The notes below the pieces were generated by a model, which was given only the letters and a program-made list of their open reading frames with translations, had not been told where the DNA came from and did not search any database. A program made the translations under genes and the position numbers. A stretch of 64,000 nt of DNA from Wenjunlia tyrosinilytica (GTDB lineage Bacteria; Actinomycetota; Actinomycetes; Streptomycetales; Streptomycetaceae), in contig NZ_BMMS01000025.1 of assembly GCF_014646055.1 (NCBI RefSeq), forward strand, positions 1 through 64,000, given 5' to 3'. Below, piece after piece: positions 1 through 64,000 of the stretch; the stretch's first letter is position 1, and each line of letters opens with the position of its first letter.

Positions 1-80
1 TTCCGAACCCGGAAGCTAAGCCTTACAGCGCCGATGGTACTGCAGGGGGGACCCTGTGGGAGAGTAGGACGCCGCCGAAC
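1..80 (+). rRNA. rrf: 5S ribosomal RNA, 3' part
   Basis: The window opens inside a 5S rRNA. The segment with GGAAGCTAAGCC, the GATGGTACTGC loop and the closing GTAGGACGCCGCCGAAC is the typical 3' two thirds of a high-GC Gram-positive 5S rRNA. The 5' end, and presumably the 16S and 23S genes of the operon, lie before the window. The 3' end is placed by family pattern and may be off by one or two bases. Confidence 0.93.
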
Positions 81-89
81 AAATCTTGA

Positions 90-145
90 AAAGGACCCTT
101 GGCTCCGGCTTCTTCGCTGGAACCAAGGGTCCCTTTGTGTTTTTT
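90..145 (+). terminator. Rho-independent terminator of the rRNA operon
   Basis: A 10-bp perfect stem (GGACCCTTGG at 93-102 with CCAAGGGTCC at 123-132) encloses a 20-base loop, with extra A/T pairing outside, and runs into a T-rich tract at about 134-145. It starts ten bases after the 5S rRNA end, so it most likely ends the rRNA operon. Confidence 0.85.
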
Positions 146-212
146 GCGTGAGCGCACACCGTGCCGGGGTGCGAGAGAATGACTGCGGTACCCCAAGACA
201 GGAGTCACGTCG

Positions 213-2462
213 ATGCCCAACCCATCCGATGACCGAGGTGGACGCTCAGAGCGTCCCGAGCGGCGCCAAGGCACCGGTGGCCGCCCCTACGGATCGCGGG
301 GTGGCGACGACCGTGGCCGCGGTGGCTATGGCGGCCCCCGCCGCGATGACCGTGACCGCGGAGGGCCTGGTGGACCTCGTCGTGACGACCGCGACCGTGA
401 CAGGGACCGTGGTCCCCGTCGTGAGGACGATCGGGACCGTGGGCGCGGAGGCTACGGCGCTCCGCGCGGCGACGACCGCGGCCGCGGCGGCTATGGCGGC
501 TCCCGGCGTGAGGACGACCGTGGGCGCGGTGGCTATGGCGGCCCGCGTCGCGATGACCGTCCCGGTGGTCCCCGGCGTGAGGACGATCGGGACCGCGGGC
601 GCGGAGGCTACGGCGCTCCGCGTCGGGACGATCGGGACAGCCGGGACCGTGGGCCTCGTCGTGAGGACGACCGTGGCCGTGGCGGCAATGGCGGCGGCCC
701 GCGTCGTGAGGACGACCGCGGGCGCGGCGGTTACGGCGGTCCCCGGCGTGAGGACGACCGTGGGCGCGGTGGCTATGGCGGCCCGCGTCGCGATGACCGT
801 CCCGGTGGTCCCCGGCGTGAGGACGATCGGGACCGCGGGCGCGGAGGCTACGGCGCTCCGCGCGGCGACGACCGGGACCGTGGTGGTTTCCGCGGCCCGC
901 GTCGTGAGGACGACCGAGCCCCCGGCCGTGGTGGCTATGGCGGTCCCCGGCGTGAGGACGACCGCGGGCGCGGCGGTTACGGCGGCCCGCGTCGCGAGGA
1001 CGACCGTGATCGCAGCCGTGGAGGCTACGGCGGCCCGCGTCGTGAGGACGATCGTGACCGTGGACGCGGTGGCTACGCAGGCCCCCGCCGTGACGACCGT
1101 CCCGGCGGTCCCCGCCGCGAGGACGATCGTGGACGTGGGGGTTACGGCGGGCCCCGCCGCGACGACCGTGCCGGCGCTCCCCGCCGCGAGGACGATCGCG
1201 ATCGTGGGCGTGGAGGCTTCTCCGGTCCGCGTCGGGACGACCGCCCCGGCGGCTTCCGCCGCGATGACCGTGACCGGGACCGTCCCAGCGGCCCCCGTCG
1301 TGAGGACGACCGTGGCCGCGGAGGCTACGGCGGGCCCCGCCGCGACGACCGTGACCGTGGACCGCGGCGTGACGACGACCGGCGTGGGCCGCGGCGGCCG
1401 TTCGTCGAGGGCCGTGGGCGGTTCGGCGGCGGCGAGCGGGAGGACCGCCCGGAGCCGGTGCGTCGCCTGCCGATCCCCGAGGACGTCACCGGCCGCGAGG
1501 TCGACGCGAGCGTCCAGCAGGAGCTGAAGAGCCTGCCGAAGGGGCTCGCCGAAGACGTCGCCAAGAACCTGGTGATGGTGGCGAGGCTGCTCGACACCGA
1601 GCCCGAGCAGGCGTACGCGTACTCGCGCGTCGCGCTCCGGCTCGCGTCCAGGGTCGCCGCTGTCCGTGAGGCGGCCGGCTTCGCGTCCTATGTGACGGAG
1701 AAGTACTCCGAGGCGCTGACGGAGTTCCGTGCGTCCCGGCGGATGAACGGTTCCGCCGAGCTGTGGCCGGTCATGGCCGACTGCGAGCGCGGCCTCGGCC
1801 GCCCCGAGCGTGCGCTGGCGATGGCCGGTGCGCCGGAGGTGCAGCAGCTGGATCGCGCGGGACAGGTCGAGATGCGGCTCGTGGCAGCCGGTGCCCGCCG
1901 TGACATGGGGCAGTCGGACGCCGCCGTGGTGACGTTGCAGAGCTCCGAGCTCTCGTCGCCCGCGATACACCCGTGGACCGCCAGGCTGCGCTACGCGTAC
2001 GCCGACGCGCTCTTGGACGTGGGCCGTGAGGCCGATGCCCGTGAGTGGTTCGCGAAGGCGCTGGAGGCCGACACCAGTGGGACGACCGACGCGTCCGACC
2101 GGCTGGCCGAGCTGGACGGGCTGGAGTTCGTGGACGCGCTCGATCCCGAGGCCGACGACCTGGACTCGGACGACGAGGTGGAGATCGCCGCCGTTGCCGA
2201 GACGGAGGAGACCGGCGAGACCGCCGAGCCGGTCGAGGCCGGTGTGACCGTTGCAACCGACGTGGCCGAGGCCGTCGAGGACAAGGACGTCGAGGACAAG
2301 GACGCCGAGGACGCCGAAGAGGAGCCCGAGGAGAAGAAGGCAGGGGTCGACCCCACCGCCTTCCTCGCCAGCCCGTTCCTCGAGCCGGACAAGGCCGACG
2401 ACGCCGACGATCTGGACGACCTCGAGGACGAGGACGACCGGGACCACGACAAGCGCCAGTAG
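213..2462 (+). CDS. RGG/RDD-repeat protein with TPR-like C-terminal half
   Basis: A 749-residue protein in three parts. Residues 1 to about 410 are a low-complexity array of Arg/Gly/Asp repeats ([11 protein letters not shown] and DDRDRGRGG variants), strongly basic and similar to RGG boxes of RNA-binding proteins. Residues about 425-650 are Ala/Leu/Glu-rich helical repeats of TPR type ([53 protein letters not shown]). The tail from about 650 is very acidic. The ATG has an AGGAG about 8 bases upstream. A short TPR protein occupies the equivalent place next to the HAD and tlyA genes in mycobacteria, so the TPR half is probably the conserved core and the RGG array a lineage-specific addition. 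An RNA or ribosome link is inference from the RGG-like region and the rRNA operon next door. Confidence 0.85.
502..862. repeat. 121-bp exact duplication inside the RGG repeat array
   Basis: Bases 502-622 and 742-862 look identical at an offset of 240 bp, within a longer array of imperfect repeats in the RGG-coding part of the gene. The offset is a multiple of three, so the reading frame is kept. This points to recent in-frame expansion by recombination or slippage. Confidence 0.8.
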
Positions 2463-2496
2463 TTCGGGCGCGGTCGGCAGGCGCGATCACGGAGAA

Positions 2497-2536
2497 CGCC
2501 GAAGGGGCGGTCCCATCCGGGGCCGCCCCTTCGGCG
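2497..2536. terminator. Bidirectional stem-loop terminator
   Basis: A perfect 14-bp stem (CGCCGAAGGGGCGG at 2497-2510 with CCGCCCCTTCGGCG at 2523-2536) and a 12-base loop lie between two convergent genes. There is no U tract, which is common for Streptomyces terminators. It probably ends transcription from both sides. Confidence 0.8.
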
Positions 2537-2582
2537 TCTCACGAGCCGCTCGGCTCACCCGGTAGGTCCGGCTCCAGGTCGG

Positions 2583-3851
2583 TCAGTCCAGATCCAGGCT
2601 GCGCAGCACCAGCCCGGTCGCCGGCTTCGGTCCGAACGAGGTCGACTTGCGGGGCATGGTGACGCCCTGCTGGGCGAGAGAGCGCACCAGGCCCTCGTCC
2701 ACCGGGTGCATCAGGATCGCGCTGCCGCCCCGGCGCCTGGCCTGTTGCTCGGCGGCGGCCGCGTCATGGAGGTACGCGATGTGGTCGGGGGCGTCCGGGA
2801 TCCGCCACACGCGGTCGAGAAGGACGCTGTGCAGCACCGTGGCATCCAGGCGGCGCCATGCCTGGGGACGGTCCTGCGGGACCGCCGAGTCGAGCAGGGC
2901 GGGGTCCGGGTCCGTCAGCAGGTGGTAGCCGTCGCCGCCCGCCAGCACGAACGCATTGCCCTCGCGCGCGGCCCCGGCGAGCTCGGCCAGGGCGTCGCCG
3001 AGTGTGCCGGTGATCGTGCGGGCCCGGAAGGCGTACCCCAAGGAGGCGAGGGCGTCGGCCACCGGGAGCCGGTGCAGGACGCGGTGGATGGCCCGGACCC
3101 GCAGCGGGTAGCGGGTGGTGTCGACCAGGAGGACGAGGCCGCGGTCCCACGGCGAGGGCTCCCGCTGCTCGCGCTGGAGGAGCAGGTACGTGGCCCAGCG
3201 GTGGTGACCGTCGGCGATGAGCGCCTCGTGGTGGGCCAGCTCGGCTGCGACGGCGGCGATCTCGGCCGGGTCGGTGATGGACCACAGGCGGTGCCGGACG
3301 CCGTCCTCGGTCGTCGTGGTGAGCAGCGGGGTGCGCTCGGCGGTGCGCTCCACGGCCGCGGAGGCCGCCCCGTCCGGGTCGCCCCGGTAGGCGAGCAGGA
3401 GCGGTTCGAGATTGGCGGCGGTGGCCCGCATGAGGGCCGCCCGGTCGGCGACCGGTCCCGGCATCACGTCCTCGTGGGGCAGGACGCTGCTGTCCAGGGT
3501 CAGGGTGCCGATGATGCCGCGCTGCAGTGATTCTCCATCGCGTTGCTCGTAGATGTAGAGCGCGGGTGCGCCGTCGGGGGCGAGGACACCGTCCTCCCGC
3601 CACTGGCGCAGGGTCCGGGCGGCGAGCTGGTGGCGCTCGGCGGGATCGGCGCTCTGCGGAAGGATGAGACGGACGACGTTGTGGGGGTCGGCTGTCTCCA
3701 GTTCGATGAGTTCTTCGGGGCGGACGACCACGTCGTAGGGCGGGGAAGTGACGGCGGCGATGCTGCTGACCCGGTCGGGGGCGTAGCGCAGGCCCTGGAA
3801 GGGCACGAGCGAGAGGCCGACGGTGTCACGGGTGGTGGGAGTGGTCGTCAC
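2583..3851 (-). CDS. DUF1015 family protein
   Basis: A 422-residue cytoplasmic protein of the DUF1015 family. The N-terminus has the family's LVPFQGLRYAP and VTSPPYDVV motifs (residues about 14-42), and the middle has the conserved IADGHHRWATYLLL motif near residue 210. Length and motif order fit the family. No reaction is assigned with confidence. It is read from a GTG start and is divergent from the HAD phosphatase gene, with only about 90 bp between them, so the two may share a promoter region. A slightly later start is possible because the first dozen residues are Thr-rich and unlikely to be conserved. Confidence 0.9.
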   Translation of the reverse strand: MTTTPTTRDTVGLSLVPFQGLRYAPDRVSSIAAVTSPPYDVVVRPEELIELETADPHNVVRLILPQSADPAERHQLAARTLRQWREDGVLAPDGAPALYIYEQRDGESLQRGIIGTLTLDSSVLPHEDVMPGPVADRAALMRATAANLEPLLLAYRGDPDGAASAAVERTAERTPLLTTTTEDGVRHRLWSITDPAEIAAVAAELAHHEALIADGHHRWATYLLLQREQREPSPWDRGLVLLVDTTRYPLRVRAIHRVLHRLPVADALASLGYAFRARTITGTLGDALAELAGAAREGNAFVLAGGDGYHLLTDPDPALLDSAVPQDRPQAWRRLDATVLHSVLLDRVWRIPDAPDHIAYLHDAAAAEQQARRRGGSAILMHPVDEGLVRSLAQQGVTMPRKSTSFGPKPATGLVLRSLDLD

Positions 3852-3940
3852 CCTGCGATGTTACGTGCCGGTGTCAGGGCGAGAATTGGCGGGCAAACGA
3901 ATGGCTGCGCGACGACGTCGCAGGTGAGGAGCTGGATCGT

Positions 3941-4960
3941 ATGAGGACCAGGCCCGGGAGTGCTGCGCGTCCGCTGTGCGCGGAGTACGACACCGCACTG
4001 CTGGATCTCGACGGTGTCGTCTACAAGGGCCCGTCGGCCGTCGAGCACGCCGTGGACTCGCTGGCGCGGGCGCGTGAGGCGGGGATGCACTTGGCGTACG
4101 TGACCAACAACGCCTCCCGGACGCCGCAGGCCGTGGCCGAGCATCTGACCCGGTTGGGAACGCCGGCGAAGCCGGAGGATGTGATCACGTCCGCCCAGGC
4201 GGTGGCGCGCCTCATCGCCGAGCTGGTGGACGAGGGTGCGCCGGTGCTGGCGATCGGGGGTGAGGGGCTTGTGCAGGCCCTCGGTGAGCGCGGCCTGCGG
4301 CCGGTGAAGTCGGCGGACGACGATCCCGCGGCGGTCGTGATGGGCTTCTCGCCCGAGGTGGGGTGGGCGCAGCTCGCGGAGGCGACCTACGCGGTGAACG
4401 CGGGTGTTCCCTTCTTCGCTTCGAACACCGACCTGACCGTGCCCACGGCCCGTGGCATCGCGCCGGGCAATGGCGCCCTGGTGGAGGTCGTGCGGATGTC
4501 GACTGGAGTGCGGCCGCAGGTGGCGGGCAAACCCCGTCCGCCGATGCACAGGGAGACGATTCTGCGGACGGGGGCCGAGCGGCCGCTCGTCGTGGGGGAC
4601 CGGCTGGACACCGACATCGAGGGCGCCGACGTCGGCGAGGTGGACAGCCTGCTGGTCTTCACCGGGGTGAGCACCCCGGCCCAGGTGCTGGCGGCGCCGC
4701 CGGAGCACCGGCCGACCTATCTGGCGGCGGACCTGCGAGGGCTGCTGGAGCCGCATCCCGAGGTGGAGGACGCGGGCTCGGGGGCGTTCCGCTGCCGTGG
4801 CTGGACGGCTTCGGCGCGTGACGGCGCCCTGGTTCTGGACGGTGGGGGCGATCCCTACGACGCGTTGCGGGCGCTGTGCGCGGTGGCGTGGTCGTCGCGG
4901 GCGAAGTCGCCGCAGCGGGAACTGGACTGCGACAAGGTGCTGGGCGAGCTGGGGCTGTGA
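3941..4960 (+). CDS. HAD-IIA (NagD-like) phosphatase
   Basis: A 339-residue HAD-superfamily hydrolase of subfamily IIA. Motif I is DLDGVVYKG (nucleophile Asp), motif II is VTNNASR, the conserved Lys is in AGKPRPP, and motif IV is VVGDRLDTDIEGA. These place it with NagD/PGP-type sugar- or glycerol-phosphate phosphatases; the substrate cannot be told. The C-terminal 80 residues extend beyond the usual HAD fold. The ATG has a TGAGGAG about 8 bases upstream. A HAD phosphatase of this class sits just before tlyA in mycobacteria too, so this is a syntenic core gene. Confidence 0.93.
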   Translation: MRTRPGSAARPLCAEYDTALLDLDGVVYKGPSAVEHAVDSLARAREAGMHLAYVTNNASRTPQAVAEHLTRLGTPAKPEDVITSAQAVARLIAELVDEGAPVLAIGGEGLVQALGERGLRPVKSADDDPAAVVMGFSPEVGWAQLAEATYAVNAGVPFFASNTDLTVPTARGIAPGNGALVEVVRMSTGVRPQVAGKPRPPMHRETILRTGAERPLVVGDRLDTDIEGADVGEVDSLLVFTGVSTPAQVLAAPPEHRPTYLAADLRGLLEPHPEVEDAGSGAFRCRGWTASARDGALVLDGGGDPYDALRALCAVAWSSRAKSPQRELDCDKVLGELGL

Positions 4961-4970
4961 CGCTGTGTGC

Positions 4971-5315
4971 TCACAGCAGTGAGCGCAGGCGCAGCAGGTC
5001 GCGGAAGCCCGCCTCGAGTCTGACGCGACCGCTGCCCCAGGCCTTGGCGAAGTTCAAGTGGCCGGCGACGAGGGCCACGAGGTCGTCACCGGTCATCGTG
5101 AGCCGGATCTGGGCCTTCTCGGCCGGTTCCTCGACCACGATCACGTCCTTGATCCTTCCATCGGCCAACCGCCCGACGAATGTGGTGTCGAGGTCGGTGA
5201 TACGGCAGCTCAGCGAGCGGTCGAGCGCGGTAGCGCTGCGCACGTCACCGTTCGCGCGGGCGAGGTTCTCGGCGAGCTGGGTCAGCGCGGCCCGACACTC
5301 CTCGACGGTGGCCAT
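4971..5315 (-). CDS. SCP2 sterol-transfer-domain-like protein
   Basis: A 114-residue protein starting at MATVEECRAAL. It has the shape of a single SCP2-type domain: a helix-rich N-terminus, a beta-rich middle (SCRITDLDTTFVGRL, KAQIRLTMTGDDLVALV) and the closing helix GHLNFAKAWGSGRVRLEAG, which is typical of actinobacterial SCP2 proteins. These bind lipids or act as accessory domains; the ligand is unknown. The frame stays open upstream to 5525, but the ATG at 5315 is where conserved sequence begins. It converges on the HAD gene with about 10 bp between the stops. Confidence 0.83.
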   Translation of the reverse strand: MATVEECRAALTQLAENLARANGDVRSATALDRSLSCRITDLDTTFVGRLADGRIKDVIVVEEPAEKAQIRLTMTGDDLVALVAGHLNFAKAWGSGRVRLEAGFRDLLRLRSLL

Positions 5316-5461
5316 TGGTGCGGTGTCTCCCGTGGATCCGGTTTCCCGCGCTCGTCCGCGCGGCGATTCGACCGACGGTACCTCAGTGCTCGGTCGGGCT
5401 ATCGGCGGTCTCGGCCCCACAAGCGGTAGCGTCATGACCATCAGCGTCGACGGCGGAGGAA

Positions 5462-6754
5462 GTGAGCACATTGCGTGACGCGCTGCGGACCTGCCTGCAG
5501 ATCGCCGGGGGACTGACGGAGGCAACGCGCCAGCGGGCCCTTGCGGCTGCCCGGGAACTCATGGATCAGGCGGGGGTGGACCTGGGGGAGATGCAGCGGA
5601 AGGTCTCCGAGAAGATCCCTCCTGAGGTGCAGACCCTGGCGGACGAGCTCGTGACGGCCGGACGGGCCAATCGCGATCTGCTCGTGGGGCTCATCCGTGA
5701 GGAGGTCGACAAGGCCACGGACCGCATCGGCCGGGTCACCGACGAACTGGGGCGGGTCGGGGCGGTCGTCGACACGCTGGAGCGCCGAGTGCGCAACCTC
5801 GAGGGCAAGGGGGCCGAACCGGCCGAGACCGAGCGGCCCACGGCCGAGCGCCCCACAGCCGAGCGCCCCACGGCCGAGCGCCCCAAGGGCGGCAGGCCGA
5901 CGGTGGAGCACGTCGCCGTCGAGAACGGCGAGGCCGGCAACGGTGCGCCGCCGCGCAGGATGTCGGGCCGCAAGCCCGCTCCGGCCAAGAGGACCGCCGA
6001 GGGGCCGCGGACCGCGGTTTCGGGGGCGGAGGGGCACGAGAGCGCGGCGGATGTGGCGGCCGCCGACCTCGTGGCGGCCGAGGCCCCCGCGGCCCGCAAG
6101 AACACCCCGCCCAGGCACGCGCCGGCCGCGCCCGCCGCGAAGCGGGCGCCCGCGAGGAAGACGGCGGTCGCCGGTACGGCGCCCCCGAAGGCCACGGTGA
6201 AGAAGGCGGCGGCCAAGAGGAGCGCCGCGGAGAAGTCGACGCCCGCGAAGGCGGCTGCGCCCAAGGCACCGGCGAAGGCCGCGGCCAAGAAGAGCGCCGC
6301 GAGGAAGGTCTCCGCCCCGGCGAAGAAGGCCGCGGCCGAGAAGTCGGCCCCGCTGAGTCCGCAGCAGCGGCAGTCGGCCGCCGCAAAGAGGGCCGCCGCC
6401 GCTCCGGATCCGAGCGCCGCCCAGCGGCCGGCCGCCAGGAAGAGCGCACCCGCGAAGAAGACCGCTGCCGCGAAGAAGACCGCCCCGGCGAAGAAGGCAG
6501 CGGAGGGGAAGAAGGCGGCGGCAGGGAAGAAGACGGCGGCCGAGAAGACGGCGGCGGCCGAGAAGACGGCGGCGGCCGAGAAGACGGCGGCGGCCGAGAA
6601 GACGGTCGCCAAGAAGACCGCTCAGAAGGCCACCGCTCAGAAGGCCGCTACTCGGAAGGCCACCGCCAAGAAGGTTTCGGCCAAAAAGGCGCCGCCGAAG
6701 GCGCCCGCGGCCAAGAAGGCCGCACCGCCCCCCGCCAAGGCCGACGATGAGTGA
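5462..6754 (+). CDS. Helical coiled-coil protein with histone-H1-like Lys/Ala tail
   Basis: A 430-residue protein. Residues 1-120 form amphipathic helices (ATRQRALAAARELMDQ, EVDKATDRIGRVTDELG), with a coiled-coil-like stretch. Residues about 125-430 are a long basic Ala/Lys/Pro region made of AAKK, APAKK and AAEKT repeats, like histone H1 tails and bacterial H1-like nucleoid proteins. The acidic repeat TAERPTAERP near residue 120 separates the halves. Binding of DNA or RNA by the tail is inference. The GTG at 5462 lies only 2 bases after a GGAGG, so a TTG at 5471 could be the true start. The stop overlaps the next ATG, so the two are translationally coupled. Confidence 0.8.
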   Translation: MSTLRDALRTCLQIAGGLTEATRQRALAAARELMDQAGVDLGEMQRKVSEKIPPEVQTLADELVTAGRANRDLLVGLIREEVDKATDRIGRVTDELGRVGAVVDTLERRVRNLEGKGAEPAETERPTAERPTAERPTAERPKGGRPTVEHVAVENGEAGNGAPPRRMSGRKPAPAKRTAEGPRTAVSGAEGHESAADVAAADLVAAEAPAARKNTPPRHAPAAPAAKRAPARKTAVAGTAPPKATVKKAAAKRSAAEKSTPAKAAAPKAPAKAAAKKSAARKVSAPAKKAAAEKSAPLSPQQRQSAAAKRAAAAPDPSAAQRPAARKSAPAKKTAAAKKTAPAKKAAEGKKAAAGKKTAAEKTAAAEKTAAAEKTAAAEKTVAKKTAQKATAQKAATRKATAKKVSAKKAPPKAPAAKKAAPPPAKADDE

Positions 6755-7163
6755 GGCACCGGCGGAGCCCTTCCAGCCGTCCGGGCCCGCCGAAGCGTTT
6801 GCGCCGCCCACCGAGCCGTCACAGGCCGTCGGGCCCGAGGCCACCGAGGAGCCCAACGACCGCACACCAAACGGCACCTCGAAGGACGGCACGCCAGGCG
6901 CCACCACGGACGACAGCCCGGAGGGCACCCCGGCCGCCGACGCCGAGCCGGGCCCCGAGCCCCTGGGCGTGGACGTCGCCGAAACCGGAAACGCCGAAGT
7001 GGACGCCGTCCTGCGGCGCCTGGCCGACGCCGACGAACTGCCCACCGACGGGCATGTGGAGGTGTACGAGGATGTGCACACCGGACTGCGCGGCGTACTC
7101 GCCGCGCTCGATACGCCGGTAGGACCGAGGCCGCCCCAGGCGCCCTTCCAGAACAGGAGCTGA
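6747..7163 (+). CDS. Small conserved protein before tlyA, disordered N-terminus
   Basis: A 138-residue protein. Residues 1-75 are Pro/Glu/Thr/Asp-rich and probably disordered. Residues about 78-125 (NAEVDAVLRRLADADELP ... HVEVYEDVHTGLRGVLAAL) look like the conserved core. Mycobacteria carry a very short gene just upstream of tlyA that ends with a similar helix. The gene overlaps the stop of the H1-like gene and ends 7 bp before tlyA, so it belongs to the same operon. Function unknown. Confidence 0.75.
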   Translation: MSEAPAEPFQPSGPAEAFAPPTEPSQAVGPEATEEPNDRTPNGTSKDGTPGATTDDSPEGTPAADAEPGPEPLGVDVAETGNAEVDAVLRRLADADELPTDGHVEVYEDVHTGLRGVLAALDTPVGPRPPQAPFQNRS

Positions 7164-7170
7164 ACAGCAC

Positions 7171-7977
7171 GTGGCACGACGCCGACTCGACTCCGAGCTG
7201 GTGCGACGCGGCCTCGCCCGCTCCCGCGAGCACGCGAGCCAGCTGATCGCCGCGGGGCGGGTCACCGTGGGCGGCAACCCCGCCTCGAAGGCCGCCACCC
7301 AGGTGGAGACCAGCGCCGCGGTGGTCGTGACCAAGGACGACTCCGACCCGGAGTACGTCTCCCGCGGCGGCCACAAGCTCGCGGGAGCCCTGACCGCGTT
7401 CGTCCCCCGGGGACTCGCCGTCGAGGGCCGGCGCTGCCTGGACGCGGGCGCGTCGACGGGCGGCTTCACCGACGTCCTGCTGCGCTCGGGCGCGAGCCAT
7501 GTCGTCGCCGTCGACGTCGGATACGGACAACTCGCCTGGACGCTTCAGAGCGATGAACGCGTGACGGTCAAGGACCGTACCAACGTCCGTGAACTCGATC
7601 TGGACCAGATCGACGGGGAGGCGGTGGACCTGATCGTCGGAGATCTGTCGTTCATCCCCCTGGGGCTGGTGCTGCCCGCGCTGGTGCGCTGCGCGGCTCC
7701 CGACGCCGATCTGGTGCTCATGGTGAAGCCGCAGTTCGAGGTCGGCAGGGAGCGTCTGGGAAGCGGCGGTGTCGTACGCAGCAAGCAGCTGCGCGCGGAG
7801 GCCGTGCGCAAGGTCGCCGAGCAGGCGGCCGGACACGGTCTCGGCGTACGTGGCGTGACTGCGAGCCCGCTGCCCGGCCCGTCCGGCAATGTCGAGTACT
7901 TTCTGTGGCTGTGCGCCGGAGCACCGGCGCTGGATCCGGCGGATGTCGACCGTGCTGTTGCGGAGGGGCCTCAGTGA
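7171..7977 (+). CDS. tlyA: TlyA-type rRNA 2'-O-methyltransferase
   Basis: A 268-residue TlyA-family enzyme. Residues about 2-60 form an S4 RNA-binding domain (RLDSELVRRGLARSREHA, ASQLIAAGRVTVGG). Residues about 80-250 are an FtsJ-type SAM methyltransferase with the SAM loop CLDAGASTGGFTDVLLRSGA, the acidic DLSFIPL motif and MVKPQFEVG. In mycobacteria TlyA makes 2'-O-methylcytidines in 16S and 23S rRNA and affects capreomycin sensitivity; this copy should do the same chemistry. Its TGA overlaps the GTG of nadK (GTGA). Confidence 0.95.
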   Translation: MARRRLDSELVRRGLARSREHASQLIAAGRVTVGGNPASKAATQVETSAAVVVTKDDSDPEYVSRGGHKLAGALTAFVPRGLAVEGRRCLDAGASTGGFTDVLLRSGASHVVAVDVGYGQLAWTLQSDERVTVKDRTNVRELDLDQIDGEAVDLIVGDLSFIPLGLVLPALVRCAAPDADLVLMVKPQFEVGRERLGSGGVVRSKQLRAEAVRKVAEQAAGHGLGVRGVTASPLPGPSGNVEYFLWLCAGAPALDPADVDRAVAEGPQ

Positions 7978-8873
7978 GCAGCGAGCGGACCGTCTTTCTC
8001 CTTACCCACACCGGCCGTCCGGCAGCCGTGCGCAGCGCCGAACGGGTGGTGCACGGGTTTCTTCGGGCGGGAATGGGCGTGCGGCTGCCCGCGTCCGAGG
8101 CGCCGGATCTGACCCTGCCGCCGCAGGTGGAGGTCGTGGACGATTCCGCCCAGGATGCGGCGGACGGCTGCGAGCTGATCGTCGTACTCGGCGGAGACGG
8201 AACGCTGCTGCGCGGCGCGGAGTTCGCCCACTCCTCCGGAGTGCCGATGCTCGGGGTGAACCTGGGGCGGGTCGGCTTCCTCGCCGAGGCGGAGCGGGAC
8301 GACCTCGACAAGGTGGTGGAGCGCGTGGTCACGCGCACCTACGAGGTCGAGGAGCGGATGACCATCGACGTGCTGGTCCGCACCAACGGCGACATCCGCC
8401 ACCGCGACTGGGCGCTGAACGAGGCATCGGTGGAGAAGGCGGCCCGGGAGCGGATGCTCGAGGTCGTCATCGAGGTCGACGGCCGTCCGGTGTCGGGTTT
8501 CGGCTGCGACGGCGTGGTGTGCGCGACCCCGACCGGGTCCACGGCCTACGCGTTCTCGGCCGGCGGCCCGGTGGTCTGGCCGGAGGTCGAGGCGCTCCTG
8601 ATGGTGCCCAACAGCGCCCACGCCCTGTTCGCCAAGCCCATGGTGACATCGCCGAACTCCCTGCTGGCCGTGGAGGTGCAGCCCAGCGGCCACCAGGGAG
8701 TCCTGTGGTGCGACGGGCGGCGCACGATCGACCTTCCGGTGGGTGCGCGGATCGAGGTGCGGCGCGGGGCCATTCCCGTGCGCCTGGCCCGGTTGCACAG
8801 GCATCCGTTCTCCGACCGGCTGGTGGCGAAGTTCGCCCTGCCGGTGGCGGGCTGGCGCGGAGCGCCGCGCTGA
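7974..8873 (+). CDS. nadK: NAD kinase
   Basis: A 299-residue ATP-NAD kinase making NADP+. It has the LGGDGTLLRGA motif (GGDG), NLGRVGFLAE, the NE motif in WALNEASVEK and PTGSTAYAFSAGGPVVWP, all characteristic of the family. The GTG start overlaps the tlyA stop, which fits the length of Streptomyces NAD kinases and implies coupled translation. The gene lies between tlyA and recN as in other actinobacteria. Confidence 0.95.
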   Translation: MSSERTVFLLTHTGRPAAVRSAERVVHGFLRAGMGVRLPASEAPDLTLPPQVEVVDDSAQDAADGCELIVVLGGDGTLLRGAEFAHSSGVPMLGVNLGRVGFLAEAERDDLDKVVERVVTRTYEVEERMTIDVLVRTNGDIRHRDWALNEASVEKAARERMLEVVIEVDGRPVSGFGCDGVVCATPTGSTAYAFSAGGPVVWPEVEALLMVPNSAHALFAKPMVTSPNSLLAVEVQPSGHQGVLWCDGRRTIDLPVGARIEVRRGAIPVRLARLHRHPFSDRLVAKFALPVAGWRGAPR

Positions 8874-8988
8874 CCGTCCCTGGGAGGCGTCGGCCGCGGT
8901 CGCTGCCGCACCGAAGGCGCCCCACTGAGGAGTGGCGGGGGCGCAGGCCGGTCGCACGCAGCCCCCGGAACCTCGTAAGGTCGTGTCC

Positions 8989-10719
8989 GTGCTCGAAGAG
9001 ATGCGGATACAGCGGCTTGGCGTGATCGACGACGCCGTGGTCGAGCTTTCGCCCGGATTCACGGCCGTCACCGGGGAGACCGGCGCCGGCAAGACCATGG
9101 TGGTCACCAGCCTCGGTCTCCTGCTCGGCGGCCGCGCGGACGCGGGGCTGGTCCGGATCGGCGCCAAGGCGGCGGTCGTCGAGGGCCGGATCGCGGTCGA
9201 CGGGGACTCCCCGCTGGCCGCTCGGGTCGAGGAGGCCGGCGGCGAGCTGGACGAGGGCGCGCTCCTGATCAGCCGCACCGTCTCGGCCGAGGGCCGGTCC
9301 CGCGCGCACATGGGCGGGCGGGCGGTGCCGGTCGGGCTGCTGTCCGAGCTCGGCGAGGAACTGGTGGCCGTGCACGGCCAGACCGACCAGCAGGGGCTGC
9401 TGCGCCCCGCACGGCAGCGCGAGGCCCTGGACCGGTACGCGGGTGACGCGGTGGCCAAACCACTGGCGAAGTACGCGGCCGCCCACCGCAGGCTGCGCGA
9501 CGTCGTGGCGGAGCTGGAGCAGCTCACCACCCGGGCGCGCGACCGTGCCCAGGAGGCCGGTCTGCTGCGCTTCGGCCTCGAGGAGATCGCCGCGGCGGAG
9601 CCCCGTTCCGGAGAGGACGCGGAGCTCGCGGCCGAGGCCGAGCGCCTGGGCCACGCGGAGGCTCTGGCCTCCGCGGCGACCACCGCCCACACCGCGCTGC
9701 TGGGCAACCCGGAGGATCCGGAGGGTGTGGACGCCAACGCCCTGGTGGCGGGGGCCCGTCGGGCACTGGACGCGGTCCGCCTGCACGATCCGGCGCTGGC
9801 CTCGCTCGCCGACCGGCTGGGCGAGGTGGGGTATCTGCTCTCCGACGTGGCCGGGGATCTGGCCGGGTACGCCGACGACCTGGACGCCGATCCGCTGCGG
9901 CTGGCCGCGGTGGAGGAACGGCGGGCGGTGCTGTCCCAGCTCACCCGCAAGTACGGGGAGTCGATCGACGAGGTGCTGGCGTGGGCCGAGCAGGGCGCGG
10001 TCCGTCTGAACGAGCTCGAGGGCGACGACGACCGGATCGGGGAGCTGGCCGCCGAGCGGGACGGACTCCGTGCCGAACTCGGCGAGCTGGCCCAGGCGTT
10101 GACCGACGCGCGGACGGCGGCGGCGGAGCGTTTCGCCGCCGCGGTCACCGCGGAGCTGGGTGAGCTGGCGATGCCGCACGCCCGGGTGGCGGTGGCGGTG
10201 CGGCAGACCGAGGACGCGGAAGGGCTCGAGGTCGGCGGCCGCACCGTGGCGTTCGGCGCCTCGGGTGTGGACGAGGTGGAATTGCAGCTGGCCCCGCACC
10301 CGGGGGCTCCCGCGCGGCCGATCGCCAAGGGCGCCTCGGGCGGTGAGCTGTCGCGGGTCATGCTGGCCGTGGAGGTGGTGTTCGCGGGCTCGGACCCGGT
10401 GCCCACCTACCTGTTCGACGAGGTGGACGCCGGCGTGGGCGGCAAGGCGGCGGTCGAGGTGGGGCGCCGCCTCGCCAGGCTCGCCAAGTCCGCCCAGGTC
10501 ATCGTGGTCACCCATCTGCCGCAGGTCGCGGCCTTCGCGGACCGGCACCTGGTGGTGGTGAAGACCGACGACGGCACGGTCACCCGAAGCGGTGTGCAGG
10601 CCATGGAGGGGGAGGACCGGGTGCGGGAGCTGTCGCGCATGCTCGCCGGGCTCGAGGACTCCGAGCTGGGCCGGGCGCACGCCGAGGAACTGCTGGAGGC
10701 GGCACGCGCGCCGCGGTGA
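8989..10719 (+). CDS. recN: DNA repair protein RecN
   Basis: A 576-residue SMC-like ATPase of double-strand-break repair. Walker A is TGETGAGKTMVVTS near residue 30. A long helical coiled-coil region fills the middle. The C-terminal lobe has the signature KGASGGELSRVMLAVE, Walker B YLFDEVDAGVGG and the VVTHLPQVAAF motif. The GTG at 8989 (VLEEMRIQ) is preferred because an AAGG sits 8 bases upstream; a GTG six bases earlier is only 2 bases from it. The frame is open further upstream but shows no conserved sequence. Confidence 0.95.
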   Translation: MLEEMRIQRLGVIDDAVVELSPGFTAVTGETGAGKTMVVTSLGLLLGGRADAGLVRIGAKAAVVEGRIAVDGDSPLAARVEEAGGELDEGALLISRTVSAEGRSRAHMGGRAVPVGLLSELGEELVAVHGQTDQQGLLRPARQREALDRYAGDAVAKPLAKYAAAHRRLRDVVAELEQLTTRARDRAQEAGLLRFGLEEIAAAEPRSGEDAELAAEAERLGHAEALASAATTAHTALLGNPEDPEGVDANALVAGARRALDAVRLHDPALASLADRLGEVGYLLSDVAGDLAGYADDLDADPLRLAAVEERRAVLSQLTRKYGESIDEVLAWAEQGAVRLNELEGDDDRIGELAAERDGLRAELGELAQALTDARTAAAERFAAAVTAELGELAMPHARVAVAVRQTEDAEGLEVGGRTVAFGASGVDEVELQLAPHPGAPARPIAKGASGGELSRVMLAVEVVFAGSDPVPTYLFDEVDAGVGGKAAVEVGRRLARLAKSAQVIVVTHLPQVAAFADRHLVVVKTDDGTVTRSGVQAMEGEDRVRELSRMLAGLEDSELGRAHAEELLEAARAPR

Positions 10720-10810
10720 AGGGGCTTTGACGGGCTTTCTCCACGACGTGGACTACGGTGTCCGGGGCACCGGTGACGGCCGGTGCCGACGTCCGCAGGG
10801 GAGGCAGTCG

Positions 10811-11743
10811 GTGCAGTCGGTGAAAGCTCGTCGCGGTGCCGCGCCCGGACGGATCACCGCCCTGCTCGCGGCCGCGGGCGCGGCTCGCGCCGCCTACGCG
10901 GGCATGGTCCGCGCTCAGCGTCGGACCCCCGGGCACCACCTCCCCCCGCAGCATGCCGCGCCGTATCAGCGCTCCCCGTGCGACCGCCCCTCAGGGAGGG
11001 CGCTGCGGGAGCGCCGGAACGCCAGGGGCCGGCTGGTCGACCTGTGCTCGGGTCCGGCCGCGGCGGCCGCGGCGGCCGCGACGGCGCCGGCCGTCGGGAC
11101 CGCGCCGACCCTGACGAGGCGTACCCGGGCGGCCGCCGTGCTCGCCGTGCCGGCTGGGGCGGGCTGCGGCCTCTACGACGACATCGCGGGCGCGGGCGAC
11201 GGACGGCGGGGCTTCACCGCGCACTGGCGGGCGGTGCGGGAGGGTGAGGTCACCTCGGGGGCGGTGAAGCTTCTCGGGATCGGAGCGGCGGGGCCGGCGG
11301 CCGGCGCGTTGCTGAAGGACCGAGCGGCGGACCGGGTGCTGGCCGGGGTGGTGATCGCCGGTTCAGCCCATCTGGTGAACCTGCTCGATGTCCGCCCCGG
11401 CCGCGCCGCCAAGGGTGTACCGGTCGTCGGCGTGCCCGGCCTGCTCGGCGCGGGAGCGGCCGCGGTCCTGGCCGCCGCCCCGGTGGGAGCCGCGGCGGCG
11501 CTGCTCGGCGAGGATCTGGCCGAACACACGATGCTCGGCGACTGCGGCGCCCACGCCCTCGGCGCGGCGCTCGGAGTGTCGATCGCCGCCGCCCGCGGCC
11601 GGACCGGACTGGCGCCGCACGCGGGGGCGCTGGTCGCGCTGACCGCGGTGGGGGACCGGGTCAGCGGCGGCGCGGTGTGGGAGAAGCCGGTGCTGAGGTG
11701 GGCCGACGGTCTGGGCCGCCTGCCGGAGGGGGACCGGCCGTGA
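10811..11743 (+). CDS. MraY/WecA-like sugar-phosphate transferase membrane protein
   Basis: A 310-residue, very Ala/Gly/Leu-rich membrane protein. Degenerate marks of the polyprenyl-phosphate N-acetylhexosamine-1-phosphate transferase (PNPT) family are visible in the right order: YDDIAG (the DD motif, residue about 120), SGAVKLLGIG, NLLDVRPGRA (the NxxNxxDG-like motif) and GDCGAHALGAALG (the GDxG motif). A function in loading a sugar phosphate on undecaprenyl phosphate is inferred; substitutions such as VRP for the usual DG may mean a shifted substrate or a lost activity. The GTG has a GGGGAGG about 6 bases upstream. The next gene is a GT4 glycosyltransferase on the same strand, suggesting a small glycan pathway. 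Confidence 0.75.
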   Translation: MQSVKARRGAAPGRITALLAAAGAARAAYAGMVRAQRRTPGHHLPPQHAAPYQRSPCDRPSGRALRERRNARGRLVDLCSGPAAAAAAAATAPAVGTAPTLTRRTRAAAVLAVPAGAGCGLYDDIAGAGDGRRGFTAHWRAVREGEVTSGAVKLLGIGAAGPAAGALLKDRAADRVLAGVVIAGSAHLVNLLDVRPGRAAKGVPVVGVPGLLGAGAAAVLAAAPVGAAAALLGEDLAEHTMLGDCGAHALGAALGVSIAAARGRTGLAPHAGALVALTAVGDRVSGGAVWEKPVLRWADGLGRLPEGDRP

Positions 11744-11990
11744 ACGCGGTCGGGCCCGTGCGGAGTTGTCGTACGGAGCTGCCATCCTGGAGTGGGGCGG
11801 CCTGAAGGCGGCGGGCGCCGGGGGGCATGGTCCGGGTCACGGCCAGATCGCCGGACGCGTCGCCGGGCCACCATCGGTGCGTCGCACCGGCGGTCCCACG
11901 GCTGGATCACCACCGGCTGGATCGCCTTGCCGGATCCAGCCGGAACGACCACGAACACCAACAAGAACATCAACGAGAACATCAACAGGA

Positions 11991-13169
11991 ATGACGAGTC
12001 GGGAGCCGGGTTTTCGCGTGAACGCCACCACGAGTGCGACGCACGGGCAGTTGCGCACCGTCTCGGTGCTGGACGACAGCGTCTGCCCCGGTGTGGGAGC
12101 GCATGTGTGCTCGCTCGCGCACGGGCTCGTCGCGCGAGGTGTCGAGGTCACGGTGTGCGGTCCGGTGCGCACCGAGTCCGAGCAGGGGTTCAGCAGGGCC
12201 GGAGCGCGTTTTCGCACCGTCGAGCTGGGCTGCCCCGCGTCGGCGCGGGACGAGGCCGCCGCCATGGCGGTGCTGCGCCATGTGTGCTCCTCCGCCGATG
12301 TCGTGCACGCCCATGGCACCCACGCGGGGATACTGGCCGCCTTCGCGCTGCGCACCCTGCCCGGGCGGCGCCACCGCAGGACCCCGCTGGTGGTCACCCT
12401 GCACTCCGCGGCGTCCCGGAGCGCCCGGCTGCCGTTCCTGCTGGAGCGCCGGGTGGTGCGCGCCGCCGACATCGTCCTCGGCGCGTCCTCGGACCTGGTC
12501 GCGCACGCCCGCTCCCTCGGGGCGAAGGACGCCAGGCTCGCGCCCGTGGCCGCGCCCAAGGCGGAGCCCGCCCTCGAGGTCGAGCGGGTGCGGCAGGAGA
12601 TCAGGGCCGAGTTCGGCAGCGGGGACCGCCCGCTGCTGCTGTCGGTGGGCCGCCTCACGCCCGAGAAGGGCCACGGCGTGCTCCTGGACGCCGCCCGGAC
12701 CTGGCGGGGCGCCGATCCGCAGCCGTTGCTCGTGGTGAGCGGGGAGGGCCCCGAGCAGGCGGCGCTGCAGGACCGGATCGACGCGGAGCACCTTCCCGTG
12801 CGGCTGCTCGGCCGCCGCGAGGACGTCCCCGAGCTGCTGGCCGCCGCCGACGTGGTGGTGCTGGCCAGCCAGTGGGAGGGGCGCTCGCTGCTCGCCCAGG
12901 AGGCGCTGCGTACCGGAGTGCCGCTGGTGGCCACCGCGGTGGGCGGGATCCCCGAGCTGGTCGGCGACGCCGCCGTGCTCGTGCCCTACGGCGACGCGGA
13001 GGCCCTCGGGCAGGCAGTCGCCGGGCTGCTCGCCGACCCCGCCCGCCGGGCCGCCCTGGCGGAGCAGGGGATCGCCCAGGCCGCCACATGGCCGGACGAG
13101 GACGACACCGTCGCCCAGGTCCTCAGCATCTACGACGAGCTCGCGCTGCCGCACGTCCCCGCCCGCTAG
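11991..13169 (+). CDS. GT4 family glycosyltransferase
   Basis: A 392-residue GT-B fold enzyme of family GT4. The N-terminal domain has the acceptor-side motif PGVGAHVCSLAHGLVARG, and the C-terminal domain has SVGRLTPEKGHGVLLDA and the nucleotide-sugar-binding Glu motif EGRSLLAQEALRTGVPLV. Donor and acceptor are unknown. It follows the PNPT-like membrane protein on the same strand, about 250 bp downstream. The ATG at 11991 was chosen; a GTG at 12018 just before the conserved block is a real alternative. The upstream 250 bases contain the AACACCAACAAGAACATCAA repeat but no gene I can support. Confidence 0.88.
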   Translation: MTSREPGFRVNATTSATHGQLRTVSVLDDSVCPGVGAHVCSLAHGLVARGVEVTVCGPVRTESEQGFSRAGARFRTVELGCPASARDEAAAMAVLRHVCSSADVVHAHGTHAGILAAFALRTLPGRRHRRTPLVVTLHSAASRSARLPFLLERRVVRAADIVLGASSDLVAHARSLGAKDARLAPVAAPKAEPALEVERVRQEIRAEFGSGDRPLLLSVGRLTPEKGHGVLLDAARTWRGADPQPLLVVSGEGPEQAALQDRIDAEHLPVRLLGRREDVPELLAAADVVVLASQWEGRSLLAQEALRTGVPLVATAVGGIPELVGDAAVLVPYGDAEALGQAVAGLLADPARRAALAEQGIAQAATWPDEDDTVAQVLSIYDELALPHVPAR

Positions 13170-13185
13170 GCCGCCGCCCGAGCGC

Positions 13186-14991
13186 CTAGCCCCCGTACGC
13201 CCCGGAGGCGGTCAGGCGCAGCGCGGTGTCGATCAGCGGGACATGGCTGAACGCCTGCGGGAAGTTGCCCACCTGGCGCTGGAGACGAGGGTCCCACTCC
13301 TCGGCGAGCAGCCCCACGTCGTTGCGCAGTGCCAGCAGCTTCTCGAAGAGCCTGCGGGCCTCGTCCACGCGCCCGATCATCGCCAGGTCGTCGGCGAGCC
13401 AGAACGAGCAGGCCAGGAAGGCGCCCTCGTCGCCCGGCAGCCCGTCCACACCCGCGTCCTCGCCCTGCGTCGGATAGCGCAGCACGAATCCGTCCACGGT
13501 GCTGAGCTCGCGCTGGATCGCCTCGATGGTGCCGATGACCCGCTTGTCGTCCGGGGGCAGGAACCCGACCTGGGGGATGAGGAGCAGCGAGGCGTCGAGT
13601 TCCTTGGAGCCGTAGAACTGAGTGAAGGTGTTGCGCTCGGGGTCGTAGCCCTTCTCGCACACATCCCGGTGGATCTCGTCGCGCAGGTCGCGCCAGCGGT
13701 CGACCGGACCGTCCAGCGGGGTCTGCTCGAGCATCTTGACCGTACGGTCCACCGCGACCCACGCCATGACCTTGGAGTGGACGAAGTGGCGGCGCGGGCC
13801 GCGCACCTCCCAGATGCCCTCGTCCGGCTCGTACCAGTGGTTCTCCAGGTAGCTGATCAGCTTCATCTGGAGCAGGCTCGCGTAGTCGTTTCGGGCCAGG
13901 CCGGTCATATTGCCCAGGTGCAGCGCCTCGGTGACCTCGCCGTAGACGTCGAGCTGGAGCTGGTGGGCGGCCCCGTTGCCGACGCGCACGGGAGAGGAGT
14001 TCTCGTAGCCGGGCAGCCAGGTCAACTCGGTCTCGCCCAGCTCGCGTTCACCCGCGATCCCGTACATGATCTGCAGATTCTCCGGGTCGCCCGCGACCGC
14101 CCGCAGCAGCCACTCCCGCCACGCGCCCGCCTCGTCGCGGTAGCCGGTGCGCAGCAGGGAGGACAGGGTGATGGCCGCGTCCCGCAGCCAGGTGAACCGG
14201 TAGTCCCAGTTGCGCACCCCGCCGATGTCCTCGGGCAGGGAGGTGGTGGGCGCGGCGACGATGCCCCCCGTGGGCCCGTACGTCAGTCCCTTGAGGGTGA
14301 TCAACGACCGTACGACGGCGTCGCGGTAGGGGCCGTGGTACGTGCACTGCGCGGCCCACTCCTCCCAGAACCGCTCGGTGGACTCCAGCGACTCCTCGGG
14401 CTCGGGCAGCGGCGGCTCGGCGCGGTGCGAGTGCTCCCAGCTGATGGTGAACGACACCCGCTCACCGGGGCTGACGGTGAAGTCCGAGTACGTCGTCAGG
14501 TCCTTGCCGTAGGTCTCGGCCTCGGTGTCCAGCCAGACCGAGTCCGGACCGGCGACGGCAACCGTGCGGCCCTCGTCGGTCTTGCGCACCCACGGCACGA
14601 CCCAGCCGTACGAGAAGCGCATCCGCAGGGCGGAGCGCATCGGAACCCGCCCGCTGACTCCCTCCACGATGCGGATCAGCTGGGGGGCGCCGTCGCGCGG
14701 CGGCATGAAGTCGATCACCCGTACCGTGCCCCGAGGGGTGTCCCACTCGGACTCGAGCACGAGTGAGTCGCCGCGGTAGCGGCGGCGGGTGGCGGCCGGC
14801 GGCTGCTCGCTGCCCAAAAAGGCGGGCCCGAGGCGCCAGAAGCCGTGCTGCTCGGTGCCGAGCAGTCCCGCGAAGACCGCGTGGGAGTCGAATCGAGGCA
14901 GGCACAGCCAGTCGACCGTGCCGTCGCGGCAGACCAGCGCTGCTGTCTGCATGTCCCCGATGAGTGCGTAATCCTCGATGCGCCCGGCCAC
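13186..14991 (-). CDS. Glycoside hydrolase family 15 protein (glucoamylase/trehalase type)
   Basis: A 601-residue enzyme without a signal peptide. The start MAGRIEDYALIGDMQTAALV is typical of the intracellular GH15 group. An N-terminal beta-sandwich (residues 1-215) precedes the (alpha/alpha)6 barrel. Conserved GH15 blocks include GVRNWDYRFTWLRDAAITL, LPGYENSSPVRVGNGAAHQ and HSKVMAWVAVDRTVKM. Mycobacterial members of this group are trehalases, so trehalose or another alpha-glucan is the likely substrate, but specificity cannot be read here. It is convergent with the GT4 gene, with a CTAGGC/GCCTAG hairpin at about 13167-13190 near the two stops, and divergent from pyrG. Confidence 0.93.
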   Translation of the reverse strand: MAGRIEDYALIGDMQTAALVCRDGTVDWLCLPRFDSHAVFAGLLGTEQHGFWRLGPAFLGSEQPPAATRRRYRGDSLVLESEWDTPRGTVRVIDFMPPRDGAPQLIRIVEGVSGRVPMRSALRMRFSYGWVVPWVRKTDEGRTVAVAGPDSVWLDTEAETYGKDLTTYSDFTVSPGERVSFTISWEHSHRAEPPLPEPEESLESTERFWEEWAAQCTYHGPYRDAVVRSLITLKGLTYGPTGGIVAAPTTSLPEDIGGVRNWDYRFTWLRDAAITLSSLLRTGYRDEAGAWREWLLRAVAGDPENLQIMYGIAGERELGETELTWLPGYENSSPVRVGNGAAHQLQLDVYGEVTEALHLGNMTGLARNDYASLLQMKLISYLENHWYEPDEGIWEVRGPRRHFVHSKVMAWVAVDRTVKMLEQTPLDGPVDRWRDLRDEIHRDVCEKGYDPERNTFTQFYGSKELDASLLLIPQVGFLPPDDKRVIGTIEAIQRELSTVDGFVLRYPTQGEDAGVDGLPGDEGAFLACSFWLADDLAMIGRVDEARRLFEKLLALRNDVGLLAEEWDPRLQRQVGNFPQAFSHVPLIDTALRLTASGAYGG

Positions 14992-15526
14992 TGCATCTCC
15001 AGTCGAACGGTGGCCCAGCGGTGGGCCCGTGGTTGCGTATTCCCGGCGACACTCGGAAGTGCCGGGCTGGCGGCCGGGACCCCGAGCGTTGTCGTGCTCG
15101 ACGAGCCACTGCTCCGGTGCCCCGAATCCCTCGGACCGTACCCGCCGCGGGTCGTGCGCGGTCGAGCGGTGCCGGGGCTGCGGGAGCGGGCTGAGTGGTG
15201 CCTTGCCGGCCGGCTCGCAGCGATGTGTCCGAGCAGAATACGACGCCCGCTAGTGATCTGCTCGACTGCTGTCGCGGTGCGGCGTGGAACACACCGCGAG
15301 GTCACAGCACGTGTGCGAGTGCTCTCTTTGCGTGGAGCACGCCGGGGTCCGCTGCACACCCTGTCCCGCACCCCTCGCAGGGCGTCATCGGCCGCGTCGG
15401 CCCCCTGTCGCTGATACCCTGGTAGCCCGTGGACCGGTGGGATGCACCACTGCCCGCAACGACGGCGCGCCCCTCCCCGGAGGGCATGGACCGTCCCGCC
15501 TCAATCGCGACCACGGGAGCCCCCTC
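14992..15526. other. Divergent intergenic region upstream of pyrG and the GH15 gene
   Basis: These 535 bases lie between two divergent genes and hold no convincing gene. A CCCGGC/GCCGGG hairpin lies at 15042-15066. A TANNNT-type element (TACCCT, 15415-15420) sits about 105 bases before the pyrG start and could be its -10 box, but no good -35 box goes with it. The long leader leaves room for regulation of pyrG, for which I see no recognised riboswitch. Confidence 0.4.
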
Positions 15527-17203
15527 TTGGCACTGCCGCCGAAATCCATGACGACCAAGCACCTCTTCGTCACCGGGGGTGTCGCCTCCTCGCTCGGCAA
15601 GGGGCTCACCGCCTCCAGCCTGGGCGCGCTGCTCAAGGCACGGGGCCTGCGGGTGACCATGCAGAAGCTCGACCCGTACCTCAACGTCGACCCAGGCACC
15701 ATGAACCCGTTCCAGCACGGTGAGGTGTTCGTCACCAACGACGGCGCCGAGACCGACCTGGATGTCGGCCACTACGAGCGCTTCCTGGACGTCGACCTCG
15801 ACGGCTCCGCCAACGTGACCACCGGCCAGGTGTACTCCACGGTAATCGCCAAGGAGCGGCGCGGCGAGTACCTCGGCGACACCGTGCAGGTCATCCCTCA
15901 CATCACCAATGAGATCAAGTCCCGGATCCGCCGTATGGCCACCGACGACGTGGACGTGGTGATCACCGAGGTCGGCGGCACCGTCGGCGACATCGAGTCA
16001 CTGCCCTTCCTCGAGGCCGTGCGGCAGGTCCGCCACGAGGTCGGCCGGGACAATGTCTTCTTCGTCCATGTCTCGCTGCTGCCCTACATCGGCCCCTCGG
16101 GCGAGCTGAAGACCAAGCCCACCCAGCACTCCGTGGCCGCGCTGCGCAACATCGGCATCCAGCCGGACGCGATCGTGCTGCGCGCCGACCGCGAGGTCCC
16201 GGCGTCCATCAAGCGCAAGATCTCGCTGATGTGCGACGTGGACGAGGACGCCGTCGTCGCCGCGATCGACGCCAAGTCCATCTACGACATCCCCAAGGTC
16301 CTGCACGGCGAGGGCCTGGACGCCTATGTGGTGCGCCGCCTGGACCTGCCGTTCCGCGACGTCGACTGGACCCAGTGGGACGACCTGCTCAAGCGCGTCC
16401 ACCAGCCCGAGCACGAAGTGAAGGTCGCGCTCGTCGGCAAGTACATCGACCTGCCCGACGCCTACCTGTCGGTGACCGAGGCCCTGCGCGCCGGCGGTTT
16501 CGCCAACAACGCCAAGGTCGACATCAAGTGGGTCACCTCCGACGACTGCCGCACCCCCGAGGGGGCGGCGGAGCAGCTCGGCGACGTCGACGCGATCTGC
16601 ATCCCCGGCGGCTTCGGCGAGCGGGGCATCGAGGGCAAGGTCAGGGCCATCACCCACGCCCGCGAGAACAAGGTGCCGCTGCTGGGCCTGTGCCTTGGCC
16701 TGCAGTGCATCGTCATCGAGGCGGCCCGGGTGCTGGCGGGTATCGAGGACGCCAACTCCACCGAGTTCGACCCCGCCACCGCACACCCGGTCATCTCCAC
16801 GATGGCCGAGCAGCTCGACATCGTCGCCGGTGAGGGGGACCTCGGCGGCACCATGCGCCTGGGCCTGTACCCGGCCAAGCTGGCCGAGGGCTCGATCGTG
16901 CGCGAGATGTACGGCGGCGAGGCCTACATCGACGAGCGGCACCGCCACCGCTACGAGGTCAACAACGCCTACCGCGGCGAGCTGGAGAAGAAGGCCGGCA
17001 TCGTCTTCTCGGGCACCTCGCCCGACGGCAAGCTCGTGGAGTTCGTGGAGTACCCCCGCGACGTCCACCCGTACTTCGTCGCCACCCAGGCCCACCCGGA
17101 GCTGCGGTCGCGCCCCACACGCCCGCACCCGCTGTTCGCCGGACTCGCCGCCGCGGCCGTGCGCCGCAGGCAGGGCGTGGAGCGGCCGAGCGCCGAGGCC
17201 TGA
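15527..17203 (+). CDS. pyrG: CTP synthase
   Basis: A 558-residue enzyme converting UTP to CTP with glutamine and ATP. The N-terminal synthetase domain starts with [20 protein letters not shown]. The C-terminal class-I glutamine amidotransferase domain has the oxyanion loop PGGFGERG, the nucleophile Cys in [10 protein letters not shown] and the His/Glu pair in [15 protein letters not shown]. The start is taken as TTG 15527 (protein [12 protein letters not shown]) because GGGAG lies about 8 bases upstream, while ATG 15548 has no ribosome binding site. Streptomyces CTP synthases also begin with a PPKS-like peptide. The gene is followed by a stem-loop and then the Nudix gene, as in mycobacteria. 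Confidence 0.97.
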
Positions 17204-17227
17204 GCCACCACCGGCGGACAGGTTCCT

Positions 17228-17255
17228 CCGGGGCGGGCTCCAGGGTCCGCCCCGG
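17228..17255 (+). terminator. Stem-loop after pyrG
   Basis: A perfect 9-bp GC stem (CCGGGGCGG with CCGCCCCGG) and a 10-base loop lie 25 bases after the pyrG stop. No U tract follows. It is probably a terminator or a processing/stability hairpin between pyrG and the Nudix gene. Confidence 0.6.
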
Positions 17256-17310
17256 CTGTCCCGTCCCGGCTGTTTCGTTCGTGCACGCTACGCGGAGGAC
17301 CGACAAGCAC

Positions 17311-17946
17311 ATGGGCAGCACCATCCCGCACGACACCCCCGAGCAGTGGCCGGTCACCGAGACGGCCGTCCCCTTCACCGGCAATGTCACCGGCGTCCGC
17401 ACGGACGTGGTGACCATGCCCGACGGTTCGACCGCCCGCCGCGACTACCAGACGCACCCCGGCTCCGTCGCCGTCGTCGCGCTGGACGAGGAGGGGCGGG
17501 TCGTCGTGATCTCGCAGTACCGCCACCCCGTGCGGCACCGGCTGTGGGAGATCCCCGCCGGGCTCCTCGACGTCCCCGGCGAGCACCCGCTGAACGCCGC
17601 GAAGCGGGAGCTGTACGAGGAGGCGCACTGCGAGGCCCGGGACTGGCGGGTCCTCGCCGACATCTTCACCTCGCCCGGCGGCACCGACGAGGCCGTGCGG
17701 GTCTTCCTCGCCCAGGGGATCTCCGAGGTGGAGGGCGAGCGCTTCGAGGTCTCCCACGAGGAGGCGGACATGGAGATCACCCGGGTGCCGCTGGAGGACC
17801 TCGTGCGGGGGGTGCTGGCGGGCGACCTGCACAACGCCTGCCTGGTCGTCGGGGTCCTGGCCACGCATGCCGCGCTGACCGGTGACGGCATCGACGCGCT
17901 GCGACCCGCCGACGCGCCGTGGCCCGCGCGCCCCTACGAGGGCTGA
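17311..17946 (+). CDS. Nudix hydrolase, ADP-ribose pyrophosphatase type
   Basis: A 211-residue cytoplasmic Nudix protein. The ADP-ribose-pyrophosphatase signature is QYRHPVRHRLWEIPAGLLD followed by the Nudix helix AAKRELYEEAHCEA, with the catalytic REL-EE residues present. The usual Gly after EE is replaced by His, and the spacing before the Glu is one residue longer than the classic box, both tolerated in this subfamily. The ATG at 17311 was chosen, with CGGAGGA about 12 bases upstream; a GTG at 17281 is in frame but has no ribosome binding site. The gene follows pyrG as in mycobacteria. Its last codons and stop form the first unit of a 26-bp tandem repeat. Confidence 0.9.
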   Translation: MGSTIPHDTPEQWPVTETAVPFTGNVTGVRTDVVTMPDGSTARRDYQTHPGSVAVVALDEEGRVVVISQYRHPVRHRLWEIPAGLLDVPGEHPLNAAKRELYEEAHCEARDWRVLADIFTSPGGTDEAVRVFLAQGISEVEGERFEVSHEEADMEITRVPLEDLVRGVLAGDLHNACLVVGVLATHAALTGDGIDALRPADAPWPARPYEG

Positions 17947-18012
17947 CTCCGGTTTCCCGGTACGAGGACTCAGCCCGGGTTCCCGGTACGAGGGCTGACC
18001 CCGGGTTCCCGG
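17935..18012. repeat. 26-bp tandem repeat (x3) overlapping the Nudix stop codon
   Basis: Three imperfect 26-bp units each begin TACGAGG and end TTCCCGG (17935-17960, 17961-17986, 17987-18012). The first unit contains the last codons (Tyr-Glu-Gly) and TGA of the Nudix gene, and the third repeats GAGGGCTGA exactly. The array looks like a tandem copy of the gene's 3' end. Confidence 0.85.
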
Positions 18013-18158
18013 GCGCCGGTTCCGCGAGGTCCGGCGGAGAACACGGGTACGCCTGCGCCTCCCCTCCAGGTCGAGCGGGGTGAACTAGGCTCGGATCACC
18101 CCGCTCACGACGGAAGCGGGCCCCGCCTGCGTGGTGTTGGTGTTTCGGGAGTGTGCCC

Positions 18159-20399
18159 GTGGCTGATCAGGCGCTTGCTGTGAACGAGCCGGTGGAGCCC
18201 GCCCCGGCGCGCTCCGATCACCGGAAGCCGTCCGGCCGTCCCCCCGCCGCTTCGGCCCCTGCCGTTCCGGTCGGGGGGCTGCCGTCCGCGCCGACGCCGT
18301 TCGTCGGGCGGCGCGACGAGTTGAAGGTGCTGCACGCCGAGATCGACCGCCCGGGCCTCGCCAGGGGCGGCGCCCCCGCCCGCGGCAGCCGGGTGCTCCT
18401 GATCGCCGGGCGCCCCGGCTCGGGCCGGACCGCGCTGGCCCTGCACCTCGCCCACCAGCTGGCCGACCGCTACCCCGACGGCTCCTTCTTCGCCCGGCTC
18501 ACCGGTCCCGAGGCCGAGGCCGCGCACCCGGCCCGGGTCGCCCTCGATCTGCTGGCCGCCTTCGGGGAGCGGGCGGACCGCGACGCCGACCCCGCCCACC
18601 TGGCCGCGGCGGCCCGTGCGGCGCTGTCCGGGCGCCGGGTCCTGCTCGTCCTCGACGACGTCGCCGAGTCCGACCAGTTGCTCGCACTGCTCCCCGACGG
18701 GCCCGGCGCTCTGGTCGTGGCCACCTCGCAGGGGCCGCTGACCGGCGTGGCCGACGCCCGCCCCTGCGTGCTGGGCGGGCTGGACCCGGCCTCGGCGACC
18801 GCGATGCTCACCCACGCCATCGGCTCCACCCGGATCGTGTGCGATCCGCGCGCCGCCGAGGAGCTGGGGGAGGAGTGCGGCAGCCACCCGACGGCGCTCC
18901 GCCTCGTCGGCGGCTGGCTCGCCGCCCGCCCCAAGACCTCCGTCGCCGACGCGGCGGCCCGGCTGCGCTCGTCGGCGGTGGAGGACCCCGGCCCCCGCGT
19001 GCCGCTCGCCCGTGCCTTCCAGCTCGTCAACGGCGATCTGCCGCCCGCCGTGGCCCGCCTCCTGCGGCTGCTCGTGCTGGCCCCGGCCGCCGTCGTGGAC
19101 GCGCATGTGGCCTCCTCCCTCGCGGGCTGCTCGCCGGCCGCCGCCGGGTCGGTGCTGGCGGACCTCGCCGAGCGGGGGCTGCTGGCCCGCCAGGAGGGCA
19201 CCGAGGGGGAGTACCGGGTGCCGGGATGCCTCGATCCCCTGCTGCGCCGGGCGATGGAGGCCAACGACCAACCGGGGGAGATCCAGCTCGCCCTCGCCCG
19301 CATGCTGGAGCGCACGGTCCGGCTCCTCGGGGCGTGCCTGACGGCTCTGGAGCCGCAGCGGGGCAACGGGGAGCGGGGCAATGGTGAGCGAGGCGGCGGG
19401 GAGCGGGGCGGCGGGGAGCGTGAGCGGACGAGCGGCGCCGGGGACGGGCGGCGCGGTGCGGACGGGGGCGGCGGCGACGGGCGTGGCGGCGACGGGCGCG
19501 GGGAGCACGGGCGTGGGGAGGAGCCGCCCAAGGAGCTGAGGTTCGCGTCACCGCAGGCGGCCGCGCTGTGGCTGGAGCGGCGTCTGCCCTCGCTGATGGC
19601 CGCCGCCCGCACCGCCGTGGACGACGGCGGGCTGGACACCCTGGCCCGCAGACTGATCGCCGCCCTGGTGCGCGTCCTGTCCCTGCCGGGGGGCGCCCTG
19701 CCGCGGGACACCCCGACCGAGGGTGCGCCGACCGGGCGCGCGGGCGCGGCCGAGCAGTACCACCTGCACGGACTCGTCCTCGACATCGCCACCCGCAACG
19801 GCCGCCACCGCGAGCGCGCCGCCGCGCTGATCAACCTGGCCGACCTCGACGCGGCGGCCGGACGCCGCCACGAGGCCCTGGACCGCTACCGGGACGCGCT
19901 GGCCGCCGCCCGCCTCGACGACGACCAGGCCGCGGCGGGCCGGGCGCTGGAGTCCATCGGCGACGTCCACCGCGACCTGGGCGACCCGCAGCGCGCCGCC
20001 GACTGGTACGGCAGGGCCCTGGCGGTCCGGGAGAGCCGCGGCGACCTCGCCGACCAGGCCAGGCTGCACGGCTGCCTCGGCAGCGCCTGCGTCCGTCTGC
20101 GCCAGTGGCCGGACGCGGCCCGGGAGTGGCGCACAGCGGCCGCCCTGCACCGCAGGGTGAACGACATCCCGTCCCAGGCTCGAGCGTTCACCGAGCTCGC
20201 GCGCGTATTGGAATACGCGGGGTACCCGGAGGAGTCCTTGCGGATGTGCCGCGAGGCACTGAGGTGGGCCCGCCACTGCCAGGACGTACGGCTCGAGGCG
20301 GCCGTGCTCCTGCGCATGGCGGACACCCTGGACCGGCTCGGCGATCCCGCCGGGGCGCGGGTCCAGCGGGCGGAGGCCGAGCGCCTGCTCTCTGGCTGA
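18159..20399 (+). CDS. STAND-like ATPase with C-terminal TPR repeats (AfsR-like, no DNA-binding domain)
   Basis: A 746-residue protein related to the NB-ARC/TPR part of SARP-type regulators. After a Pro/Ala-rich start comes PTPFVGRRDELKVLHAEI, then the P-loop IAGRPGSGRTALAL, Walker B RVLLVLDDVAE and CGSHPTALRLVGGWLA (the GLPLAL-like motif). The P-loop Lys is an Arg. A Gly/Glu/Arg repeat linker (about residues 400-455) leads to TPRs (RAAALINLADLDAAAGRRHE, DRYRDALAAARLDDDQAAAG, AADWYGRALAVRESRGDLAD). No DNA-binding or effector domain is visible, so it may be a scaffold or signalling partner. GTG 18159 is preferred over GTG 18153 for spacing from CGGGA. It sits between the Nudix gene and ald, as I recall from other Streptomyces. 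Confidence 0.82.
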   Translation: MADQALAVNEPVEPAPARSDHRKPSGRPPAASAPAVPVGGLPSAPTPFVGRRDELKVLHAEIDRPGLARGGAPARGSRVLLIAGRPGSGRTALALHLAHQLADRYPDGSFFARLTGPEAEAAHPARVALDLLAAFGERADRDADPAHLAAAARAALSGRRVLLVLDDVAESDQLLALLPDGPGALVVATSQGPLTGVADARPCVLGGLDPASATAMLTHAIGSTRIVCDPRAAEELGEECGSHPTALRLVGGWLAARPKTSVADAAARLRSSAVEDPGPRVPLARAFQLVNGDLPPAVARLLRLLVLAPAAVVDAHVASSLAGCSPAAAGSVLADLAERGLLARQEGTEGEYRVPGCLDPLLRRAMEANDQPGEIQLALARMLERTVRLLGACLTALEPQRGNGERGNGERGGGERGGGERERTSGAGDGRRGADGGGGDGRGGDGRGEHGRGEEPPKELRFASPQAAALWLERRLPSLMAAARTAVDDGGLDTLARRLIAALVRVLSLPGGALPRDTPTEGAPTGRAGAAEQYHLHGLVLDIATRNGRHRERAAALINLADLDAAAGRRHEALDRYRDALAAARLDDDQAAAGRALESIGDVHRDLGDPQRAADWYGRALAVRESRGDLADQARLHGCLGSACVRLRQWPDAAREWRTAAALHRRVNDIPSQARAFTELARVLEYAGYPEESLRMCREALRWARHCQDVRLEAAVLLRMADTLDRLGDPAGARVQRAEAERLLSG
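19362..19520. repeat. Gly/Glu/Arg-coding low-complexity repeats
   Basis: Short repeats built on GGGGAGCGGGG and GGCGACGGGCG encode GERGGGER and GDGRGGDGRG inside the STAND/TPR gene. They form a flexible linker between the ATPase region and the TPR region and are likely length-variable. Confidence 0.7.
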
Positions 20400-20593
20400 C
20401 CTCCGCCACCCGCCCCTGCGATAGCAACCTACGAATCAGCCAATCGTCTCCCAGGAAATATTTAGTTTGTAAGGCTGGACTCTCACTCGGCCTTCATTAC
20501 ACTCGTTTGTGTCGCGGACATCGCGTCCGGCAGCGGCGTACTCGTGCGTGCCCCCTGCCGTCCCAAAACCCTCATGCAAGGACCGTGATCGTT
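20400..20593 (+). promoter_or_regulatory. AT-richer upstream region of ald
   Basis: These 194 bases are clearly richer in A/T than their surroundings (for example AGGAAATATTTAGTTTGTAA at about 20452-20472, and CATTACACTC further on), which is typical of a Streptomyces promoter region. TTACACT resembles a -10 box, but I cannot fix a matching -35. No gene is visible. Confidence 0.4.
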
Positions 20594-21709
20594 GTGAAGG
20601 TCGGCATCCCCCGCGAGGTCAAGAACAACGAGTTCCGTGTGGCCATCACCCCCGCGGGTGTCAACGAACTCGTTCGCAACGGCCACGAGGTCTTCATCGA
20701 GGACAACGCCGGGGTCGGCTCCTCCATCCCTAACGGGGAGTTCGTCGCCGCGGGCGCGACGATCCTGCCCACCGCGGACGACGTCTGGCAGACCGCGGAC
20801 CTGGTGCTGAAGGTCAAGGAGCCCATCGCGGAGGAGTACCACCGCCTCCGCAAGGACCAGACCCTCTTCACCTACCTGCACCTGGCCGCCTCCCGCGAGT
20901 GCACCGACGCCCTCCTGGAGTCCGGCACCACCTCCATCGCGTACGAGACGGTCGAGCTCCCCAACCGGGCGCTCCCGCTGCTCGCCCCGATGTCCGAGGT
21001 CGCCGGGCGCCTCGCCCCGCAGGTCGGCGCCTACCACCTGATGCGCTCGGCCGGCGGCCGCGGAGTGCTGCCCGGCGGTGTGCCCGGTGTCGCCCCCGGC
21101 AAGGCCGTCGTCATCGGCGGCGGTGTCTCGGGCTGGAACGCCGCGCAGATCGCCATCGGCATGGGCTTCCACGTGACCCTGCTCGACAAGGACATCAACA
21201 AGCTGCGCGAGGCCGACAAGATCTTCGGTACGAAGATCAAGACGATCGTCTCCAACGCCTTCGAGCTGGAGAAGGCCGTCCTCGACGCCGACCTGGTCGT
21301 CGGCGCGGTGCTCATCCCCGGCGCCAAGGCCCCCAAGCTCGTCACCAACGAGCTGGTCTCCCGGATGAAGCCGGGCGCCGTGCTCGTCGACATCGCCATC
21401 GACCAGGGCGGTTGCTTCGAGGACTCGCGTCCCACCACGCACGCCGAGCCGACGTTCGAGGTGCACGACACCGTCTTCTACTGCGTGGCCAACATGCCCG
21501 GGGCGGTGCCGAACACCTCCACCTACGCGCTGACCAACGCCACGCTCCCCTACATCGTGGAACTGGCCAACCTCGGCTGGCGCGAGGCGCTGCGCCGCGA
21601 CCCGGCGCTCGCCAGGGGCCTGCACACGCACGAGGGCGCCATCGTCTACGGTCCCGTCGCCGAAGCGCACGGCCTCGAGCTCACCGAACTGGCCGACCTG
21701 CTCGCCTGA
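20594..21709 (+). CDS. ald: Alanine dehydrogenase
   Basis: A 371-residue NAD-dependent enzyme interconverting alanine and pyruvate plus ammonia. The start [19 protein letters not shown], the active-site block [14 protein letters not shown], the NAD-binding [19 protein letters not shown] and the conserved [16 protein letters not shown] with [14 protein letters not shown] all match the family across its full length. GTG 20594 is preferred because an AAGGA lies about 11 bases upstream; a GTG at 20585 is too near it. A stem-loop follows the gene. The AT-rich upstream region suggests its own promoter. Confidence 0.97.
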
Positions 21710-21754
21710 TCGACTGATCGTCACCGCGACATCGACTGGTCGACAACATCGCCC

Positions 21755-21792
21755 GGCTCGGCGCCCCTTCCGTGGAGATGGGGCGCCGAGCC
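21755..21792 (+). terminator. Stem-loop terminator after ald
   Basis: A perfect 13-bp stem (GGCTCGGCGCCCC with GGGGCGCCGAGCC) and a 12-base loop lie 45 bases after the ald stop. No U tract is present. It separates ald from the parA-scpAB operon. Confidence 0.85.
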
Positions 21793-21935
21793 GTGTCTGA
21801 CGTGTGGTCAACTCGCGAAAAACGTTACGCTTTCACCGATTCGCACTCCGGTGAATCATCGGGGATGGGGTTCTTGTGCCCTTGACAGCGGGGTGTTCGG
21901 TTGCCGACACATGGTGCCGTGTCCGGTGGATTGTG

Positions 21936-21965
21936 TTGCTGCGGATGCCCGACACGCCATAGAGT
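21936..21965 (+). promoter_or_regulatory. Candidate vegetative promoter of the parA-scpAB operon
   Basis: TTGCTG (21936-21941) and TAGAGT (21960-21965) are separated by 18 bases and match the housekeeping -35/-10 pattern of high-GC actinomycetes. Transcription would begin about 65 bases before the parA start. A second TTGACA at 21882-21887 lacks a good -10. The rest of the 330-bp gap after ald holds no gene. Confidence 0.45.
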
Positions 21966-22037
21966 CGGCCACCGTCGGCATGGTGTCTCGCTGACCAATC
22001 TAGAAATTTCCTGGTCACCAAGGAGGTAAGACGACTT

Positions 22038-23153
22038 GTGAATGAGTCGACATTTGCTCCCGGGGGTGGTCAACCAGGACTGCAGGCAGTCGGTTCGGTC
22101 GCGGTCCGCACGTTCGCGGCGCAGCAGGGGTCCGGCGACGAGGGTACGCACCACGGGCCCGCGGGCCGCAACGACCAGCAGGAATCCGACCGTTTCATCG
22201 GATTCGAGACCGACCTGCAAGAGGGCCAGCTGTACGACCCCGACGCCGAGTACGAGCCCGACCCCGAGTACGCGGCCACACTCGCGCCCGACGCCGCCCG
22301 GCAGCGCCGCGAGCGCGTCGGACCCACCGGTCGCCCCCTGCCCTACTTCCCGATCCCCGGGCCGGTCACCGACCACGGCCCGGCGAAGATCATCGCGATG
22401 TGCAACCAGAAGGGCGGGGTCGGCAAGACCACCTCGACCATCAACCTCGGTGCCGCGCTCGCCGAATACGGCCGCCGTGTGCTGCTCGTCGACTTCGACC
22501 CGCAGGGCGCGCTGTCCGTCGGACTGGGCGTCAATCCCATGGAATTGGACATCACCGTCTACAACCTGCTGATGGAGCGCGGGTTGGCGGCCGACGAGGT
22601 ACTGCTGAAGACGGCGGTGCCGGGGATGGACCTGCTCCCCAGCAATATCGACTTGTCGGCGGCCGAGGTCCAACTCGTCAGCGAGGTGGCCCGCGAGTCG
22701 ACGCTCCAGCGCGCTCTCAAGCCGCTGATGCAGGACTACGACTACATCGTCATCGACTGCCAGCCGTCGCTCGGCCTGCTGACCGTCAACGCGCTGACCG
22801 CGGCCCACACCGTGATCGTTCCGCTGGAGTGCGAGTTCTTCGCCCTGCGCGGCGTCGCGCTGCTCACCGAGACGATCGAGAAGGTCCGCGAGCGGCTCAA
22901 CCCCGAGCTCCAACTCGACGGCATCCTCGCCACGATGTACGACTCGCGCACCGTGCACAGCCGCGAGGTGCTCGCCCGTGTCGTCGAGGCGTTCGACGAC
23001 CATGTCTTCCACACCGTCATCGGCCGGACCGTGCGCTTCCCCGAGACCACCGTCGCGGGCGAGCCCATCACGACCTACGCCTCCAACTCCGTGGGCGCGG
23101 CCGCCTACCGCCAGCTCGCCAGGGAGGTGCTCGCCCGGTGCCACGCCGAGTGA
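22038..23153 (+). CDS. ParA/Soj-like chromosome-partitioning ATPase (second ParA type, next to scpAB)
   Basis: A 371-residue deviant-Walker ATPase. Residues 1-115 are a hydrophilic, probably disordered extension. The ATPase core begins AKIIAMCNQKGGVGKTTS, with the signature Lys and the P-loop, and continues with VLLVDFDPQGALSVGLG and DYIVIDCQPSLGLLTVNAL. It is encoded beside scpA and scpB, not beside parB, so it is not the main ParA of the parABS system. Its homologue holds the same place in mycobacteria. GTG 22038 has a strong AAGGAGGT 10 bases upstream. A role in chromosome organisation together with ScpAB is inference from context. Confidence 0.92.
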   Translation: MNESTFAPGGGQPGLQAVGSVAVRTFAAQQGSGDEGTHHGPAGRNDQQESDRFIGFETDLQEGQLYDPDAEYEPDPEYAATLAPDAARQRRERVGPTGRPLPYFPIPGPVTDHGPAKIIAMCNQKGGVGKTTSTINLGAALAEYGRRVLLVDFDPQGALSVGLGVNPMELDITVYNLLMERGLAADEVLLKTAVPGMDLLPSNIDLSAAEVQLVSEVARESTLQRALKPLMQDYDYIVIDCQPSLGLLTVNALTAAHTVIVPLECEFFALRGVALLTETIEKVRERLNPELQLDGILATMYDSRTVHSREVLARVVEAFDDHVFHTVIGRTVRFPETTVAGEPITTYASNSVGAAAYRQLAREVLARCHAE

Positions 23154-23728
23154 GTCTCCCGGGGGCGGACGAGCTGTTCCGGACCACCGGGGGCATGGCG
23201 CTGCAGGCAACGCCGCGCCAGCACAACGGCGACGGCCAGACGGCCGGTGACCGGCTGCGCCCGGTGCCCGCTCCGGCGGGGGAGTCCGACTCCACGGCGG
23301 CGCAGGAGGCCGGGGCGGACACGTCGGCGGAGCAGCACCAGGACCGCGACACGGCTTCGGAGCACTCCGGGCGCGCGGAGGCGGACGAGGGCGCTGAGGC
23401 GCACCGCGGGAACGAGGGGGCGTCCGCTTCCGGCTCCGCTTCGGCGCAGCCGGGAGCGTCGGGTCAGTCCGCGGCGCCCGCGAGGCGCAAGCCGCGCGCG
23501 GCGAACCGCAGGCCCAGCGGACGGGAACGGCACGACGAGAAGATCACCGTGTACGTCTCGGCCGAGGAGCTGATGGACCTCGAGCACGCCCGGCTGGTGC
23601 TGCGCGGCGAGCACGGGCTCGCCGTCGACCGGGGGCGGATCGTGCGCGAGGCGGTCGCGGTGGTCCTCGCGGATCTGGAGTCGCGCGGCGACGCGAGCAT
23701 CCTGGTCCGCCGCTTGCGCGGGCGCTGA
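23138..23728 (+). CDS. Conserved protein downstream of parA, ribbon-helix-helix-like C-terminus
   Basis: A 196-residue protein. Residues 1-125 are low-complexity (Ala/Glu/Gly/Ser-rich). Residues about 128-196 (HDEKITVYVSAEELMDLE, VDRGRIVREAVAVVLADLES) have the strand-helix-helix layout of ribbon-helix-helix DNA-binding proteins, with ITVYVS as the strand. This would fit a ParB- or CopG-like partner of the ParA next door, which is inference. GTG 23138 has GGGAGG about 9 bases upstream and overlaps the end of parA; a second GTG at 23150 overlaps the parA stop as GTGA but lacks a ribosome binding site. Confidence 0.78.
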   Translation: MPRRVSLPGADELFRTTGGMALQATPRQHNGDGQTAGDRLRPVPAPAGESDSTAAQEAGADTSAEQHQDRDTASEHSGRAEADEGAEAHRGNEGASASGSASAQPGASGQSAAPARRKPRAANRRPSGRERHDEKITVYVSAEELMDLEHARLVLRGEHGLAVDRGRIVREAVAVVLADLESRGDASILVRRLRGR

Positions 23729-23813
23729 AGCCCTGGCCAGGTAGTCTGCGCGGACGGCGGCGGCCCGCCTTCCCGGGCTGTCGGCCACCCCGCCAGGCGA
23801 GCCATGGACCCCG

Positions 23814-25577
23814 ATGCCGACCGACCCTCCCACCTCACCCCGCCGCCCCTTGGGCCGCGGCCCCGGCGCCGTGCGCCCTGCGCCCGCTCCCGAGCCGGCC
23901 GAAGCGGCGCAGCCGCGGCAGGACGCCGCACCCCGGCCCGAGCCGGCACAGGCGGGGACACAGGCCGGGACACGGGCGGGGACACAGGCCGGGACGGAGC
24001 CCGGTGACGAGTTCGGAACAGGGCCGGGTGGGGAGTCCGGGACGGAGCCCGGGAGCGGCGCGGTCGCGGTCGGCGAGGAGACCGGCGCCGGTCGGGTGGG
24101 CCGACAGGGGCCATTGCAGCCCCCTGAGGAGGCGTCTGAGCCACGGGGCACCGTTCCCCCGCCCGCAGGACCCCGGGCCCCCACCGAAGCCGCGAGCCCG
24201 CCGCCCACGCCCGTCCCCCCGTCCGCTGAAGCCGCGGGCCCGGTCTCGGCGGGGGTTGCGCCGTCCGCTGGGGCGGGTGGGTCCGTTGAGGCTGCGGGCC
24301 CGCCGCTCACGGTTGTCCCCCCGTCCGCTGGGGCGGGTGGGTCCGTTGAGGCTGCGGGTTCGGTCTCGGCGGGGGTTGCGCCGTCCGCTGGGGCGGGTGG
24401 GTCCGTTGAGGCTGCGGGCCCGCCGCCCACGGTTGTCCCTCCGTCCGCTCGGGCTGGCGGGTCTGCTGAAGCTGCGGGCCCGGTCTCTACGGCGGTTCCG
24501 GCGTCCGTTCGCAGCCAGGTGTCCGCCGAAGGCGCGAGTGCGGGCCCCGCGACAGTGCCGGCGCCCGCAGGACCGCAGGCGTCCGCGGATGTCCTCATCA
24601 GACCGGGCATCACCGCCATTCCGGCGCCCGCTCGGCCCCAGGACGAGAGCGGCGGTCTGCCGCTGCCTTCTCAGCCGGGGGGCGAGCCTCCCGGGGACCT
24701 GCCGGAGCCCTCCCAGGCCGTGGGCGCGGAAACGCCCGGGGATGCCCCGGCGGACGGGGACACTCCCGCCGACCGCGGCCGGTTCAAGGTGCGGCTGCAC
24801 AACTTCGAGGGGCCGTTCGATCTGCTGCTTCAGCTGATCGCCAAGCACAAGCTCGACGTCACCGAGGTCGCGCTGTCCAAGGTCACCGACGAGTTCATCG
24901 CCTTCATCCGGGCCATGGGGCCCGACTGGGATCTCGACCAGGCGACCGAGTTCCTCGTGGTCGCGGCCACCCTCCTCGATCTCAAGGCCGCCCGTCTGCT
25001 GCCCTCCGCCGAGGTGGAGGACGAGGAGGACCTCGCCCTCCTCGAAGCCCGTGACCTCCTGTTCGCCAGGCTCCTCCAGTACCGCGCCTACAAGCAGATC
25101 GCCGCGATCTTCGCGGACCGCTGGGCCGAGGAGCTCAGCCGCCATCCCCGCACCGTCGGCCTCGAACCGCACCATGCCGAGCTGCTGCCCGAGGTCGTCA
25201 TCTCCATCGGTCCCGAGGGGTTCGCCAAGCTCGCCGCCAAGGCGATGATCCCCAAGCCCAGGCCCACGGTGTACGTCGAGCACATCCATGCCCCGCTCGT
25301 GAGCGTCCGCGAGCAGGCGGAGCTCGTGATGGCGCGGCTGCGCGACCTCGGGCAGGTGAGCTTCGGCGCGCTCACCGAGGACGCCCCCGACACCCTCACG
25401 GTGGTGGCCCGCTTCCTGGCCCTGCTCGAGCTGTACCGGGAGAAGGCCGTCGCGCTGGACCAGGACGAGGCGCTGGGGGAGCTCCTGGTGCGATGGACCG
25501 GGGACGACGACCACCAGCCCGTGGTGACCGACGAGTTCGACCGGGCTCCCGATGTGGACGACGAGGACAGGAAATGA
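23814..25577 (+). CDS. scpA: Segregation and condensation protein A (kleisin) with long N-terminal extension
   Basis: A 587-residue protein. Only residues about 323-587 match ScpA: FKVRLHNFEGPFDLLLQLIAKHKLDV at the SMC-binding N-domain, a central helical part, and a winged-helix C-terminus ending in a GALTEDAPDTLTVVARFLALLELY block. ScpA bridges SMC heads and works with ScpB in chromosome condensation and segregation. The first 322 residues are Pro/Ala/Gly-rich, with four 20-residue repeats. The ATG at 23814 is the first in frame; an internal start nearer the core cannot be excluded. The TGA overlaps the scpB ATG. Confidence 0.93.
   Translation: MPTDPPTSPRRPLGRGPGAVRPAPAPEPAEAAQPRQDAAPRPEPAQAGTQAGTRAGTQAGTEPGDEFGTGPGGESGTEPGSGAVAVGEETGAGRVGRQGPLQPPEEASEPRGTVPPPAGPRAPTEAASPPPTPVPPSAEAAGPVSAGVAPSAGAGGSVEAAGPPLTVVPPSAGAGGSVEAAGSVSAGVAPSAGAGGSVEAAGPPPTVVPPSARAGGSAEAAGPVSTAVPASVRSQVSAEGASAGPATVPAPAGPQASADVLIRPGITAIPAPARPQDESGGLPLPSQPGGEPPGDLPEPSQAVGAETPGDAPADGDTPADRGRFKVRLHNFEGPFDLLLQLIAKHKLDVTEVALSKVTDEFIAFIRAMGPDWDLDQATEFLVVAATLLDLKAARLLPSAEVEDEEDLALLEARDLLFARLLQYRAYKQIAAIFADRWAEELSRHPRTVGLEPHHAELLPEVVISIGPEGFAKLAAKAMIPKPRPTVYVEHIHAPLVSVREQAELVMARLRDLGQVSFGALTEDAPDTLTVVARFLALLELYREKAVALDQDEALGELLVRWTGDDDHQPVVTDEFDRAPDVDDEDRK
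24220..24500. repeat. 60-bp tandem repeat in the scpA extension
   Basis: Four in-register 60-bp units (24261-24320, 24321-24380, 24381-24440, 24441-24500) plus a partial unit before them each begin CCGTCCGCT. The first three share about 40 identical bases. They encode 20-residue repeats around PSAGAGGSVEAAG. The low divergence of the first three units suggests recent expansion. Confidence 0.88.
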
Positions 25578-26431
25578 CACGGCACCCCGAACAGTCCCCC
25601 ACCGCCGAAACGGACGTCCCGGACACGGATGTCCCGGACGCGGATGTCCCGGACGCGGACCCCTCGGACAAGGATGTCCCGGACGCGGATGTCCCGGACG
25701 CGGACCCCTCGGACAAGGACGCCCCGGGCACGGATGCCCCGGGCACCGACGCCCCGCTCGGCATGGCCGCCCTCGACCTCAAACCGGCCCTCGAAGCCGT
25801 GCTCATGGTCGTGGACGAGCCCGCGACGGAGGAGCACCTGGCGAAGATACTGGAGCGTCCCCGCCGCCTCGTCGCCGACGCCCTGCGCGAGCTCGCGGAC
25901 GAATACACCACCCAGGGCCGGGGTTTCGACCTGCGGCTGATCGCGGGAGGCTGGCGGTTCTACACCCGGCCCGCCTTCGCCGAGGCGGTGGAGAAGTTCG
26001 TCCTGGACGGCCAGCAGGCGCGGCTGACCCAGGCCGCCCTGGAGACCTTGGCGGTGGTCGCGTACCGGCAGCCGGTGAGCCGTTCACGGGTCTCGGCGGT
26101 CCGCGGAGTCAACTGCGACGGCGTCATGCGCACCCTCCTCCAGCGCGGTCTGGTGGAGGAGAGTGGGTCCGAACCCGAGACAGGTGCGATCCTGTACAGG
26201 ACGACGAACTACTTCCTGGAACGGATGGGCCTTCGCGGCCTCGACGAGCTGCCAGAGCTCGCGCCGTTCCTGCCCGAGGCGGATGCCGTGGAAGCCGAGT
26301 CCCAGGAGGGCTCCGCGCTCACCGCGGCGATCGCCGAGCTGGCCGACCTCGACGGTGACGGCGGCGAGCGGGAACGGGAGGCGGCGGCGTCCGACGACAG
26401 CGAACACCGGCACTCGACGACGGACAATTGA
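25574..26431 (+). CDS. scpB: Segregation and condensation protein B
   Basis: A 285-residue protein. Residues about 62-230 are the two winged-helix domains of ScpB: DLKPALEAVLMVVDEPATEE at the start, then AALETLAVVAYRQPVSRSR with GVNCDGVMRTLLQRGLVEE, the family's best-known motif. The start overlaps scpA (ATGA), so translation is coupled. Residues 12-60 are a repeat of Asp-rich pentapeptides (DVPDA, DPSDK), and the C-terminal 40 residues are acidic; neither is typical of ScpB. It forms the SMC-ScpAB complex with ScpA. Confidence 0.95.
   Translation: MTRHPEQSPTAETDVPDTDVPDADVPDADPSDKDVPDADVPDADPSDKDAPGTDAPGTDAPLGMAALDLKPALEAVLMVVDEPATEEHLAKILERPRRLVADALRELADEYTTQGRGFDLRLIAGGWRFYTRPAFAEAVEKFVLDGQQARLTQAALETLAVVAYRQPVSRSRVSAVRGVNCDGVMRTLLQRGLVEESGSEPETGAILYRTTNYFLERMGLRGLDELPELAPFLPEADAVEAESQEGSALTAAIAELADLDGDGGEREREAAASDDSEHRHSTTDN
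25613..25762. repeat. 15-bp repeats in the 5' part of scpB
   Basis: The start of scpB is built from 15-bp units such as GATGTCCCGGACGCG. A higher-order 45-bp unit occurs twice and looks identical (25628-25672 and 25673-25717). It encodes an acidic DVPDA/DPSDK tail at the N-terminus. Confidence 0.85.
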
Positions 26432-27558
26432 TGCGAAGCAGCGGCAGCGGCAGGAACAGTGGCGGCAACCGGAACCCCCGGGGCGGCCAGGGTGGCCGTG
26501 ACGGCAACAAGCAGAAGCGCTCGGGGCCCCCTCGCCCGGAGGAGCGCCGCTACGGCGCCCCCGGCGGCGGCCAGAGCGGGCGCGGCGGCACGGGAGCCAA
26601 GGGCGGCTCGGCCGGTCAGGGAGGTCAGGGCAGCCAGGGCAGCCAGGGCGGCCAGGGGGGCCGCGGTCAGGGAGCGCCGGGAGGCGCGGGCGGTCCCGGG
26701 GGCCGCGGCGGCCGACGGCCCGCACGGCCGCGTCCCGCCCGCCCGCGCGACTACGAGGCGCAGCTGGAGGAGACCGCCCGCGCCCGCCAGGCCCCCGGCA
26801 AGGCCGCTCCCAAGCTGCCCAAGACCTTCGACGGGGACGAGGGCGTCCGCCTGCAGAAGGTCCTCGCCCAGGCGGGTCTCGGCAGTCGCCGCGCCTGCGA
26901 GGAACTGATCGAGCGCGGCCGCGTCGAGGTCAACGGCAAGCGGGTGCGCGAGCAGGGCGTGCGCGTCGACCCCGACCGTGACGAGATCAAGGTGGACGGG
27001 CTCACCATCGAGACGCAGGGCCACCTGTTCTTCGCGCTCAACAAGCCCGAGGGCGTGGTCTCCACGATGGAGGACCCCGACGGCCGCCAGTGCCTGGGCG
27101 ACTACGTGACCAACCGGGAGACCCGGCTGTTCCACGTGGGCCGCCTCGACACCGAGACCGAGGGCATCATCCTGCTCACCAACCACGGCGAGCTGGCCCA
27201 CCGCCTGACCCATCCCCGGTACGGCGTCATCAAGACATATCTGGCCGCCGTCATCGGCCCGATCCCGCGCGACCTGGGCAAGCGGCTCAAGGAGGGCATC
27301 GAGCTCGAGGACGGCTTCGCCCGCGCCGACAGCTTCCGCGTCGTGCAGAACACCGGCAAGAACTACCTCGTCGAGGTGAGCCTGCACGAGGGCCGCAAGC
27401 ACATCGTCCGCCGCATGCTCGCCGAGGCCGGCTTCCCGGTCGAGCGGCTGGTGCGCACCCGGTTCGGCCCCATCGCCCTCGGCGACCAGAAGTCGGGATG
27501 GCTGCGCCGCCTGACCAACACCGAGGTCGGCATGCTGATGAACGAGGTCGGCCTCTAG
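26431..27558 (+). CDS. rRNA pseudouridine synthase (RsuA/RluB family)
   Basis: A 375-residue enzyme. Residues about 136-180 are an S4 RNA-binding domain (VRLQKVLAQAGLGSRRACEE, RGRVEVNGKRV), and residues about 190-370 are the catalytic domain with the Asp motif GRLDTETEGIILLTNHGEL. The first 110 residues are a Gly/Gln/Arg-rich repeat (GGQGSQGSQGGQGGRG) not found in E. coli RluB. It should modify a uridine in large or small subunit rRNA; the site is unknown. The start codon overlaps the scpB stop as TGATG. The same gene follows scpB in mycobacteria. Confidence 0.93.
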   Translation: MRSSGSGRNSGGNRNPRGGQGGRDGNKQKRSGPPRPEERRYGAPGGGQSGRGGTGAKGGSAGQGGQGSQGSQGGQGGRGQGAPGGAGGPGGRGGRRPARPRPARPRDYEAQLEETARARQAPGKAAPKLPKTFDGDEGVRLQKVLAQAGLGSRRACEELIERGRVEVNGKRVREQGVRVDPDRDEIKVDGLTIETQGHLFFALNKPEGVVSTMEDPDGRQCLGDYVTNRETRLFHVGRLDTETEGIILLTNHGELAHRLTHPRYGVIKTYLAAVIGPIPRDLGKRLKEGIELEDGFARADSFRVVQNTGKNYLVEVSLHEGRKHIVRRMLAEAGFPVERLVRTRFGPIALGDQKSGWLRRLTNTEVGMLMNEVGL

Positions 27559-27667
27559 TCCGCTTGGTCCGCTCGTTCGGTCCGCCCGTCGCCACCGCTC
27601 CCGTCGAGGCCGCTCTCGTGCGGCCCTCGGCGGCGGCCGGACGGCGTCCCGGCCCCCCATCAGGCCG

Positions 27668-28030
27668 TCAGCTCCACAGGGCGAGCGCCACCGCGTTGCC
27701 GTCCTCGTCCCGTTCGACCTCGAGCATTCCGGCGACCGCCGTCCGGTTGATCCGCCCGTACACATGCGGGAACTCGGTGTCCTCTCGGCACCCGGGCGGC
27801 GGCGCCGGGTCCGCGGCCTCCCACCGCACCCGGGCGTCGAGCGCGTCCTCGTCGATGAGCAGGACCATCAGCGGGCCCCGCACATCCCGGTAGAAGGCGT
27901 TGGCGACCGCCAGCGTCGTCTCCTCGTCCGGAGAGCAGTGCACGAAACCGTCGTCGGCGAGCGAGGCGGGAGCGTAGGGCCGGTCCGGTGCCTTCAGCCA
28001 GTCGTCGAGCGGGACCAGATGGAAGATCAT
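27668..28030 (-). CDS. DUF952 family protein
   Basis: A 120-residue protein matching DUF952 from end to end: IFHLVPLDDWLKA at the start, DDGFVHCSPDEE in the first third and EFPHVYGRINRTAV near the end. The fold resembles small ADP-ribosyl-transferase-like proteins, but no activity is established. It is divergent from aroH and convergent with the pseudouridine synthase gene. Confidence 0.9.
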   Translation of the reverse strand: MIFHLVPLDDWLKAPDRPYAPASLADDGFVHCSPDEETTLAVANAFYRDVRGPLMVLLIDEDALDARVRWEAADPAPPPGCREDTEFPHVYGRINRTAVAGMLEVERDEDGNAVALALWS

Positions 28031-28150
28031 GGGAGTAGTTCTATCGCGTCGGCCGGCTGTCTCGTCTGGTGGGCGTCGCGCCTTGCGGATGAGCCGGTCT
28101 GGCTAGGCTGGCCCGGGCAGGAGCATCCGGTGAACGAGGAGAGTGGCGAA

Positions 28151-28513
28151 GTGGCGGTACGAGCGGTCCGCGGAGCCGTCCAGCTGGAACGCGACGAAGC
28201 GGAGCACATGCACGAGCAGGTCTCGGAGCTGCTCACCGCCATGATCGAACGCAATGAACTGTCGGTGGACGACCTGATCAGCGTGATGTTCACAGCCACC
28301 CCCGACCTGCACAGCGACTTCCCCGCCGTGGGCGCCCGCAAGCTCGGCATCACCGACGTCCCGCTGATCTGCGCGCAGGAGCTGGACGTTCCCGGGGCCT
28401 TGCCCAGGGTGGTGCGGATCCTCGCCCATGTCGAGACCTCGCGCGGCAAGAGCGACATCAACCATGTGTACCTCGGCGCCGCCGCCGCGCTGCGCCGGGA
28501 CATCGCCCAGTAG
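28151..28513 (+). CDS. aroH: Chorismate mutase, AroH class
   Basis: A 120-residue monofunctional AroH-type chorismate mutase. Active-site residues known from the Bacillus enzyme are all present: the early Arg in VRAVRGAV, SVMFTATPDLHSDFPA, the Glu in CAQELDVPG, the Arg in VVRILAHVE and the Tyr in NHVYLG. It makes prephenate, which the next gene, tyrA, uses. GTG 28151 has a GAGGAG about 9 bases upstream. Confidence 0.95.
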   Translation: MAVRAVRGAVQLERDEAEHMHEQVSELLTAMIERNELSVDDLISVMFTATPDLHSDFPAVGARKLGITDVPLICAQELDVPGALPRVVRILAHVETSRGKSDINHVYLGAAAALRRDIAQ

Positions 28514-28594
28514 CCCCCGCCGGCGCGCCAACGGCCCATCGGCAGCCCGCACAGCCCCAGCAGTCAACGAACGAGCCACGGAACGGCACTCGAG

Positions 28595-29680
28595 ATGCGT
28601 ACCGCCGTCGTCATCGGCACAGGTCTCATCGGGACCTCCGCCGCCCTCGCCCTGACCTCCCGCGGGGTCACCGTCCACCTGCGCGACCAGGACCCGTCGG
28701 CGGCACGCACCGCCGCCGCCCTCGGCGCGGGTACGGACGAGCCGCCGGCGGAGCAGGCGGAGCTGGCCGTCGTCGCCGTCCCGCCCGCGCACATCGGGCA
28801 CACCGTCGCCGAGGCGCAGGCCCAGGGGGTGGCCCGCAGCTACCTGGACGTGGCCAGCGTCAAGGGCGGCCCCCGCAGGGACCTGGAAGGGCTCGGCTGC
28901 GACTTGTCCCGCTACATCGGCACCCACCCCATGGCGGGCAAGGAGCGCTCGGGCCCGCTGGCGGCGACGGCCGACCTGTTCGAGGGACGGCCGTGGGTGC
29001 TCACACCGACCCCCGAGACGGACACCGCGACCCTCAACCTCGCGCTGGAGCTCGTCGCCCTGTGCCGGGCCGTGCCCGTGGTGATGGACGCCGACGAGCA
29101 CGACCGGGCCGTCGCGCTCGTCTCCCACACCCCGCAGCTGCTCGCCAGCATGGTCGCCGCCCGGCTCCAGCACGCGGACGACACCGCCGTGCGCCTGTCC
29201 GGGCAGGGCATCCGCGACGTCACCCGCATCGCCGCCTCCGAGCCGGCGATGTGGATCGACATCCTCTCCGCCAACCCCGGTCCGGTCGCCGACGTGCTCG
29301 CCGCGGTCGCCGGAGACCTCGACGAGACCGTCCAGGCGCTGCGGGCGCTCCAGTCGGCCGACGAGAGCAAGCGGACCAACGGGTCGGCGGGGATCGAGGA
29401 CGTGCTGCGCCGGGGCAACGCGGGCCGGGCGAGAATCCCCGGCAAGCACGGCTCCGCGCCCACCGCCTACGAGACCGTGGCGGTCCTCATCGGCGACCAG
29501 CCCGGGGAGCTGGCCCGGCTCTTCGCGGACGCGGGCCGCGCCGGGATCAACATCGAGGACGTGCGCATCGAGCACTCGACGGGCCAGCAGGCCGGTGTGG
29601 CCCAGCTCATGGTCGCCCCCTCCGCGGCCCCCGCGCTCACGGCGGCGCTGCGCGAACGCGGCTGGAGCCTGCGCGGCTGA
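28595..29680 (+). CDS. tyrA: Prephenate dehydrogenase with ACT domain
   Basis: A 361-residue enzyme of tyrosine synthesis. The Rossmann motif AVVIGTGLIGTSAAL opens the protein. THPMAGKERSG and the catalytic His in VSHTPQLLAS follow. Residues about 290-361 (ETVAVLIGDQPGELARLFAD, GINIEDVRIEHS) are an ACT domain, usually the site of tyrosine feedback. It lies 80 bp after aroH on the same strand, so the two consecutive steps are likely co-transcribed. Confidence 0.95.
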   Translation: MRTAVVIGTGLIGTSAALALTSRGVTVHLRDQDPSAARTAAALGAGTDEPPAEQAELAVVAVPPAHIGHTVAEAQAQGVARSYLDVASVKGGPRRDLEGLGCDLSRYIGTHPMAGKERSGPLAATADLFEGRPWVLTPTPETDTATLNLALELVALCRAVPVVMDADEHDRAVALVSHTPQLLASMVAARLQHADDTAVRLSGQGIRDVTRIAASEPAMWIDILSANPGPVADVLAAVAGDLDETVQALRALQSADESKRTNGSAGIEDVLRRGNAGRARIPGKHGSAPTAYETVAVLIGDQPGELARLFADAGRAGINIEDVRIEHSTGQQAGVAQLMVAPSAAPALTAALRERGWSLRG

Positions 29681-29871
29681 CCGGCCGTCGCCCACCCGGG
29701 TGAGCCGCCGACGGGCCGGCCGCCCGGCGGGCCGCGGACCGCCGCGCCCGGCCCGTCCCGGCCGGGCGGGAGAGCGGGCTCCCCATTGCCAGTAACCTTG
29801 AACCTTGGAATCAGTGCGCCCACCCTCGCGGGCGACGGCCAAATGAGACCGAACGAGAGAGGTCATTCACT

Positions 29872-30597
29872 GTGGAAACCGCCGGTCGGCCGCAGGACGC
29901 GGTAGTCGTCGCCATCGACGGTCCCTCGGGCACGGGCAAGTCCAGCACCTCGCGCGCCGTCGCGACCAAGCTGGGCCTGCGCTTCCTGGACACGGGAGCC
30001 CAGTACCGGGCGATGACCTGGTGGATGCTGACCAACGAGGTCGACGTCGACGACGCCGCCGCGGTCGCCCTCGCCTCCGACAAGCCGGTGCTGGTCTCCG
30101 GTACCGACCCGCTGAACCCGACGATCACCGTGGACGGCGTGGACGCCTCGGGGCCGATCCGCACCCAGGAGGTCACCGCCGCGGTCAGCGCGGTGAGCGC
30201 CGTTCCCGAGGTGCGTGCCCGCCTGGTCGAGCTCCAGCGCACCGCCTGCGCCGAGTCCGCCGCCGCCGGCGGCATCGTGGTCGAGGGCCGCGACATCGGC
30301 ACCACCGTCCTGCCGGACGCCACTCTCAAGGTCTACCTGACCGCCTCCGCCCAGGCGCGCGCCGCCCGCCGCAGCGGTGAGCTCAAGGGCGTCCCGGGCG
30401 CGGGGCAGATGAGCGTCGAGGCCACCCGCGAGGCGCTGGTCCGCCGTGACGCCGCCGACTCCGGGCGCAAGACCTCCCCGCTGGCCAAGGCCGACGACGC
30501 CATCGAGGTGGACACCACCGAGCTCAGCCTGGAGCAGGTCATAGAGGCCATCGTGACCCTGGTGGACGAGAAGCTGAAGGAGCGGACCACCGGGTGA
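29872..30597 (+). CDS. cmk: Cytidylate kinase
   Basis: A 241-residue (d)CMP kinase. The P-loop AIDGPSGTGKSSTSRAVA, the substrate motif LRFLDTGAQYRAMTW and the conserved VVEGRDIGTTVLPDA are clear. The GTG has GAGAGAGG about 9 bases upstream. The stop overlaps the plsC start (GTGA). The cmk-plsC-der order is common in actinobacteria. Confidence 0.96.
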   Translation: METAGRPQDAVVVAIDGPSGTGKSSTSRAVATKLGLRFLDTGAQYRAMTWWMLTNEVDVDDAAAVALASDKPVLVSGTDPLNPTITVDGVDASGPIRTQEVTAAVSAVSAVPEVRARLVELQRTACAESAAAGGIVVEGRDIGTTVLPDATLKVYLTASAQARAARRSGELKGVPGAGQMSVEATREALVRRDAADSGRKTSPLAKADDAIEVDTTELSLEQVIEAIVTLVDEKLKERTTG

Positions 30598-31250
30598 CCC
30601 ACGAGCAGACCGCCCCGGGGCCCAGAGGAGCCGCGGTCGGGCGGCGCATCGGCATCGGCATCATGCACGGACTGTGGCGGCCGCGTGTGCTCGGGGCATG
30701 GCGGGTGCCCTCCCACGGCCCCGTGATCCTGGCCGCCAACCACAGCCACGGCGTCGACGGGCCCATGCTCATCGGCACCTCGCCGCGCCCGGTGCACTTC
30801 CTGGTCAAGCAGGAGGCGTTCGTCGGGCCGCTCGACCCGTTCCTGCGCGGCATCGGGCAGCTGCCCGTCGACCGCCAGGGCACCGACCGCACCGCGGTCA
30901 CCTCGGCCCTCGGCGTGCTGGCACGCGGCGGTGTCCTCGGGATCTTCCCCGAGGGCACCCGGGGCGGGGGCGACTTCGCCTCCATCCGGGGCGGGCTGGC
31001 CTATTTCGCGGTGCGCTCCGGCGCGCCCGTGGTGCCGGTGGCCTGCTTCGGCACCACCGAGCACGGAAGGGCCATAAGGACCCTCCCACCGCTGCGCAGC
31101 CGTATCGACGTGGTCTTCGGGGACCCGTTCGAGGCGGGGGACGGCACCGGCGCCCGCACCCGCAGGGCGCTGGACGCGGCCACGCTGCGCATCCAGGAGC
31201 GGCTGACCGCCCACCTGGGGAACGCGAGGCGCGCCACCGGGCGCGCCTGA
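30594..31250 (+). CDS. plsC: 1-acyl-glycerol-3-phosphate acyltransferase
   Basis: A 218-residue lysophospholipid acyltransferase. The catalytic HX4D motif is NHSHGVDG, and the glycerol-phosphate-binding motif is [11 protein letters not shown]. These define the PlsC family, which makes phosphatidic acid at the membrane. The GTG start overlaps the cmk stop. Confidence 0.93.
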
Positions 31251-31293
31251 ACCCCGAACCACGCAGTTTTTTTCGGACGAGGAAGACGACTTC

Positions 31294-32757
31294 ATGGACA
31301 ACGAGAACACTTCCGGCTCCGGCGAGCACGGCGAGCTGGGCCAGGACGAGTACGCGCAGTTCATGGAGATCGCCGCCGAGGAGGGCTTCGACCTCGACGA
31401 GGTCAACGAGGGCCTCGACGAGGCGGGCCACGGCCCGCTTCCCGTGCTCGCCGTCGTCGGCCGCCCCAACGTGGGCAAGTCGACGCTGGTCAACCGGATC
31501 ATCGGCCGCCGCGAGGCCGTCGTCGAGGACCGGCCCGGCGTCACCCGGGACCGGGTGAGCTACGAGGCCCACTGGAGCGGGCGCCGCTTCAAGCTCGTCG
31601 ACACCGGCGGCTGGGAGCAGGACGTGCTGGGCATCGACGCCTCCGTCGCCGCCCAGGCCGAGTTCGCCATCGAGGCCGCCGACGCGGTGGTGTTCGTCGT
31701 GGACGCCACCGTCGGCGCCACCGACACCGACGAGGCCGTCGTCAAGCTGCTGCGCCGCGCGGGCAAGCCGGTGGTGCTGTGCGCCAACAAGGTGGACGGC
31801 CCCTCCTCCGAGGCCGACGCCACCGCCCTGTGGTCCCTGGGCCTCGGCGAGCCGCACCCGGTCTCGGCGCTGCACGGCCGCGGCACCGGAGACATGCTCG
31901 ACGCCGTCCTCGAGGCGCTGCCCGAGGCGCCCGCGCAGACCTTCGGCGCCACGGTCGGCGGCCCGCGCCGCGTCGCCCTCGTCGGCCGCCCCAACGTCGG
32001 CAAGTCCAGCCTGCTCAACCAGGTCGCGGGCGAGGAGCGCGTCGTCGTGGACGCCACGGCGGGCACCACCCGCGACCCTGTGGACGAGATGATCGAACTC
32101 GGCGGCAAGACCTGGAAGTTCGTGGACACCGCGGGCATCCGCCGCCGGGTCCACCTCACCGAGGGCGCGGACTTCTACGCCTCACTGCGGACCGCGGCGG
32201 CGCTGGAGAAGGCCGAGGTCGCCGTCGTCCTCATCGACGCCAGCGAAAGCCTCGCCGAGCAGGACACCCGCATCATCTCGATGGCGGTCGAGGCCGGGCG
32301 GGCCGTGGTGATCGCCTACAACAAGTGGGACCTGCTGGACGAGGAGCGCCGCTACTACCTGGAGCGGGAGATCGAGAAGGACCTCGTCCAGGTGAAGTGG
32401 GCGCCCCGGGTCAATGTCTCGGCGCGCACGGGCCGGCACATGGACAAGCTCGTCCCGGCCATCGAGAACGCGCTGGCCGGGTGGGAGACCCGGGTGCCGA
32501 CGGGCCGCCTCAACGCGTTCCTCGGCGAGCTCGTCGCCGCGAATCCGCACCCGATCCGCGGCGGCAAGCAGCCCCGCATCCTGTTCGGGACGCAGGCCGG
32601 AACGCGCCCGCCGCGGTTCGTCCTGTTCGCCTCGGGCTTCCTCGAGGCGGGGTACCGGCGCTTCGTCGAGCGCCGTCTGCGTGAGGAGTTCGGCTTCGAG
32701 GGCACCCCGATCCAGATCTCGGTCCGGGTCAGGGAGAAGCGCGGCCGCAAGAAGTGA
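31294..32757 (+). CDS. der: GTPase Der (EngA)
   Basis: A 487-residue protein with two GTPase domains in tandem, the hallmark of Der, which matures the 50S subunit. Each has a GRPNVGKS P-loop (near residues 54 and 231); the first also has [16 protein letters not shown] and NKVDGP, and the second NKWDLLD. A KH-like C-terminal domain ends in [12 protein letters not shown]. The first 45 residues are an acidic extension seen in actinobacteria. Confidence 0.97.
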
Positions 32758-32762
32758 CGCGA

Positions 32763-32788
32763 CCGCCGGGGTTCACATCCCCCGGCGG
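32763..32788. terminator. Stem-loop between der and a convergent gene
   Basis: A perfect 9-bp stem (CCGCCGGGG with CCCCGGCGG) and an 8-base loop start six bases after the der stop. The loop contains the stop codon of the convergent gene, so it may serve both. Confidence 0.75.
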
Positions 32789-33081
32789 CGGTTGTCGTGC
32801 GGAGCGGGCGGCAGCGCGGGACGGATCCCGCGGTGCCGCCCGTACTGCTGCCGGGGCAGGGAGGCCTCGGGGACCCACTGCGGGGGGTTCTGGAAGCCGG
32901 TGAACTTCAGGTCCTCCTCACCGCTGCGGTCGCCGGGGAGGGCCCGGAAGAGCCTGCGGTACTCGGAGTAGAGCGCGTCGTAGATCGGTGTGGTGCCGGA
33001 CCCGTCGGGCGCCTCACGCGCCGGACGCATCGCCGGGATCTGGTGGTAGGGCGCCGGGGAGGAAAGGTCGAAGGTGTGCAC
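32773..33081 (-). CDS. Short hypothetical protein
   Basis: About 102 residues from a GTG at 33081 (VHTFDLSSPAPYHQIPA), with the stop in the hairpin after der. The middle (TTPIYDALYSEYRRLFRALP, DLKFTGFQN) looks like real protein, and I recall similar proteins beside der in other Streptomyces. The end is Arg/Pro-rich. No domain is recognised. The start is uncertain: no ribosome binding site is clear, the frame is open to 33183, and an internal ATG at 33030 is possible. Confidence 0.6.
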   Translation of the reverse strand: MHTFDLSSPAPYHQIPAMRPAREAPDGSGTTPIYDALYSEYRRLFRALPGDRSGEEDLKFTGFQNPPQWVPEASLPRQQYGRHRGIRPALPPAPHDNRRRGM

Positions 33082-33362
33082 GTATGCGCCAACGATCCGG
33101 ACTGGCCCGGAGATACGGGGCCGACGCCTGCAATATCGGGTGAGATGTCCGGTGCCGCAGGAGACCGCCCATGGGCCCGGCACCGCGGCCCGTGTCGCGC
33201 GTCCGCCAGCGAGGGCGGGCGATGGCGGGCGCGGGCAGGTCAGGGCAGGTCAGATCAGGGTAGGCCAGGGCGGGCGAGGGGCAAGCAGGGGGCGGGCCGC
33301 GGGCACGCCGAGGCCCGGAACGGCCCCAGGGGCAGGCCGTTTCCGGGCGGTCGGGTCCCGGC
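33082..33362. other. G-rich gap with hairpin, no gene seen
   Basis: This stretch between two leftward genes has an irregular (G/A/C)-rich repeat (variants of GGTCAGGGCAGG at about 33235-33270). A hairpin at 33314-33347 pairs CCCGGAACGGCC with GGCCGTTTCCGGG, with one bulged base. The hairpin lies just beyond the stop of the leftward gene that ends at 33363 and probably terminates it. Confidence 0.5.
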
Positions 33363-34160
33363 TCAGGTCCCGGCGAGCCTCAGTGACGCGCCCAGTAGCA
33401 GGCCCTGCGCCGAGGCCCGGTCCAGCGCCTCGCGCAGCAGGTCCTCGCGCGGCTGGCGGCCGATCATTCCGGACGGGGCGGCGTAGACGAACACCTCGTT
33501 GTGCCGACTGGCGATGTTCCGCCACGCCTCCGTCACCTGGAGCGGCTGGTGGGCCTGCCACCACGATGTCTGGCCGCCGAACGCGTCGGGCTGCAGCACC
33601 GCGTGCAGCTTGCCCATCGCCAGCAGCACCGACCAGCCGGGCAGCGGGGACGGCGGCCGCTCGACGTCGTTGACCGGCAGGAAGCCCTGTTCGATCAGCA
33701 GCGTCAGGAACTCGTCGCGGGTCCCCTGGCTGCCGGGACGGGTGATCGGCCCGGTCGGCTCCACCACCAGGGCGGGATGGCCGCTGCCCTGGCAGAGCAC
33801 CAGGCCGCAGGTGATGCCGAGGACGGCGGGCTGGGCGGGCTCGTCGTCGTGCGCGGGGGCGGAGTGGACCCCGTCCGAGACCTCGCCCCGGGTGATGCTC
33901 TGCACCGCGCCGAGCAGCTGCTCCTCGGTGACCGACACCACCTGGGAGGGGATGCAGGTGGCGTGGGCGAAGGCGAGCACCGCGGTCTCCTCACCGACGA
34001 AGAGCACGGTGCTCGTCCGCTCCTGGGCGATGTCGCCAGGGGTACGGCAGGACGTGCAGTCGTAGGACTCCGGGGCGTTCTCCCCCGCGAGGAGGCGGTC
34101 CGCCTCCTCGTCTCCGATCTCGGCGCGTACCTCGTCGCTGACCTCGAGCATGAGCGGCAC
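33363..34160 (-). CDS. Hypothetical protein with CxxC motif
   Basis: A 265-residue protein I do not recognise. Features seen: an acidic N-terminus (LEVSDEVRAEIGDEEADRLL), a CTSCRTPGD motif near residue 35 that could bind metal, several short beta/alpha units (VLFVGEETAVLAFAHATC, GLVLCQGSGHPALVVEP) and a C-terminus with EVFVYAAPSG. No signal peptide or membrane segment. GTG 34160 is well supported by AGGAG 7 bases upstream. Transcribed alone and divergent from the Rpf-like gene. Confidence 0.7.
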   Translation of the reverse strand: MPLMLEVSDEVRAEIGDEEADRLLAGENAPESYDCTSCRTPGDIAQERTSTVLFVGEETAVLAFAHATCIPSQVVSVTEEQLLGAVQSITRGEVSDGVHSAPAHDDEPAQPAVLGITCGLVLCQGSGHPALVVEPTGPITRPGSQGTRDEFLTLLIEQGFLPVNDVERPPSPLPGWSVLLAMGKLHAVLQPDAFGGQTSWWQAHQPLQVTEAWRNIASRHNEVFVYAAPSGMIGRQPREDLLREALDRASAQGLLLGASLRLAGT

Positions 34161-34334
34161 GGGAAGGCTCCTGGGTATCTTCCGGCGCCGGGCGTCTCCC
34201 GGCTCCGAATGAACAACGGCCCTTCCCGCGCTTCAGACACGGCCAGGTGTCCGGACGGCGGGGTCCGCCGTTCGAGGGGAGTTCACGGCGTGCCGCCCCG
34301 CCATCCAGTGATCGCCATGGAATGACATGCATAG

Positions 34335-35003
<669 letters not shown>

Positions 35004-35018
35004 AGCGTCCCCAGCGGC

Positions 35019-35699
35019 TCACCAACGGGTTCGACGGGTGAACCCCGGCTCCGCCGGCTCCCCGGTGAACGCCACACTGCCGCGGCGCAGCACATGGACG
35101 ACGGCCGCGCCCCGCAGAGCCCCCCGCAGTTGCTGCTCAGCGACAACCACCGTCCGGCCTCCGTCGGCGGCCTGTTCGGCGAGCACCTGGTGCATCCGCG
35201 CCGCCGCGGCCGGAGCCAGGCCCTGCCCCGGCTCGTCGAGCAGCAGCACACCGGCACCGCTCAGCAGCGCCAGCGACACCGCCACCATCCGCTGCTCACC
35301 GCCCGACAGCGTCCCCACCCGCCGCTTCAGCAGCCCCCGCAGGGCCGGAAAGGCCTCGAACGCGGGCGTGCGGCCGCCGACGTCCCCGGTGACGAGCGCG
35401 AAGTGCTCCTCCACCGTCAGAGAGCCGAAGACCGCCCGCTGTTCCGGTACGAGCGCGAGCCCGCGCCGTGCCCGGCGGAACGCGTCGAGCCCCGTGACGT
35501 CCTCGCCCCGCCACAGCACCCGTCCCCCGGAGAGGGGAACGATCCCCGCCAGGGCGTGCAGAGCGGTGCTGCGCCCGGAGCCGTTGCGCCCCAGAAGGAC
35601 CGTCAGCCGCCCCGAGGGCATGGCGAGGTCCACCCCGTGCAGCGCCTCCAGCGGGCCGTACCGCACCCGGGCTCCACGCAGCTCGATCTCCACACTCAT
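35019..35699 (-). CDS. livF: Branched-chain amino-acid-type ABC transporter ATPase, LivF-like
   Basis: A 226-residue ABC ATPase. The signature LSGGEQRMVAVSLALLSG and Walker B VLLLDEPGQGLAP are intact, but Walker A reads GRNGSGRST, with Arg in place of the invariant Lys. The switch position is AEQQ, and Gln there is normal for LivF. It is the last gene of the leftward operon, and its start overlaps the livG stop. The Lys-to-Arg change would be expected to weaken ATP hydrolysis at this site. Confidence 0.92.
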   Translation of the reverse strand: MSVEIELRGARVRYGPLEALHGVDLAMPSGRLTVLLGRNGSGRSTALHALAGIVPLSGGRVLWRGEDVTGLDAFRRARRGLALVPEQRAVFGSLTVEEHFALVTGDVGGRTPAFEAFPALRGLLKRRVGTLSGGEQRMVAVSLALLSGAGVLLLDEPGQGLAPAAAARMHQVLAEQAADGGRTVVVAEQQLRGALRGAAVVHVLRRGSVAFTGEPAEPGFTRRTRW

Positions 35700-36439
35700 C
35701 GCACCTCACCCCCACCCTCCCGCTCCTCGGCCCCGCCCGGCCCGAGCAGGCGCCCGCCCGCCATCTCGTGGACGGTGTCGGCCACCCGCTGGACGAGGTC
35801 CAGATCGTGCTCCACGAGCAGGAGCGCCATCCCGTCGGCGGCCAGGGCGCGCAGCACCCTCCCCAGTGCCTCGGCCTCGTCCTGGTCCAGGCCCGCGGCG
35901 GGCTCGTCCAGCAGGAGCACTGTGGGCGAGGAGGCCAGGACCCGGGCCAGCTCCACCCTGCGCAGGGTGCCGGTGGGCAGATCGGCGGCCCGAAGCCGGT
36001 GGCTCGCGCCCAGGTCGAGCAGGCGCAGGGCCGCTCGCGTGGCGGCGCGGGCGGACGAGCGTCCCGGCTGCGGCAGGCCGATCAGGCCTGCGGCGAGTCC
36101 GGGGGCCGTGAGCCCGCGGCGCTGCTCGGCGCCGACGCGGACGTTCTCCTCCACCGTCAGTCCGGGGAAGACGGCGAGCTGCTGGAAGGTACGGGCCAGG
36201 CCCAGCCGGGCACGGGCGTGGTCGGGAAGGCGGGTGACGTCGCGTCCGGCGAGGAAGACCCGCCCGGAGGTCGGCCGGACCGTGCCGCACAGGCAGTCGA
36301 ACAGCGTGGACTTGCCCGCTCCGTTGTGCCCGACGAGGGCGGTCACCCGTCCTGCGGGCACGCTGAGATCCACCCCGTCCACGGCGGTGAAGCCGCCGTA
36401 CCGGTGGGTGATGCCCCGGGCGGCCAGTGGCGCGGTCAC
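35696..36439 (-). CDS. livG: Branched-chain amino-acid-type ABC transporter ATPase, LivG-like
   Basis: A 247-residue ABC ATPase with an intact Walker A (GHNGAGKSTLFDCLCG), Walker B (VLLLDEPAAGLD) and switch His (LLLVEHDLDLV). The signature is degenerate: LPTGTLRRVELAR in place of the usual LSYGQQRR. The length is at the short end for LivG. Overlaps the permease gene before it and livF after it. In the LivFG dimer its good Walker A faces the good signature of LivF. Confidence 0.92.
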   Translation of the reverse strand: MTAPLAARGITHRYGGFTAVDGVDLSVPAGRVTALVGHNGAGKSTLFDCLCGTVRPTSGRVFLAGRDVTRLPDHARARLGLARTFQQLAVFPGLTVEENVRVGAEQRRGLTAPGLAAGLIGLPQPGRSSARAATRAALRLLDLGASHRLRAADLPTGTLRRVELARVLASSPTVLLLDEPAAGLDQDEAEALGRVLRALAADGMALLLVEHDLDLVQRVADTVHEMAGGRLLGPGGAEEREGGGEVR

Positions 36440-38376
36440 GGCCCGCGCCCCGAGGCGGAACGGACCCGGTCGCGCACCCGCCGGCCCTCGGCCGTGAGGA
36501 CGGCGTCCGGCGCTACGAGGGGGCCGGCACGTGGAGCGCCGCGCTCCTCCCGACGCGTCAGCACGGTGTTGACCAGGCCGCCGGGGAAGCGCCCCAGCAG
36601 CACCGCGAGCACACCGACCACCAAGGCCGAGACGCCCTCATGGGTGCCCGTGTCCAGCCCCACGAGAAGTCCGGCCGCGAGCACCGCCCCGAGGGCGCTG
36701 TCGGCGCCCATGACCACCACGGCGGCGAACCACAGCAGTCCGCGCACCGGGTCGAAGTCCGCCGGGTCGAAGGCCCGCCCGGCCATGCCCAGCAGCGCTC
36801 CGCCGAGCGCCGCCGACGCCGCCCCGACGGCGAACGCGAACAGCTTCAGCCGGGGCACCGGCACCCCGGCCGCCGCGGCCCCCTGCTCGTGGTCGCGCAT
36901 CGCCGCCAGGGCGCGCCCGAGCCGCCCCCGGTGCAGATTGCGCACCACCAGCAGGGCCGCCGTCAGCAGGGCCAGCTCGAAGACGTAGAACGCGCGGTCA
37001 CCGCTCAGCCCTCGGGGCCGGTTCAGCACCAGTCCAGAAGTGAAGAACGGCTGTGCGAAGACGAACCTGCTGACCGCCACACCCAGCGCGAACGTGGTCA
37101 GGGCCAGCGCCAGACCCCGGCGGCGGATCGCCGGCCAGCCGGTCAGCAGGCCCAGCGGCGCCACGAGGAGGACGGCGAGCGGCAGGGCGGCGAACTCGTC
37201 CAGCGGGGGCAGACCGAAGAAGGTGCCCGACGACAGCATGGCCGCGAACAGGGCGCCGAGCCCCGCGTAACCCGCCTGGCCGAGCGAGATCTGGCCGCCG
37301 TAGCCGGTGACGACGACGATCGACAGCAGCACGATCGCCAGCGCGGGCACCTGGAGCGCCGCGTACAGATCCATGGCCCGCAGGCCGAGCGGGAGCAGGA
37401 GTACCACCGCGCACGCCGCCCAGCCGACGGGGGAGGTCGTGCGCCGCCCCCGGGTCAGCGCGGCCGCCGCCCGTTCGGCGCCCACGCCGCCGATCCTCGG
37501 CAGCACGAACACCGACACCAGCAGCGCCACGACGAACAGATTGGCCCCGACCGCCTGCACCAGCGGCTGCGCGGCCGCCGTCGGATGCAGGGCGGTGAGC
37601 TCGCTCTGGGCGACCCCCACGACGAGCGCGGTGAAGACCGCGGCGGGCAGGCTGCGCATCCCCGCGCCGACCGCCACCGCCATCGTCTCCAGCACGAGCA
37701 GGGACAGCCCGTACGGGTCGAGCCGAAGGTAGGGGGCAAGCAGCACCCCGGCGAGCCCGGCGGTGAACGAGCCGAACGCCCAGCCCACCGCGGCCACCCG
37801 GTCCGCGTCGATACCCCTGAGCACGGCCAGGCGTCGGTTGTCGACAACGGCCCGCAGCTCGTCGCCGATCCTCGTCCACCGGGTCACCGCGGCCACCGCG
37901 AGCGCCACCACCGCGACCGCCCCGAACTGCACCAGCGTGTCCAGGCGCACCGACAGTCCGCCGGGCAGCGTCACCGGTCGCGCGGACACCAGGGAGGGCA
38001 CGTCGGCCCTGGCGTCCCCGCCCCAGGCCAGGAAGGCGGCGCCGACCAGCAGGACGAACACGCCCAGCGTCGCCACCAGGGTCTCGGCCGTGCCCGCTCC
38101 CCGCGCGGCCAGCGGCCGGAAGACCAGCAGGTCCAGCACGACACCGATTCCCGGCGCCACGACCAGCAGGCACAGCGCGGCGGCGGCCCCCGTCGGCCAG
38201 TGCCAGACGACGACGAGCTGGCGCAGCAGGTAGGCGGTGACCATGGCGATGGCGCCGTGCGCGAGGTTGAGAACGCCGGTGGCCCGGTAGGTGACGATCA
38301 GCCCGATGCCGGTCAGGGCGGCGGCGCTGCCCACGGCGATGCCCGCGAGCGCCAGATCGACGGTGAGCGAGGCCAT
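36436..38376 (-). CDS. Fused LivH-LivM-type ABC permease
   Basis: A 646-residue membrane protein joining two permeases. Residues 1 to about 300 are LivH-like (LTGIGLIVTYRATGVLNLAH near the start, then GTAETLVATLGVFVLL). Residues about 310-600 are LivM-like (VVVTGYGGQISLGQAGYAGL, then ALAAMRDHEQGAAAAGVPV). Each half has about 8 hydrophobic segments. Usually these are two genes. The ATG at 38376 was chosen because the conserved membrane domain begins there (MASLTVDLALAG); the open frame upstream encodes only Arg/Pro-rich sequence. Confidence 0.92.
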   Translation of the reverse strand: MASLTVDLALAGIAVGSAAALTGIGLIVTYRATGVLNLAHGAIAMVTAYLLRQLVVVWHWPTGAAAALCLLVVAPGIGVVLDLLVFRPLAARGAGTAETLVATLGVFVLLVGAAFLAWGGDARADVPSLVSARPVTLPGGLSVRLDTLVQFGAVAVVALAVAAVTRWTRIGDELRAVVDNRRLAVLRGIDADRVAAVGWAFGSFTAGLAGVLLAPYLRLDPYGLSLLVLETMAVAVGAGMRSLPAAVFTALVVGVAQSELTALHPTAAAQPLVQAVGANLFVVALLVSVFVLPRIGGVGAERAAAALTRGRRTTSPVGWAACAVVLLLPLGLRAMDLYAALQVPALAIVLLSIVVVTGYGGQISLGQAGYAGLGALFAAMLSSGTFFGLPPLDEFAALPLAVLLVAPLGLLTGWPAIRRRGLALALTTFALGVAVSRFVFAQPFFTSGLVLNRPRGLSGDRAFYVFELALLTAALLVVRNLHRGRLGRALAAMRDHEQGAAAAGVPVPRLKLFAFAVGAASAALGGALLGMAGRAFDPADFDPVRGLLWFAAVVVMGADSALGAVLAAGLLVGLDTGTHEGVSALVVGVLAVLLGRFPGGLVNTVLTRREERGAPRAGPLVAPDAVLTAEGRRVRDRVRSASGRGP

Positions 38377-38377
38377 G

Positions 38378-38926
38378 TCAGCCGCACATCGGGCAGGGCG
38401 CCAGGGCGCGGTCGCGGATCTCGTCCTCGTCCACCTCGCGGGCCTCGGGCCTGCCCTCCACCAGCGGGCAGCCGGGGCGGTGGTGGACCGTGCCGCCGGG
38501 CACGGCCAGTCTGACGCCCCCGGTCCCGCCATCCCGCTCGGCCTCCGGGACCGGTCGGCCGGACGTCGACGCCTCGGTGGTCTTCGGTGCTTCGGCCTCC
38601 CCCGGTGCTTCGGCCTCCCCCGGTGCTTCGCCGGTGCCGGGGGAGGCCTTGACCAGCAGCCGGTGCAACTGCTCCACCCGGGCGGCCGTGCCCGGGTCCG
38701 GCCGCCCCGCCAGCAGCACCGCGCCCGCCACGATCAGCGCGGCTCCCGGGATCGTCGCGGAGGCCAGGAAGGGGATCTGCCGCTCGGCGAACCGCTCGCC
38801 CGACACCCCGTACCAGCCCAGCACACACAGGACGGCGCCCACGGCCACGGCGATCCAGCCCCCGTAGTCGGCGGCGGCACGCCTGAGCCGGTCGCGGGTG
38901 CCCGCGCCGTCCTGCGTTCCGGCCAT
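38378..38926 (-). CDS. Small membrane protein with C-terminal Cys motif, first gene of the liv operon
   Basis: A 182-residue protein with two membrane segments (WIAVAVGAVLCVLGWYG and ATIPGAALIVAGAVLLAG, residues about 24-75). A Pro/Glu/Ala repeat linker (EAPGEAEAPGEAEAP) and a tail with VHHRPGCPLVEG and a final CPMCG follow. The Cys/His pattern suggests a metal-binding tail. It ends one base before the permease ATG, so it is in the transporter operon. GAGGTG lies about 6 bases before the ATG. Function unknown. Confidence 0.78.
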   Translation of the reverse strand: MAGTQDGAGTRDRLRRAAADYGGWIAVAVGAVLCVLGWYGVSGERFAERQIPFLASATIPGAALIVAGAVLLAGRPDPGTAARVEQLHRLLVKASPGTGEAPGEAEAPGEAEAPKTTEASTSGRPVPEAERDGGTGGVRLAVPGGTVHHRPGCPLVEGRPEAREVDEDEIRDRALAPCPMCG

Positions 38927-39007
38927 CCGTTCACCTCGCGACTCTCGCCGATCTGGGCATGTCAGGCCATTAGCAGCAATAATGCCTTTGAGGGGACGGT
39001 GAGGCAC

Positions 39008-39565
39008 ATGGTCCGCACAGTCCGTACCGGACGCCCAGGCACCCGAAGTGCCTTCGGAGCCGTCGCGGCGGTGGCCACCGCACTGGTTCTGGCGGTCTCC
39101 GGATGCAGCGACAACGGCGGCGGAGGGGCCAAGCCGAGCCCCTCGTCCACGGCGAGCGAGCCGTCCAGCCCGGCCGCCTCGCAGTCCGGGCAGAGCACGG
39201 GGCCGGCCGACGAGAAGGCCGCCCGGGCCGAGGTGAAGGCCAATTGGGAGAAGTTCTTCTCGCCCGACACCCCGCTGAACGAGAAGACCAAGCTCCTCGA
39301 GCACGGCAACCAGCTCCAGCTGCTGCTCCAGGGGTTCGCGCACGACCCGAGGACCCGTGAGGTCGGAGCGCAGGTCTCCGATGTCACCTTCACCTCGCCG
39401 ACGCAGGCCGACGTCACCTACTCGCTGACGCTGAAGGGGCAGACCGCCGTCCCCAACGCGACCGGCGTCTCGGTGCTCGACAACGGCACGTGGAAGGTCT
39501 CCGTCAAGACCATCTGCGCCCTGGTCAGCATGGACACCGGCGGCACCGCCGTTCCGGGCTGCTGA
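39008..39565 (+). CDS. Lipoprotein, Mtb12-like C-terminal domain
   Basis: A 185-residue exported lipoprotein: basic start, hydrophobic segment, then the lipobox LAVSGCSD, with the acylated Cys at about residue 32, and a Ser/Pro-rich linker. Residues about 70-185 (AEVKANWEKFFSPDTPLNEK, QLLLQGFAHDPR, VSDVTFTSPTQADVTYSL) resemble the C-terminal domain of low-molecular-weight antigen MTB12. Eight bases separate it from the substrate-binding protein gene, so both likely form one operon divergent from the liv genes. A GTG at 38999 is a less likely start. Confidence 0.82.
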   Translation: MVRTVRTGRPGTRSAFGAVAAVATALVLAVSGCSDNGGGGAKPSPSSTASEPSSPAASQSGQSTGPADEKAARAEVKANWEKFFSPDTPLNEKTKLLEHGNQLQLLLQGFAHDPRTREVGAQVSDVTFTSPTQADVTYSLTLKGQTAVPNATGVSVLDNGTWKVSVKTICALVSMDTGGTAVPGC

Positions 39566-39572
39566 CCGCCGC

Positions 39573-40949
39573 GTGCGCACCGGGGTGACCGCTGTGCGTT
39601 CGGCCGGACCGGGCAGAGCGGCCGCCGCCGCGGCGGCCGTGCTCGCGCTGGTGTGCGCGGTGGCCACCGGGTGCGGCAGCAGGCTGCCCGAGAGCGACTT
39701 CACCGCCCGACCGTCGGGGACCCCGGGCGCCGTGGACGGCAACACCGCCTCCGACACCGGGGTCACCCCGGACCGGGTCAAGATCGGCATCGTCACCAGT
39801 GCCACCAGCCCGGTCGGCGGCGGCGCCTTCACCGGACCGCGCGACGGCGCCCGTGCCTTCTTCGCCGCGCTCAACCGCGCGGGAGGCGTCCACGGCCGCA
39901 AGGTCGACGTGGTCACGTGCGACGACGGAGGCAGCGGCGTCGGCAACAACCAATGCGTGCACGGCCTCATCGACCGGGACAAGGTCTTCGCCTTCACCGC
40001 GGGCAGCGTCCTGGACTACGCGGGCGCCGCCTACACCAGCGCCAAGGGCGTCCCCGACGTCGGCGGCCAGCCCATCGGCACCGCCTACGACACCTATCCG
40101 CACCTGTACGGCATCTACGGCAGTGACGCCCCCCGCGACGGCACCCCGGGCTGGGGTGGCACGCTCTACGCCGGCACCGAGGTCTACCGGTACTTCAAGG
40201 AGCGCCTGCACGCCCGCACAGCCGCCGTCGTCTCGTACAACCAGGCGGACTCCGCCCGCTACGCCGACCAGGTCCGCCGGGGGCTGAAACGGGAGGGCTA
40301 CCGGGTGGTGGACGAGCAGGTCGACTTCGCGCTGCCCAACTTCCAGGCGGTGGCGGCCGATCTGCGGGCCAAGGGGGTCGACGTGGTCTTCGACGCCATG
40401 GACATCCACGGCAACTCCCAGCTGTGCCGGGCGATGGACGCGGCGGGCGTACGGGTGGCCGCCAAGGTCACCAATGTGCAGAACTGGTCGGCCTCGGTCC
40501 CGGACGACTACCGGGGCTCACCCACCTGCCGCAACTCCCTGTGGGCCACCTCCTCCAGCCGCAACTACGAGGACACCGGCCACCCCGAAGTACGTGCCTT
40601 CCGCGCCGGCATGGACGCCTACGCCAAGGCCGGGGGCCAGGTCTCGGGACCGCTGTCCCAGTGGCAGCTCGAGGGGTGGGCCGCCGCTCTCCAACTCACC
40701 GACGCCATGGCTTCGTGCGGTGCGCACCTCACTCGTTCGTGTGTAGAGCGGTATCTCGGGCGTGACCACCCGTACGACGCTCATGGGCTGCTCGTGCCCA
40801 CCGACTTCGTCGTTTCTCCCACCCCGCCGACGTCCCGCCGGACATGCCTGGACGTGGCCCGCTGGGAGGATGCCAAGGGCTGGGTCACCCAGGCGGCGGA
40901 CATGGACCGCAACTGCTTCCAGGTGCCGCAGCTGCCGTACCGGCCCTGA
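39573..40949 (+). CDS. ABC transporter substrate-binding lipoprotein, LivJ/LivK-like
   Basis: A 458-residue lipoprotein. The signal ends in CAVATGCGS (lipobox Cys near residue 33). The mature part is a type-I periplasmic-binding fold: VTPDRVKIGIVTS, GARAFFAALNRAGGVHGRKV, TCDDGGSGVGNNQC and, in the second lobe, AAVVSYNQADSARYADQVRR. It is the expected extracellular binding partner of the divergent fused permease and LivFG. The ligand may not be a branched-chain amino acid, because the family also binds amides, urea and aromatic acids. Confidence 0.92.
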   Translation: MRTGVTAVRSAGPGRAAAAAAAVLALVCAVATGCGSRLPESDFTARPSGTPGAVDGNTASDTGVTPDRVKIGIVTSATSPVGGGAFTGPRDGARAFFAALNRAGGVHGRKVDVVTCDDGGSGVGNNQCVHGLIDRDKVFAFTAGSVLDYAGAAYTSAKGVPDVGGQPIGTAYDTYPHLYGIYGSDAPRDGTPGWGGTLYAGTEVYRYFKERLHARTAAVVSYNQADSARYADQVRRGLKREGYRVVDEQVDFALPNFQAVAADLRAKGVDVVFDAMDIHGNSQLCRAMDAAGVRVAAKVTNVQNWSASVPDDYRGSPTCRNSLWATSSSRNYEDTGHPEVRAFRAGMDAYAKAGGQVSGPLSQWQLEGWAAALQLTDAMASCGAHLTRSCVERYLGRDHPYDAHGLLVPTDFVVSPTPPTSRRTCLDVARWEDAKGWVTQAADMDRNCFQVPQLPYRP

Positions 40950-41101
40950 ACGACGTCCGGCCGCCGCGCACCGGCGTGCGACTGCCCTCACCGAGGATGA
41001 CCCACGATCAATTCCCGACAACGAACAACCACTTCGACGTTCCGGCCGTCTTACCAACGCCTACGGCGGCACACGGCGGCCGACACGTGGAACGGGGCAG
41101 G

Positions 41102-42382
41102 ATGCGCATCGCTTTCCTCATGCACAACGGCTACGGGATCGGTGGGACGATCCGCACCACGTTCAACCTCGCCCAGGCCCTCGCCGAGCGGCACGACATC
41201 GAGATCGTCTCCGTGCTGCGGCACCGCGAGCTGCCCACGTTCGACCTCGATCCGCGGGTGCGGCTGCGCCATCTGGTGGACCTTCGGACCGAGAGCGACG
41301 ACCCGCGCCACCAGCTGCCCGCCAAGGTCTTCCCCGCCGCCGAGTCCCGGTACCGCCAGTACAGCGAACTCACCGACGAGCGTGTAGCCGGGTATCTGAG
41401 GACCGCCGACGCCGACGTGATCGTCGGCACCCGCCCGGGCCTCAATGTCCACCTCGCGCTCCAGGGGACCTACCGCGCCGTGCGCGTCGGCCAGGAGCAT
41501 CTCACCCTCGACACCCACCCCAAGGCACTGCGGCGCGGCCTGCGCCGGGTCTACCCCCGGCTCGACGCGCTGACCACCGTGACCGAGGCCGACGCCGAGT
41601 GCTACCGGCGCGGGATGCGCCTGCCGGGGGTGCGGATCGAGGCGCTGCCCAACAGCGTGCCCGAGCCCGCCGTCGCGCCCGCCGACGGCCATGGCAGGCT
41701 CGTCGTCGCCGCCGGGCGGCTGGCCAAGGTCAAGCGCTACGACCTGCTCATCCGGGCCTTCGGGAAGGTCGCCGCCGAACGTCCCGACTGGGGTCTGCGG
41801 ATCTACGGCGGCGGAGAGGAGGAGCCGCGCCTGCGACGGCTCGTCGACGAACTCGGGCTCTACAACAATGTCTTCCTGATGGGCCGGGCCTCCCCCATCG
41901 AGCCGGAGTGGACCAAGGGCTCGATCGCGGCCGTGACCTCCAGCTTCGAGGGCTTCGGCATGACCATCGTGGAGGCCATGCGCTGCGGTCTGCCCGTGGT
42001 CAGCACCGCCTGCCCGCTGGGGCCGCCCGAGATCATCAAGGACGGGGTCGACGGCAGGCTGGTGCCGCCCGGCGACCCCGATGCCGTCGCCTCGGCCCTG
42101 CTCGAACTCATCGGCGACGACGGCCTGCGCCGCAGGATGGGCAGCGCCGCGCAGGTGAACTCCCAGCGGTTCGACCCCGCCCCCGTCGCCGAGCGCTGCG
42201 AGCGGCTGTTCACCGAACTCGTCGCCGCGAGGAAGGCGGGCCACGGTCCGCGGCGGCCGATGCGAGGGACGCTGCTGACCGGCGCCTACACCGCGATCGA
42301 CGCGGCGGCCGGGGTCGCGGCGCACGCCGGCCGGGCGGTACGGCGACGGGGCACCGTCCGGGGCAAGGAGGCAGGCGCATGA
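41102..42382 (+). CDS. GT4 family glycosyltransferase
   Basis: A 426-residue GT-B glycosyltransferase. MRIAFLMHNGYGIGGTIRTT is the acceptor-side start. The donor half has LVVAAGRLAKVKRYDLLIRA and the Glu motif SSFEGFGMTIVEAMRCGLPV. Similar proteins in Gram-positives modify teichoic-acid-like polymers; the substrate here is unknown. ATG 41102 begins the conserved fold; GTG 41087 is an alternative. The last bases overlap the next gene (ATGA). The 150 bp before it hold no gene. Confidence 0.88.
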   Translation: MRIAFLMHNGYGIGGTIRTTFNLAQALAERHDIEIVSVLRHRELPTFDLDPRVRLRHLVDLRTESDDPRHQLPAKVFPAAESRYRQYSELTDERVAGYLRTADADVIVGTRPGLNVHLALQGTYRAVRVGQEHLTLDTHPKALRRGLRRVYPRLDALTTVTEADAECYRRGMRLPGVRIEALPNSVPEPAVAPADGHGRLVVAAGRLAKVKRYDLLIRAFGKVAAERPDWGLRIYGGGEEEPRLRRLVDELGLYNNVFLMGRASPIEPEWTKGSIAAVTSSFEGFGMTIVEAMRCGLPVVSTACPLGPPEIIKDGVDGRLVPPGDPDAVASALLELIGDDGLRRRMGSAAQVNSQRFDPAPVAERCERLFTELVAARKAGHGPRRPMRGTLLTGAYTAIDAAAGVAAHAGRAVRRRGTVRGKEAGA

Positions 42383-43269
42383 CGACCACAGGGGTCACCG
42401 CGACCACGGGGACGACCGCTGCCGCGGGGCAGGGCCCGCGCGCCGACTGCGTCGTGGACACGGCCGGGGGGCTGGCCCTGGAGCTCACCCTCCCCGGAGC
42501 GCACGAGCCGCGCCTGCTGCTGCGGCTGCGCCCGCCCAAGGGCAAGGACCCGGAGCGCCGGCCGTGCCACGAGGTGGAGATGGCACCGGCCGGGGACGGC
42601 CTGCGGTGGCTCGCCGTCGTGGACCGGCGCAGCCTTGCCCTGGGGGAGGGCACGCTGGAGGAGGGCGCGCTGGAGGAGGGCCGCTGGGACCTGTTCGTGG
42701 TCGACGGCGAGGGGGAGCCGGCACAGGTTCGGGCGGGCATCAACGATGTACGGGCGCTGGTGGAGCGCGAGCGCGACCGGTCCGCCTCGCCGATCGCCGT
42801 GCGCATCCCCTATGCGACGAAGACCGGCCACCTCGCGGTCCGGGCATGGCTGCGGCCCGTGCACGCGGAGGCGGGGGAGATCCGGGTCGGCGACAGCTCG
42901 TTGACCGTGCACGCCACCGTGTTCGGCGCCGATCCGGGGCCCGAGGCCGCCGCCGTCGCCCGGCTGAGGGGGAGCAAGGGGCGCGAGCGTGTCGAGACGC
43001 CAGTGACCGCGGAGGGTGGCGGGGGCGGTGGCGGCGGTGCCTTCTCGTTCACCCTCGACCTGCGTGAACTCGCCCGCGCCCCGGCGGTCTGGGACCTGTG
43101 CGTCCGCCTGTCCCACGGAGGCTCGGTGGTCAGGATCGGACGGCTGCTGGACGACGTGCCGGACAAGAAGAAGATCTTCGTCTACCCCGGTGTCCGCGTG
43201 GACGCGCTGGAAGCGCGCCCCTACTTCACGCTGGACAACGACCTGTCGGTGGACGTCAGGGTCGTTTAG
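42379..43269 (+). CDS. Beta-rich protein coupled to the GT4 enzyme
   Basis: A 296-residue protein with no signal peptide and no recognised catalytic motif. It looks like two beta-sandwich modules: each has a WDL strand (GRWDLFVVDGEGEP near residue 97, VWDLCVRLSHGGS near residue 245). The end RPYFTLDNDLSVDVRVV resembles C-terminal ends of some teichoic-acid glycosyl- or glycerol-phosphate transferases. A Gly9 run lies near residue 216. It has AAGGAGG upstream and overlaps the GT4 stop, so the two proteins are made together. A stand-alone accessory or acceptor-binding domain is my inference. Confidence 0.75.
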   Translation: MTTTGVTATTGTTAAAGQGPRADCVVDTAGGLALELTLPGAHEPRLLLRLRPPKGKDPERRPCHEVEMAPAGDGLRWLAVVDRRSLALGEGTLEEGALEEGRWDLFVVDGEGEPAQVRAGINDVRALVERERDRSASPIAVRIPYATKTGHLAVRAWLRPVHAEAGEIRVGDSSLTVHATVFGADPGPEAAAVARLRGSKGRERVETPVTAEGGGGGGGGAFSFTLDLRELARAPAVWDLCVRLSHGGSVVRIGRLLDDVPDKKKIFVYPGVRVDALEARPYFTLDNDLSVDVRVV

Positions 43270-43314
43270 AAGGGTGAATCCCGGTCAGGCGAGGGACCAA
43301 GGAGGTACACACTC

Positions 43315-43482
43315 ATGGTTCCTGTCCTGTTGGTTCTGCTGCTGGCGCTCATCCTCTTCGGCGCGGGCTTCGCCCTCAAGGCGCTGTGGTGGGTCGCGAT
43401 CGCGGTACTCGTGGTCTGGCTGCTGGGCTTTGTGATGCGCAGCACCACCGGGGGTGGTCGAGCACGCTGGTACCGGTGGTGA
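43315..43482 (+). CDS. 55-residue hydrophobic protein
   Basis: A tiny protein starting MVPVLLVLLLALILFGAG, with two hydrophobic segments (residues 2-20 and 24-41) and a polar end with GGGRARWYRW. The ATG has a perfect AAGGAGGT 8 bases upstream, which makes it credible in spite of its size. Short hydrophobic proteins of this kind are frequent in Streptomyces stress-gene neighbourhoods. Function unknown. Confidence 0.78.
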   Translation: MVPVLLVLLLALILFGAGFALKALWWVAIAVLVVWLLGFVMRSTTGGGRARWYRW

Positions 43483-43517
43483 GTGAGGCGACTCGCTCCC
43501 CGGAGACCACCACCCCG

Positions 43518-43549
43518 TCACGGGGCCCGCTCGCGGGCGGGCCCCGTGA
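43518..43549. terminator. Strong stem-loop terminator
   Basis: A perfect 13-bp stem (TCACGGGGCCCGC with GCGGGCCCCGTGA) and a 6-base loop lie 35 bases after the hydrophobic-protein gene and beyond the repeats that follow the convergent CBS gene. It likely stops both transcripts. Confidence 0.82.
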
Positions 43550-43574
43550 GCCGTGTCCGGGGCGTCGGGCCCGG

Positions 43575-43661
43575 CTCTCAACGACTGGGGCCTCTCAGCG
43601 GCTCGGGGTTCTCAGCGGCTCGGGGCTCTCACCGGGTGGGGGGCTCTCACCGGGTGGGGGC
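43575..43661. repeat. 17-18-bp tandem repeat (x5) overlapping the CBS gene stop codon
   Basis: On the + strand five units begin [CT]TCTCA: 43575-43591, 43592-43608, 43609-43625, 43626-43643 and 43644-43661. The last unit contains the final codons and stop (Pro-Thr-Arg-TGA, read on the - strand) of the CBS gene. Every unit keeps the TGA. Neighbouring units are nearly identical in pairs. Confidence 0.85.
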
Positions 43662-44066
43662 CGCGGCGCTGATGTCCGCGAGCGGGGAGTCCGGTTCCTC
43701 GGTCTGGGCGAGATCACCGATGGTCACGATGCCCACCGGGCGGCCGTCGGCCACGACCGGCAGCCTGCGCACCGCGTGCTTGCGCATCAGCCGCGCCGCG
43801 TCGTAGGTGCTGTCCTCCGGTGAGATCGTCACGGCGGGGGAGGAGAAGACCGCTCCGGCCGAGACGGACTGGGGGTCGGTCCCCTCCGCCACCACCCGCA
43901 CCGTGATGTCCCGGTCGGTGACCATCCCCAGGACGTCGTCCCCGCGGGCCACCACGACGTCGCCGATGTCATGGTCGCGCATCAGGCGGGCGACCTCCAC
44001 CAAGGACGCTTGGGGCTGCACCGCCGTCACGCCCATCGTCATCACTTCGCGTACCGCGTGTGGCAT
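43647..44066 (-). CDS. CBS-domain-pair protein
   Basis: A 139-residue cytoplasmic protein made of two CBS domains: AVREVMTMGVTAVQPQASLV with IGDVVVARGDDVLGMVTDRDI, and FSSPAVTISPEDSTYDAARL with VRRLPVVADGRPVGIVTIGD. Such free-standing CBS pairs bind adenine nucleotides and are common stress genes in Streptomyces. GGAGG lies about 8 bases before ATG 44066. A SigB-type promoter sequence sits just upstream, divergent from that of the Bpa-like gene. Confidence 0.93.
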   Translation of the reverse strand: MPHAVREVMTMGVTAVQPQASLVEVARLMRDHDIGDVVVARGDDVLGMVTDRDITVRVVAEGTDPQSVSAGAVFSSPAVTISPEDSTYDAARLMRKHAVRRLPVVADGRPVGIVTIGDLAQTEEPDSPLADISAAAPTR

Positions 44067-44097
44067 TGTCGTGCCCTCCTTCGAGGCTTCCTCCGCA

Positions 44098-44122
44098 GTA
44101 CCCGCGACCGGCTCGGATATGC
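44098..44122 (-). promoter_or_regulatory. SigB-type promoter of the CBS gene
   Basis: On the - strand GCAT (44122-44119), 15 bases, then GGGTAC (44103-44098). This fits the GNNT-N14-16-GGGTAC/T pattern known for the Streptomyces SigB-family regulon. Transcription would start around 44090, about 25 bases before the CBS start codon, leaving room for its GGAGG. Confidence 0.65.
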
Positions 44123-44172
44123 GCACCCCACCCCGGCGGGCACAGACCCGGCCCCAGCGGCCCGGAGCGGGA

Positions 44173-44197
44173 GTTTTCCGGGTCGGTCGCCGGGTAC
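44173..44197 (+). promoter_or_regulatory. SigB-type promoter of the Bpa-like gene
   Basis: GTTT (44173-44176), 15 bases, GGGTAC (44192-44197): an optimal match to the SigB-type consensus. The ATG of the gene is only 9 bases past the -10 box, so the transcript should begin at or within a few bases of the start codon. Confidence 0.75.
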
Positions 44198-44206
44198 TCC
44201 GGGGCC

Positions 44207-44581
44207 ATGACCGACCAAGTTGCCGAGCCCGACCGAGTGGTGCGGATAGAGGAGATGGTCAAGGAGCTGCTGGGGGAGGCCCGGGCCAGACCGCTGGACG
44301 AAGCGGGCCGTATGTGGCTGACGGCGAGTCTGCGCCGGGCGGTCGGCGAGCTCGAGCAGGCTCTCGCCCCCGAGCTGATAGAGGAACTGGGCAGGCTCGC
44401 CGAGCCGTTCGCCGATCCCGAGGCGCCGAGCCATTCCGAGCTTCTGCTGGCCCAGGCGCAGCTCGTGGGCTGGCTGGAAGGGCTCTGGGCTGGGATCAGG
44501 ACGTCCTTGACGCTCAGTAAGACGGAAGTCACCCAGCCCGCGAGAGGACTGTCGATGCCCGACGGCGGAAGTTACCTGTGA
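44207..44581 (+). CDS. Short paralogue of bacterial proteasome activator Bpa (PafE)
   Basis: A 124-residue protein. Residues 8-104 match the helical Bpa core: RVVRIEEMVKELLGEARARP, LDEAGRMWLTASL, LAPELIEELGRLAEPF, and LLLAQAQLVGWLEGLWAGI. The protein ends DGGSYL; Bpa of Mycobacterium ends GQYL, the motif that docks into the proteasome alpha-ring pockets. The acidic N-terminal region of typical Bpa (about 45 residues) is missing. Bpa forms a dodecameric ring that opens the 20S proteasome without ATP. This copy may be a stress-induced alternative. No ribosome binding site is visible, consistent with a leaderless mRNA. Confidence 0.82.
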   Translation: MTDQVAEPDRVVRIEEMVKELLGEARARPLDEAGRMWLTASLRRAVGELEQALAPELIEELGRLAEPFADPEAPSHSELLLAQAQLVGWLEGLWAGIRTSLTLSKTEVTQPARGLSMPDGGSYL

Positions 44582-44659
44582 TCCACCGCGGGTAGCGCCG
44601 GGCCGCCGGAGTACGAAGACCGGCTGCCGGAGAACCCGGAGCACGAGGAACGGCGCGGA

Positions 44660-44701
44660 ACAGCGGGGTGCCGCACACGATCGTGTGCGGCACCCCGCTG
44701 T
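44660..44701. terminator. 42-bp perfect palindrome, bidirectional terminator
   Basis: Every base from 44660 to 44701 takes part in a perfect inverted repeat: ACAGCGGGGTGCCGC at one end and GCGGCACCCCGCTGT at the other, with no spacer between the arms. It lies between the convergent Bpa-like and DUF2795 genes, so a terminator for both strands is the simplest reading. A protein-binding palindrome is an alternative. Confidence 0.75.
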
Positions 44702-44722
44702 CGCTGACCGGGTCTGGCGTGA

Positions 44723-45076
44723 TCAGGCCTTGGCGAGGGCGTCGACGACCTCCTGGACGCGTTGGAAGACCCGCCCTTCGGGCAGCCGCTCGACCGCCTC
44801 GATCCAGCGGTCCGGGGCATGCCGCTCGGTGAGGATGCGCACCAGGGCGCGCCGGTCGGCGGGAAAGTCGGTCCGCCGCAGCTGCTTGGCGATCTCCGAG
44901 CGGGCGCCGGCCGTTCCGAGAGCCAGATTGGGCAGAGGGAGGTCGTCGTCCTCGATCGGCTCTGGATCGTGCCACTCCTGGCTGCGGGTGGGGTGACCCG
45001 ACCGCAGCATGCCCTGAAGCTCGTGCTTGATCTCCTCGTCGGCGTGGACGCTGAGACGGCTGCTGCCTCGCTCCAT
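44723..45076 (-). CDS. DUF2795 family protein
   Basis: A 117-residue acidic/polar protein. Residues about 55-117 match DUF2795: RSEIAKQLRRTDFPADRRAL followed by VFQRVQEVVDAL. DUF2795 proteins are small, often stress-linked and of unknown function. A SigB-type promoter sequence lies about 200 bases upstream on the same strand. Confidence 0.83.
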   Translation of the reverse strand: MERGSSRLSVHADEEIKHELQGMLRSGHPTRSQEWHDPEPIEDDDLPLPNLALGTAGARSEIAKQLRRTDFPADRRALVRILTERHAPDRWIEAVERLPEGRVFQRVQEVVDALAKA

Positions 45077-45276
45077 TTCCGGTCCTGCCTCTCTGTTTGT
45101 CCACCGGTCCGAGGTCCGGGGTCCGGGGGCCCGAGGCCCCCCGCCTCTTCACGGGAGGCCTCGGCGGGGATCCCGGGCGGATCCTCGGCCGGTGGCCCGT
45201 AGTGCGTTCGTTCGCGGTGCGTCGGCGGCGTCGGGAGACGTCACCGGATCGCCGGTGGCCCGGCGGTCCGGATCGC

Positions 45277-45301
45277 GTACCCATTGGCGGTGGACAAATG
45301 C
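45277..45301 (-). promoter_or_regulatory. SigB-type promoter, leftward
   Basis: On the - strand GCAT (45301-45298), 15 bases, GGGTAC (45282-45277), the same half-sites and spacing as the CBS promoter. It points to the DUF2795 gene, about 190 bases from its ATG. Confidence 0.55.
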
Positions 45302-45315
45302 CTCCGCGGCGCAAG

Positions 45316-45340
45316 GAATGCCGGGGCCTTCCCGGGGTAC
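45316..45340 (+). promoter_or_regulatory. SigB-type promoter of the DUF6158-like gene
   Basis: GAAT (45316-45319), 15 bases, GGGTAC (45335-45340). The start of transcription would be about 45 bases before the GTG, leaving a normal leader with GGGAGG. Confidence 0.62.
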
Positions 45341-45394
45341 TCGGCGAGCGAGTGTCCTGGTCGGTCCAGGGCCCGGGAGGGAAGGGAGGCAGCC

Positions 45395-45658
45395 GTGCCC
45401 GAAGGGACGCCCGCCGAGGGGATCGACCCGGAACGCCTCGACGACGAGGTGCTGATCCGCGAGCTGGAGCAGATCCACCGGACCCGGCACGAGACCCTGC
45501 TCTACGGAACCGACAACGCCCTCAAGGCGCACAGCCGGCGCATGCTCGCCCTGGAGGCGGAGTATCTGCGCCGGCATCCCGAGCGTCAGGTGGTCTCCTC
45601 CCGCACCCGCGACGGATCCCGGGCCCGCGCCGGCCAGACGCCCAAGCCCGTGAGCTGA
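45395..45658 (+). CDS. Small conserved protein, DUF6158-like
   Basis: An 87-residue charged helical protein: IDPERLDDEVLIRELEQIHR, then TRHETLLYGTDNALKAHSRR and MLALEAEYLRRHPERQV. I recall this as a Streptomyces family of unknown function (DUF6158), but I am not certain of the number. GTG 45395 has GGGAGG 5 bases upstream and a SigB-type promoter about 55 bases upstream. Confidence 0.75.
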   Translation: MPEGTPAEGIDPERLDDEVLIRELEQIHRTRHETLLYGTDNALKAHSRRMLALEAEYLRRHPERQVVSSRTRDGSRARAGQTPKPVS

Positions 45659-45745
45659 CGCTCGAGCCTTTGAGCCGATGCTCCAGCGGGTGACGCTCCA
45701 GCGGGTGCCGTTCCAGCCCATGAGGCGCTCCAGCCCGTGAGGCGG
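45646..45745. repeat. Degenerate 15-20-bp tandem repeats over the DUF6158-like stop
   Basis: About six imperfect units carry CCCGTGAG, CCATGAGG or CGGGTGACG, each followed by GCTCCAG or a variant. They start inside the last codons (Pro-Val-Ser-TGA) and fill the gap up to the convergent DUF6343-like gene. The array is more decayed than the similar ones elsewhere in the window. Confidence 0.65.
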
Positions 45746-46009
45746 TCAGTGCTCCCGGTGGCGGCGGACGCTGACCGTCGCCAGGTCGAGCATGGCCACG
45801 AGGGTCAGGAACGCGCAGATCCCGGCCAGCACGCTGTCGAGCGTCCGATGGGTGGCGCCGGTCGCCGTGGCGGCCACGATGAAACCCGCGGTGGCGGCGG
45901 CGAACAAGGGTGCGAAGATCGCCGACAGCAGCATCCGCAGTCCGAGCGCGCTGCGCGCGTTCGACGGCTCGGTACCGGCCCGCCGCCACCAGCTCGGTGC
46001 ATGGTTCAT
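45746..46009 (-). CDS. Small two-TM protein, DUF6343-like
   Basis: An 87-residue membrane protein. The start RRAGTEPSNARSALGLRMLL is the typical motif of this Streptomyces family (I recall DUF6343). Two hydrophobic segments follow (LLSAIFAPLFAAATAGFIVA and LAGICAFLTLVAMLDLATV), and the C-terminus is basic. AGGAGG lies 4-5 bases before the ATG. Function unknown. Confidence 0.78.
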   Translation of the reverse strand: MNHAPSWWRRAGTEPSNARSALGLRMLLSAIFAPLFAAATAGFIVAATATGATHRTLDSVLAGICAFLTLVAMLDLATVSVRRHREH

Positions 46010-46100
46010 GGCTCCTCCTGCTGCCTTCCCCTCCAGTCTGCGCCCGTCCGCGGGCGTCCCGGGGGTGCGGGACCGGAGGAAACGGCCGGGCGGGCAGCAC

Positions 46101-46125
46101 GTTAGACATGACGGGGGCCGGGTAC
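46101..46125 (+). promoter_or_regulatory. SigB-type promoter of the holin-X gene
   Basis: GTTA (46101-46104), 15 bases, GGGTAC (46120-46125). The -35 lacks the final T of GNNT but keeps GTT. The ATG lies 9 bases after the -10 box, exactly as at the Bpa-like gene, so a leaderless mRNA is predicted. Confidence 0.6.
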
Positions 46126-46134
46126 GCGCCGCAC

Positions 46135-46539
46135 ATGAATGGCGACAAGGAGACAACGGAAAGGCCCACCGGCGACCTGGTCAGACAGCTGTCGGAACAG
46201 ACCTCGACGCTCATCCGCGACGAGATCCGGCTCGCCCGCCTGGAGATGCTGGATTCCCTGGGCAACGCCAAGAGCGGCGCCGGTCTCTACGGAGGAGCCG
46301 GTACCGCCGCGCTCTACGGAGTGGGCGCCGTCGTCGCGGGACTCGTCCTCGCCCTCGCGCTCGCCGTTCCCGCCTGGGCGGCCGCGCTCATCGTGGGCGC
46401 GGTGCTGCTCGCCGCGGCCGGGGCGCTGGCGCGGATGGGCCGGGGCAGGTTCCGCAGGGCCGCGCCGCCCCTGCCGCGCGAAGCCGCCGCGGGCGTGCGC
46501 CAGGACATCGACACCGTCAAGGGAGGGCTGCACAAGTGA
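46135..46539 (+). CDS. Phage-holin-family (holin-X, DUF1469) membrane protein
   Basis: A 134-residue protein with a cytoplasmic helical start (GDLVRQLSEQTSTLIRDEIR, LARLEMLDSLGNAKSGAGLY) and two close membrane segments (LYGVGAVVAGLVLALALAV, AALIVGAVLLAAAGALAR). This is the layout of the actinobacterial holin-X superfamily, a chromosomal envelope family and not a phage remnant. ATG 46135 is preferred because it follows the promoter -10 box by 9 bases; an upstream ATG at 46108 falls inside the promoter. It overlaps the DUF3618 gene. Confidence 0.88.
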   Translation: MNGDKETTERPTGDLVRQLSEQTSTLIRDEIRLARLEMLDSLGNAKSGAGLYGGAGTAALYGVGAVVAGLVLALALAVPAWAAALIVGAVLLAAAGALARMGRGRFRRAAPPLPREAAAGVRQDIDTVKGGLHK

Positions 46540-46874
46540 GGCGTACAGACACGAGCACGGCCGGGATCGGCAGCGTCGACGGAGCCGGCGCCAAGAAGGC
46601 CCGGGACGCGATGAACGCCGACGAACTGCGCGAGGACATCGAGCGCACCCGGGAAGGCCTCGGAGAGACCGTCGAAGGACTCGCCGCCAAGGTCGATGTG
46701 AAGGCACGGGCCCGAAGGCTGGTCATGGCCATCGGCGTTCGCAGGCTGCTGGTCGGCGCGGGCTCCGCCGCCGTCGCGGCCGGAGGGGTGTGGGGCGCCT
46801 CGAAGGGCGCGAGGGCCTTCAAGGCGCGCCGGGCGAGGTCCCGCGGCATCCGCAGGTTCCTCCCCTCCACCTGA
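46536..46874 (+). CDS. DUF3618 family protein
   Basis: A 112-residue protein with the DUF3618 motif DELREDIERTREGLGETVEG (residues about 27-46), one membrane segment (LLVGAGSAAVAAGGVWGA) and a basic tail. DUF3618 and holin-X genes are often adjacent in actinobacteria and are thought to act at the membrane. GTG 46536 overlaps the holin-X stop and has GGGAGGG about 8 bases upstream. The stop codon lies in a 13-bp tandem repeat. Confidence 0.88.
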   Translation: MRRTDTSTAGIGSVDGAGAKKARDAMNADELREDIERTREGLGETVEGLAAKVDVKARARRLVMAIGVRRLLVGAGSAAVAAGGVWGASKGARAFKARRARSRGIRRFLPST

Positions 46875-46934
46875 GCGGCCCACCTGAGCGGCCCACCTGA
46901 GCGGCCCGGCCCGAGCGGCCCGGCCCGAGCGACC
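46868..46934. repeat. 13-14-bp tandem repeat overlapping the DUF3618 stop codon
   Basis: CACCTGAGCGGCC is present three times in a row without change (46868-46880, 46881-46893, 46894-46906), followed by two 14-bp variants CGGCCCGAGCGRCC. The first unit includes the last codon and TGA of the gene, so the stop is copied twice downstream. Confidence 0.88.
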
Positions 46935-46970
46935 GACGTGAGCGACTCGTGGGAGCGCGGGTGGGGCCGG

Positions 46971-48752
46971 TCATGCCGGTGCGTCCGGTGTCGTGTCCGG
47001 TCCGTCCGTGCGTTCCGCCCCTCCGGTCCTCTCCTCCTTCGAGCCGAGGTCCGGCGGGGCGCCCAGCACCCCGGCCCCCGGGGGCTCGTTCCGCTCGGGC
47101 TCCTCGAGCACGGCCACCTCGGGGTGGTGCAGGTCGAACGCGGGGGAGTCGGAGCGGATCCGCGGCAGTGTCAGGAAGTTGTGCCGCGGCGGTGGGCAGG
47201 ATGTCGCCCATTCGAGGGAGCGGCCGAAGCCCCAGGGGTCGTCCGACTCGACCTTCTCCCCGTACCTGGCGGTCTTCCAGACGTTGTAGAGGAACGGCAG
47301 CGTGGACAGCCCCAGCAGGAACGCCCCGATGCTGGAGACGGTGTTGAGCGTGGTGAAGCCGTCGGACGCCAGATAGTCCGCGTACCGGCGGGGCATGCCC
47401 TCGGCGCCGAGCCAGTGCTGGACCAGGAACGTGGTGTGGAAGCCCACGAACAGCGTCCAGAAGTGCACTCGGGCCACCCGCTCGTCCAGCATCCGGCCGG
47501 TGAACTTCGGCCACCAGAAGTGGAAGCCGCCGAACATCGCGAACACCACTGTGCCGAACACCACGTAGTGGAAGTGGGCGACCACGAAGTAGCTGTCGGA
47601 GACATGGAAGTCCAGTGGCGGCGACGCGAGGATCACCCCGGTCAGCCCGCCGAAGAGGAAGGTGACCAGGAAGCCCACCGCCCACAGCATCGGGCTCTCC
47701 AGGCTCACCGAGCCCTTCCACATCGTTCCGATCCAGTTGAAGAACTTGATGCCGGTCGGCACGGCGATCAGGAACGACAGGAAGGAGAAGAACGGCAGCA
47801 GCACCGCCCCGGTGACGAACATGTGATGCGCCCACACCACCACCGACAGGCCGGTGATGGCGATCGTGGCCCCCACCATGCCCGCGTAGCCGAAGACGGG
47901 CTTGCGGCTGAAGACCGGGATGATCTCGGTGATGATGCCGAAGAACGGCAGGGCGATGATGTAGACCTCGGGATGGCCGAAGAACCAGAACATGTGCTGC
48001 CACAGCACCGCGCCCCCATTGGCCGCGTCGAAGACACGAGCGCCGTATCTGCGGTCCGCCTCCAGGCAGAGCAGCGCGGCGGCCAGCACGGGGAAGGCCA
48101 TCAGCACGAGAACGGAGGTGAAGAGCACGTTCCAGGTGAAGATGGGCATCCGGAACATCGTCATTCCCGGCGCCCGCAGGCACAGGATCGTGGTGATGAA
48201 GTTGACCGCGCCGAGGATCGTGCCGAAGCCCGTCAACGCGAGTCCCATGATCCACAGATCGGCGCCGATGCCGGGGGAGAAGACCCGGCTGTTGAGCGGG
48301 GCGTAGGCGAACCAGCCGAAGCTCGCGGCGCCGGTCGGGGTGATGTAGCCGGCGAGGACGATGAGGCCGCCCAGCAGGAACAGCCAGTACGAGAGCATGT
48401 TCAGCCGCGGGAAGGCCACATCGGGCGAGCCGATCTGCAGCGGCATGATCTCGTTGGCGAACCCGGCGAACAGCGGCGTCGCGAAGAGCAGGAGCATGAT
48501 CGTGCCGTGCAGGGTGAATGCCTGGTTGTACTGGTCGTTGCTCATCACCTGCAATCCCGGCCGGGCCAGTTCCGCCCGCACCAGAAGGGCGAGCACTCCG
48601 CCGACGAGGAAGAAGCCGAACGAGGTCACCAGGTACAGATGGCCGATCCGCTTGTGATCCGTGGTCGTCAGCCAGCTGACCAGGATCGTCCCCCGGCGGT
48701 GGCGGGGCACGGGCTCCGCGGCGGAGGGCGGGCGCGACGTGCCGGTGGCCAT
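46971..48752 (-). CDS. ctaD: Orphan cytochrome c oxidase subunit I (aa3 type)
   Basis: A 593-residue heme-copper oxidase core with 12 membrane segments. Ligands and channels are intact: His in [16 protein letters not shown] (CuB His, cross-linked Tyr, D-channel Glu), WAHHMFV (CuB His pair), VAHFHYV (heme His pair), K-channel Lys in [10 protein letters not shown] and D-channel Asp in [11 protein letters not shown]. The C-terminal 70 residues are Pro/Glu-rich. No subunit II, III, heme-insertion or cytochrome c gene is nearby, so it must borrow partners made elsewhere. Placement in a stress island suggests an alternative oxidase subunit for special conditions. Confidence 0.95.
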
Positions 48753-48967
48753 GAGCGTTCACCCTTCGCGGTCGGTGCGCTCCTCAGGGTAGGGCCGCCG
48801 TGAGCGGGTGTCCGGAATAGACATGCGCGACAAATGCGGCAACGGTCCGGCTTCGGGTGTCGGCAGCGGTCTCCGGCGGCGGGGCCGGGCAGTGAGGTGG
48901 GGCAGTGGAAGGGTGGGGCAGCTGAGTGGGCACCTGGGGTGGGCAGCCGGGGGCGGGGGCAGCGGAG

Positions 48968-49930
48968 TCAGACCGGGTCCGGCTCGAGCAGCTCCTCGAT
49001 CCAGCCCGGCACGGCGTTGCCGTACTCCCCGCGGGCGGCCGGCCCGGCGCCGAGGAGGGCGCGCTGCCATGCCAGTGAGCGGCCCACCTTGGCGACGCGG
49101 ACGGCGATCGTCGCCGTCTCGACGAGCCCGGCGCGGTCCCGGTCGGCCGCCCACGGCTCCAGATAGGCGTCCCTGAGCCGGGTCAGCGCCGGATCTCCCG
49201 CGGGGAGCCCGAAGATGTGCGCGGCGGAGCGCAGGGTGACGAGAAGAGTGCCGAAGGGGTGCGACACGCTCGCGTCGCCCCAGTCGAAGAAGCGGTTCCC
49301 GTCGGCGAAGACATTGTCGTCGTGCAGGTCGTCGTGCTGGATCGACACCGGAACACCGCTCTCGCAGAGCTGTGTGCACCACAGTTCGAACGCGGGCTCG
49401 AGGCGGCGCAACGCCTGATAGCGGTCGGGCTGGATGCCCGCCCACACCAGCGGGTCGTCCAGCAGTGCGGCCAGGGCGGCCGGCATCAGCTCCGGGGGCT
49501 GGTCGGGCAGGCCCAGCGCGATCATCTCCGCCGACCGGTCGGCGAGGTCGCGCTGCAGCTCGGCATGGTGGCCGAGCATTTCCTCCCACCGTTTCAACGG
49601 AGCCCCGGAGCCCGGCTCGTCGCGCAAGGTGGGGCCGCCGTCGGGGCAGAGCGACCAGCCGCGGGTCGTGTCGACGGCGAGAGGCGTCAGAACCCGGCCG
49701 GGAACCCAGTCGCCGAGGGCGCGCATGACGGCCGGCTCGTAGCGGGAGCCGGGACCGTTCTCCTTGAACCACAGCGAGCCCCGCGCGGTACTCACCCGGC
49801 CGACGGTGGACCAGGGCCGCACACGGACCGGCTCGATGCCGCCGTCCGGCTCCAGGCCGTAGTCGGCCAGAACGCGCCGTATCCAGGCGAGGGCGGGGTC
49901 GTCACTGCTGTCGGCGGGCACGGCGGTCAT
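48968..49930 (-). CDS. Aminoglycoside-phosphotransferase-fold kinase
   Basis: A 320-residue protein of the APH/choline-kinase fold. The catalytic loop is SIQHDDLHDDNVF (HxDxxxxN) and the metal motif is FFDWGDA. SLWFKENGPGS carries the probable ATP-binding Lys. Small-molecule kinases of this type act on sugars, choline or antibiotics; the substrate cannot be read. ATG 49930 begins where the protein becomes regular; an ATG at 49957 is possible, and neither has a clear ribosome binding site. Confidence 0.87.
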   Translation of the reverse strand: MTAVPADSSDDPALAWIRRVLADYGLEPDGGIEPVRVRPWSTVGRVSTARGSLWFKENGPGSRYEPAVMRALGDWVPGRVLTPLAVDTTRGWSLCPDGGPTLRDEPGSGAPLKRWEEMLGHHAELQRDLADRSAEMIALGLPDQPPELMPAALAALLDDPLVWAGIQPDRYQALRRLEPAFELWCTQLCESGVPVSIQHDDLHDDNVFADGNRFFDWGDASVSHPFGTLLVTLRSAAHIFGLPAGDPALTRLRDAYLEPWAADRDRAGLVETATIAVRVAKVGRSLAWQRALLGAGPAARGEYGNAVPGWIEELLEPDPV

Positions 49931-50236
49931 GGTAGGAGGCACACGGGTGAATCTCATCCGATTTTTCTCGGCCCGGGGGTCGTCGCCGCAGGTCACAGCG
50001 GGGATGTGGGCGGGACATCCCGACCGCTGGCGGCGCGGGCGGCAATTCGTGCGGGTGAGTCGGGAATGAGCCGTTTGGCCTCGACGGTCCGGGGCAGGCG
50101 CACTCCTGTGCTTCGGACAGGAGGCACGTCCGCCGGAGTGGTCTGCTCGCAGCCCGGGGACGTGTGCCTGCTGTGTCTCGAGGTGCGTGATCAGGCGACT
50201 CCCGCTCCGCCGAATCCAGAAAGGCCCGGGAGACCT
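49931..50236. other. Divergent intergenic region before the sigma-factor gene
   Basis: 306 bases between the kinase-fold gene and the sigma-factor gene. I see no gene. GTTT (50071-50074 area) followed after 14 bases by GGGGCA is a weak SigB-like pattern; I do not consider it convincing. Confidence 0.35.
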
Positions 50237-51022
50237 ATGCCTACCACCGAGAAGAGGCGGCGCCGCCACGACGACACGCCCGACACGGCGGGCGACTTCC
50301 GAAGGCTCGCCGAGATGCCCGACGGTCCGGAGCGCGACGAGCTCCGCAGAACCATCACCTGTGCCTGGATGCCGGTCGCCGAGCGGCTGGCCAGGCGCTT
50401 TCGCAATCGGGGAGAGAGCCAGGAGGACCTGGTCCAGGTGGCCTGCCTGGGCATGGTCAAGGCCGTCGCCCGCTACGACCCCGACCACGGCAGCGCCTTC
50501 GAGTCGTTCGCCATCCCCACCGTCGTCGGCGAGCTGAAGCGCCACTTCCGTGACCATCTGTGGAGTGTGCACGTGCCGAGGCGGGTGCAGGAGCTGCGCA
50601 ACAGGACCAGGTCGGCACGGGTGGAGCTCCTCCAGGAACTGGAGGGCCGAGGCCCGACCGTCAGCGAGCTCGCCGGGCACACCGGGCTGTCCGAGGACGA
50701 CGTCAAGACAGGGATGGAGGCGCACGACGCCTACAGCACGGTCTCGCTCGATGCCCCGATGCCCGGTCTGGACGACTTCTCGCTCGGCGACACCCTCGGC
50801 GACTCCGACCCCACGATGGACCTCGTCGTCAACCGCGAGGCCCTCAAACCGCTGCTCGCCGAGCTTCCCGAGCGGGAGCTGCACATCCTCTACCTGCGCT
50901 TCTTCAAGGACCTCACCCAGACGCAGATCGCGAACATCTGCGGTATCTCCCAGATGCATGTGTCGCGGCTGATCAGCCGCACCTGCGAGAACCTGCGCAC
51001 CGGGCTCCTCGCCGACGCATGA
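50237..51022 (+). CDS. SigB/SigF-family RNA polymerase sigma factor
   Basis: A 261-residue sigma-70 factor of group 3. Region 2 is QEDLVQVACLGMVKAVARYD with FESFAIPTVVGELKRHFRDH. Region 3 includes VPRRVQELRNRTRSA. Region 4 is LPERELHILYLRFFKDLTQT with IANICGISQMHVSRLISRT. This fits the SigB/F/G/H group of Streptomyces, which responds to osmotic and other stress and is held by RsbW-like anti-sigma factors. No anti-sigma or anti-anti-sigma gene is adjacent. CGGGAGA lies upstream of ATG 50237. It is convergent with the gas-vesicle operon. Confidence 0.95.
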   Translation: MPTTEKRRRRHDDTPDTAGDFRRLAEMPDGPERDELRRTITCAWMPVAERLARRFRNRGESQEDLVQVACLGMVKAVARYDPDHGSAFESFAIPTVVGELKRHFRDHLWSVHVPRRVQELRNRTRSARVELLQELEGRGPTVSELAGHTGLSEDDVKTGMEAHDAYSTVSLDAPMPGLDDFSLGDTLGDSDPTMDLVVNREALKPLLAELPERELHILYLRFFKDLTQTQIANICGISQMHVSRLISRTCENLRTGLLADA

Positions 51023-51042
51023 CCGCTGCGGGGCGATCCCGC

Positions 51043-51186
51043 GGCACGCGGTACAAGGCCGGCACGCGGTACAAGGCCTGCACGCGGTACAAGGCCGGCA
51101 CGCGGTACAAGGCCGGCACGCGGTGTACGTCCAGCACGCGGTGTACGTCCAGCACGTGGTGCAAGGCCGGCACGTGCTGCCGGTCG
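51043..51186. repeat. 18-bp tandem repeat, eight units
   Basis: Eight consecutive 18-bp units of the type GGCACGCGGTACAAGGCC. Units 1-4 differ in at most one base, units 5-6 read GCACGCGGTGTACGTCC after the first base, and units 7-8 are more diverged. The array fills the space between the convergent stops of the sigma-factor gene and gvpK. Both strands are open through the array, but the encoded hexapeptides are not credible proteins. Confidence 0.9.
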
Positions 51187-51195
51187 CGCGCGGTG

Positions 51196-51498
51196 TCAGT
51201 CCCGGGGGAGCAGGGGGCCGAGCGGTCCCAGGTCGAGGTTGAGGTCCTCGGGCTCGAAACCGTAGCGCTCGCGCAGCTCCGTCATCCGCTCGTCCAGCAG
51301 CATCAGCGTGAGTCCGATCCGCTCCTCCTGGTCCTCGTTCAGATCCCCCTCGTCCACGCGGCGCAGCGCCTGGCGTTCCATCAGCTGCCGCAGCAGCTCC
51401 ACGACGGTCAGCACGAGCTTCATCAGATCCCGCTCGACGGTGTCGCGGTCGGTGTCCAGACGCCGGGGGAGGCGGTAGGTCTCGTTCATGGGTGTCAC
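51196..51498 (-). CDS. gvpK: Gas vesicle protein GvpK
   Basis: A 100-residue protein matching GvpK: TVERDLMKLVLTVVELLRQL, then MERQALRRVDEGDL and GLTLMLLDERMTELRERYGF. Last gene of the operon. The GTG start overlaps the gvpS stop; a later ATG (51489) is possible. GvpK is an accessory protein needed for vesicle formation in other bacteria. Confidence 0.94.
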   Translation of the reverse strand: MTPMNETYRLPRRLDTDRDTVERDLMKLVLTVVELLRQLMERQALRRVDEGDLNEDQEERIGLTLMLLDERMTELRERYGFEPEDLNLDLGPLGPLLPRD

Positions 51499-51683
51499 CG
51501 GTCCCAGGGCGTGGCCATGTCGGCCTTGACGGACGTGATCAGGGCATTGAGCGAGACACGGACCAGGTCCACGTCCGCGATGCTCAGGGTGAGATCGCCC
51601 GTGATGACCACGCCTCCGGCGAGGAGCCGGTCGAGGAGGTCGACCAGGGCGATCTCGCGGCTCGCGAGGGCGGGCTCGGTCAT
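51495..51683 (-). CDS. gvpS: Gas vesicle protein GvpS (GvpA/GvpJ family)
   Basis: A 62-residue protein of the GvpA fold: ALVDLLDRLLAGGVVITGDL then ADVDLVRVSLNALITSV. It is the shortest GvpA-type protein in the operon. Overlaps gvpL (ATGA) and gvpK. Confidence 0.92.
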   Translation of the reverse strand: MTEPALASREIALVDLLDRLLAGGVVITGDLTLSIADVDLVRVSLNALITSVKADMATPWDR

Positions 51684-52522
51684 CGGCTGGGCTCTCTCTC
51701 CTCGACGCTCTCGACGGCGGCGAACGAGTACGGCGCCCAGGGTCCCGTCAGCTCCACCCGCACGGCGCTCTCGCCCACGCCGAACTCCCGCACCCTGGCG
51801 GAGAACTCGTCACCACGGGAGCGAGGCACGAGGTAGGCGGCGTTGAGCACGTTCTCGCCCCGCGCACCGGACAGCCTCGGGTCCTGGGGGCGGTGGTGGC
51901 GCGCGTCCTCGGCGAGTCCGCGCAGCTCGGCGTCCACCCGGCGGCTCATCTCCTCCGCGCGTCGGCGGCCGCTGTCCCGTTCCCGCCGCAGGCGCAGGCG
52001 TTGTTCCAGATAGGCCCGGCCGCTGACGGGGCGGGAGGACGACGACTCACCGGCGGACGATGCGCAGGAGGTGGAGGCGGTGGAAGCCGAGGCCGGGGTG
52101 CTGGTGGCCGGGGTGCTCGTGGCCGGGGCGGACGGCACGGCGTAGACCTTGACCCCCCACTCCATGCGGCCGTCGACCGAAGCCAGAACCGCGGCGAACT
52201 CCTCCCGCCGCTCCCGCAGCACCTCCCGCACCCGCTGGTGGTCGCGGTAGACGGTGGCCAGGCGCAGCGGGAGCACGGTGGCGTGGTCGGCGAGCGTGTC
52301 CACGACCCCGTGGTGGGCCCTGGCCATCGCCTCGAGGCGGGTCAGGTCCTCCAACTGCGCACGCAGCGCCCGTTCGTCGAACTCGTGGTCGGGCACCTCG
52401 CTGACAACGCCCACCAGGTCGCCTTCGAGGACGGTGGACACGGTCGCACCCCCGACACCGCGCAGACCCTCCACCGAGGGCCTGCCCGGTCCGGGGACCA
52501 CGGCGTACAGGTAGCAGCTCAT
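51680..52522 (-). CDS. gvpL: Gas vesicle protein GvpL (GvpL/GvpF family)
   Basis: A 280-residue protein. MSCYLYAVVPGPGRPSVEGL, VLPLRLATVYRDHQRV and the end VRVELTGPWAPYSFAAVE are GvpL/F hallmarks. An insertion of Ala/Ser/Thr repeats (ATSTPATSTPASAS, residues about 135-165) interrupts the middle. ATG 52522 begins the conserved part and overlaps gvpJ. Confidence 0.94.
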   Translation of the reverse strand: MSCYLYAVVPGPGRPSVEGLRGVGGATVSTVLEGDLVGVVSEVPDHEFDERALRAQLEDLTRLEAMARAHHGVVDTLADHATVLPLRLATVYRDHQRVREVLRERREEFAAVLASVDGRMEWGVKVYAVPSAPATSTPATSTPASASTASTSCASSAGESSSSRPVSGRAYLEQRLRLRRERDSGRRRAEEMSRRVDAELRGLAEDARHHRPQDPRLSGARGENVLNAAYLVPRSRGDEFSARVREFGVGESAVRVELTGPWAPYSFAAVESVEEREPSR

Positions 52523-52920
52523 GTCTCCTCCCGCTGCACCGACTGCGTGTGTGCCGACTGGTCCGGTGCCTGCTGTCCCTGCGCCCGCTGTCCCGATTCG
52601 AGGGCGGCCAGACGGGCGCGCAGTTCCCGGTTCTCCTCGGCGAGGCCGTGCCGATCGGCTCCGGACGACAGGGCCGGGTCGTGCTCCCACCAGTCGATGC
52701 CCATCTCCCTGGCCTTGTCGACCGAGGCCACGAGCAGCCGCAGCTTGATGGTGAGCAGTTCGATGTCGAGAAGGTTGATCTTGATGTCGCCCGCGATGAC
52801 GATGCCCTTGTCGAGCACCCTCTCCAGGATGTCGGCGAGGTTCGCGCCACCGCCGCTGCCGTACGGGTCCGGCAGGCGCTCTGACACGGAGCCGAACGGC
52901 CTCGGCGTCGGATTCGTCAC
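52519..52920 (-). CDS. gvpJ: Gas vesicle protein GvpJ (GvpA family)
   Basis: A 133-residue protein. Residues about 27-80 are the GvpA-type core (LADILERVLDKGIVIAGDIK, LDIELLTIKLRLLVASVDKA). The C-terminal third is Gln/Ala/Arg-rich. GvpJ is a minor shell or nucleation component in other organisms. Confidence 0.93.
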   Translation of the reverse strand: MTNPTPRPFGSVSERLPDPYGSGGGANLADILERVLDKGIVIAGDIKINLLDIELLTIKLRLLVASVDKAREMGIDWWEHDPALSSGADRHGLAEENRELRARLAALESGQRAQGQQAPDQSAHTQSVQREET

Positions 52921-52935
52921 GGTCCTGCTTCCCTC

Positions 52936-54090
52936 CTACCGGGAGGCGTGCTCGCGTTCACGCTCGTGCTCCGGCTCTTCCTCGTACTCGTCGTACTCGT
53001 CCTCCACCTCGTCCTCGGGGATCTCCTCCTCGGCGGCCTCCGCCTCGTCCGCAGCGGCCTCGTCCTCGGGCGCCTCGTCGTACTCGGCCTCGTCGTCGTA
53101 CCCGTCGTCTTCGGCGTCCTCGGCGTCCTCGGGACCGTGCTCGTCCTCGACGTCGCCGTCGTCCGCCGCCTCGTCCTCCGCCGCCTCGTCGTCCGCGTAC
53201 GCGTCGTCCTCGCCGTAGTCCTCGGGCTCCTCGCCGCCGTACTCCTCGCGGTCCTCGTGCTCCTGCTCGCGGGCCTCCTCCTCGGCCACGACCTCGTCGT
53301 GGTCGCGCACGACCTCGCCGTCGCGGATCTCCCCGCGCCAGCCGCCGGTCGCCTCGCCGCGCATCATCACGAACCGCCGGAAGTGCTTCAGATCGAGCCG
53401 GGCGCGGCGGCCCTGGGCACGCCAGATGTTCCCGGTCTTCTCGAACAGGCCCTTCGGGTAGTACTGGATGACCAGCAGCACCTCGGTGAGGTTGTCGCCG
53501 AGCGGGTGGAAGGTGACAACGCCCTTCGACGTGCCCTTGGCGCCCTCCGACGTCCACGCGATGCGCTCGTCGGGTATCTGCTCGGTGGTGTTCGCCTTCC
53601 AGCTCCGGTTGGACCAGAAGATCTTCATCCGCCAGTTGGACGAGGTGTCGTCCGAGGTCTCCACGCCCTGCACGCCCTTGGCGAAGGTGCTGAACTCCTG
53701 GAACTGCGTCCACTGGTTGTACGCCTCGCGCACGGGAACGCCGACCCGGATGTCCTCGACGATGGTGACGAACTTGCTTCCTCCGCCACCGCCCTTGCGC
53801 TTGCCGCCGAGGCTCTTGAACGCCTGCGTGACCTTGTCCTTGAGGTTCCCGGCGCCCACCTCGACGGCGGAGCGGACCGGGCCCTTGCCGTCGGCGAGCT
53901 TGCGGCCGCCTTCGAGCGCCATCTTGGCCAGACCGGGGCTGTTGCCCTCGGCCACGTCGTTGAGCTTCGCCGTCGTCTCGCCGAGTTTGCGGCCGGTCGC
54001 CACCAGAAGCCGCTCGGCCTGCGCGGCGGCGAACGACGCCGCCTCCTGCTTCAGCCGGTCCACCGCGGGGTTCTTGGTGATGTCAGCCAC
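52936..54090 (-). CDS. gvpZ: GvpZ: SRPBCC-domain gas vesicle operon protein with acidic tail
   Basis: A 384-residue protein. Residues 1-100 are helical and basic. Residues about 105-250 are an SRPBCC/polyketide-cyclase-like fold (FVTIVEDIRVGVPVREAYNQ, VTFHPLGDNLTEVLLVIQYY). Residues about 268-384 are a strongly acidic Glu/Asp tail (EDDAYADDEAAEDEAADDGD). GTG 54090 overlaps the end of gvpY. The name follows the S. coelicolor gene order. Its role is not established. Confidence 0.88.
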   Translation of the reverse strand: MADITKNPAVDRLKQEAASFAAAQAERLLVATGRKLGETTAKLNDVAEGNSPGLAKMALEGGRKLADGKGPVRSAVEVGAGNLKDKVTQAFKSLGGKRKGGGGGSKFVTIVEDIRVGVPVREAYNQWTQFQEFSTFAKGVQGVETSDDTSSNWRMKIFWSNRSWKANTTEQIPDERIAWTSEGAKGTSKGVVTFHPLGDNLTEVLLVIQYYPKGLFEKTGNIWRAQGRRARLDLKHFRRFVMMRGEATGGWRGEIRDGEVVRDHDEVVAEEEAREQEHEDREEYGGEEPEDYGEDDAYADDEAAEDEAADDGDVEDEHGPEDAEDAEDDGYDDEAEYDEAPEDEAAADEAEAAEEEIPEDEVEDEYDEYEEEPEHEREREHASR

Positions 54091-54718
54091 GGCTGCCACC
54101 GCCCGAGTCGGAAGGACGGCGCCGGTTGGCGGCCTTGCTGGGCGCGGCCCTCTTCGCCGCTGTCTTCTTCGCCGCCGTCTTCTTGGCCACGGCCTTCTTG
54201 GCGGGAGCCTTCCGCGCCGGCTTGTCGGGCGTCTTCTTCTCGGCGCGTCTGCCGACCGGCCGCTTCGGCCGCTCCCGGGACGACCGGGCGCTGGACCCAC
54301 CGTCGTCCGGCTCCTCGTCGCCCCGTGCCTCGTAGGCGTCGTCGTGGGGCTTGCGGTCGTCCTCGCGTTCCTCGTCCGCGTTCCGCGACGTGCCGCGGCC
54401 CACGCCGAGGCGGTCACGCACGTCGAGCGTGCGCCCGTGCAGGGAGTCGGCGAGGTTGTTCATCTGCCGGGTCAACAGCGCACCCGTGGCAGCCTTGCCC
54501 ACACCCTTGAGGTCGGTGCGCAGTTGTTCGCCGATCTCAGCGAGTGCCGGATTGGACTTGAGCTGCTCGCTCAGTACGCCCGCGAGCTGTTGCGGGTTCA
54601 GCTTGAGCCGTTTGCCGAGGACCATGGTGCCCAGTCCGAAGGCCAGTTTGGCCTTCTTCGTGCGACCGAGTACGTAGCCTCCACCGACGGCCAGCGCCAG
54701 TGCCAGCCGGTTGTTCAT
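54083..54718 (-). CDS. gvpY: GvpY: gas vesicle operon protein with histone-like basic tail
   Basis: A 211-residue protein with a short hydrophobic N-terminus (NNRLALALAVGGGYVLGRTK) and helical residues to about 110. An acidic patch (DEEREDDRKPHDDAYEARGD) precedes a Lys/Ala/Pro tail (about 155-200, PAKKAVAKKTAAKKTAAKRA), like histone H1. It is translated just before GvpZ, whose tail has the opposite charge. The function in vesicles is unknown. Confidence 0.87.
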   Translation of the reverse strand: MNNRLALALAVGGGYVLGRTKKAKLAFGLGTMVLGKRLKLNPQQLAGVLSEQLKSNPALAEIGEQLRTDLKGVGKAATGALLTRQMNNLADSLHGRTLDVRDRLGVGRGTSRNADEEREDDRKPHDDAYEARGDEEPDDGGSSARSSRERPKRPVGRRAEKKTPDKPARKAPAKKAVAKKTAAKKTAAKRAAPSKAANRRRPSDSGGGSRG

Positions 54719-54739
54719 CGTTTCTCTCCTTGATCGATG

Positions 54740-54997
54740 TCATTGGGGGCGGTGGTGCCGCGCCTGCCACCGCCCTGCGGCCTCGAGCCGGTCCAGAAGC
54801 TCGTCCTCGCGCCGGTCGAACTCGGCCTCGTCGATGAGGCCGCTGGTCAGTTCCCGCTCCAGCCGCTTGAGCTCGCGATGGATCACCGCCGGGTCGTAGT
54901 ACTCCTGCTCCGCGGCGTCGGCGACCTGCCGCAGCACCCAGCCGATCCCCCGGAAGGGGGCGGCGGGAAGCATGAGCACCTCTCCGATCAGGCCCAT
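54740..54997 (-). CDS. gvpG: Gas vesicle protein GvpG
   Basis: An 85-residue protein matching GvpG: MGLIGEVLMLPAAPFRGIGW, then AAEQEYYDPAVIHRELKRLE and LIDEAEFDRREDELLDRLEA. ATG 54997 lies 5 bp after the gvpF stop. Confidence 0.94.
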   Translation of the reverse strand: MGLIGEVLMLPAAPFRGIGWVLRQVADAAEQEYYDPAVIHRELKRLERELTSGLIDEAEFDRREDELLDRLEAAGRWQARHHRPQ

Positions 54998-55002
54998 GGC
55001 GG

Positions 55003-55740
55003 CTAAGCGCTCCGCTGCTGTGCCGACTCGACGAAGCTGTAGGGCGGCAGCGGCCCGTGCAGGCTGAGCTCGAGGTGCTCGTGCTCCTTCTCCAGCCGTG
55101 ACACGGCCGCCCGGAAGTCCTCGGCGGCCGAGGAGTCCACGAGGAACGAGAAGTTGCACAGGCAGTCGCCCATCTCGGGGCCCGGGCTGTCCGCCTCCGC
55201 GAGCGGCCGCAGGCTCTCCCGGATCAGCGCGCTGTCCCTGGTCTCCTGCTCCCGGACGCCGGCCGCGACGAGCTCGCCGAGGCGCAGCCGCTCCTGCTGG
55301 GCGTTTGCCCCTCCCGCGCGGGTACGGGCGTTGAGCTCACGGATGCGCTGGTCGCCGGAGACGATCCGACGCAGGACGATGTCCTCGCGGTGGGTGGCCT
55401 TGACGTTGAACTCCACCCGGCCCTCGAGCTCGCGCAGCCGCTCCGCGTACTGCCCGCCGCGCTCGGCGAGCACCATGCGCACCGCGTCGTCGTGCGGGGA
55501 GAGGCTGCCGAACCGCATCGGCAGGACGGGACCGCAATCGCTCAGCGTGCCAATGACCTTCTGGTGGGCCAGCAGGTCCCGCCGCTTGGCGCGCAGTCCT
55601 TCCGGCGCGTCGCTCACGGCCGCGGCCAGCGCTCCCTTCGTCAGCAGCCGGACGGGGGCGCCGGGTTCGCCGACGCCGAGCAGCTCCTCACTCCCGAAGG
55701 GGTGATCGGCCCGCACGATGGCGTAGACGTACGTGCTCAC
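55003..55740 (-). CDS. gvpF: Gas vesicle protein GvpF (GvpL/GvpF family)
   Basis: A 245-residue GvpL/F protein: [40 protein letters not shown] and the closing [17 protein letters not shown]. The start codon overlaps the gvpA stop. GvpF lies on the inner shell surface in cyanobacteria. Confidence 0.94.
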
Positions 55741-56189
55741 TCGCTCTCCTCCTTGCGGCGCGTGCTGGTGCGACGGGCCCGCGGCCTGGACGTCTCCTTG
55801 TCCTTGTCGTCCGACGACCCCTCACGTGCCTCGCGGAAGGAGTCCGCGACGGTCTGCGCGGCGCCGCTGAGCGCGCCCTTGGTCTTGCCCCGGGCGCCGC
55901 TCTCGGTCATGTCGCCGACGAGCTCGGGCAGGCCGGTGCTCTTGTTGGGGCCGCTCTCCAGGTCGAGGCGGTTGCACGCCTCGGCGAAGCGCAGATAGGT
56001 GTCCACGCTGGCCACCACGATCCGGGCGTCGATCTTGAGGATCTCGATACCGACGAGCGAGACCCGGACGAACACGTCGATCACCAGCCCTCGGTCGAGG
56101 ACGAGTTCCAGCACGTCGTACAGGGAGCTGCTGCCACCCCCGCCACTGCGTGTGTCCGCCGCGTAGCTCTGCTCGGGGACTATGGACAT
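55737..56189 (-). CDS. gvpA: Gas vesicle structural protein GvpA, with extended C-terminus
   Basis: A 150-residue protein. Residues about 20-85 are the GvpA shell core: [20 protein letters not shown], then [20 protein letters not shown] and [14 protein letters not shown]. The 60-residue tail (Ser/Asp/Lys/Arg-rich, ending [12 protein letters not shown]) is much longer than in cyanobacterial GvpA, as is usual in Streptomyces. ATG 56189 begins [13 protein letters not shown]. Confidence 0.94.
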
Positions 56190-56223
56190 GACTTCGATCA
56201 CCTTCTCCGGTGGTAAGTGCGGT

Positions 56224-56541
56224 TCAGCGCCGGTCGGCCCGGCCGCGTTCGTAACGCCCCACGCGCTCCCAGCCCGTGAGCCCGCCATCGCTGTCGACCC
56301 TGACCTCGTAGGTGGCCAGGAGGCTCATCGAGTCCGGTATGCGGCGAAGTTCCATCACCTCGACCCGGAACAACCACCCGTCCTCTTCCTTCCGCATCGC
56401 AGAAACGGCTTCGGGGCGATGTCCCGTCAACTCTTCGAACTGGCCGAGCGCCTCGCGCATCACGCCGTTTGCATCCGCCATGGGCTTGTCTCCCGCGATC
56501 ACCCGCGAGCCTGTGTCGGCATCGTCCCTCGGGGCTGCCAT
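56224..56541 (-). CDS. gvpO: Gas vesicle protein GvpO
   Basis: A 105-residue protein from ATG 56541. It matches GvpO in [39 protein letters not shown] and [20 protein letters not shown]. It is the first gene of the leftward gvp operon. A TTG at 56568 could add nine residues. No SigB-type site with full match was found just upstream; CCGGTATG at about 56616-56623 (- strand) resembles a -10 only. Confidence 0.9.
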
Positions 56542-56678
56542 GCGGCTGCCCTGTTCGATTTGTGCCAAACACAGGCGCCATGGCCGAACCGCTCCACTCG
56601 CAGTAGCGTGCGCCGCATACCGGACGTCCCCGCGCGGACCTGGGGGGTGCCGATGACCACACCAACGAGGAGTTGCTC

Positions 56679-57068
56679 ATGACTCAGGCGCGTCGAGCCA
56701 CCCGAGTGGGTCTGACCGATCAGGCGGCCGAACTGCTGCTGCGGCTGCGGGCCGACCACGGGCCGCTGATGTTCCATCAGTCCGGAGGATGCTGCGACGG
56801 CAGCTCGCCCATGTGCTACCCGGCCGGGGAGTTCCTCACCGGCGACGCCGATGTGCACCTGGGGGACCTGGATGTGCCCGGCATGGAGCCGGTGCCGGTG
56901 TGGATGGCCAAGGATCAGTTCGCGTACTGGAGCCATACGCATCTGACCATCGACACGGTTCCCGGCCGTGGGAGCGGCTTCTCCCTGGAAGCGCCGACCG
57001 GCAGCCGCTTCCTCATCCGCTCCCGCCTGCTCACCGACGAGGAGCTGGCCACCCTCGGCGAGGAGTAG
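56679..57068 (+). CDS. DUF779 family protein
   Basis: A 129-residue protein matching DUF779: AAELLLRLRADHGPLMFHQS, then GGCCDGSSPMCYPAGEF with its conserved Cys residues, and THLTIDTVPGRGSGFSLEAP. DUF779 genes normally sit next to an aldehyde dehydrogenase gene; none is present here. ATG 56679 has GAGGAG 6 bases upstream. It is divergent from the gvp operon. Confidence 0.92.
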   Translation: MTQARRATRVGLTDQAAELLLRLRADHGPLMFHQSGGCCDGSSPMCYPAGEFLTGDADVHLGDLDVPGMEPVPVWMAKDQFAYWSHTHLTIDTVPGRGSGFSLEAPTGSRFLIRSRLLTDEELATLGEE

Positions 57069-57584
57069 AGCCGCAGGCCACCGGATGGGGGCGGAGACCG
57101 GCCGACTGGCGTCCACAGGTGAGACGGCCCACCGGGGGAGAGGGCAGCGGAGGGGAGAGCAGCGGAGGGGAGAGCAGCGGAGGGGAGAGCAGCGGAGGGG
57201 AGAGCAGCGGAGGGGAGAGCAGCGGAGGGGAGAAGGTGTGGAGGAATCGTGGATTCCGGGTGGAATTACGGCGCTATCGCCAGGGTCCCGCGACCCCGGC
57301 CGATGAGTGCCGGAACCATCCCATTGGTCACTCTTTCCAAAGGTGAAGAGAAATGCAGCGGCGGTCGATCGAGGGGACTTCGTTATATACGTCCAGGGGT
57401 AAAGCCTGGCTTATTCACGCCGTCTTCACGTCGTCCCGGGGGCGTCAAGAATTGCCCGTTCGAGTGACGGGGTGACGATGAACACACCTTCGCAGGCTGT
57501 GACAGAAACGTGACGATCTTCGGACGGCCCCGCCGTGGACAGCCGGCCTTCCGATCCGGGTGCCGTGGATCTACGGTGGCTTCC
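57069..57584. other. 516-bp intergenic region with tandem repeat and AT-rich segment
   Basis: No gene is supported. It holds a 15-bp repeat (listed separately). Around 57235-57420 it is less GC-rich (CGTTATATACG, TTATTCACGCC), which may be a promoter region for the I78-type gene, and a GGGTAA lies at 57396-57401 without a matching -35. Confidence 0.5.
57144..57233. repeat. 15-bp tandem repeat, six perfect units
   Basis: GCAGCGGAGGGGAGA is repeated six times with no mismatch (57144-57158 through 57219-57233). It lies 75 bases after the DUF779 gene. Perfect identity means recent expansion and likely length variation between strains. Confidence 0.92.
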
Positions 57585-57800
57585 ATGGCGCACATACCAC
57601 CACCCACGGACCTTCCCGAGGACCCGCTCGACGCCTACGTCGGCATGGCGGAGGACGCGGCGCAGCGCAGGGCGTCGGCCAAGGGGTGGGCGCATGTGCG
57701 CACGCTGCCGCCGGACGCGATCATCACCATGGAGTACCTGGTGGGACGCATCAACTTCCTGGTCCAGGACGGCCGGGTGACCCGGGCCTGGGCAGGCTGA
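57585..57800 (+). CDS. I78-type peptidase-inhibitor-like protein
   Basis: A 71-residue cytoplasmic protein: DPLDAYVGMAEDAAQRRASA, then VRTLPPDAIITMEYLVGRIN and FLVQDGRVTRAWAG. The layout (a helix with AQRRA, then two strands with the RINF-x3-DGRV motif) resembles the I78/potato-inhibitor-I-like family common in actinobacteria. Inhibition of a serine protease is inferred from the family only. It lacks a signal peptide. Confidence 0.8.
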   Translation: MAHIPPPTDLPEDPLDAYVGMAEDAAQRRASAKGWAHVRTLPPDAIITMEYLVGRINFLVQDGRVTRAWAG

Positions 57801-57820
57801 TCAGCCCTGATGGGCGCTTG

Positions 57821-58831
57821 TCAGCGCGGGCCCAGGGGGGCCGTGCGCGAGTTCCGCTGGTCGGGGCGGGGGCGGCGAGTCCCGGGAGGCGGTGTCGCCG
57901 GTGAGCGGTCGTGGCGCGGAGCGTGGGCGCGGGCCGGGTGGTGCAACCGGGTGTCGACGACGGCCGTGGCGCCGCTCGCGCTCGGACGGACCGCGGTGAC
58001 CGCGCCGACGGTGGGCCGGGCGTAGTCGGAGTCGTCGTCCGGAGCGCCTCGCTGGGCCACCAGGCCGGGGCCGCGGGCAGCGATCGGCGAGGGCAGCGGT
58101 GCGGTGCCGCGCAGGCTGCGCATACGGGCCCAGAGCAGTCGCAGGCGCAGGTCCGCCCAGGCGACACAGGGCTCGAGCAGCGGCAGGATGAGCATGATCA
58201 GGATCCCTGCCGTCCACCCGGCGATCACATCGGTCACCCAGTGCGTGCCGAGGTAGATGGTCGTCATACCCACGGTGAAGGCGAAGACGGCCGTGATGAC
58301 GGCGCCGGTACGGCGGTGCTTGGTCGCCAGATACGCGAGAACCCCCCAGGTCACCACCGCGTTGGCGGTATGGCCCGAGGGGAATATGTCACCGCCCGCG
58401 AACAGCTCCGCGGAGCCGCTGGTGGTGGCGTAGTGCGGACCGAGCCGCCCCAGGCCGTACTTCACCGCGCCGACCGTGATGTTGAGCAGGAGCAGGGCGA
58501 GTCCCAGCACCAGCAGCGGCCGCAGATCGCGGTGCTTCCAGCTGCGCCAGCTCAGCCAGGCGAGGACGATCACCGCCGTGGGGCCGCGCTGGCCGAGCAC
58601 GACCACGACGTCGAGCAGTGCGTGGAACTGGGGCCACTGCTTGTAGGGCCGGAACAGCATGACCTGCCAGTCCAGCTTCACGAGCCATGAGGTCGTGAGC
58701 ACGCCGACCACTACGGCCGCATAGACCGCCGCGGTGGAGCCGATGAGCAACTTGCGCGTTCGGCTCAGCGGCGGGTGGCCGCGCTTGGTCGATCGCTCCT
58801 CCAGGAGGGCGACCCTCGGTTCGGTACGCAC
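57821..58831 (-). CDS. PAP2 family membrane phosphatase
   Basis: A 336-residue protein with six membrane segments in residues about 25-235 and a disordered basic tail of 100 residues. PAP2 motifs: KYGLGRLGP (motif 1), PSGHTAN (motif 2, with the acid/base His) and YLGTHWVTD (motif 3, with the nucleophile His and Asp). The Ser-Arg that starts motif 3 in most members is Thr-Thr here. Likely dephosphorylates a lipid phosphate such as a polyprenyl or phosphatidic acid species. GTG start at 58831. Confidence 0.9.
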   Translation of the reverse strand: MRTEPRVALLEERSTKRGHPPLSRTRKLLIGSTAAVYAAVVVGVLTTSWLVKLDWQVMLFRPYKQWPQFHALLDVVVVLGQRGPTAVIVLAWLSWRSWKHRDLRPLLVLGLALLLLNITVGAVKYGLGRLGPHYATTSGSAELFAGGDIFPSGHTANAVVTWGVLAYLATKHRRTGAVITAVFAFTVGMTTIYLGTHWVTDVIAGWTAGILIMLILPLLEPCVAWADLRLRLLWARMRSLRGTAPLPSPIAARGPGLVAQRGAPDDDSDYARPTVGAVTAVRPSASGATAVVDTRLHHPARAHAPRHDRSPATPPPGTRRPRPDQRNSRTAPLGPR

Positions 58832-59465
58832 TGAATCGACGTTACAGCGTGTGATGGGTCGGTTCGGCCGAACGGGGCGCTTTGTAATCCTGATGTGATG
58901 TGGAGGGAGTCATTCCAGGTCTTTCCGTGGGTGCCGAAGTGAATGAACCACGGGTGGCCCGGGCAATGCGCGACGAGCCGGTTCCGAAGTCGCCGAAATT
59001 TATCCGATCGGCGTTTTCCGTGGTGTTTCCATTCCCGACTCCTCCCGTCAATCCCGTGTTTTTCGTCCACCCGCCGGGTGCGGGACGCACGGTCCGGTGA
59101 TCAAGAGGCTCCGGGTCCGAACGCCACTCGGGTACCCAGCGCCCGGGAGCGCACACACCGGTGCACCACGAGCACACCGGCGGTACGCCACGGGTTGCAC
59201 CCCGCGGTGCACGACGAGAGACCCGGCCGTTGCAGGGCTGTCACCGTCGTATGGAAGGCTGCCCCCCGCAGTGCCCCGCCCGGACCCGAAGCCCAAGACG
59301 CAAGCCCGGACCCGCCACGGACTCCACCCCGGAGCCGGAGTCGGATCCGCACGTGGACCCAGACCCAGAGTCAGACCCACGCCCAGACGCAGACCCAGAC
59401 GCAGACGCAGACCCAGCCCCAGACGCAGACCCACACGCAGCCCAGGACCAAGGAGAACGCCCGCA
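58832..59465. other. 634-bp divergent intergenic region
   Basis: Between the PAP2 gene and the DUF2637 gene. No gene is supported. It has a less GC-rich part at about 58880-59060 (for example AAATTTATCCG), a GGTTCGGCCGAAC hairpin at 58860-58872, and hexamer repeats (GACGCA/GACCCA) at 59356-59444 just before the next gene. Confidence 0.5.
59356..59444. repeat. Hexamer repeat upstream of the DUF2637 gene
   Basis: About fourteen 6-bp units of the GACGCA, GACCCA and GCCCCA type run up to the ribosome binding site (AAGGAG at 59450-59455) of the next gene. It would be part of the leader or promoter region. Confidence 0.75.
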
Positions 59466-60941
59466 GTGGCCTCGATACGGTTGACCAGGACCCATCGCCT
59501 GCTGATCGCCATCGTGGTGGCAGGGGCGGTCCTGATCGCGGGCATCGGCTTCGCCGGCTCCTACTCCGCCGTGCGCGAGCTGGCCGAGCGCAAGGGCTTC
59601 GGCTGGTTCGCCGCCGTCTTCCCCATAGGCATAGACGCGGGCATCGTGGTCCTGCTCTCGCTCGACCTGCTGCTGACCTGGATCCGCATCCCCTTCCCGC
59701 TGCTGCGGCAAGCCGCGTGGCTGCTCACCATGGCCACCGTCGCCTTCAACGGAGCGGCGGCCTGGCCGGACCCGCTGGGCGTGGGCATGCACGCGGTGAT
59801 CCCGCTGCTGTTCATCGCCGCGGTCGAGGCCGCGCGGCACGCGGTGGGCCGGATCGCCGACATCACCGCCGACCGGCACATGGAGTCGGTGCGGCTGGCC
59901 CGCTGGCTGCTCGCCTTCCCCTCCACGTTCCGGCTGTGGCGGCGGATGAAGCTGTGGGAGCTGCGCTCCTACGAGGAGGCGATCGAGTTCGAGCGAGACC
60001 GGCTGGTCTACCGGGCGCGCCTGCGGGCCAGGTACGGGAAGGCATGGCGGCGCAAGGCGCCGACCGAGGCGCTGATGCCGCTCAAGCTCGCCCGGTACGG
60101 AGTGCCGCTGGCCGAGACCGCGGACAGCGGGATCGCCGCCGCGGACATCGAGGCGCGGGAGGCGGTCGTCCCCGCGCCGCGGACCGAGGACGCTCGGCCG
60201 CACCGGGCACCGGTCACCGTCCCCGCCGGGCCAGGGCGCCGGCGGCTGCTGGCAGAGGGGCAGACGGCGGCGGAGCAGACCGCCGTCGAGGCGGCGGTGC
60301 CCACTCAGCAGCCTCTTCCCGAGTCCGCCCCTCAGAGCTCGCAGGTACCCCAGGCAGCCCAGGCACCCCGGACATCCCAGCAGCACCTTCAGGATCGGAG
60401 TCCGTACCCGCAGCCTCAGCAGTTCCTGCCCCAGCAGCCCCAAGGAACGCAGCAGCCCCAAGGAACGCAGCAGCCCCAAGCCACGCAGCAGCCCCAAGGA
60501 ACGCAGCAGCCCCAAGCCACGCAGCAGCCCCAGCCGGAGCGGGCCGCCCAGCCCACCCCGCAGCCGCAGTCCCCGCAACAGCAGTCCCCGCAGCCGCCTC
60601 AGTCCCAGCAGTCCCAGCCGCCCGCGTCGGCCGACGACCGCGTGGGCGCCACCCGCCCCGGGACGGTCGCCGCCGACGTCTACTTCATGGCGTTCTGCGA
60701 GTTCAGCGACCAGCACGGCGAGTACCCCACGGCCGAGCAGCTGGCTCAGCGCCTCCTGGAGCGGCACGGCATCTCCGGACGCGGTGACGGCCCCATGAGC
60801 CCGGTGTCGTTCCGCCGCTACCTGCCCGACTTCCGCCGCCGCTACGACGAGCTGGGGCGGCGCAGGTCCGAGGCCCGGTCGAACCAAGCGGAGACGTCCT
60901 CCGGGGCCCAGTACAGCGGCACCGGGACCCTCACGCGCTGA
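59466..60941 (+). CDS. DUF2637 (SpdB-like) membrane protein with Gln/Pro linker and C-terminal helical domain
   Basis: A 491-residue protein. Residues about 5-120 contain four membrane segments with the DUF2637 pattern (RTHRLLIAIVVAGAVLIAGI, VFPIGIDAGIVVLLSLDLLL, AFNGAAAWPDPLGVGMHAVI). Then comes a conserved cytoplasmic stretch (LARWLLAFPSTFRLWRRMKL). Residues about 270-395 are Gln/Pro-rich with QQPQGT repeats, and residues about 398-460 (AADVYFMAFCEFSDQHGEYP) look like a winged-helix or HTH domain. DUF2637 is related to plasmid spread proteins, but chromosomal copies are common. GTG 59466 has AAGGAG 10 bases upstream. Confidence 0.88.
   Translation: MASIRLTRTHRLLIAIVVAGAVLIAGIGFAGSYSAVRELAERKGFGWFAAVFPIGIDAGIVVLLSLDLLLTWIRIPFPLLRQAAWLLTMATVAFNGAAAWPDPLGVGMHAVIPLLFIAAVEAARHAVGRIADITADRHMESVRLARWLLAFPSTFRLWRRMKLWELRSYEEAIEFERDRLVYRARLRARYGKAWRRKAPTEALMPLKLARYGVPLAETADSGIAAADIEAREAVVPAPRTEDARPHRAPVTVPAGPGRRRLLAEGQTAAEQTAVEAAVPTQQPLPESAPQSSQVPQAAQAPRTSQQHLQDRSPYPQPQQFLPQQPQGTQQPQGTQQPQATQQPQGTQQPQATQQPQPERAAQPTPQPQSPQQQSPQPPQSQQSQPPASADDRVGATRPGTVAADVYFMAFCEFSDQHGEYPTAEQLAQRLLERHGISGRGDGPMSPVSFRRYLPDFRRRYDELGRRRSEARSNQAETSSGAQYSGTGTLTR
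60432..60521. repeat. 18-bp tandem repeat (x5) coding QQPQGT/QQPQAT
   Basis: Five 18-bp units CAGCAGCCCCAAGSMACG alternate between GGAACG and GCCACG ends, in frame, in the Gln/Pro linker of the DUF2637 gene. Confidence 0.9.
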
Positions 60942-61094
60942 CGGACGTGACGTGAGCCACGCGATCAGCGGGCAACCTCGCGTACGCTAACCCGTCAATC
61001 GCCAATCTCGCCGGGAAGCCGGACCGCGCGGCAGGCGCGCCCCGGACACGACGAGAACGAGCGGCCCCACAGGAACGGCGCGGGAGGTGCGTGC

Positions 61095-62717
61095 ATGACA
61101 GGGACGACCACGTCCGGCCTCGGACGGACGGCGCTCGGCCCCGGGCATCGCGAAACCAATCGATGGGCCGTGCTCGTCGTGCTCTGCGCCAGCCTCATGC
61201 TCGTCGCCCTCGACTCCACGGTCCTCCATGTGGCGGTACCCGCCGTCTCCGAGGACCTCCGTCCCGGAGCCGTGGAACTGCTGTGGATCGTCGACGCCTA
61301 TCCGCTGGTCGCGGCCTCCCTGCTCATCCTCTTCGGCACCCTCGGCGACCGCGTCGGACGCCGCCGCATCCTGCTGCTCGGCTACGCCCTCTTCGCCCTC
61401 GCCTCCGCCGTGGCCGCCTTCGCCCCGACACCCGAAGTGCTGATCTGCGCCCGAGCCCTGCTCGGCGTCGGCGGCGCCATGATCATGCCCGCGACCCTGT
61501 CGATCCTGCGGCATGTCTTCCCCGACCGGCGTGAGCGCGCCATCGCCATCGGCGCCTGGAGCGCCGTCGCCGCGATCGGCGCGGCCGTGGGGCCGCTGCT
61601 CGGCGGATTCCTGGTCCAGCACTTCTGGTGGGGCTCGGTCTTCCTGGTCAATATCCCGCTGATGGCGATCTCCCTGCCCGTCGGCCGCTACCTGCTCCCC
61701 GAATCGACGGGCGACGGCGAGGGGCCGTGGGACGTGCTCGGCGCGCTCGTCGCCGCCCTGGGCATCCTCTGCCTGGTCCTGGGCGTCAAGCGGGCCGGAG
61801 GTGACACGGGCGTGGCCGCGCCCGAGGCCGTCGTACCGTTCCTCGCGGGCGTCGGCCTGATCTCGCTGTTCGTCCGCCGCCAGCGCCGCCGCAGGCATCC
61901 GCTGGTGGACATGCGGCTGTTCTCCCGGCCCGCGTTCAGCACCGCGGTCGGCTGCATTGTCATCGCGATGCTGGCCCTCGTCGGCCTCGCCCTGATCGCC
62001 GTGCAGTACCTCCAGCTCGTGCTCGGGCTGAGCCCCCTGGAGGCGGGCCTGCGGCTGCTGCCGCTGACGTTCTCCGCGATAGTCGCCGGCCTGGTCGGCT
62101 CCAAGCTGCTGCGCCGCCTCGGCCCTCGCACCATGGTCATACTCGGCTTCGCCTCCACCGCGGCCGGTGTCCTTGTGCTCACCCTCATGGGCCAGCACGA
62201 CCGCCCGGCGCTGCTGACCTGCTGTTTCCTCGTCCTGGGCTTCGGCATCCAGACCACACTGTTCGCTTCGTACGAGGGCATGCTCAGCGATGCCCCCGCC
62301 GGACAGGCGGGCGGAGCCGCGGCCATCGGCGAGACGTCCTACCAGCTCGGCGCCGGGCTCGGTGTCGCGATACTCGGCAGCGTCATGAACGCCGCCTACG
62401 CCCCGGCGGTCAGCCGAGCCCCCGGCATCCCGCAGCCCTCCCGAGACTCCGCTCAGCACTCCCTCGGCGAGGCCTACGAGGTCGCCTCCGGTCTCGGCGG
62501 GCCGACCGGCGCCACGCTGCGCCAGGCCGCCAGGGCCGCGTTCGTCCACGGCCTGCATGTCACCCTGGTGGTCAGCGCGGGCGTGCTCCTGCTCGGCGCG
62601 CTCGCCGCCCTTCGCCTGCCGCGCACCTTCGACGGCTGCGAGCAGCGCGAGGACGGCCAGGAGCGCGTGCTCGCCGAGGGGGAGCGAGTTCTGGCCACCG
62701 CCCGCTCGGGCAGCTGA
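61095..62717 (+). CDS. MFS drug exporter, DHA2 (14-TM) family
   Basis: A 540-residue transporter with about 14 membrane segments. ASLMLVALDSTVLHVAVPAV is the DHA2 start motif, GTLGDRVGRRRILLLGYALF is MFS motif A, and GPLLGGFLVQHFWWGSVFLV carries the antiporter motif C (GPxLGG) with the WRW-like segment. Such proteins export drugs or antiseptics by proton exchange. The C-terminal tail is hydrophilic. It lies alone, with no regulator gene adjacent. Confidence 0.93.
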   Translation: MTGTTTSGLGRTALGPGHRETNRWAVLVVLCASLMLVALDSTVLHVAVPAVSEDLRPGAVELLWIVDAYPLVAASLLILFGTLGDRVGRRRILLLGYALFALASAVAAFAPTPEVLICARALLGVGGAMIMPATLSILRHVFPDRRERAIAIGAWSAVAAIGAAVGPLLGGFLVQHFWWGSVFLVNIPLMAISLPVGRYLLPESTGDGEGPWDVLGALVAALGILCLVLGVKRAGGDTGVAAPEAVVPFLAGVGLISLFVRRQRRRRHPLVDMRLFSRPAFSTAVGCIVIAMLALVGLALIAVQYLQLVLGLSPLEAGLRLLPLTFSAIVAGLVGSKLLRRLGPRTMVILGFASTAAGVLVLTLMGQHDRPALLTCCFLVLGFGIQTTLFASYEGMLSDAPAGQAGGAAAIGETSYQLGAGLGVAILGSVMNAAYAPAVSRAPGIPQPSRDSAQHSLGEAYEVASGLGGPTGATLRQAARAAFVHGLHVTLVVSAGVLLLGALAALRLPRTFDGCEQREDGQERVLAEGERVLATARSGS

Positions 62718-62840
62718 CGCGACGAACCTCTCACTCGCGCCTGCGGGCTGGACCCGAGGGTGTGTTGGCCGTACCGTCTGCTCGGGACCCGGGTGATCAA
62801 TCTCCGGTACGTCCGCCCTGCCCGACAGCGGAGAGCAGCC

Positions 62841-64000
62841 ATGACCACGAGCCCACCGCCGCCGTTCGACCCTCGTGACCCGCTGGGCCTCGACGACCTG
62901 CTCGGCGACGAGGACCGCGCCGTTCGGGAGACCGTGCGCCGCTGGGCGCAGACGCGGGTGGCCCCGAACATCGCCCAGTGGTACGAGAGCGGCGAGCTCC
63001 CCGAGGTCCGTGAACTCGCCCGCGAGCTCGGCTCCATCGGCGCCCTGGGCATGCAGCTCGAGGGCTACGGATGCGCGGGCGCCAGTGCTGTCCAGTACGG
63101 GCTGGCCTGCCTGGAGCTCGAGGCCGCCGACTCGGGTATCCGCTCCCTGGTCTCGGTGCAGGGCTCGCTCGCGATGTACGCCGTCCACCGCTTCGGCTCG
63201 GAGGAGCAGAAGCAGCAGTGGCTGCCGTCGATGGCCTCGGGCGAGACCATCGGATGCTTCGGCCTCACCGAGCCCGACCACGGCTCCGACCCGGCCGGAA
63301 TGCGCACCCGCGCCAAGCGGGACGGCTCCGACTGGATCCTCACCGGCCGCAAGATGTGGATCACCAATGGCTCCGTGGCCGGTGTGGCCGTCGTCTGGGC
63401 CCGCACCGAGGAGGGCATCCGGGGCTTCGTCGTCCCGACCGGCTCCCCGGGCTTCTCCGCGCCCGAGATCAAGCACAAGTGGAGCCTGCGCGCGTCGGTC
63501 ACCAGCGAACTCGTGCTGGACGACGTCCGGCTGCCCGAGGACGCGGTGCTCCCCGGCGTCGTCGGGCTTCGCGGCCCGCTCAGCTGCCTCAGCCATGCCC
63601 GCTACGGCATCGTGTGGGGCTCGATGGGCGCCGCCAGGTCGTGCTTCGAGGCGGCGCTGGAGTACTCCACCACCCGGGAGCAGTTCGGCAGGCCCATCGG
63701 CGGCTTCCAGCTGACGCAGGCCAAGCTCGCCGACATGGCCGTCGAGCTGCACAAGGGCATCCTGCTCGCCCACCACCTCGGCAGCCGTATGGACGCGGGA
63801 AGGCTGCGCCCCGAGCAGATCAGCTTCGGCAAGCTCAACAACGTCCGTGAGGCCATCGAGATCTGCCGGACCGCCAGGACGATCCTGGGGGCCAATGGCA
63901 TCTCGCTGGAGTACCCGGTGATGCGCCATGCCACGAATCTGGAGTCGGTGCTCACGTACGAGGGCACCGCGGAGATGCACCAACTCGTTCTCGGCAAGGC
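62841..64000 (+). CDS. Acyl-CoA dehydrogenase, glutaryl-CoA dehydrogenase-like (3' end outside window)
   Basis: At least 386 residues, open to the end of the window; only a few C-terminal residues should be missing. Flavin and substrate motifs: IGCFGLTEPDHGSDPAGM, KMWITNGSVAGVAVVWAR, EQFGRPIGGFQLTQAKLADM, and the catalytic Glu in TYEGTAEMH. GIRSLVSVQGSLAMYAVHRF has the Arg that binds the distal carboxylate in glutaryl-CoA dehydrogenases, so lysine/tryptophan breakdown via glutaryl-CoA is likely. ATG 62841 follows GGAGAGC. Confidence 0.93.
   Translation, partial: MTTSPPPPFDPRDPLGLDDLLGDEDRAVRETVRRWAQTRVAPNIAQWYESGELPEVRELARELGSIGALGMQLEGYGCAGASAVQYGLACLELEAADSGIRSLVSVQGSLAMYAVHRFGSEEQKQQWLPSMASGETIGCFGLTEPDHGSDPAGMRTRAKRDGSDWILTGRKMWITNGSVAGVAVVWARTEEGIRGFVVPTGSPGFSAPEIKHKWSLRASVTSELVLDDVRLPEDAVLPGVVGLRGPLSCLSHARYGIVWGSMGAARSCFEAALEYSTTREQFGRPIGGFQLTQAKLADMAVELHKGILLAHHLGSRMDAGRLRPEQISFGKLNNVREAIEICRTARTILGANGISLEYPVMRHATNLESVLTYEGTAEMHQLVLGK

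Follow-up and report, generated by a model that had tools for sequence, protein, structure and literature searches.

Does Wenjunlia tyrosinilytica possess, beside its ordinary Bpa, a second proteasome activator that is produced under the control of a stress sigma factor? The question is raised by a short gene in the window (the whole stretch of 64,000 nucleotides analysed here), which a sequence-only reading had taken for a second proteasome activator under SigB-type control. The sequence part of that proposal stood: the genome carries a second Bpa alongside a full set of proteasome genes, the short protein ends in a tail of the docking type, and the SigB-type promoter in front of it is conserved. 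Judged by its sequence, the short Bpa is a genuine second copy that is under selection and lies behind a promoter of the stress type; its ring formation, docking, gate opening, induction and change of clients we infer. The features on which the argument rests are as follows.

43647..44066, minus strand: divergent CBS-domain gene, 139 aa (Pfam; a similar gene start, judged by eye, lies beside the short Bpa of W. vitaminophila)
44098..44122, minus strand: second SigB-type promoter, GCAT-N15-GGGTAC, 31 bases before the ATG of the CBS gene
44173..44197, plus strand: SigB-type promoter GTTTTC-N13-GGGTAC, GTTTTCCGGGTCGGTCGCCGGGTAC, 9 bases before the ATG of the short Bpa; motif conserved in the orthologues
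44207..44581, plus strand: short Bpa paralogue, 124 aa (open reading frame, Pfam BPA, phmmer, four predicted helices)
44486..44512, plus strand: codons W94, A95, R98 and T102, equivalent to F130, H131, Q134 and F138 of M. tuberculosis Bpa; changed client face of helix 4 (alignment; roles of H131 and F138 from PMC11953334)
44567..44578, plus strand: C-terminal GSYL, a G-x-Y-L motif of the proteasome-docking type (sequence)
50237..51022, plus strand: gene for a SigB-family sigma factor of 261 aa, at a distance of 5.7 kb from the short Bpa

The reading frame runs from the ATG at 44207 to a stop at 44581 and ends in DGGSYL, and the earlier description of a short Bpa-like protein with this C-terminus was confirmed by two profile and sequence searches. 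The Pfam BPA profile (PF10759, Bpa/PafE family) matched residues 2-105 with an E-value of 3.5e-36 and 124.6 bits (cut-off 29.5), and the phmmer hits to seven different chain sequences of Bpa/PafE had E-values between 9e-27 and 9e-25. The alignment to the solved Mycobacterium Bpa/PafE chains is free of gaps, and adding 36 to a residue number of the short Bpa gives the equivalent position in M. tuberculosis Bpa. A search of NCBIfam returned no match for the short Bpa; this is uninformative because the genome's full-length copy was not matched either. The sequence-only reading had noted a missing N-terminal region. Approximately 40 N-terminal residues are indeed absent relative to the main Bpa of the same genome (counted from the start chosen for the main copy), but the stretch that joins helix 4 to the tail is also shorter, by approximately 17 residues, such that 37 residues extend from G124 to the end in the short copy versus 54 in the main copy.

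Is the characteristic fold retained in so short a protein? AlphaFold2, supplied with a five-sequence alignment, predicted four helices (8-27, 32-52, 55-69 and 76-109) with a mean pLDDT of 79 and a disordered tail. In a Foldseek search with the predicted monomer, all eight matches at E up to 0.001 were Bpa (rmsd 4.5-4.9, TM about 0.5). The predicted model thus contains the four helices of a Bpa protomer, in agreement with the sequence-only reading, and its superposition on Bpa is moderate. The VIA comparison with Bpa (Z 9.1, rmsd 2.7 over 100 residues) adds no support for the fold, because many unrelated helical bundles rank above Bpa. Support for the Bpa fold of the short copy comes chiefly from sequence homology.

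Another question is whether the genome encodes a regular Bpa and a proteasome on which either protein could act. A full-length Bpa with the C-terminus SGPYL is present on another contig (G000:C6:8603), and its core is 56% identical to that of the short copy. One stretch of contig 3 encodes ARC (ending in TGQYL), Dop, Pup (ending in GGQ), PrcB, PrcA and PafA, i.e., a complete Pup-proteasome locus; thus, the objection that the genome might have no proteasome genes, which would have spoken against an activator, falls away. The alpha-subunit positions R26 and K52 have been reported to contact Y173 and L174 of Bpa (PMC11953334). In the PrcA of this genome, both residues (R26 and K52) are present, as counted by hand on the sequence and not read from an alignment to the Mycobacterium subunit, and with this qualification the genome encodes a 20S proteasome with the pocket residues.

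Like the members of the Bpa/PafE family, the short Bpa carries a G-x-Y-L docking motif at its C-terminus. Five further complete short copies were recovered from other genomes (see below), and their tails read GSYL, GTYL or, in one copy, GTFL, so that G-x-[YF]-L is found in 6/6. Between the short Bpa of the window and that of W. vitaminophila, 4/5 of the last residues are identical versus only 1/16 of those immediately preceding them. The distance from G124 to the C-terminus amounts to 37-39 residues in the six short copies, compared with 50-78 in 68 main copies.

Which of these differences could affect the choice of clients? The sequence-only reading had pointed to the missing N-terminal part. 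For the Mycobacterium protein, it has been reported that Bpa is disordered over its first 35 residues, that its helix 4 becomes flexible past Q140, and that H131, F138 and R145 on this helix help to bind the client HspR (Nat Commun 2025, PMC11953334). The N-terminal explanation is therefore not supported, and the telling changes are those of helix 4 and the tail, where client contacts are replaced and the linker is shortened. All six short copies possess W130 and R134, together with A, S or G at 131 and T, M or S at 138, and R145 occurs in none; hence, not one of the three contacts typical of an HspR-degrading Bpa is kept in any of them. In the main copies, F130, H131 and Q134 are found in 66/66 aligned sequences (two of 68 were dropped because of different spacing), F138 in 64/66 and R145 in 67/68, the last count excluding the frame-broken L072 and the second copy of G025. 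Most of these main-copy loci were top-ranking matches of the short protein or of the profile, and they do not represent a random sample. The loss of experimentally tested contacts makes it possible to suggest that the client choice of the short Bpa is altered.

The promoter follows the SigB-type plan, as given in PMC8346170: a GNNT-type -35 hexamer and a GGGTA(C/T/G) -10 element at a spacing of 12-15. GTTT-N15-GGGTA occurs once in the window versus 0.02 expected, and 2/100 shuffled sequences contained one. Genome-wide, GTTT-N15-GGGTAC is no commoner (3 sites) than its backwards control (4 sites), and a single occurrence therefore proves little. The weight of the promoter lies in its conservation: in 6/6 short copies, GTTT-N15-GGGTA(C or G) ends 9-10 bases before the ATG at one and the same spacing, with spacers that differ, and each of the 15 of 84 loci containing GTTT-N15-GGGTA (several of these loci overlap) has a short copy just downstream, the 69 others being without the motif. 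GNNT-N15-GGGTA(C/G) is absent from 20 kb around the main Bpa of this genome and from 19 kb around its proteasome genes. Since the -10 element is so near the ATG, the transcript of the short Bpa is probably leaderless. A GTTT -35 element is reported to typify promoters of the sporulation sigma factors SigF, SigH and SigN more than those of SigB, SigL and SigM (PMC8346170, section 2.4), so that the trigger may be developmental; on the promoter sequence, stress and development may both come into question. The main text of that article does not contain the word "proteasome". One of the three genomic GTTT-N15-GGGTAC sites is located around position 1500 of L114, 48 bases before the ATG of an 80-residue frame.

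Does the surrounding region carry the same regulatory signature? GNNT-N15-GGGTAC is present six times in the window versus 0.81 expected (0/100 shuffles reach six), and four of the sites are concentrated within 44.1-45.4 kb. In the promoter of the CBS-domain gene, the 19 bases around the -10 element are identical in W. vitaminophila, where the short Bpa and a sigma gene 86% identical to that of the window are 3.4 kb apart. Seven SigB-family sigma matches above the cut-off were obtained in the genome as a whole. No SigB-family sigma gene was detected by tblastn near the short Bpa in four Embleya loci of 12-20 kb. A gene neighbourhood common to Wenjunlia and Embleya was considered and rejected: reading through the ORFs at two Embleya loci revealed none, and the gene order differs. 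Further neighbours in the window include gas-vesicle genes and genes for DUF2795, DUF6158 and DUF6343 proteins. The gas-vesicle genes adjoin the sigma factor gene (51196-56288, minus strand) and include GvpK and two gas-vesicle proteins according to Pfam, as well as further Gvp-like ORFs recognized only by eye.

The sequence-only reading had spoken of such an activator in Streptomyces, but the short Bpa is not a general feature of that genus. In 394 Streptomycetaceae genomes, 393 gave a Bpa match and seven gave two; a single match was counted as the main copy alone, with inspection of some but not all such genomes. A complete short copy was found in six genomes, namely, 2/2 of Wenjunlia and 4/4 of Embleya, and in no other genus; the second match of G189 consists of fragments and was left out of this count. 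A survey of 394 genomes of the class yielded 297 matched genomes and three with two matches: W. tyrosinilytica itself and two others (G490 and G694) with second copies of other types. Scanning of named genomes with a DNA pattern of the short type, which misses copies with other residues at those positions, detected Wenjunlia vitaminophila, Embleya scabrispora, Embleya hyalina and Streptomyces sp. SID3343, the only strain filed under Streptomyces. An Anaerolinea match of the scan for the W motif overlies an unrelated ORF and was discarded. The short copies of the Embleya group are 142-143 aa long, with approximately 17 more N-terminal residues than the Wenjunlia copies.

Second copies of other kinds were also encountered. 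Those of G025 (ending in AAYL), G490 (L108; also short, with N at the H131 position, ending in GHYL) and G694 (L109; ending without YL) are of types other than the short one. No SigB-type site was reported upstream of the G490 and G694 copies, and the single one in the G025 stretch is some 6 kb away. In L066, from the same order, a divergent second Bpa (9111-9761, minus strand) is 38% identical to the short Bpa, ends in AAYL and has kept H131 but not F138 and R145.

In a quick tree built without the remaining second copies and without two aberrant main rows, the six short copies grouped together with an SH-aLRT of 88, and their single origin was not rejected (AU p 0.77). When the other second copies were included, the G025 copy fell inside the short group as a long-branch join; in another tree, the nine short and second copies grouped together with a support of 78. 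Long branches limit all of these tree results. A phage origin was discarded, since the phage collection yielded nothing and searching viral contigs brought up no relative that could be confirmed. A plasmid origin was likewise discarded: five plasmid records match at <60% identity, and the one examined has the main-type residues F130, H131 and Q134. In L084 (Arthrobacter sp. ERGS1:01), a main-type Bpa gene is carried on a 754 kb plasmid.

What, then, could be the function of the short Bpa? On the sequence data, we consider it reasonably probable that it represents a stress-induced alternative ATP-independent proteasome activator with changed client choice. Its production would depend on the activity of a SigB-family sigma factor, either under osmotic stress or during development, and the protein would fold as a Bpa four-helix bundle and form a ring, which in the Bpa/PafE family is a dodecamer. 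By homology, its G-S-Y-L tails would insert into the pockets of the 20S alpha-ring and the gate would open without ATP, as with Bpa. Because the client face is changed (F130W, H131A/S/G, Q134R, F138T/M/S, R145 lost), HspR-like clients would not be recruited in the same way, and the protein would probably serve other, stress-related clients, with the shortened linker holding the ring closer to the proteasome.

The same features could be read differently if the short Bpa formed no ring of its own and, under stress, entered the ring of the main Bpa as a subunit that changes client choice or docking geometry. Such mixing would be consistent with the presence of both proteins in 6/6 genomes, with the identity of their cores given above and with the PLDE-to-GW core spacing, which is equal in 6/6 short and 66/68 main copies. 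However, several core residues that are nearly fixed in the main copies differ (e.g., Q43, K46, H78 and L102), and we regard a mixed ring as rather unlikely. More improbable still is a competitor or plug that docks to the 20S proteasome without recruiting clients and, by displacing ARC or the main Bpa, throttles or re-routes the proteasome under stress: a docking tail that is kept while the known client contacts are lost would suit this role, but the new W94 and R98 are invariant in 6/6, an invariance suggestive of a positive role for this face of helix 4 and not of mere loss.

Could the gene simply be a decaying, functionless duplicate? It is rare and patchily distributed, the tree branches are long, and dN/dS (NG86) between the two genera reaches 0.37-0.54, with dS about 1 or more, which makes constraint across the genera less clear. 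Within Wenjunlia, however, dN/dS between the two short copies is 0.11, indicating purifying selection, among the Embleya copies it is 0.17-0.32, and the tail, the promoter and an open frame are kept in 6/6; decay thus appears hardly credible.

If an alternative activator is the correct reading, some streptomycetes might possess two interchangeable ATP-independent caps, one for housekeeping and one controlled by a stress sigma factor and serving different clients. We put this forward as a tentative, though quite conceivable, view; if true, bacteria would have a counterpart to the activators that eukaryotic proteasomes can exchange. The promoter, for its part, suggests that stress may redirect the activity of the proteasome. 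Moreover, a natural Bpa in which the docking tail is kept and exactly the known client contacts are changed offers a ready-made test of ATP-independent substrate choice. No description of a second Bpa was found in the literature searched, which consisted mainly of open-access papers.

Comparison with known systems places the short Bpa as follows. With the Bpa/PafE of M. tuberculosis and other actinobacteria, it has in common the homologous four-helix core, the G-x-Y-L end and the 20S genes in the genome. It differs in being without the disordered N-terminal part and approximately 17 pre-tail residues, in the replacement of H131, F138 and R145, in its occurrence as a second copy beside a normal Bpa, and in its SigB-type promoter. 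The SigB-type promoters found here are equal in plan and spacing to two S. coelicolor promoters presented in PMC8346170, the SigB/SigL-dependent SCO1089p (GTTTCC-N13-GGGTAT) and the SigB-type SCO1566p (GCTTGG-N13-GGGTAG); SCO3167p has N15 in hexamer terms versus N13 in the window promoter, and SCO1089p is the match. An engineered Bpa without linker residues 155-166 likewise carries its docking motif on a shortened linker and is reported to sit on the 20S proteasome untilted (PMC11953334). That protein is a laboratory construct of M. tuberculosis Bpa in which residues 131, 138 and 145 are outside the deletion, whereas the short paralogue occurs in nature and has, in addition, a changed client face.
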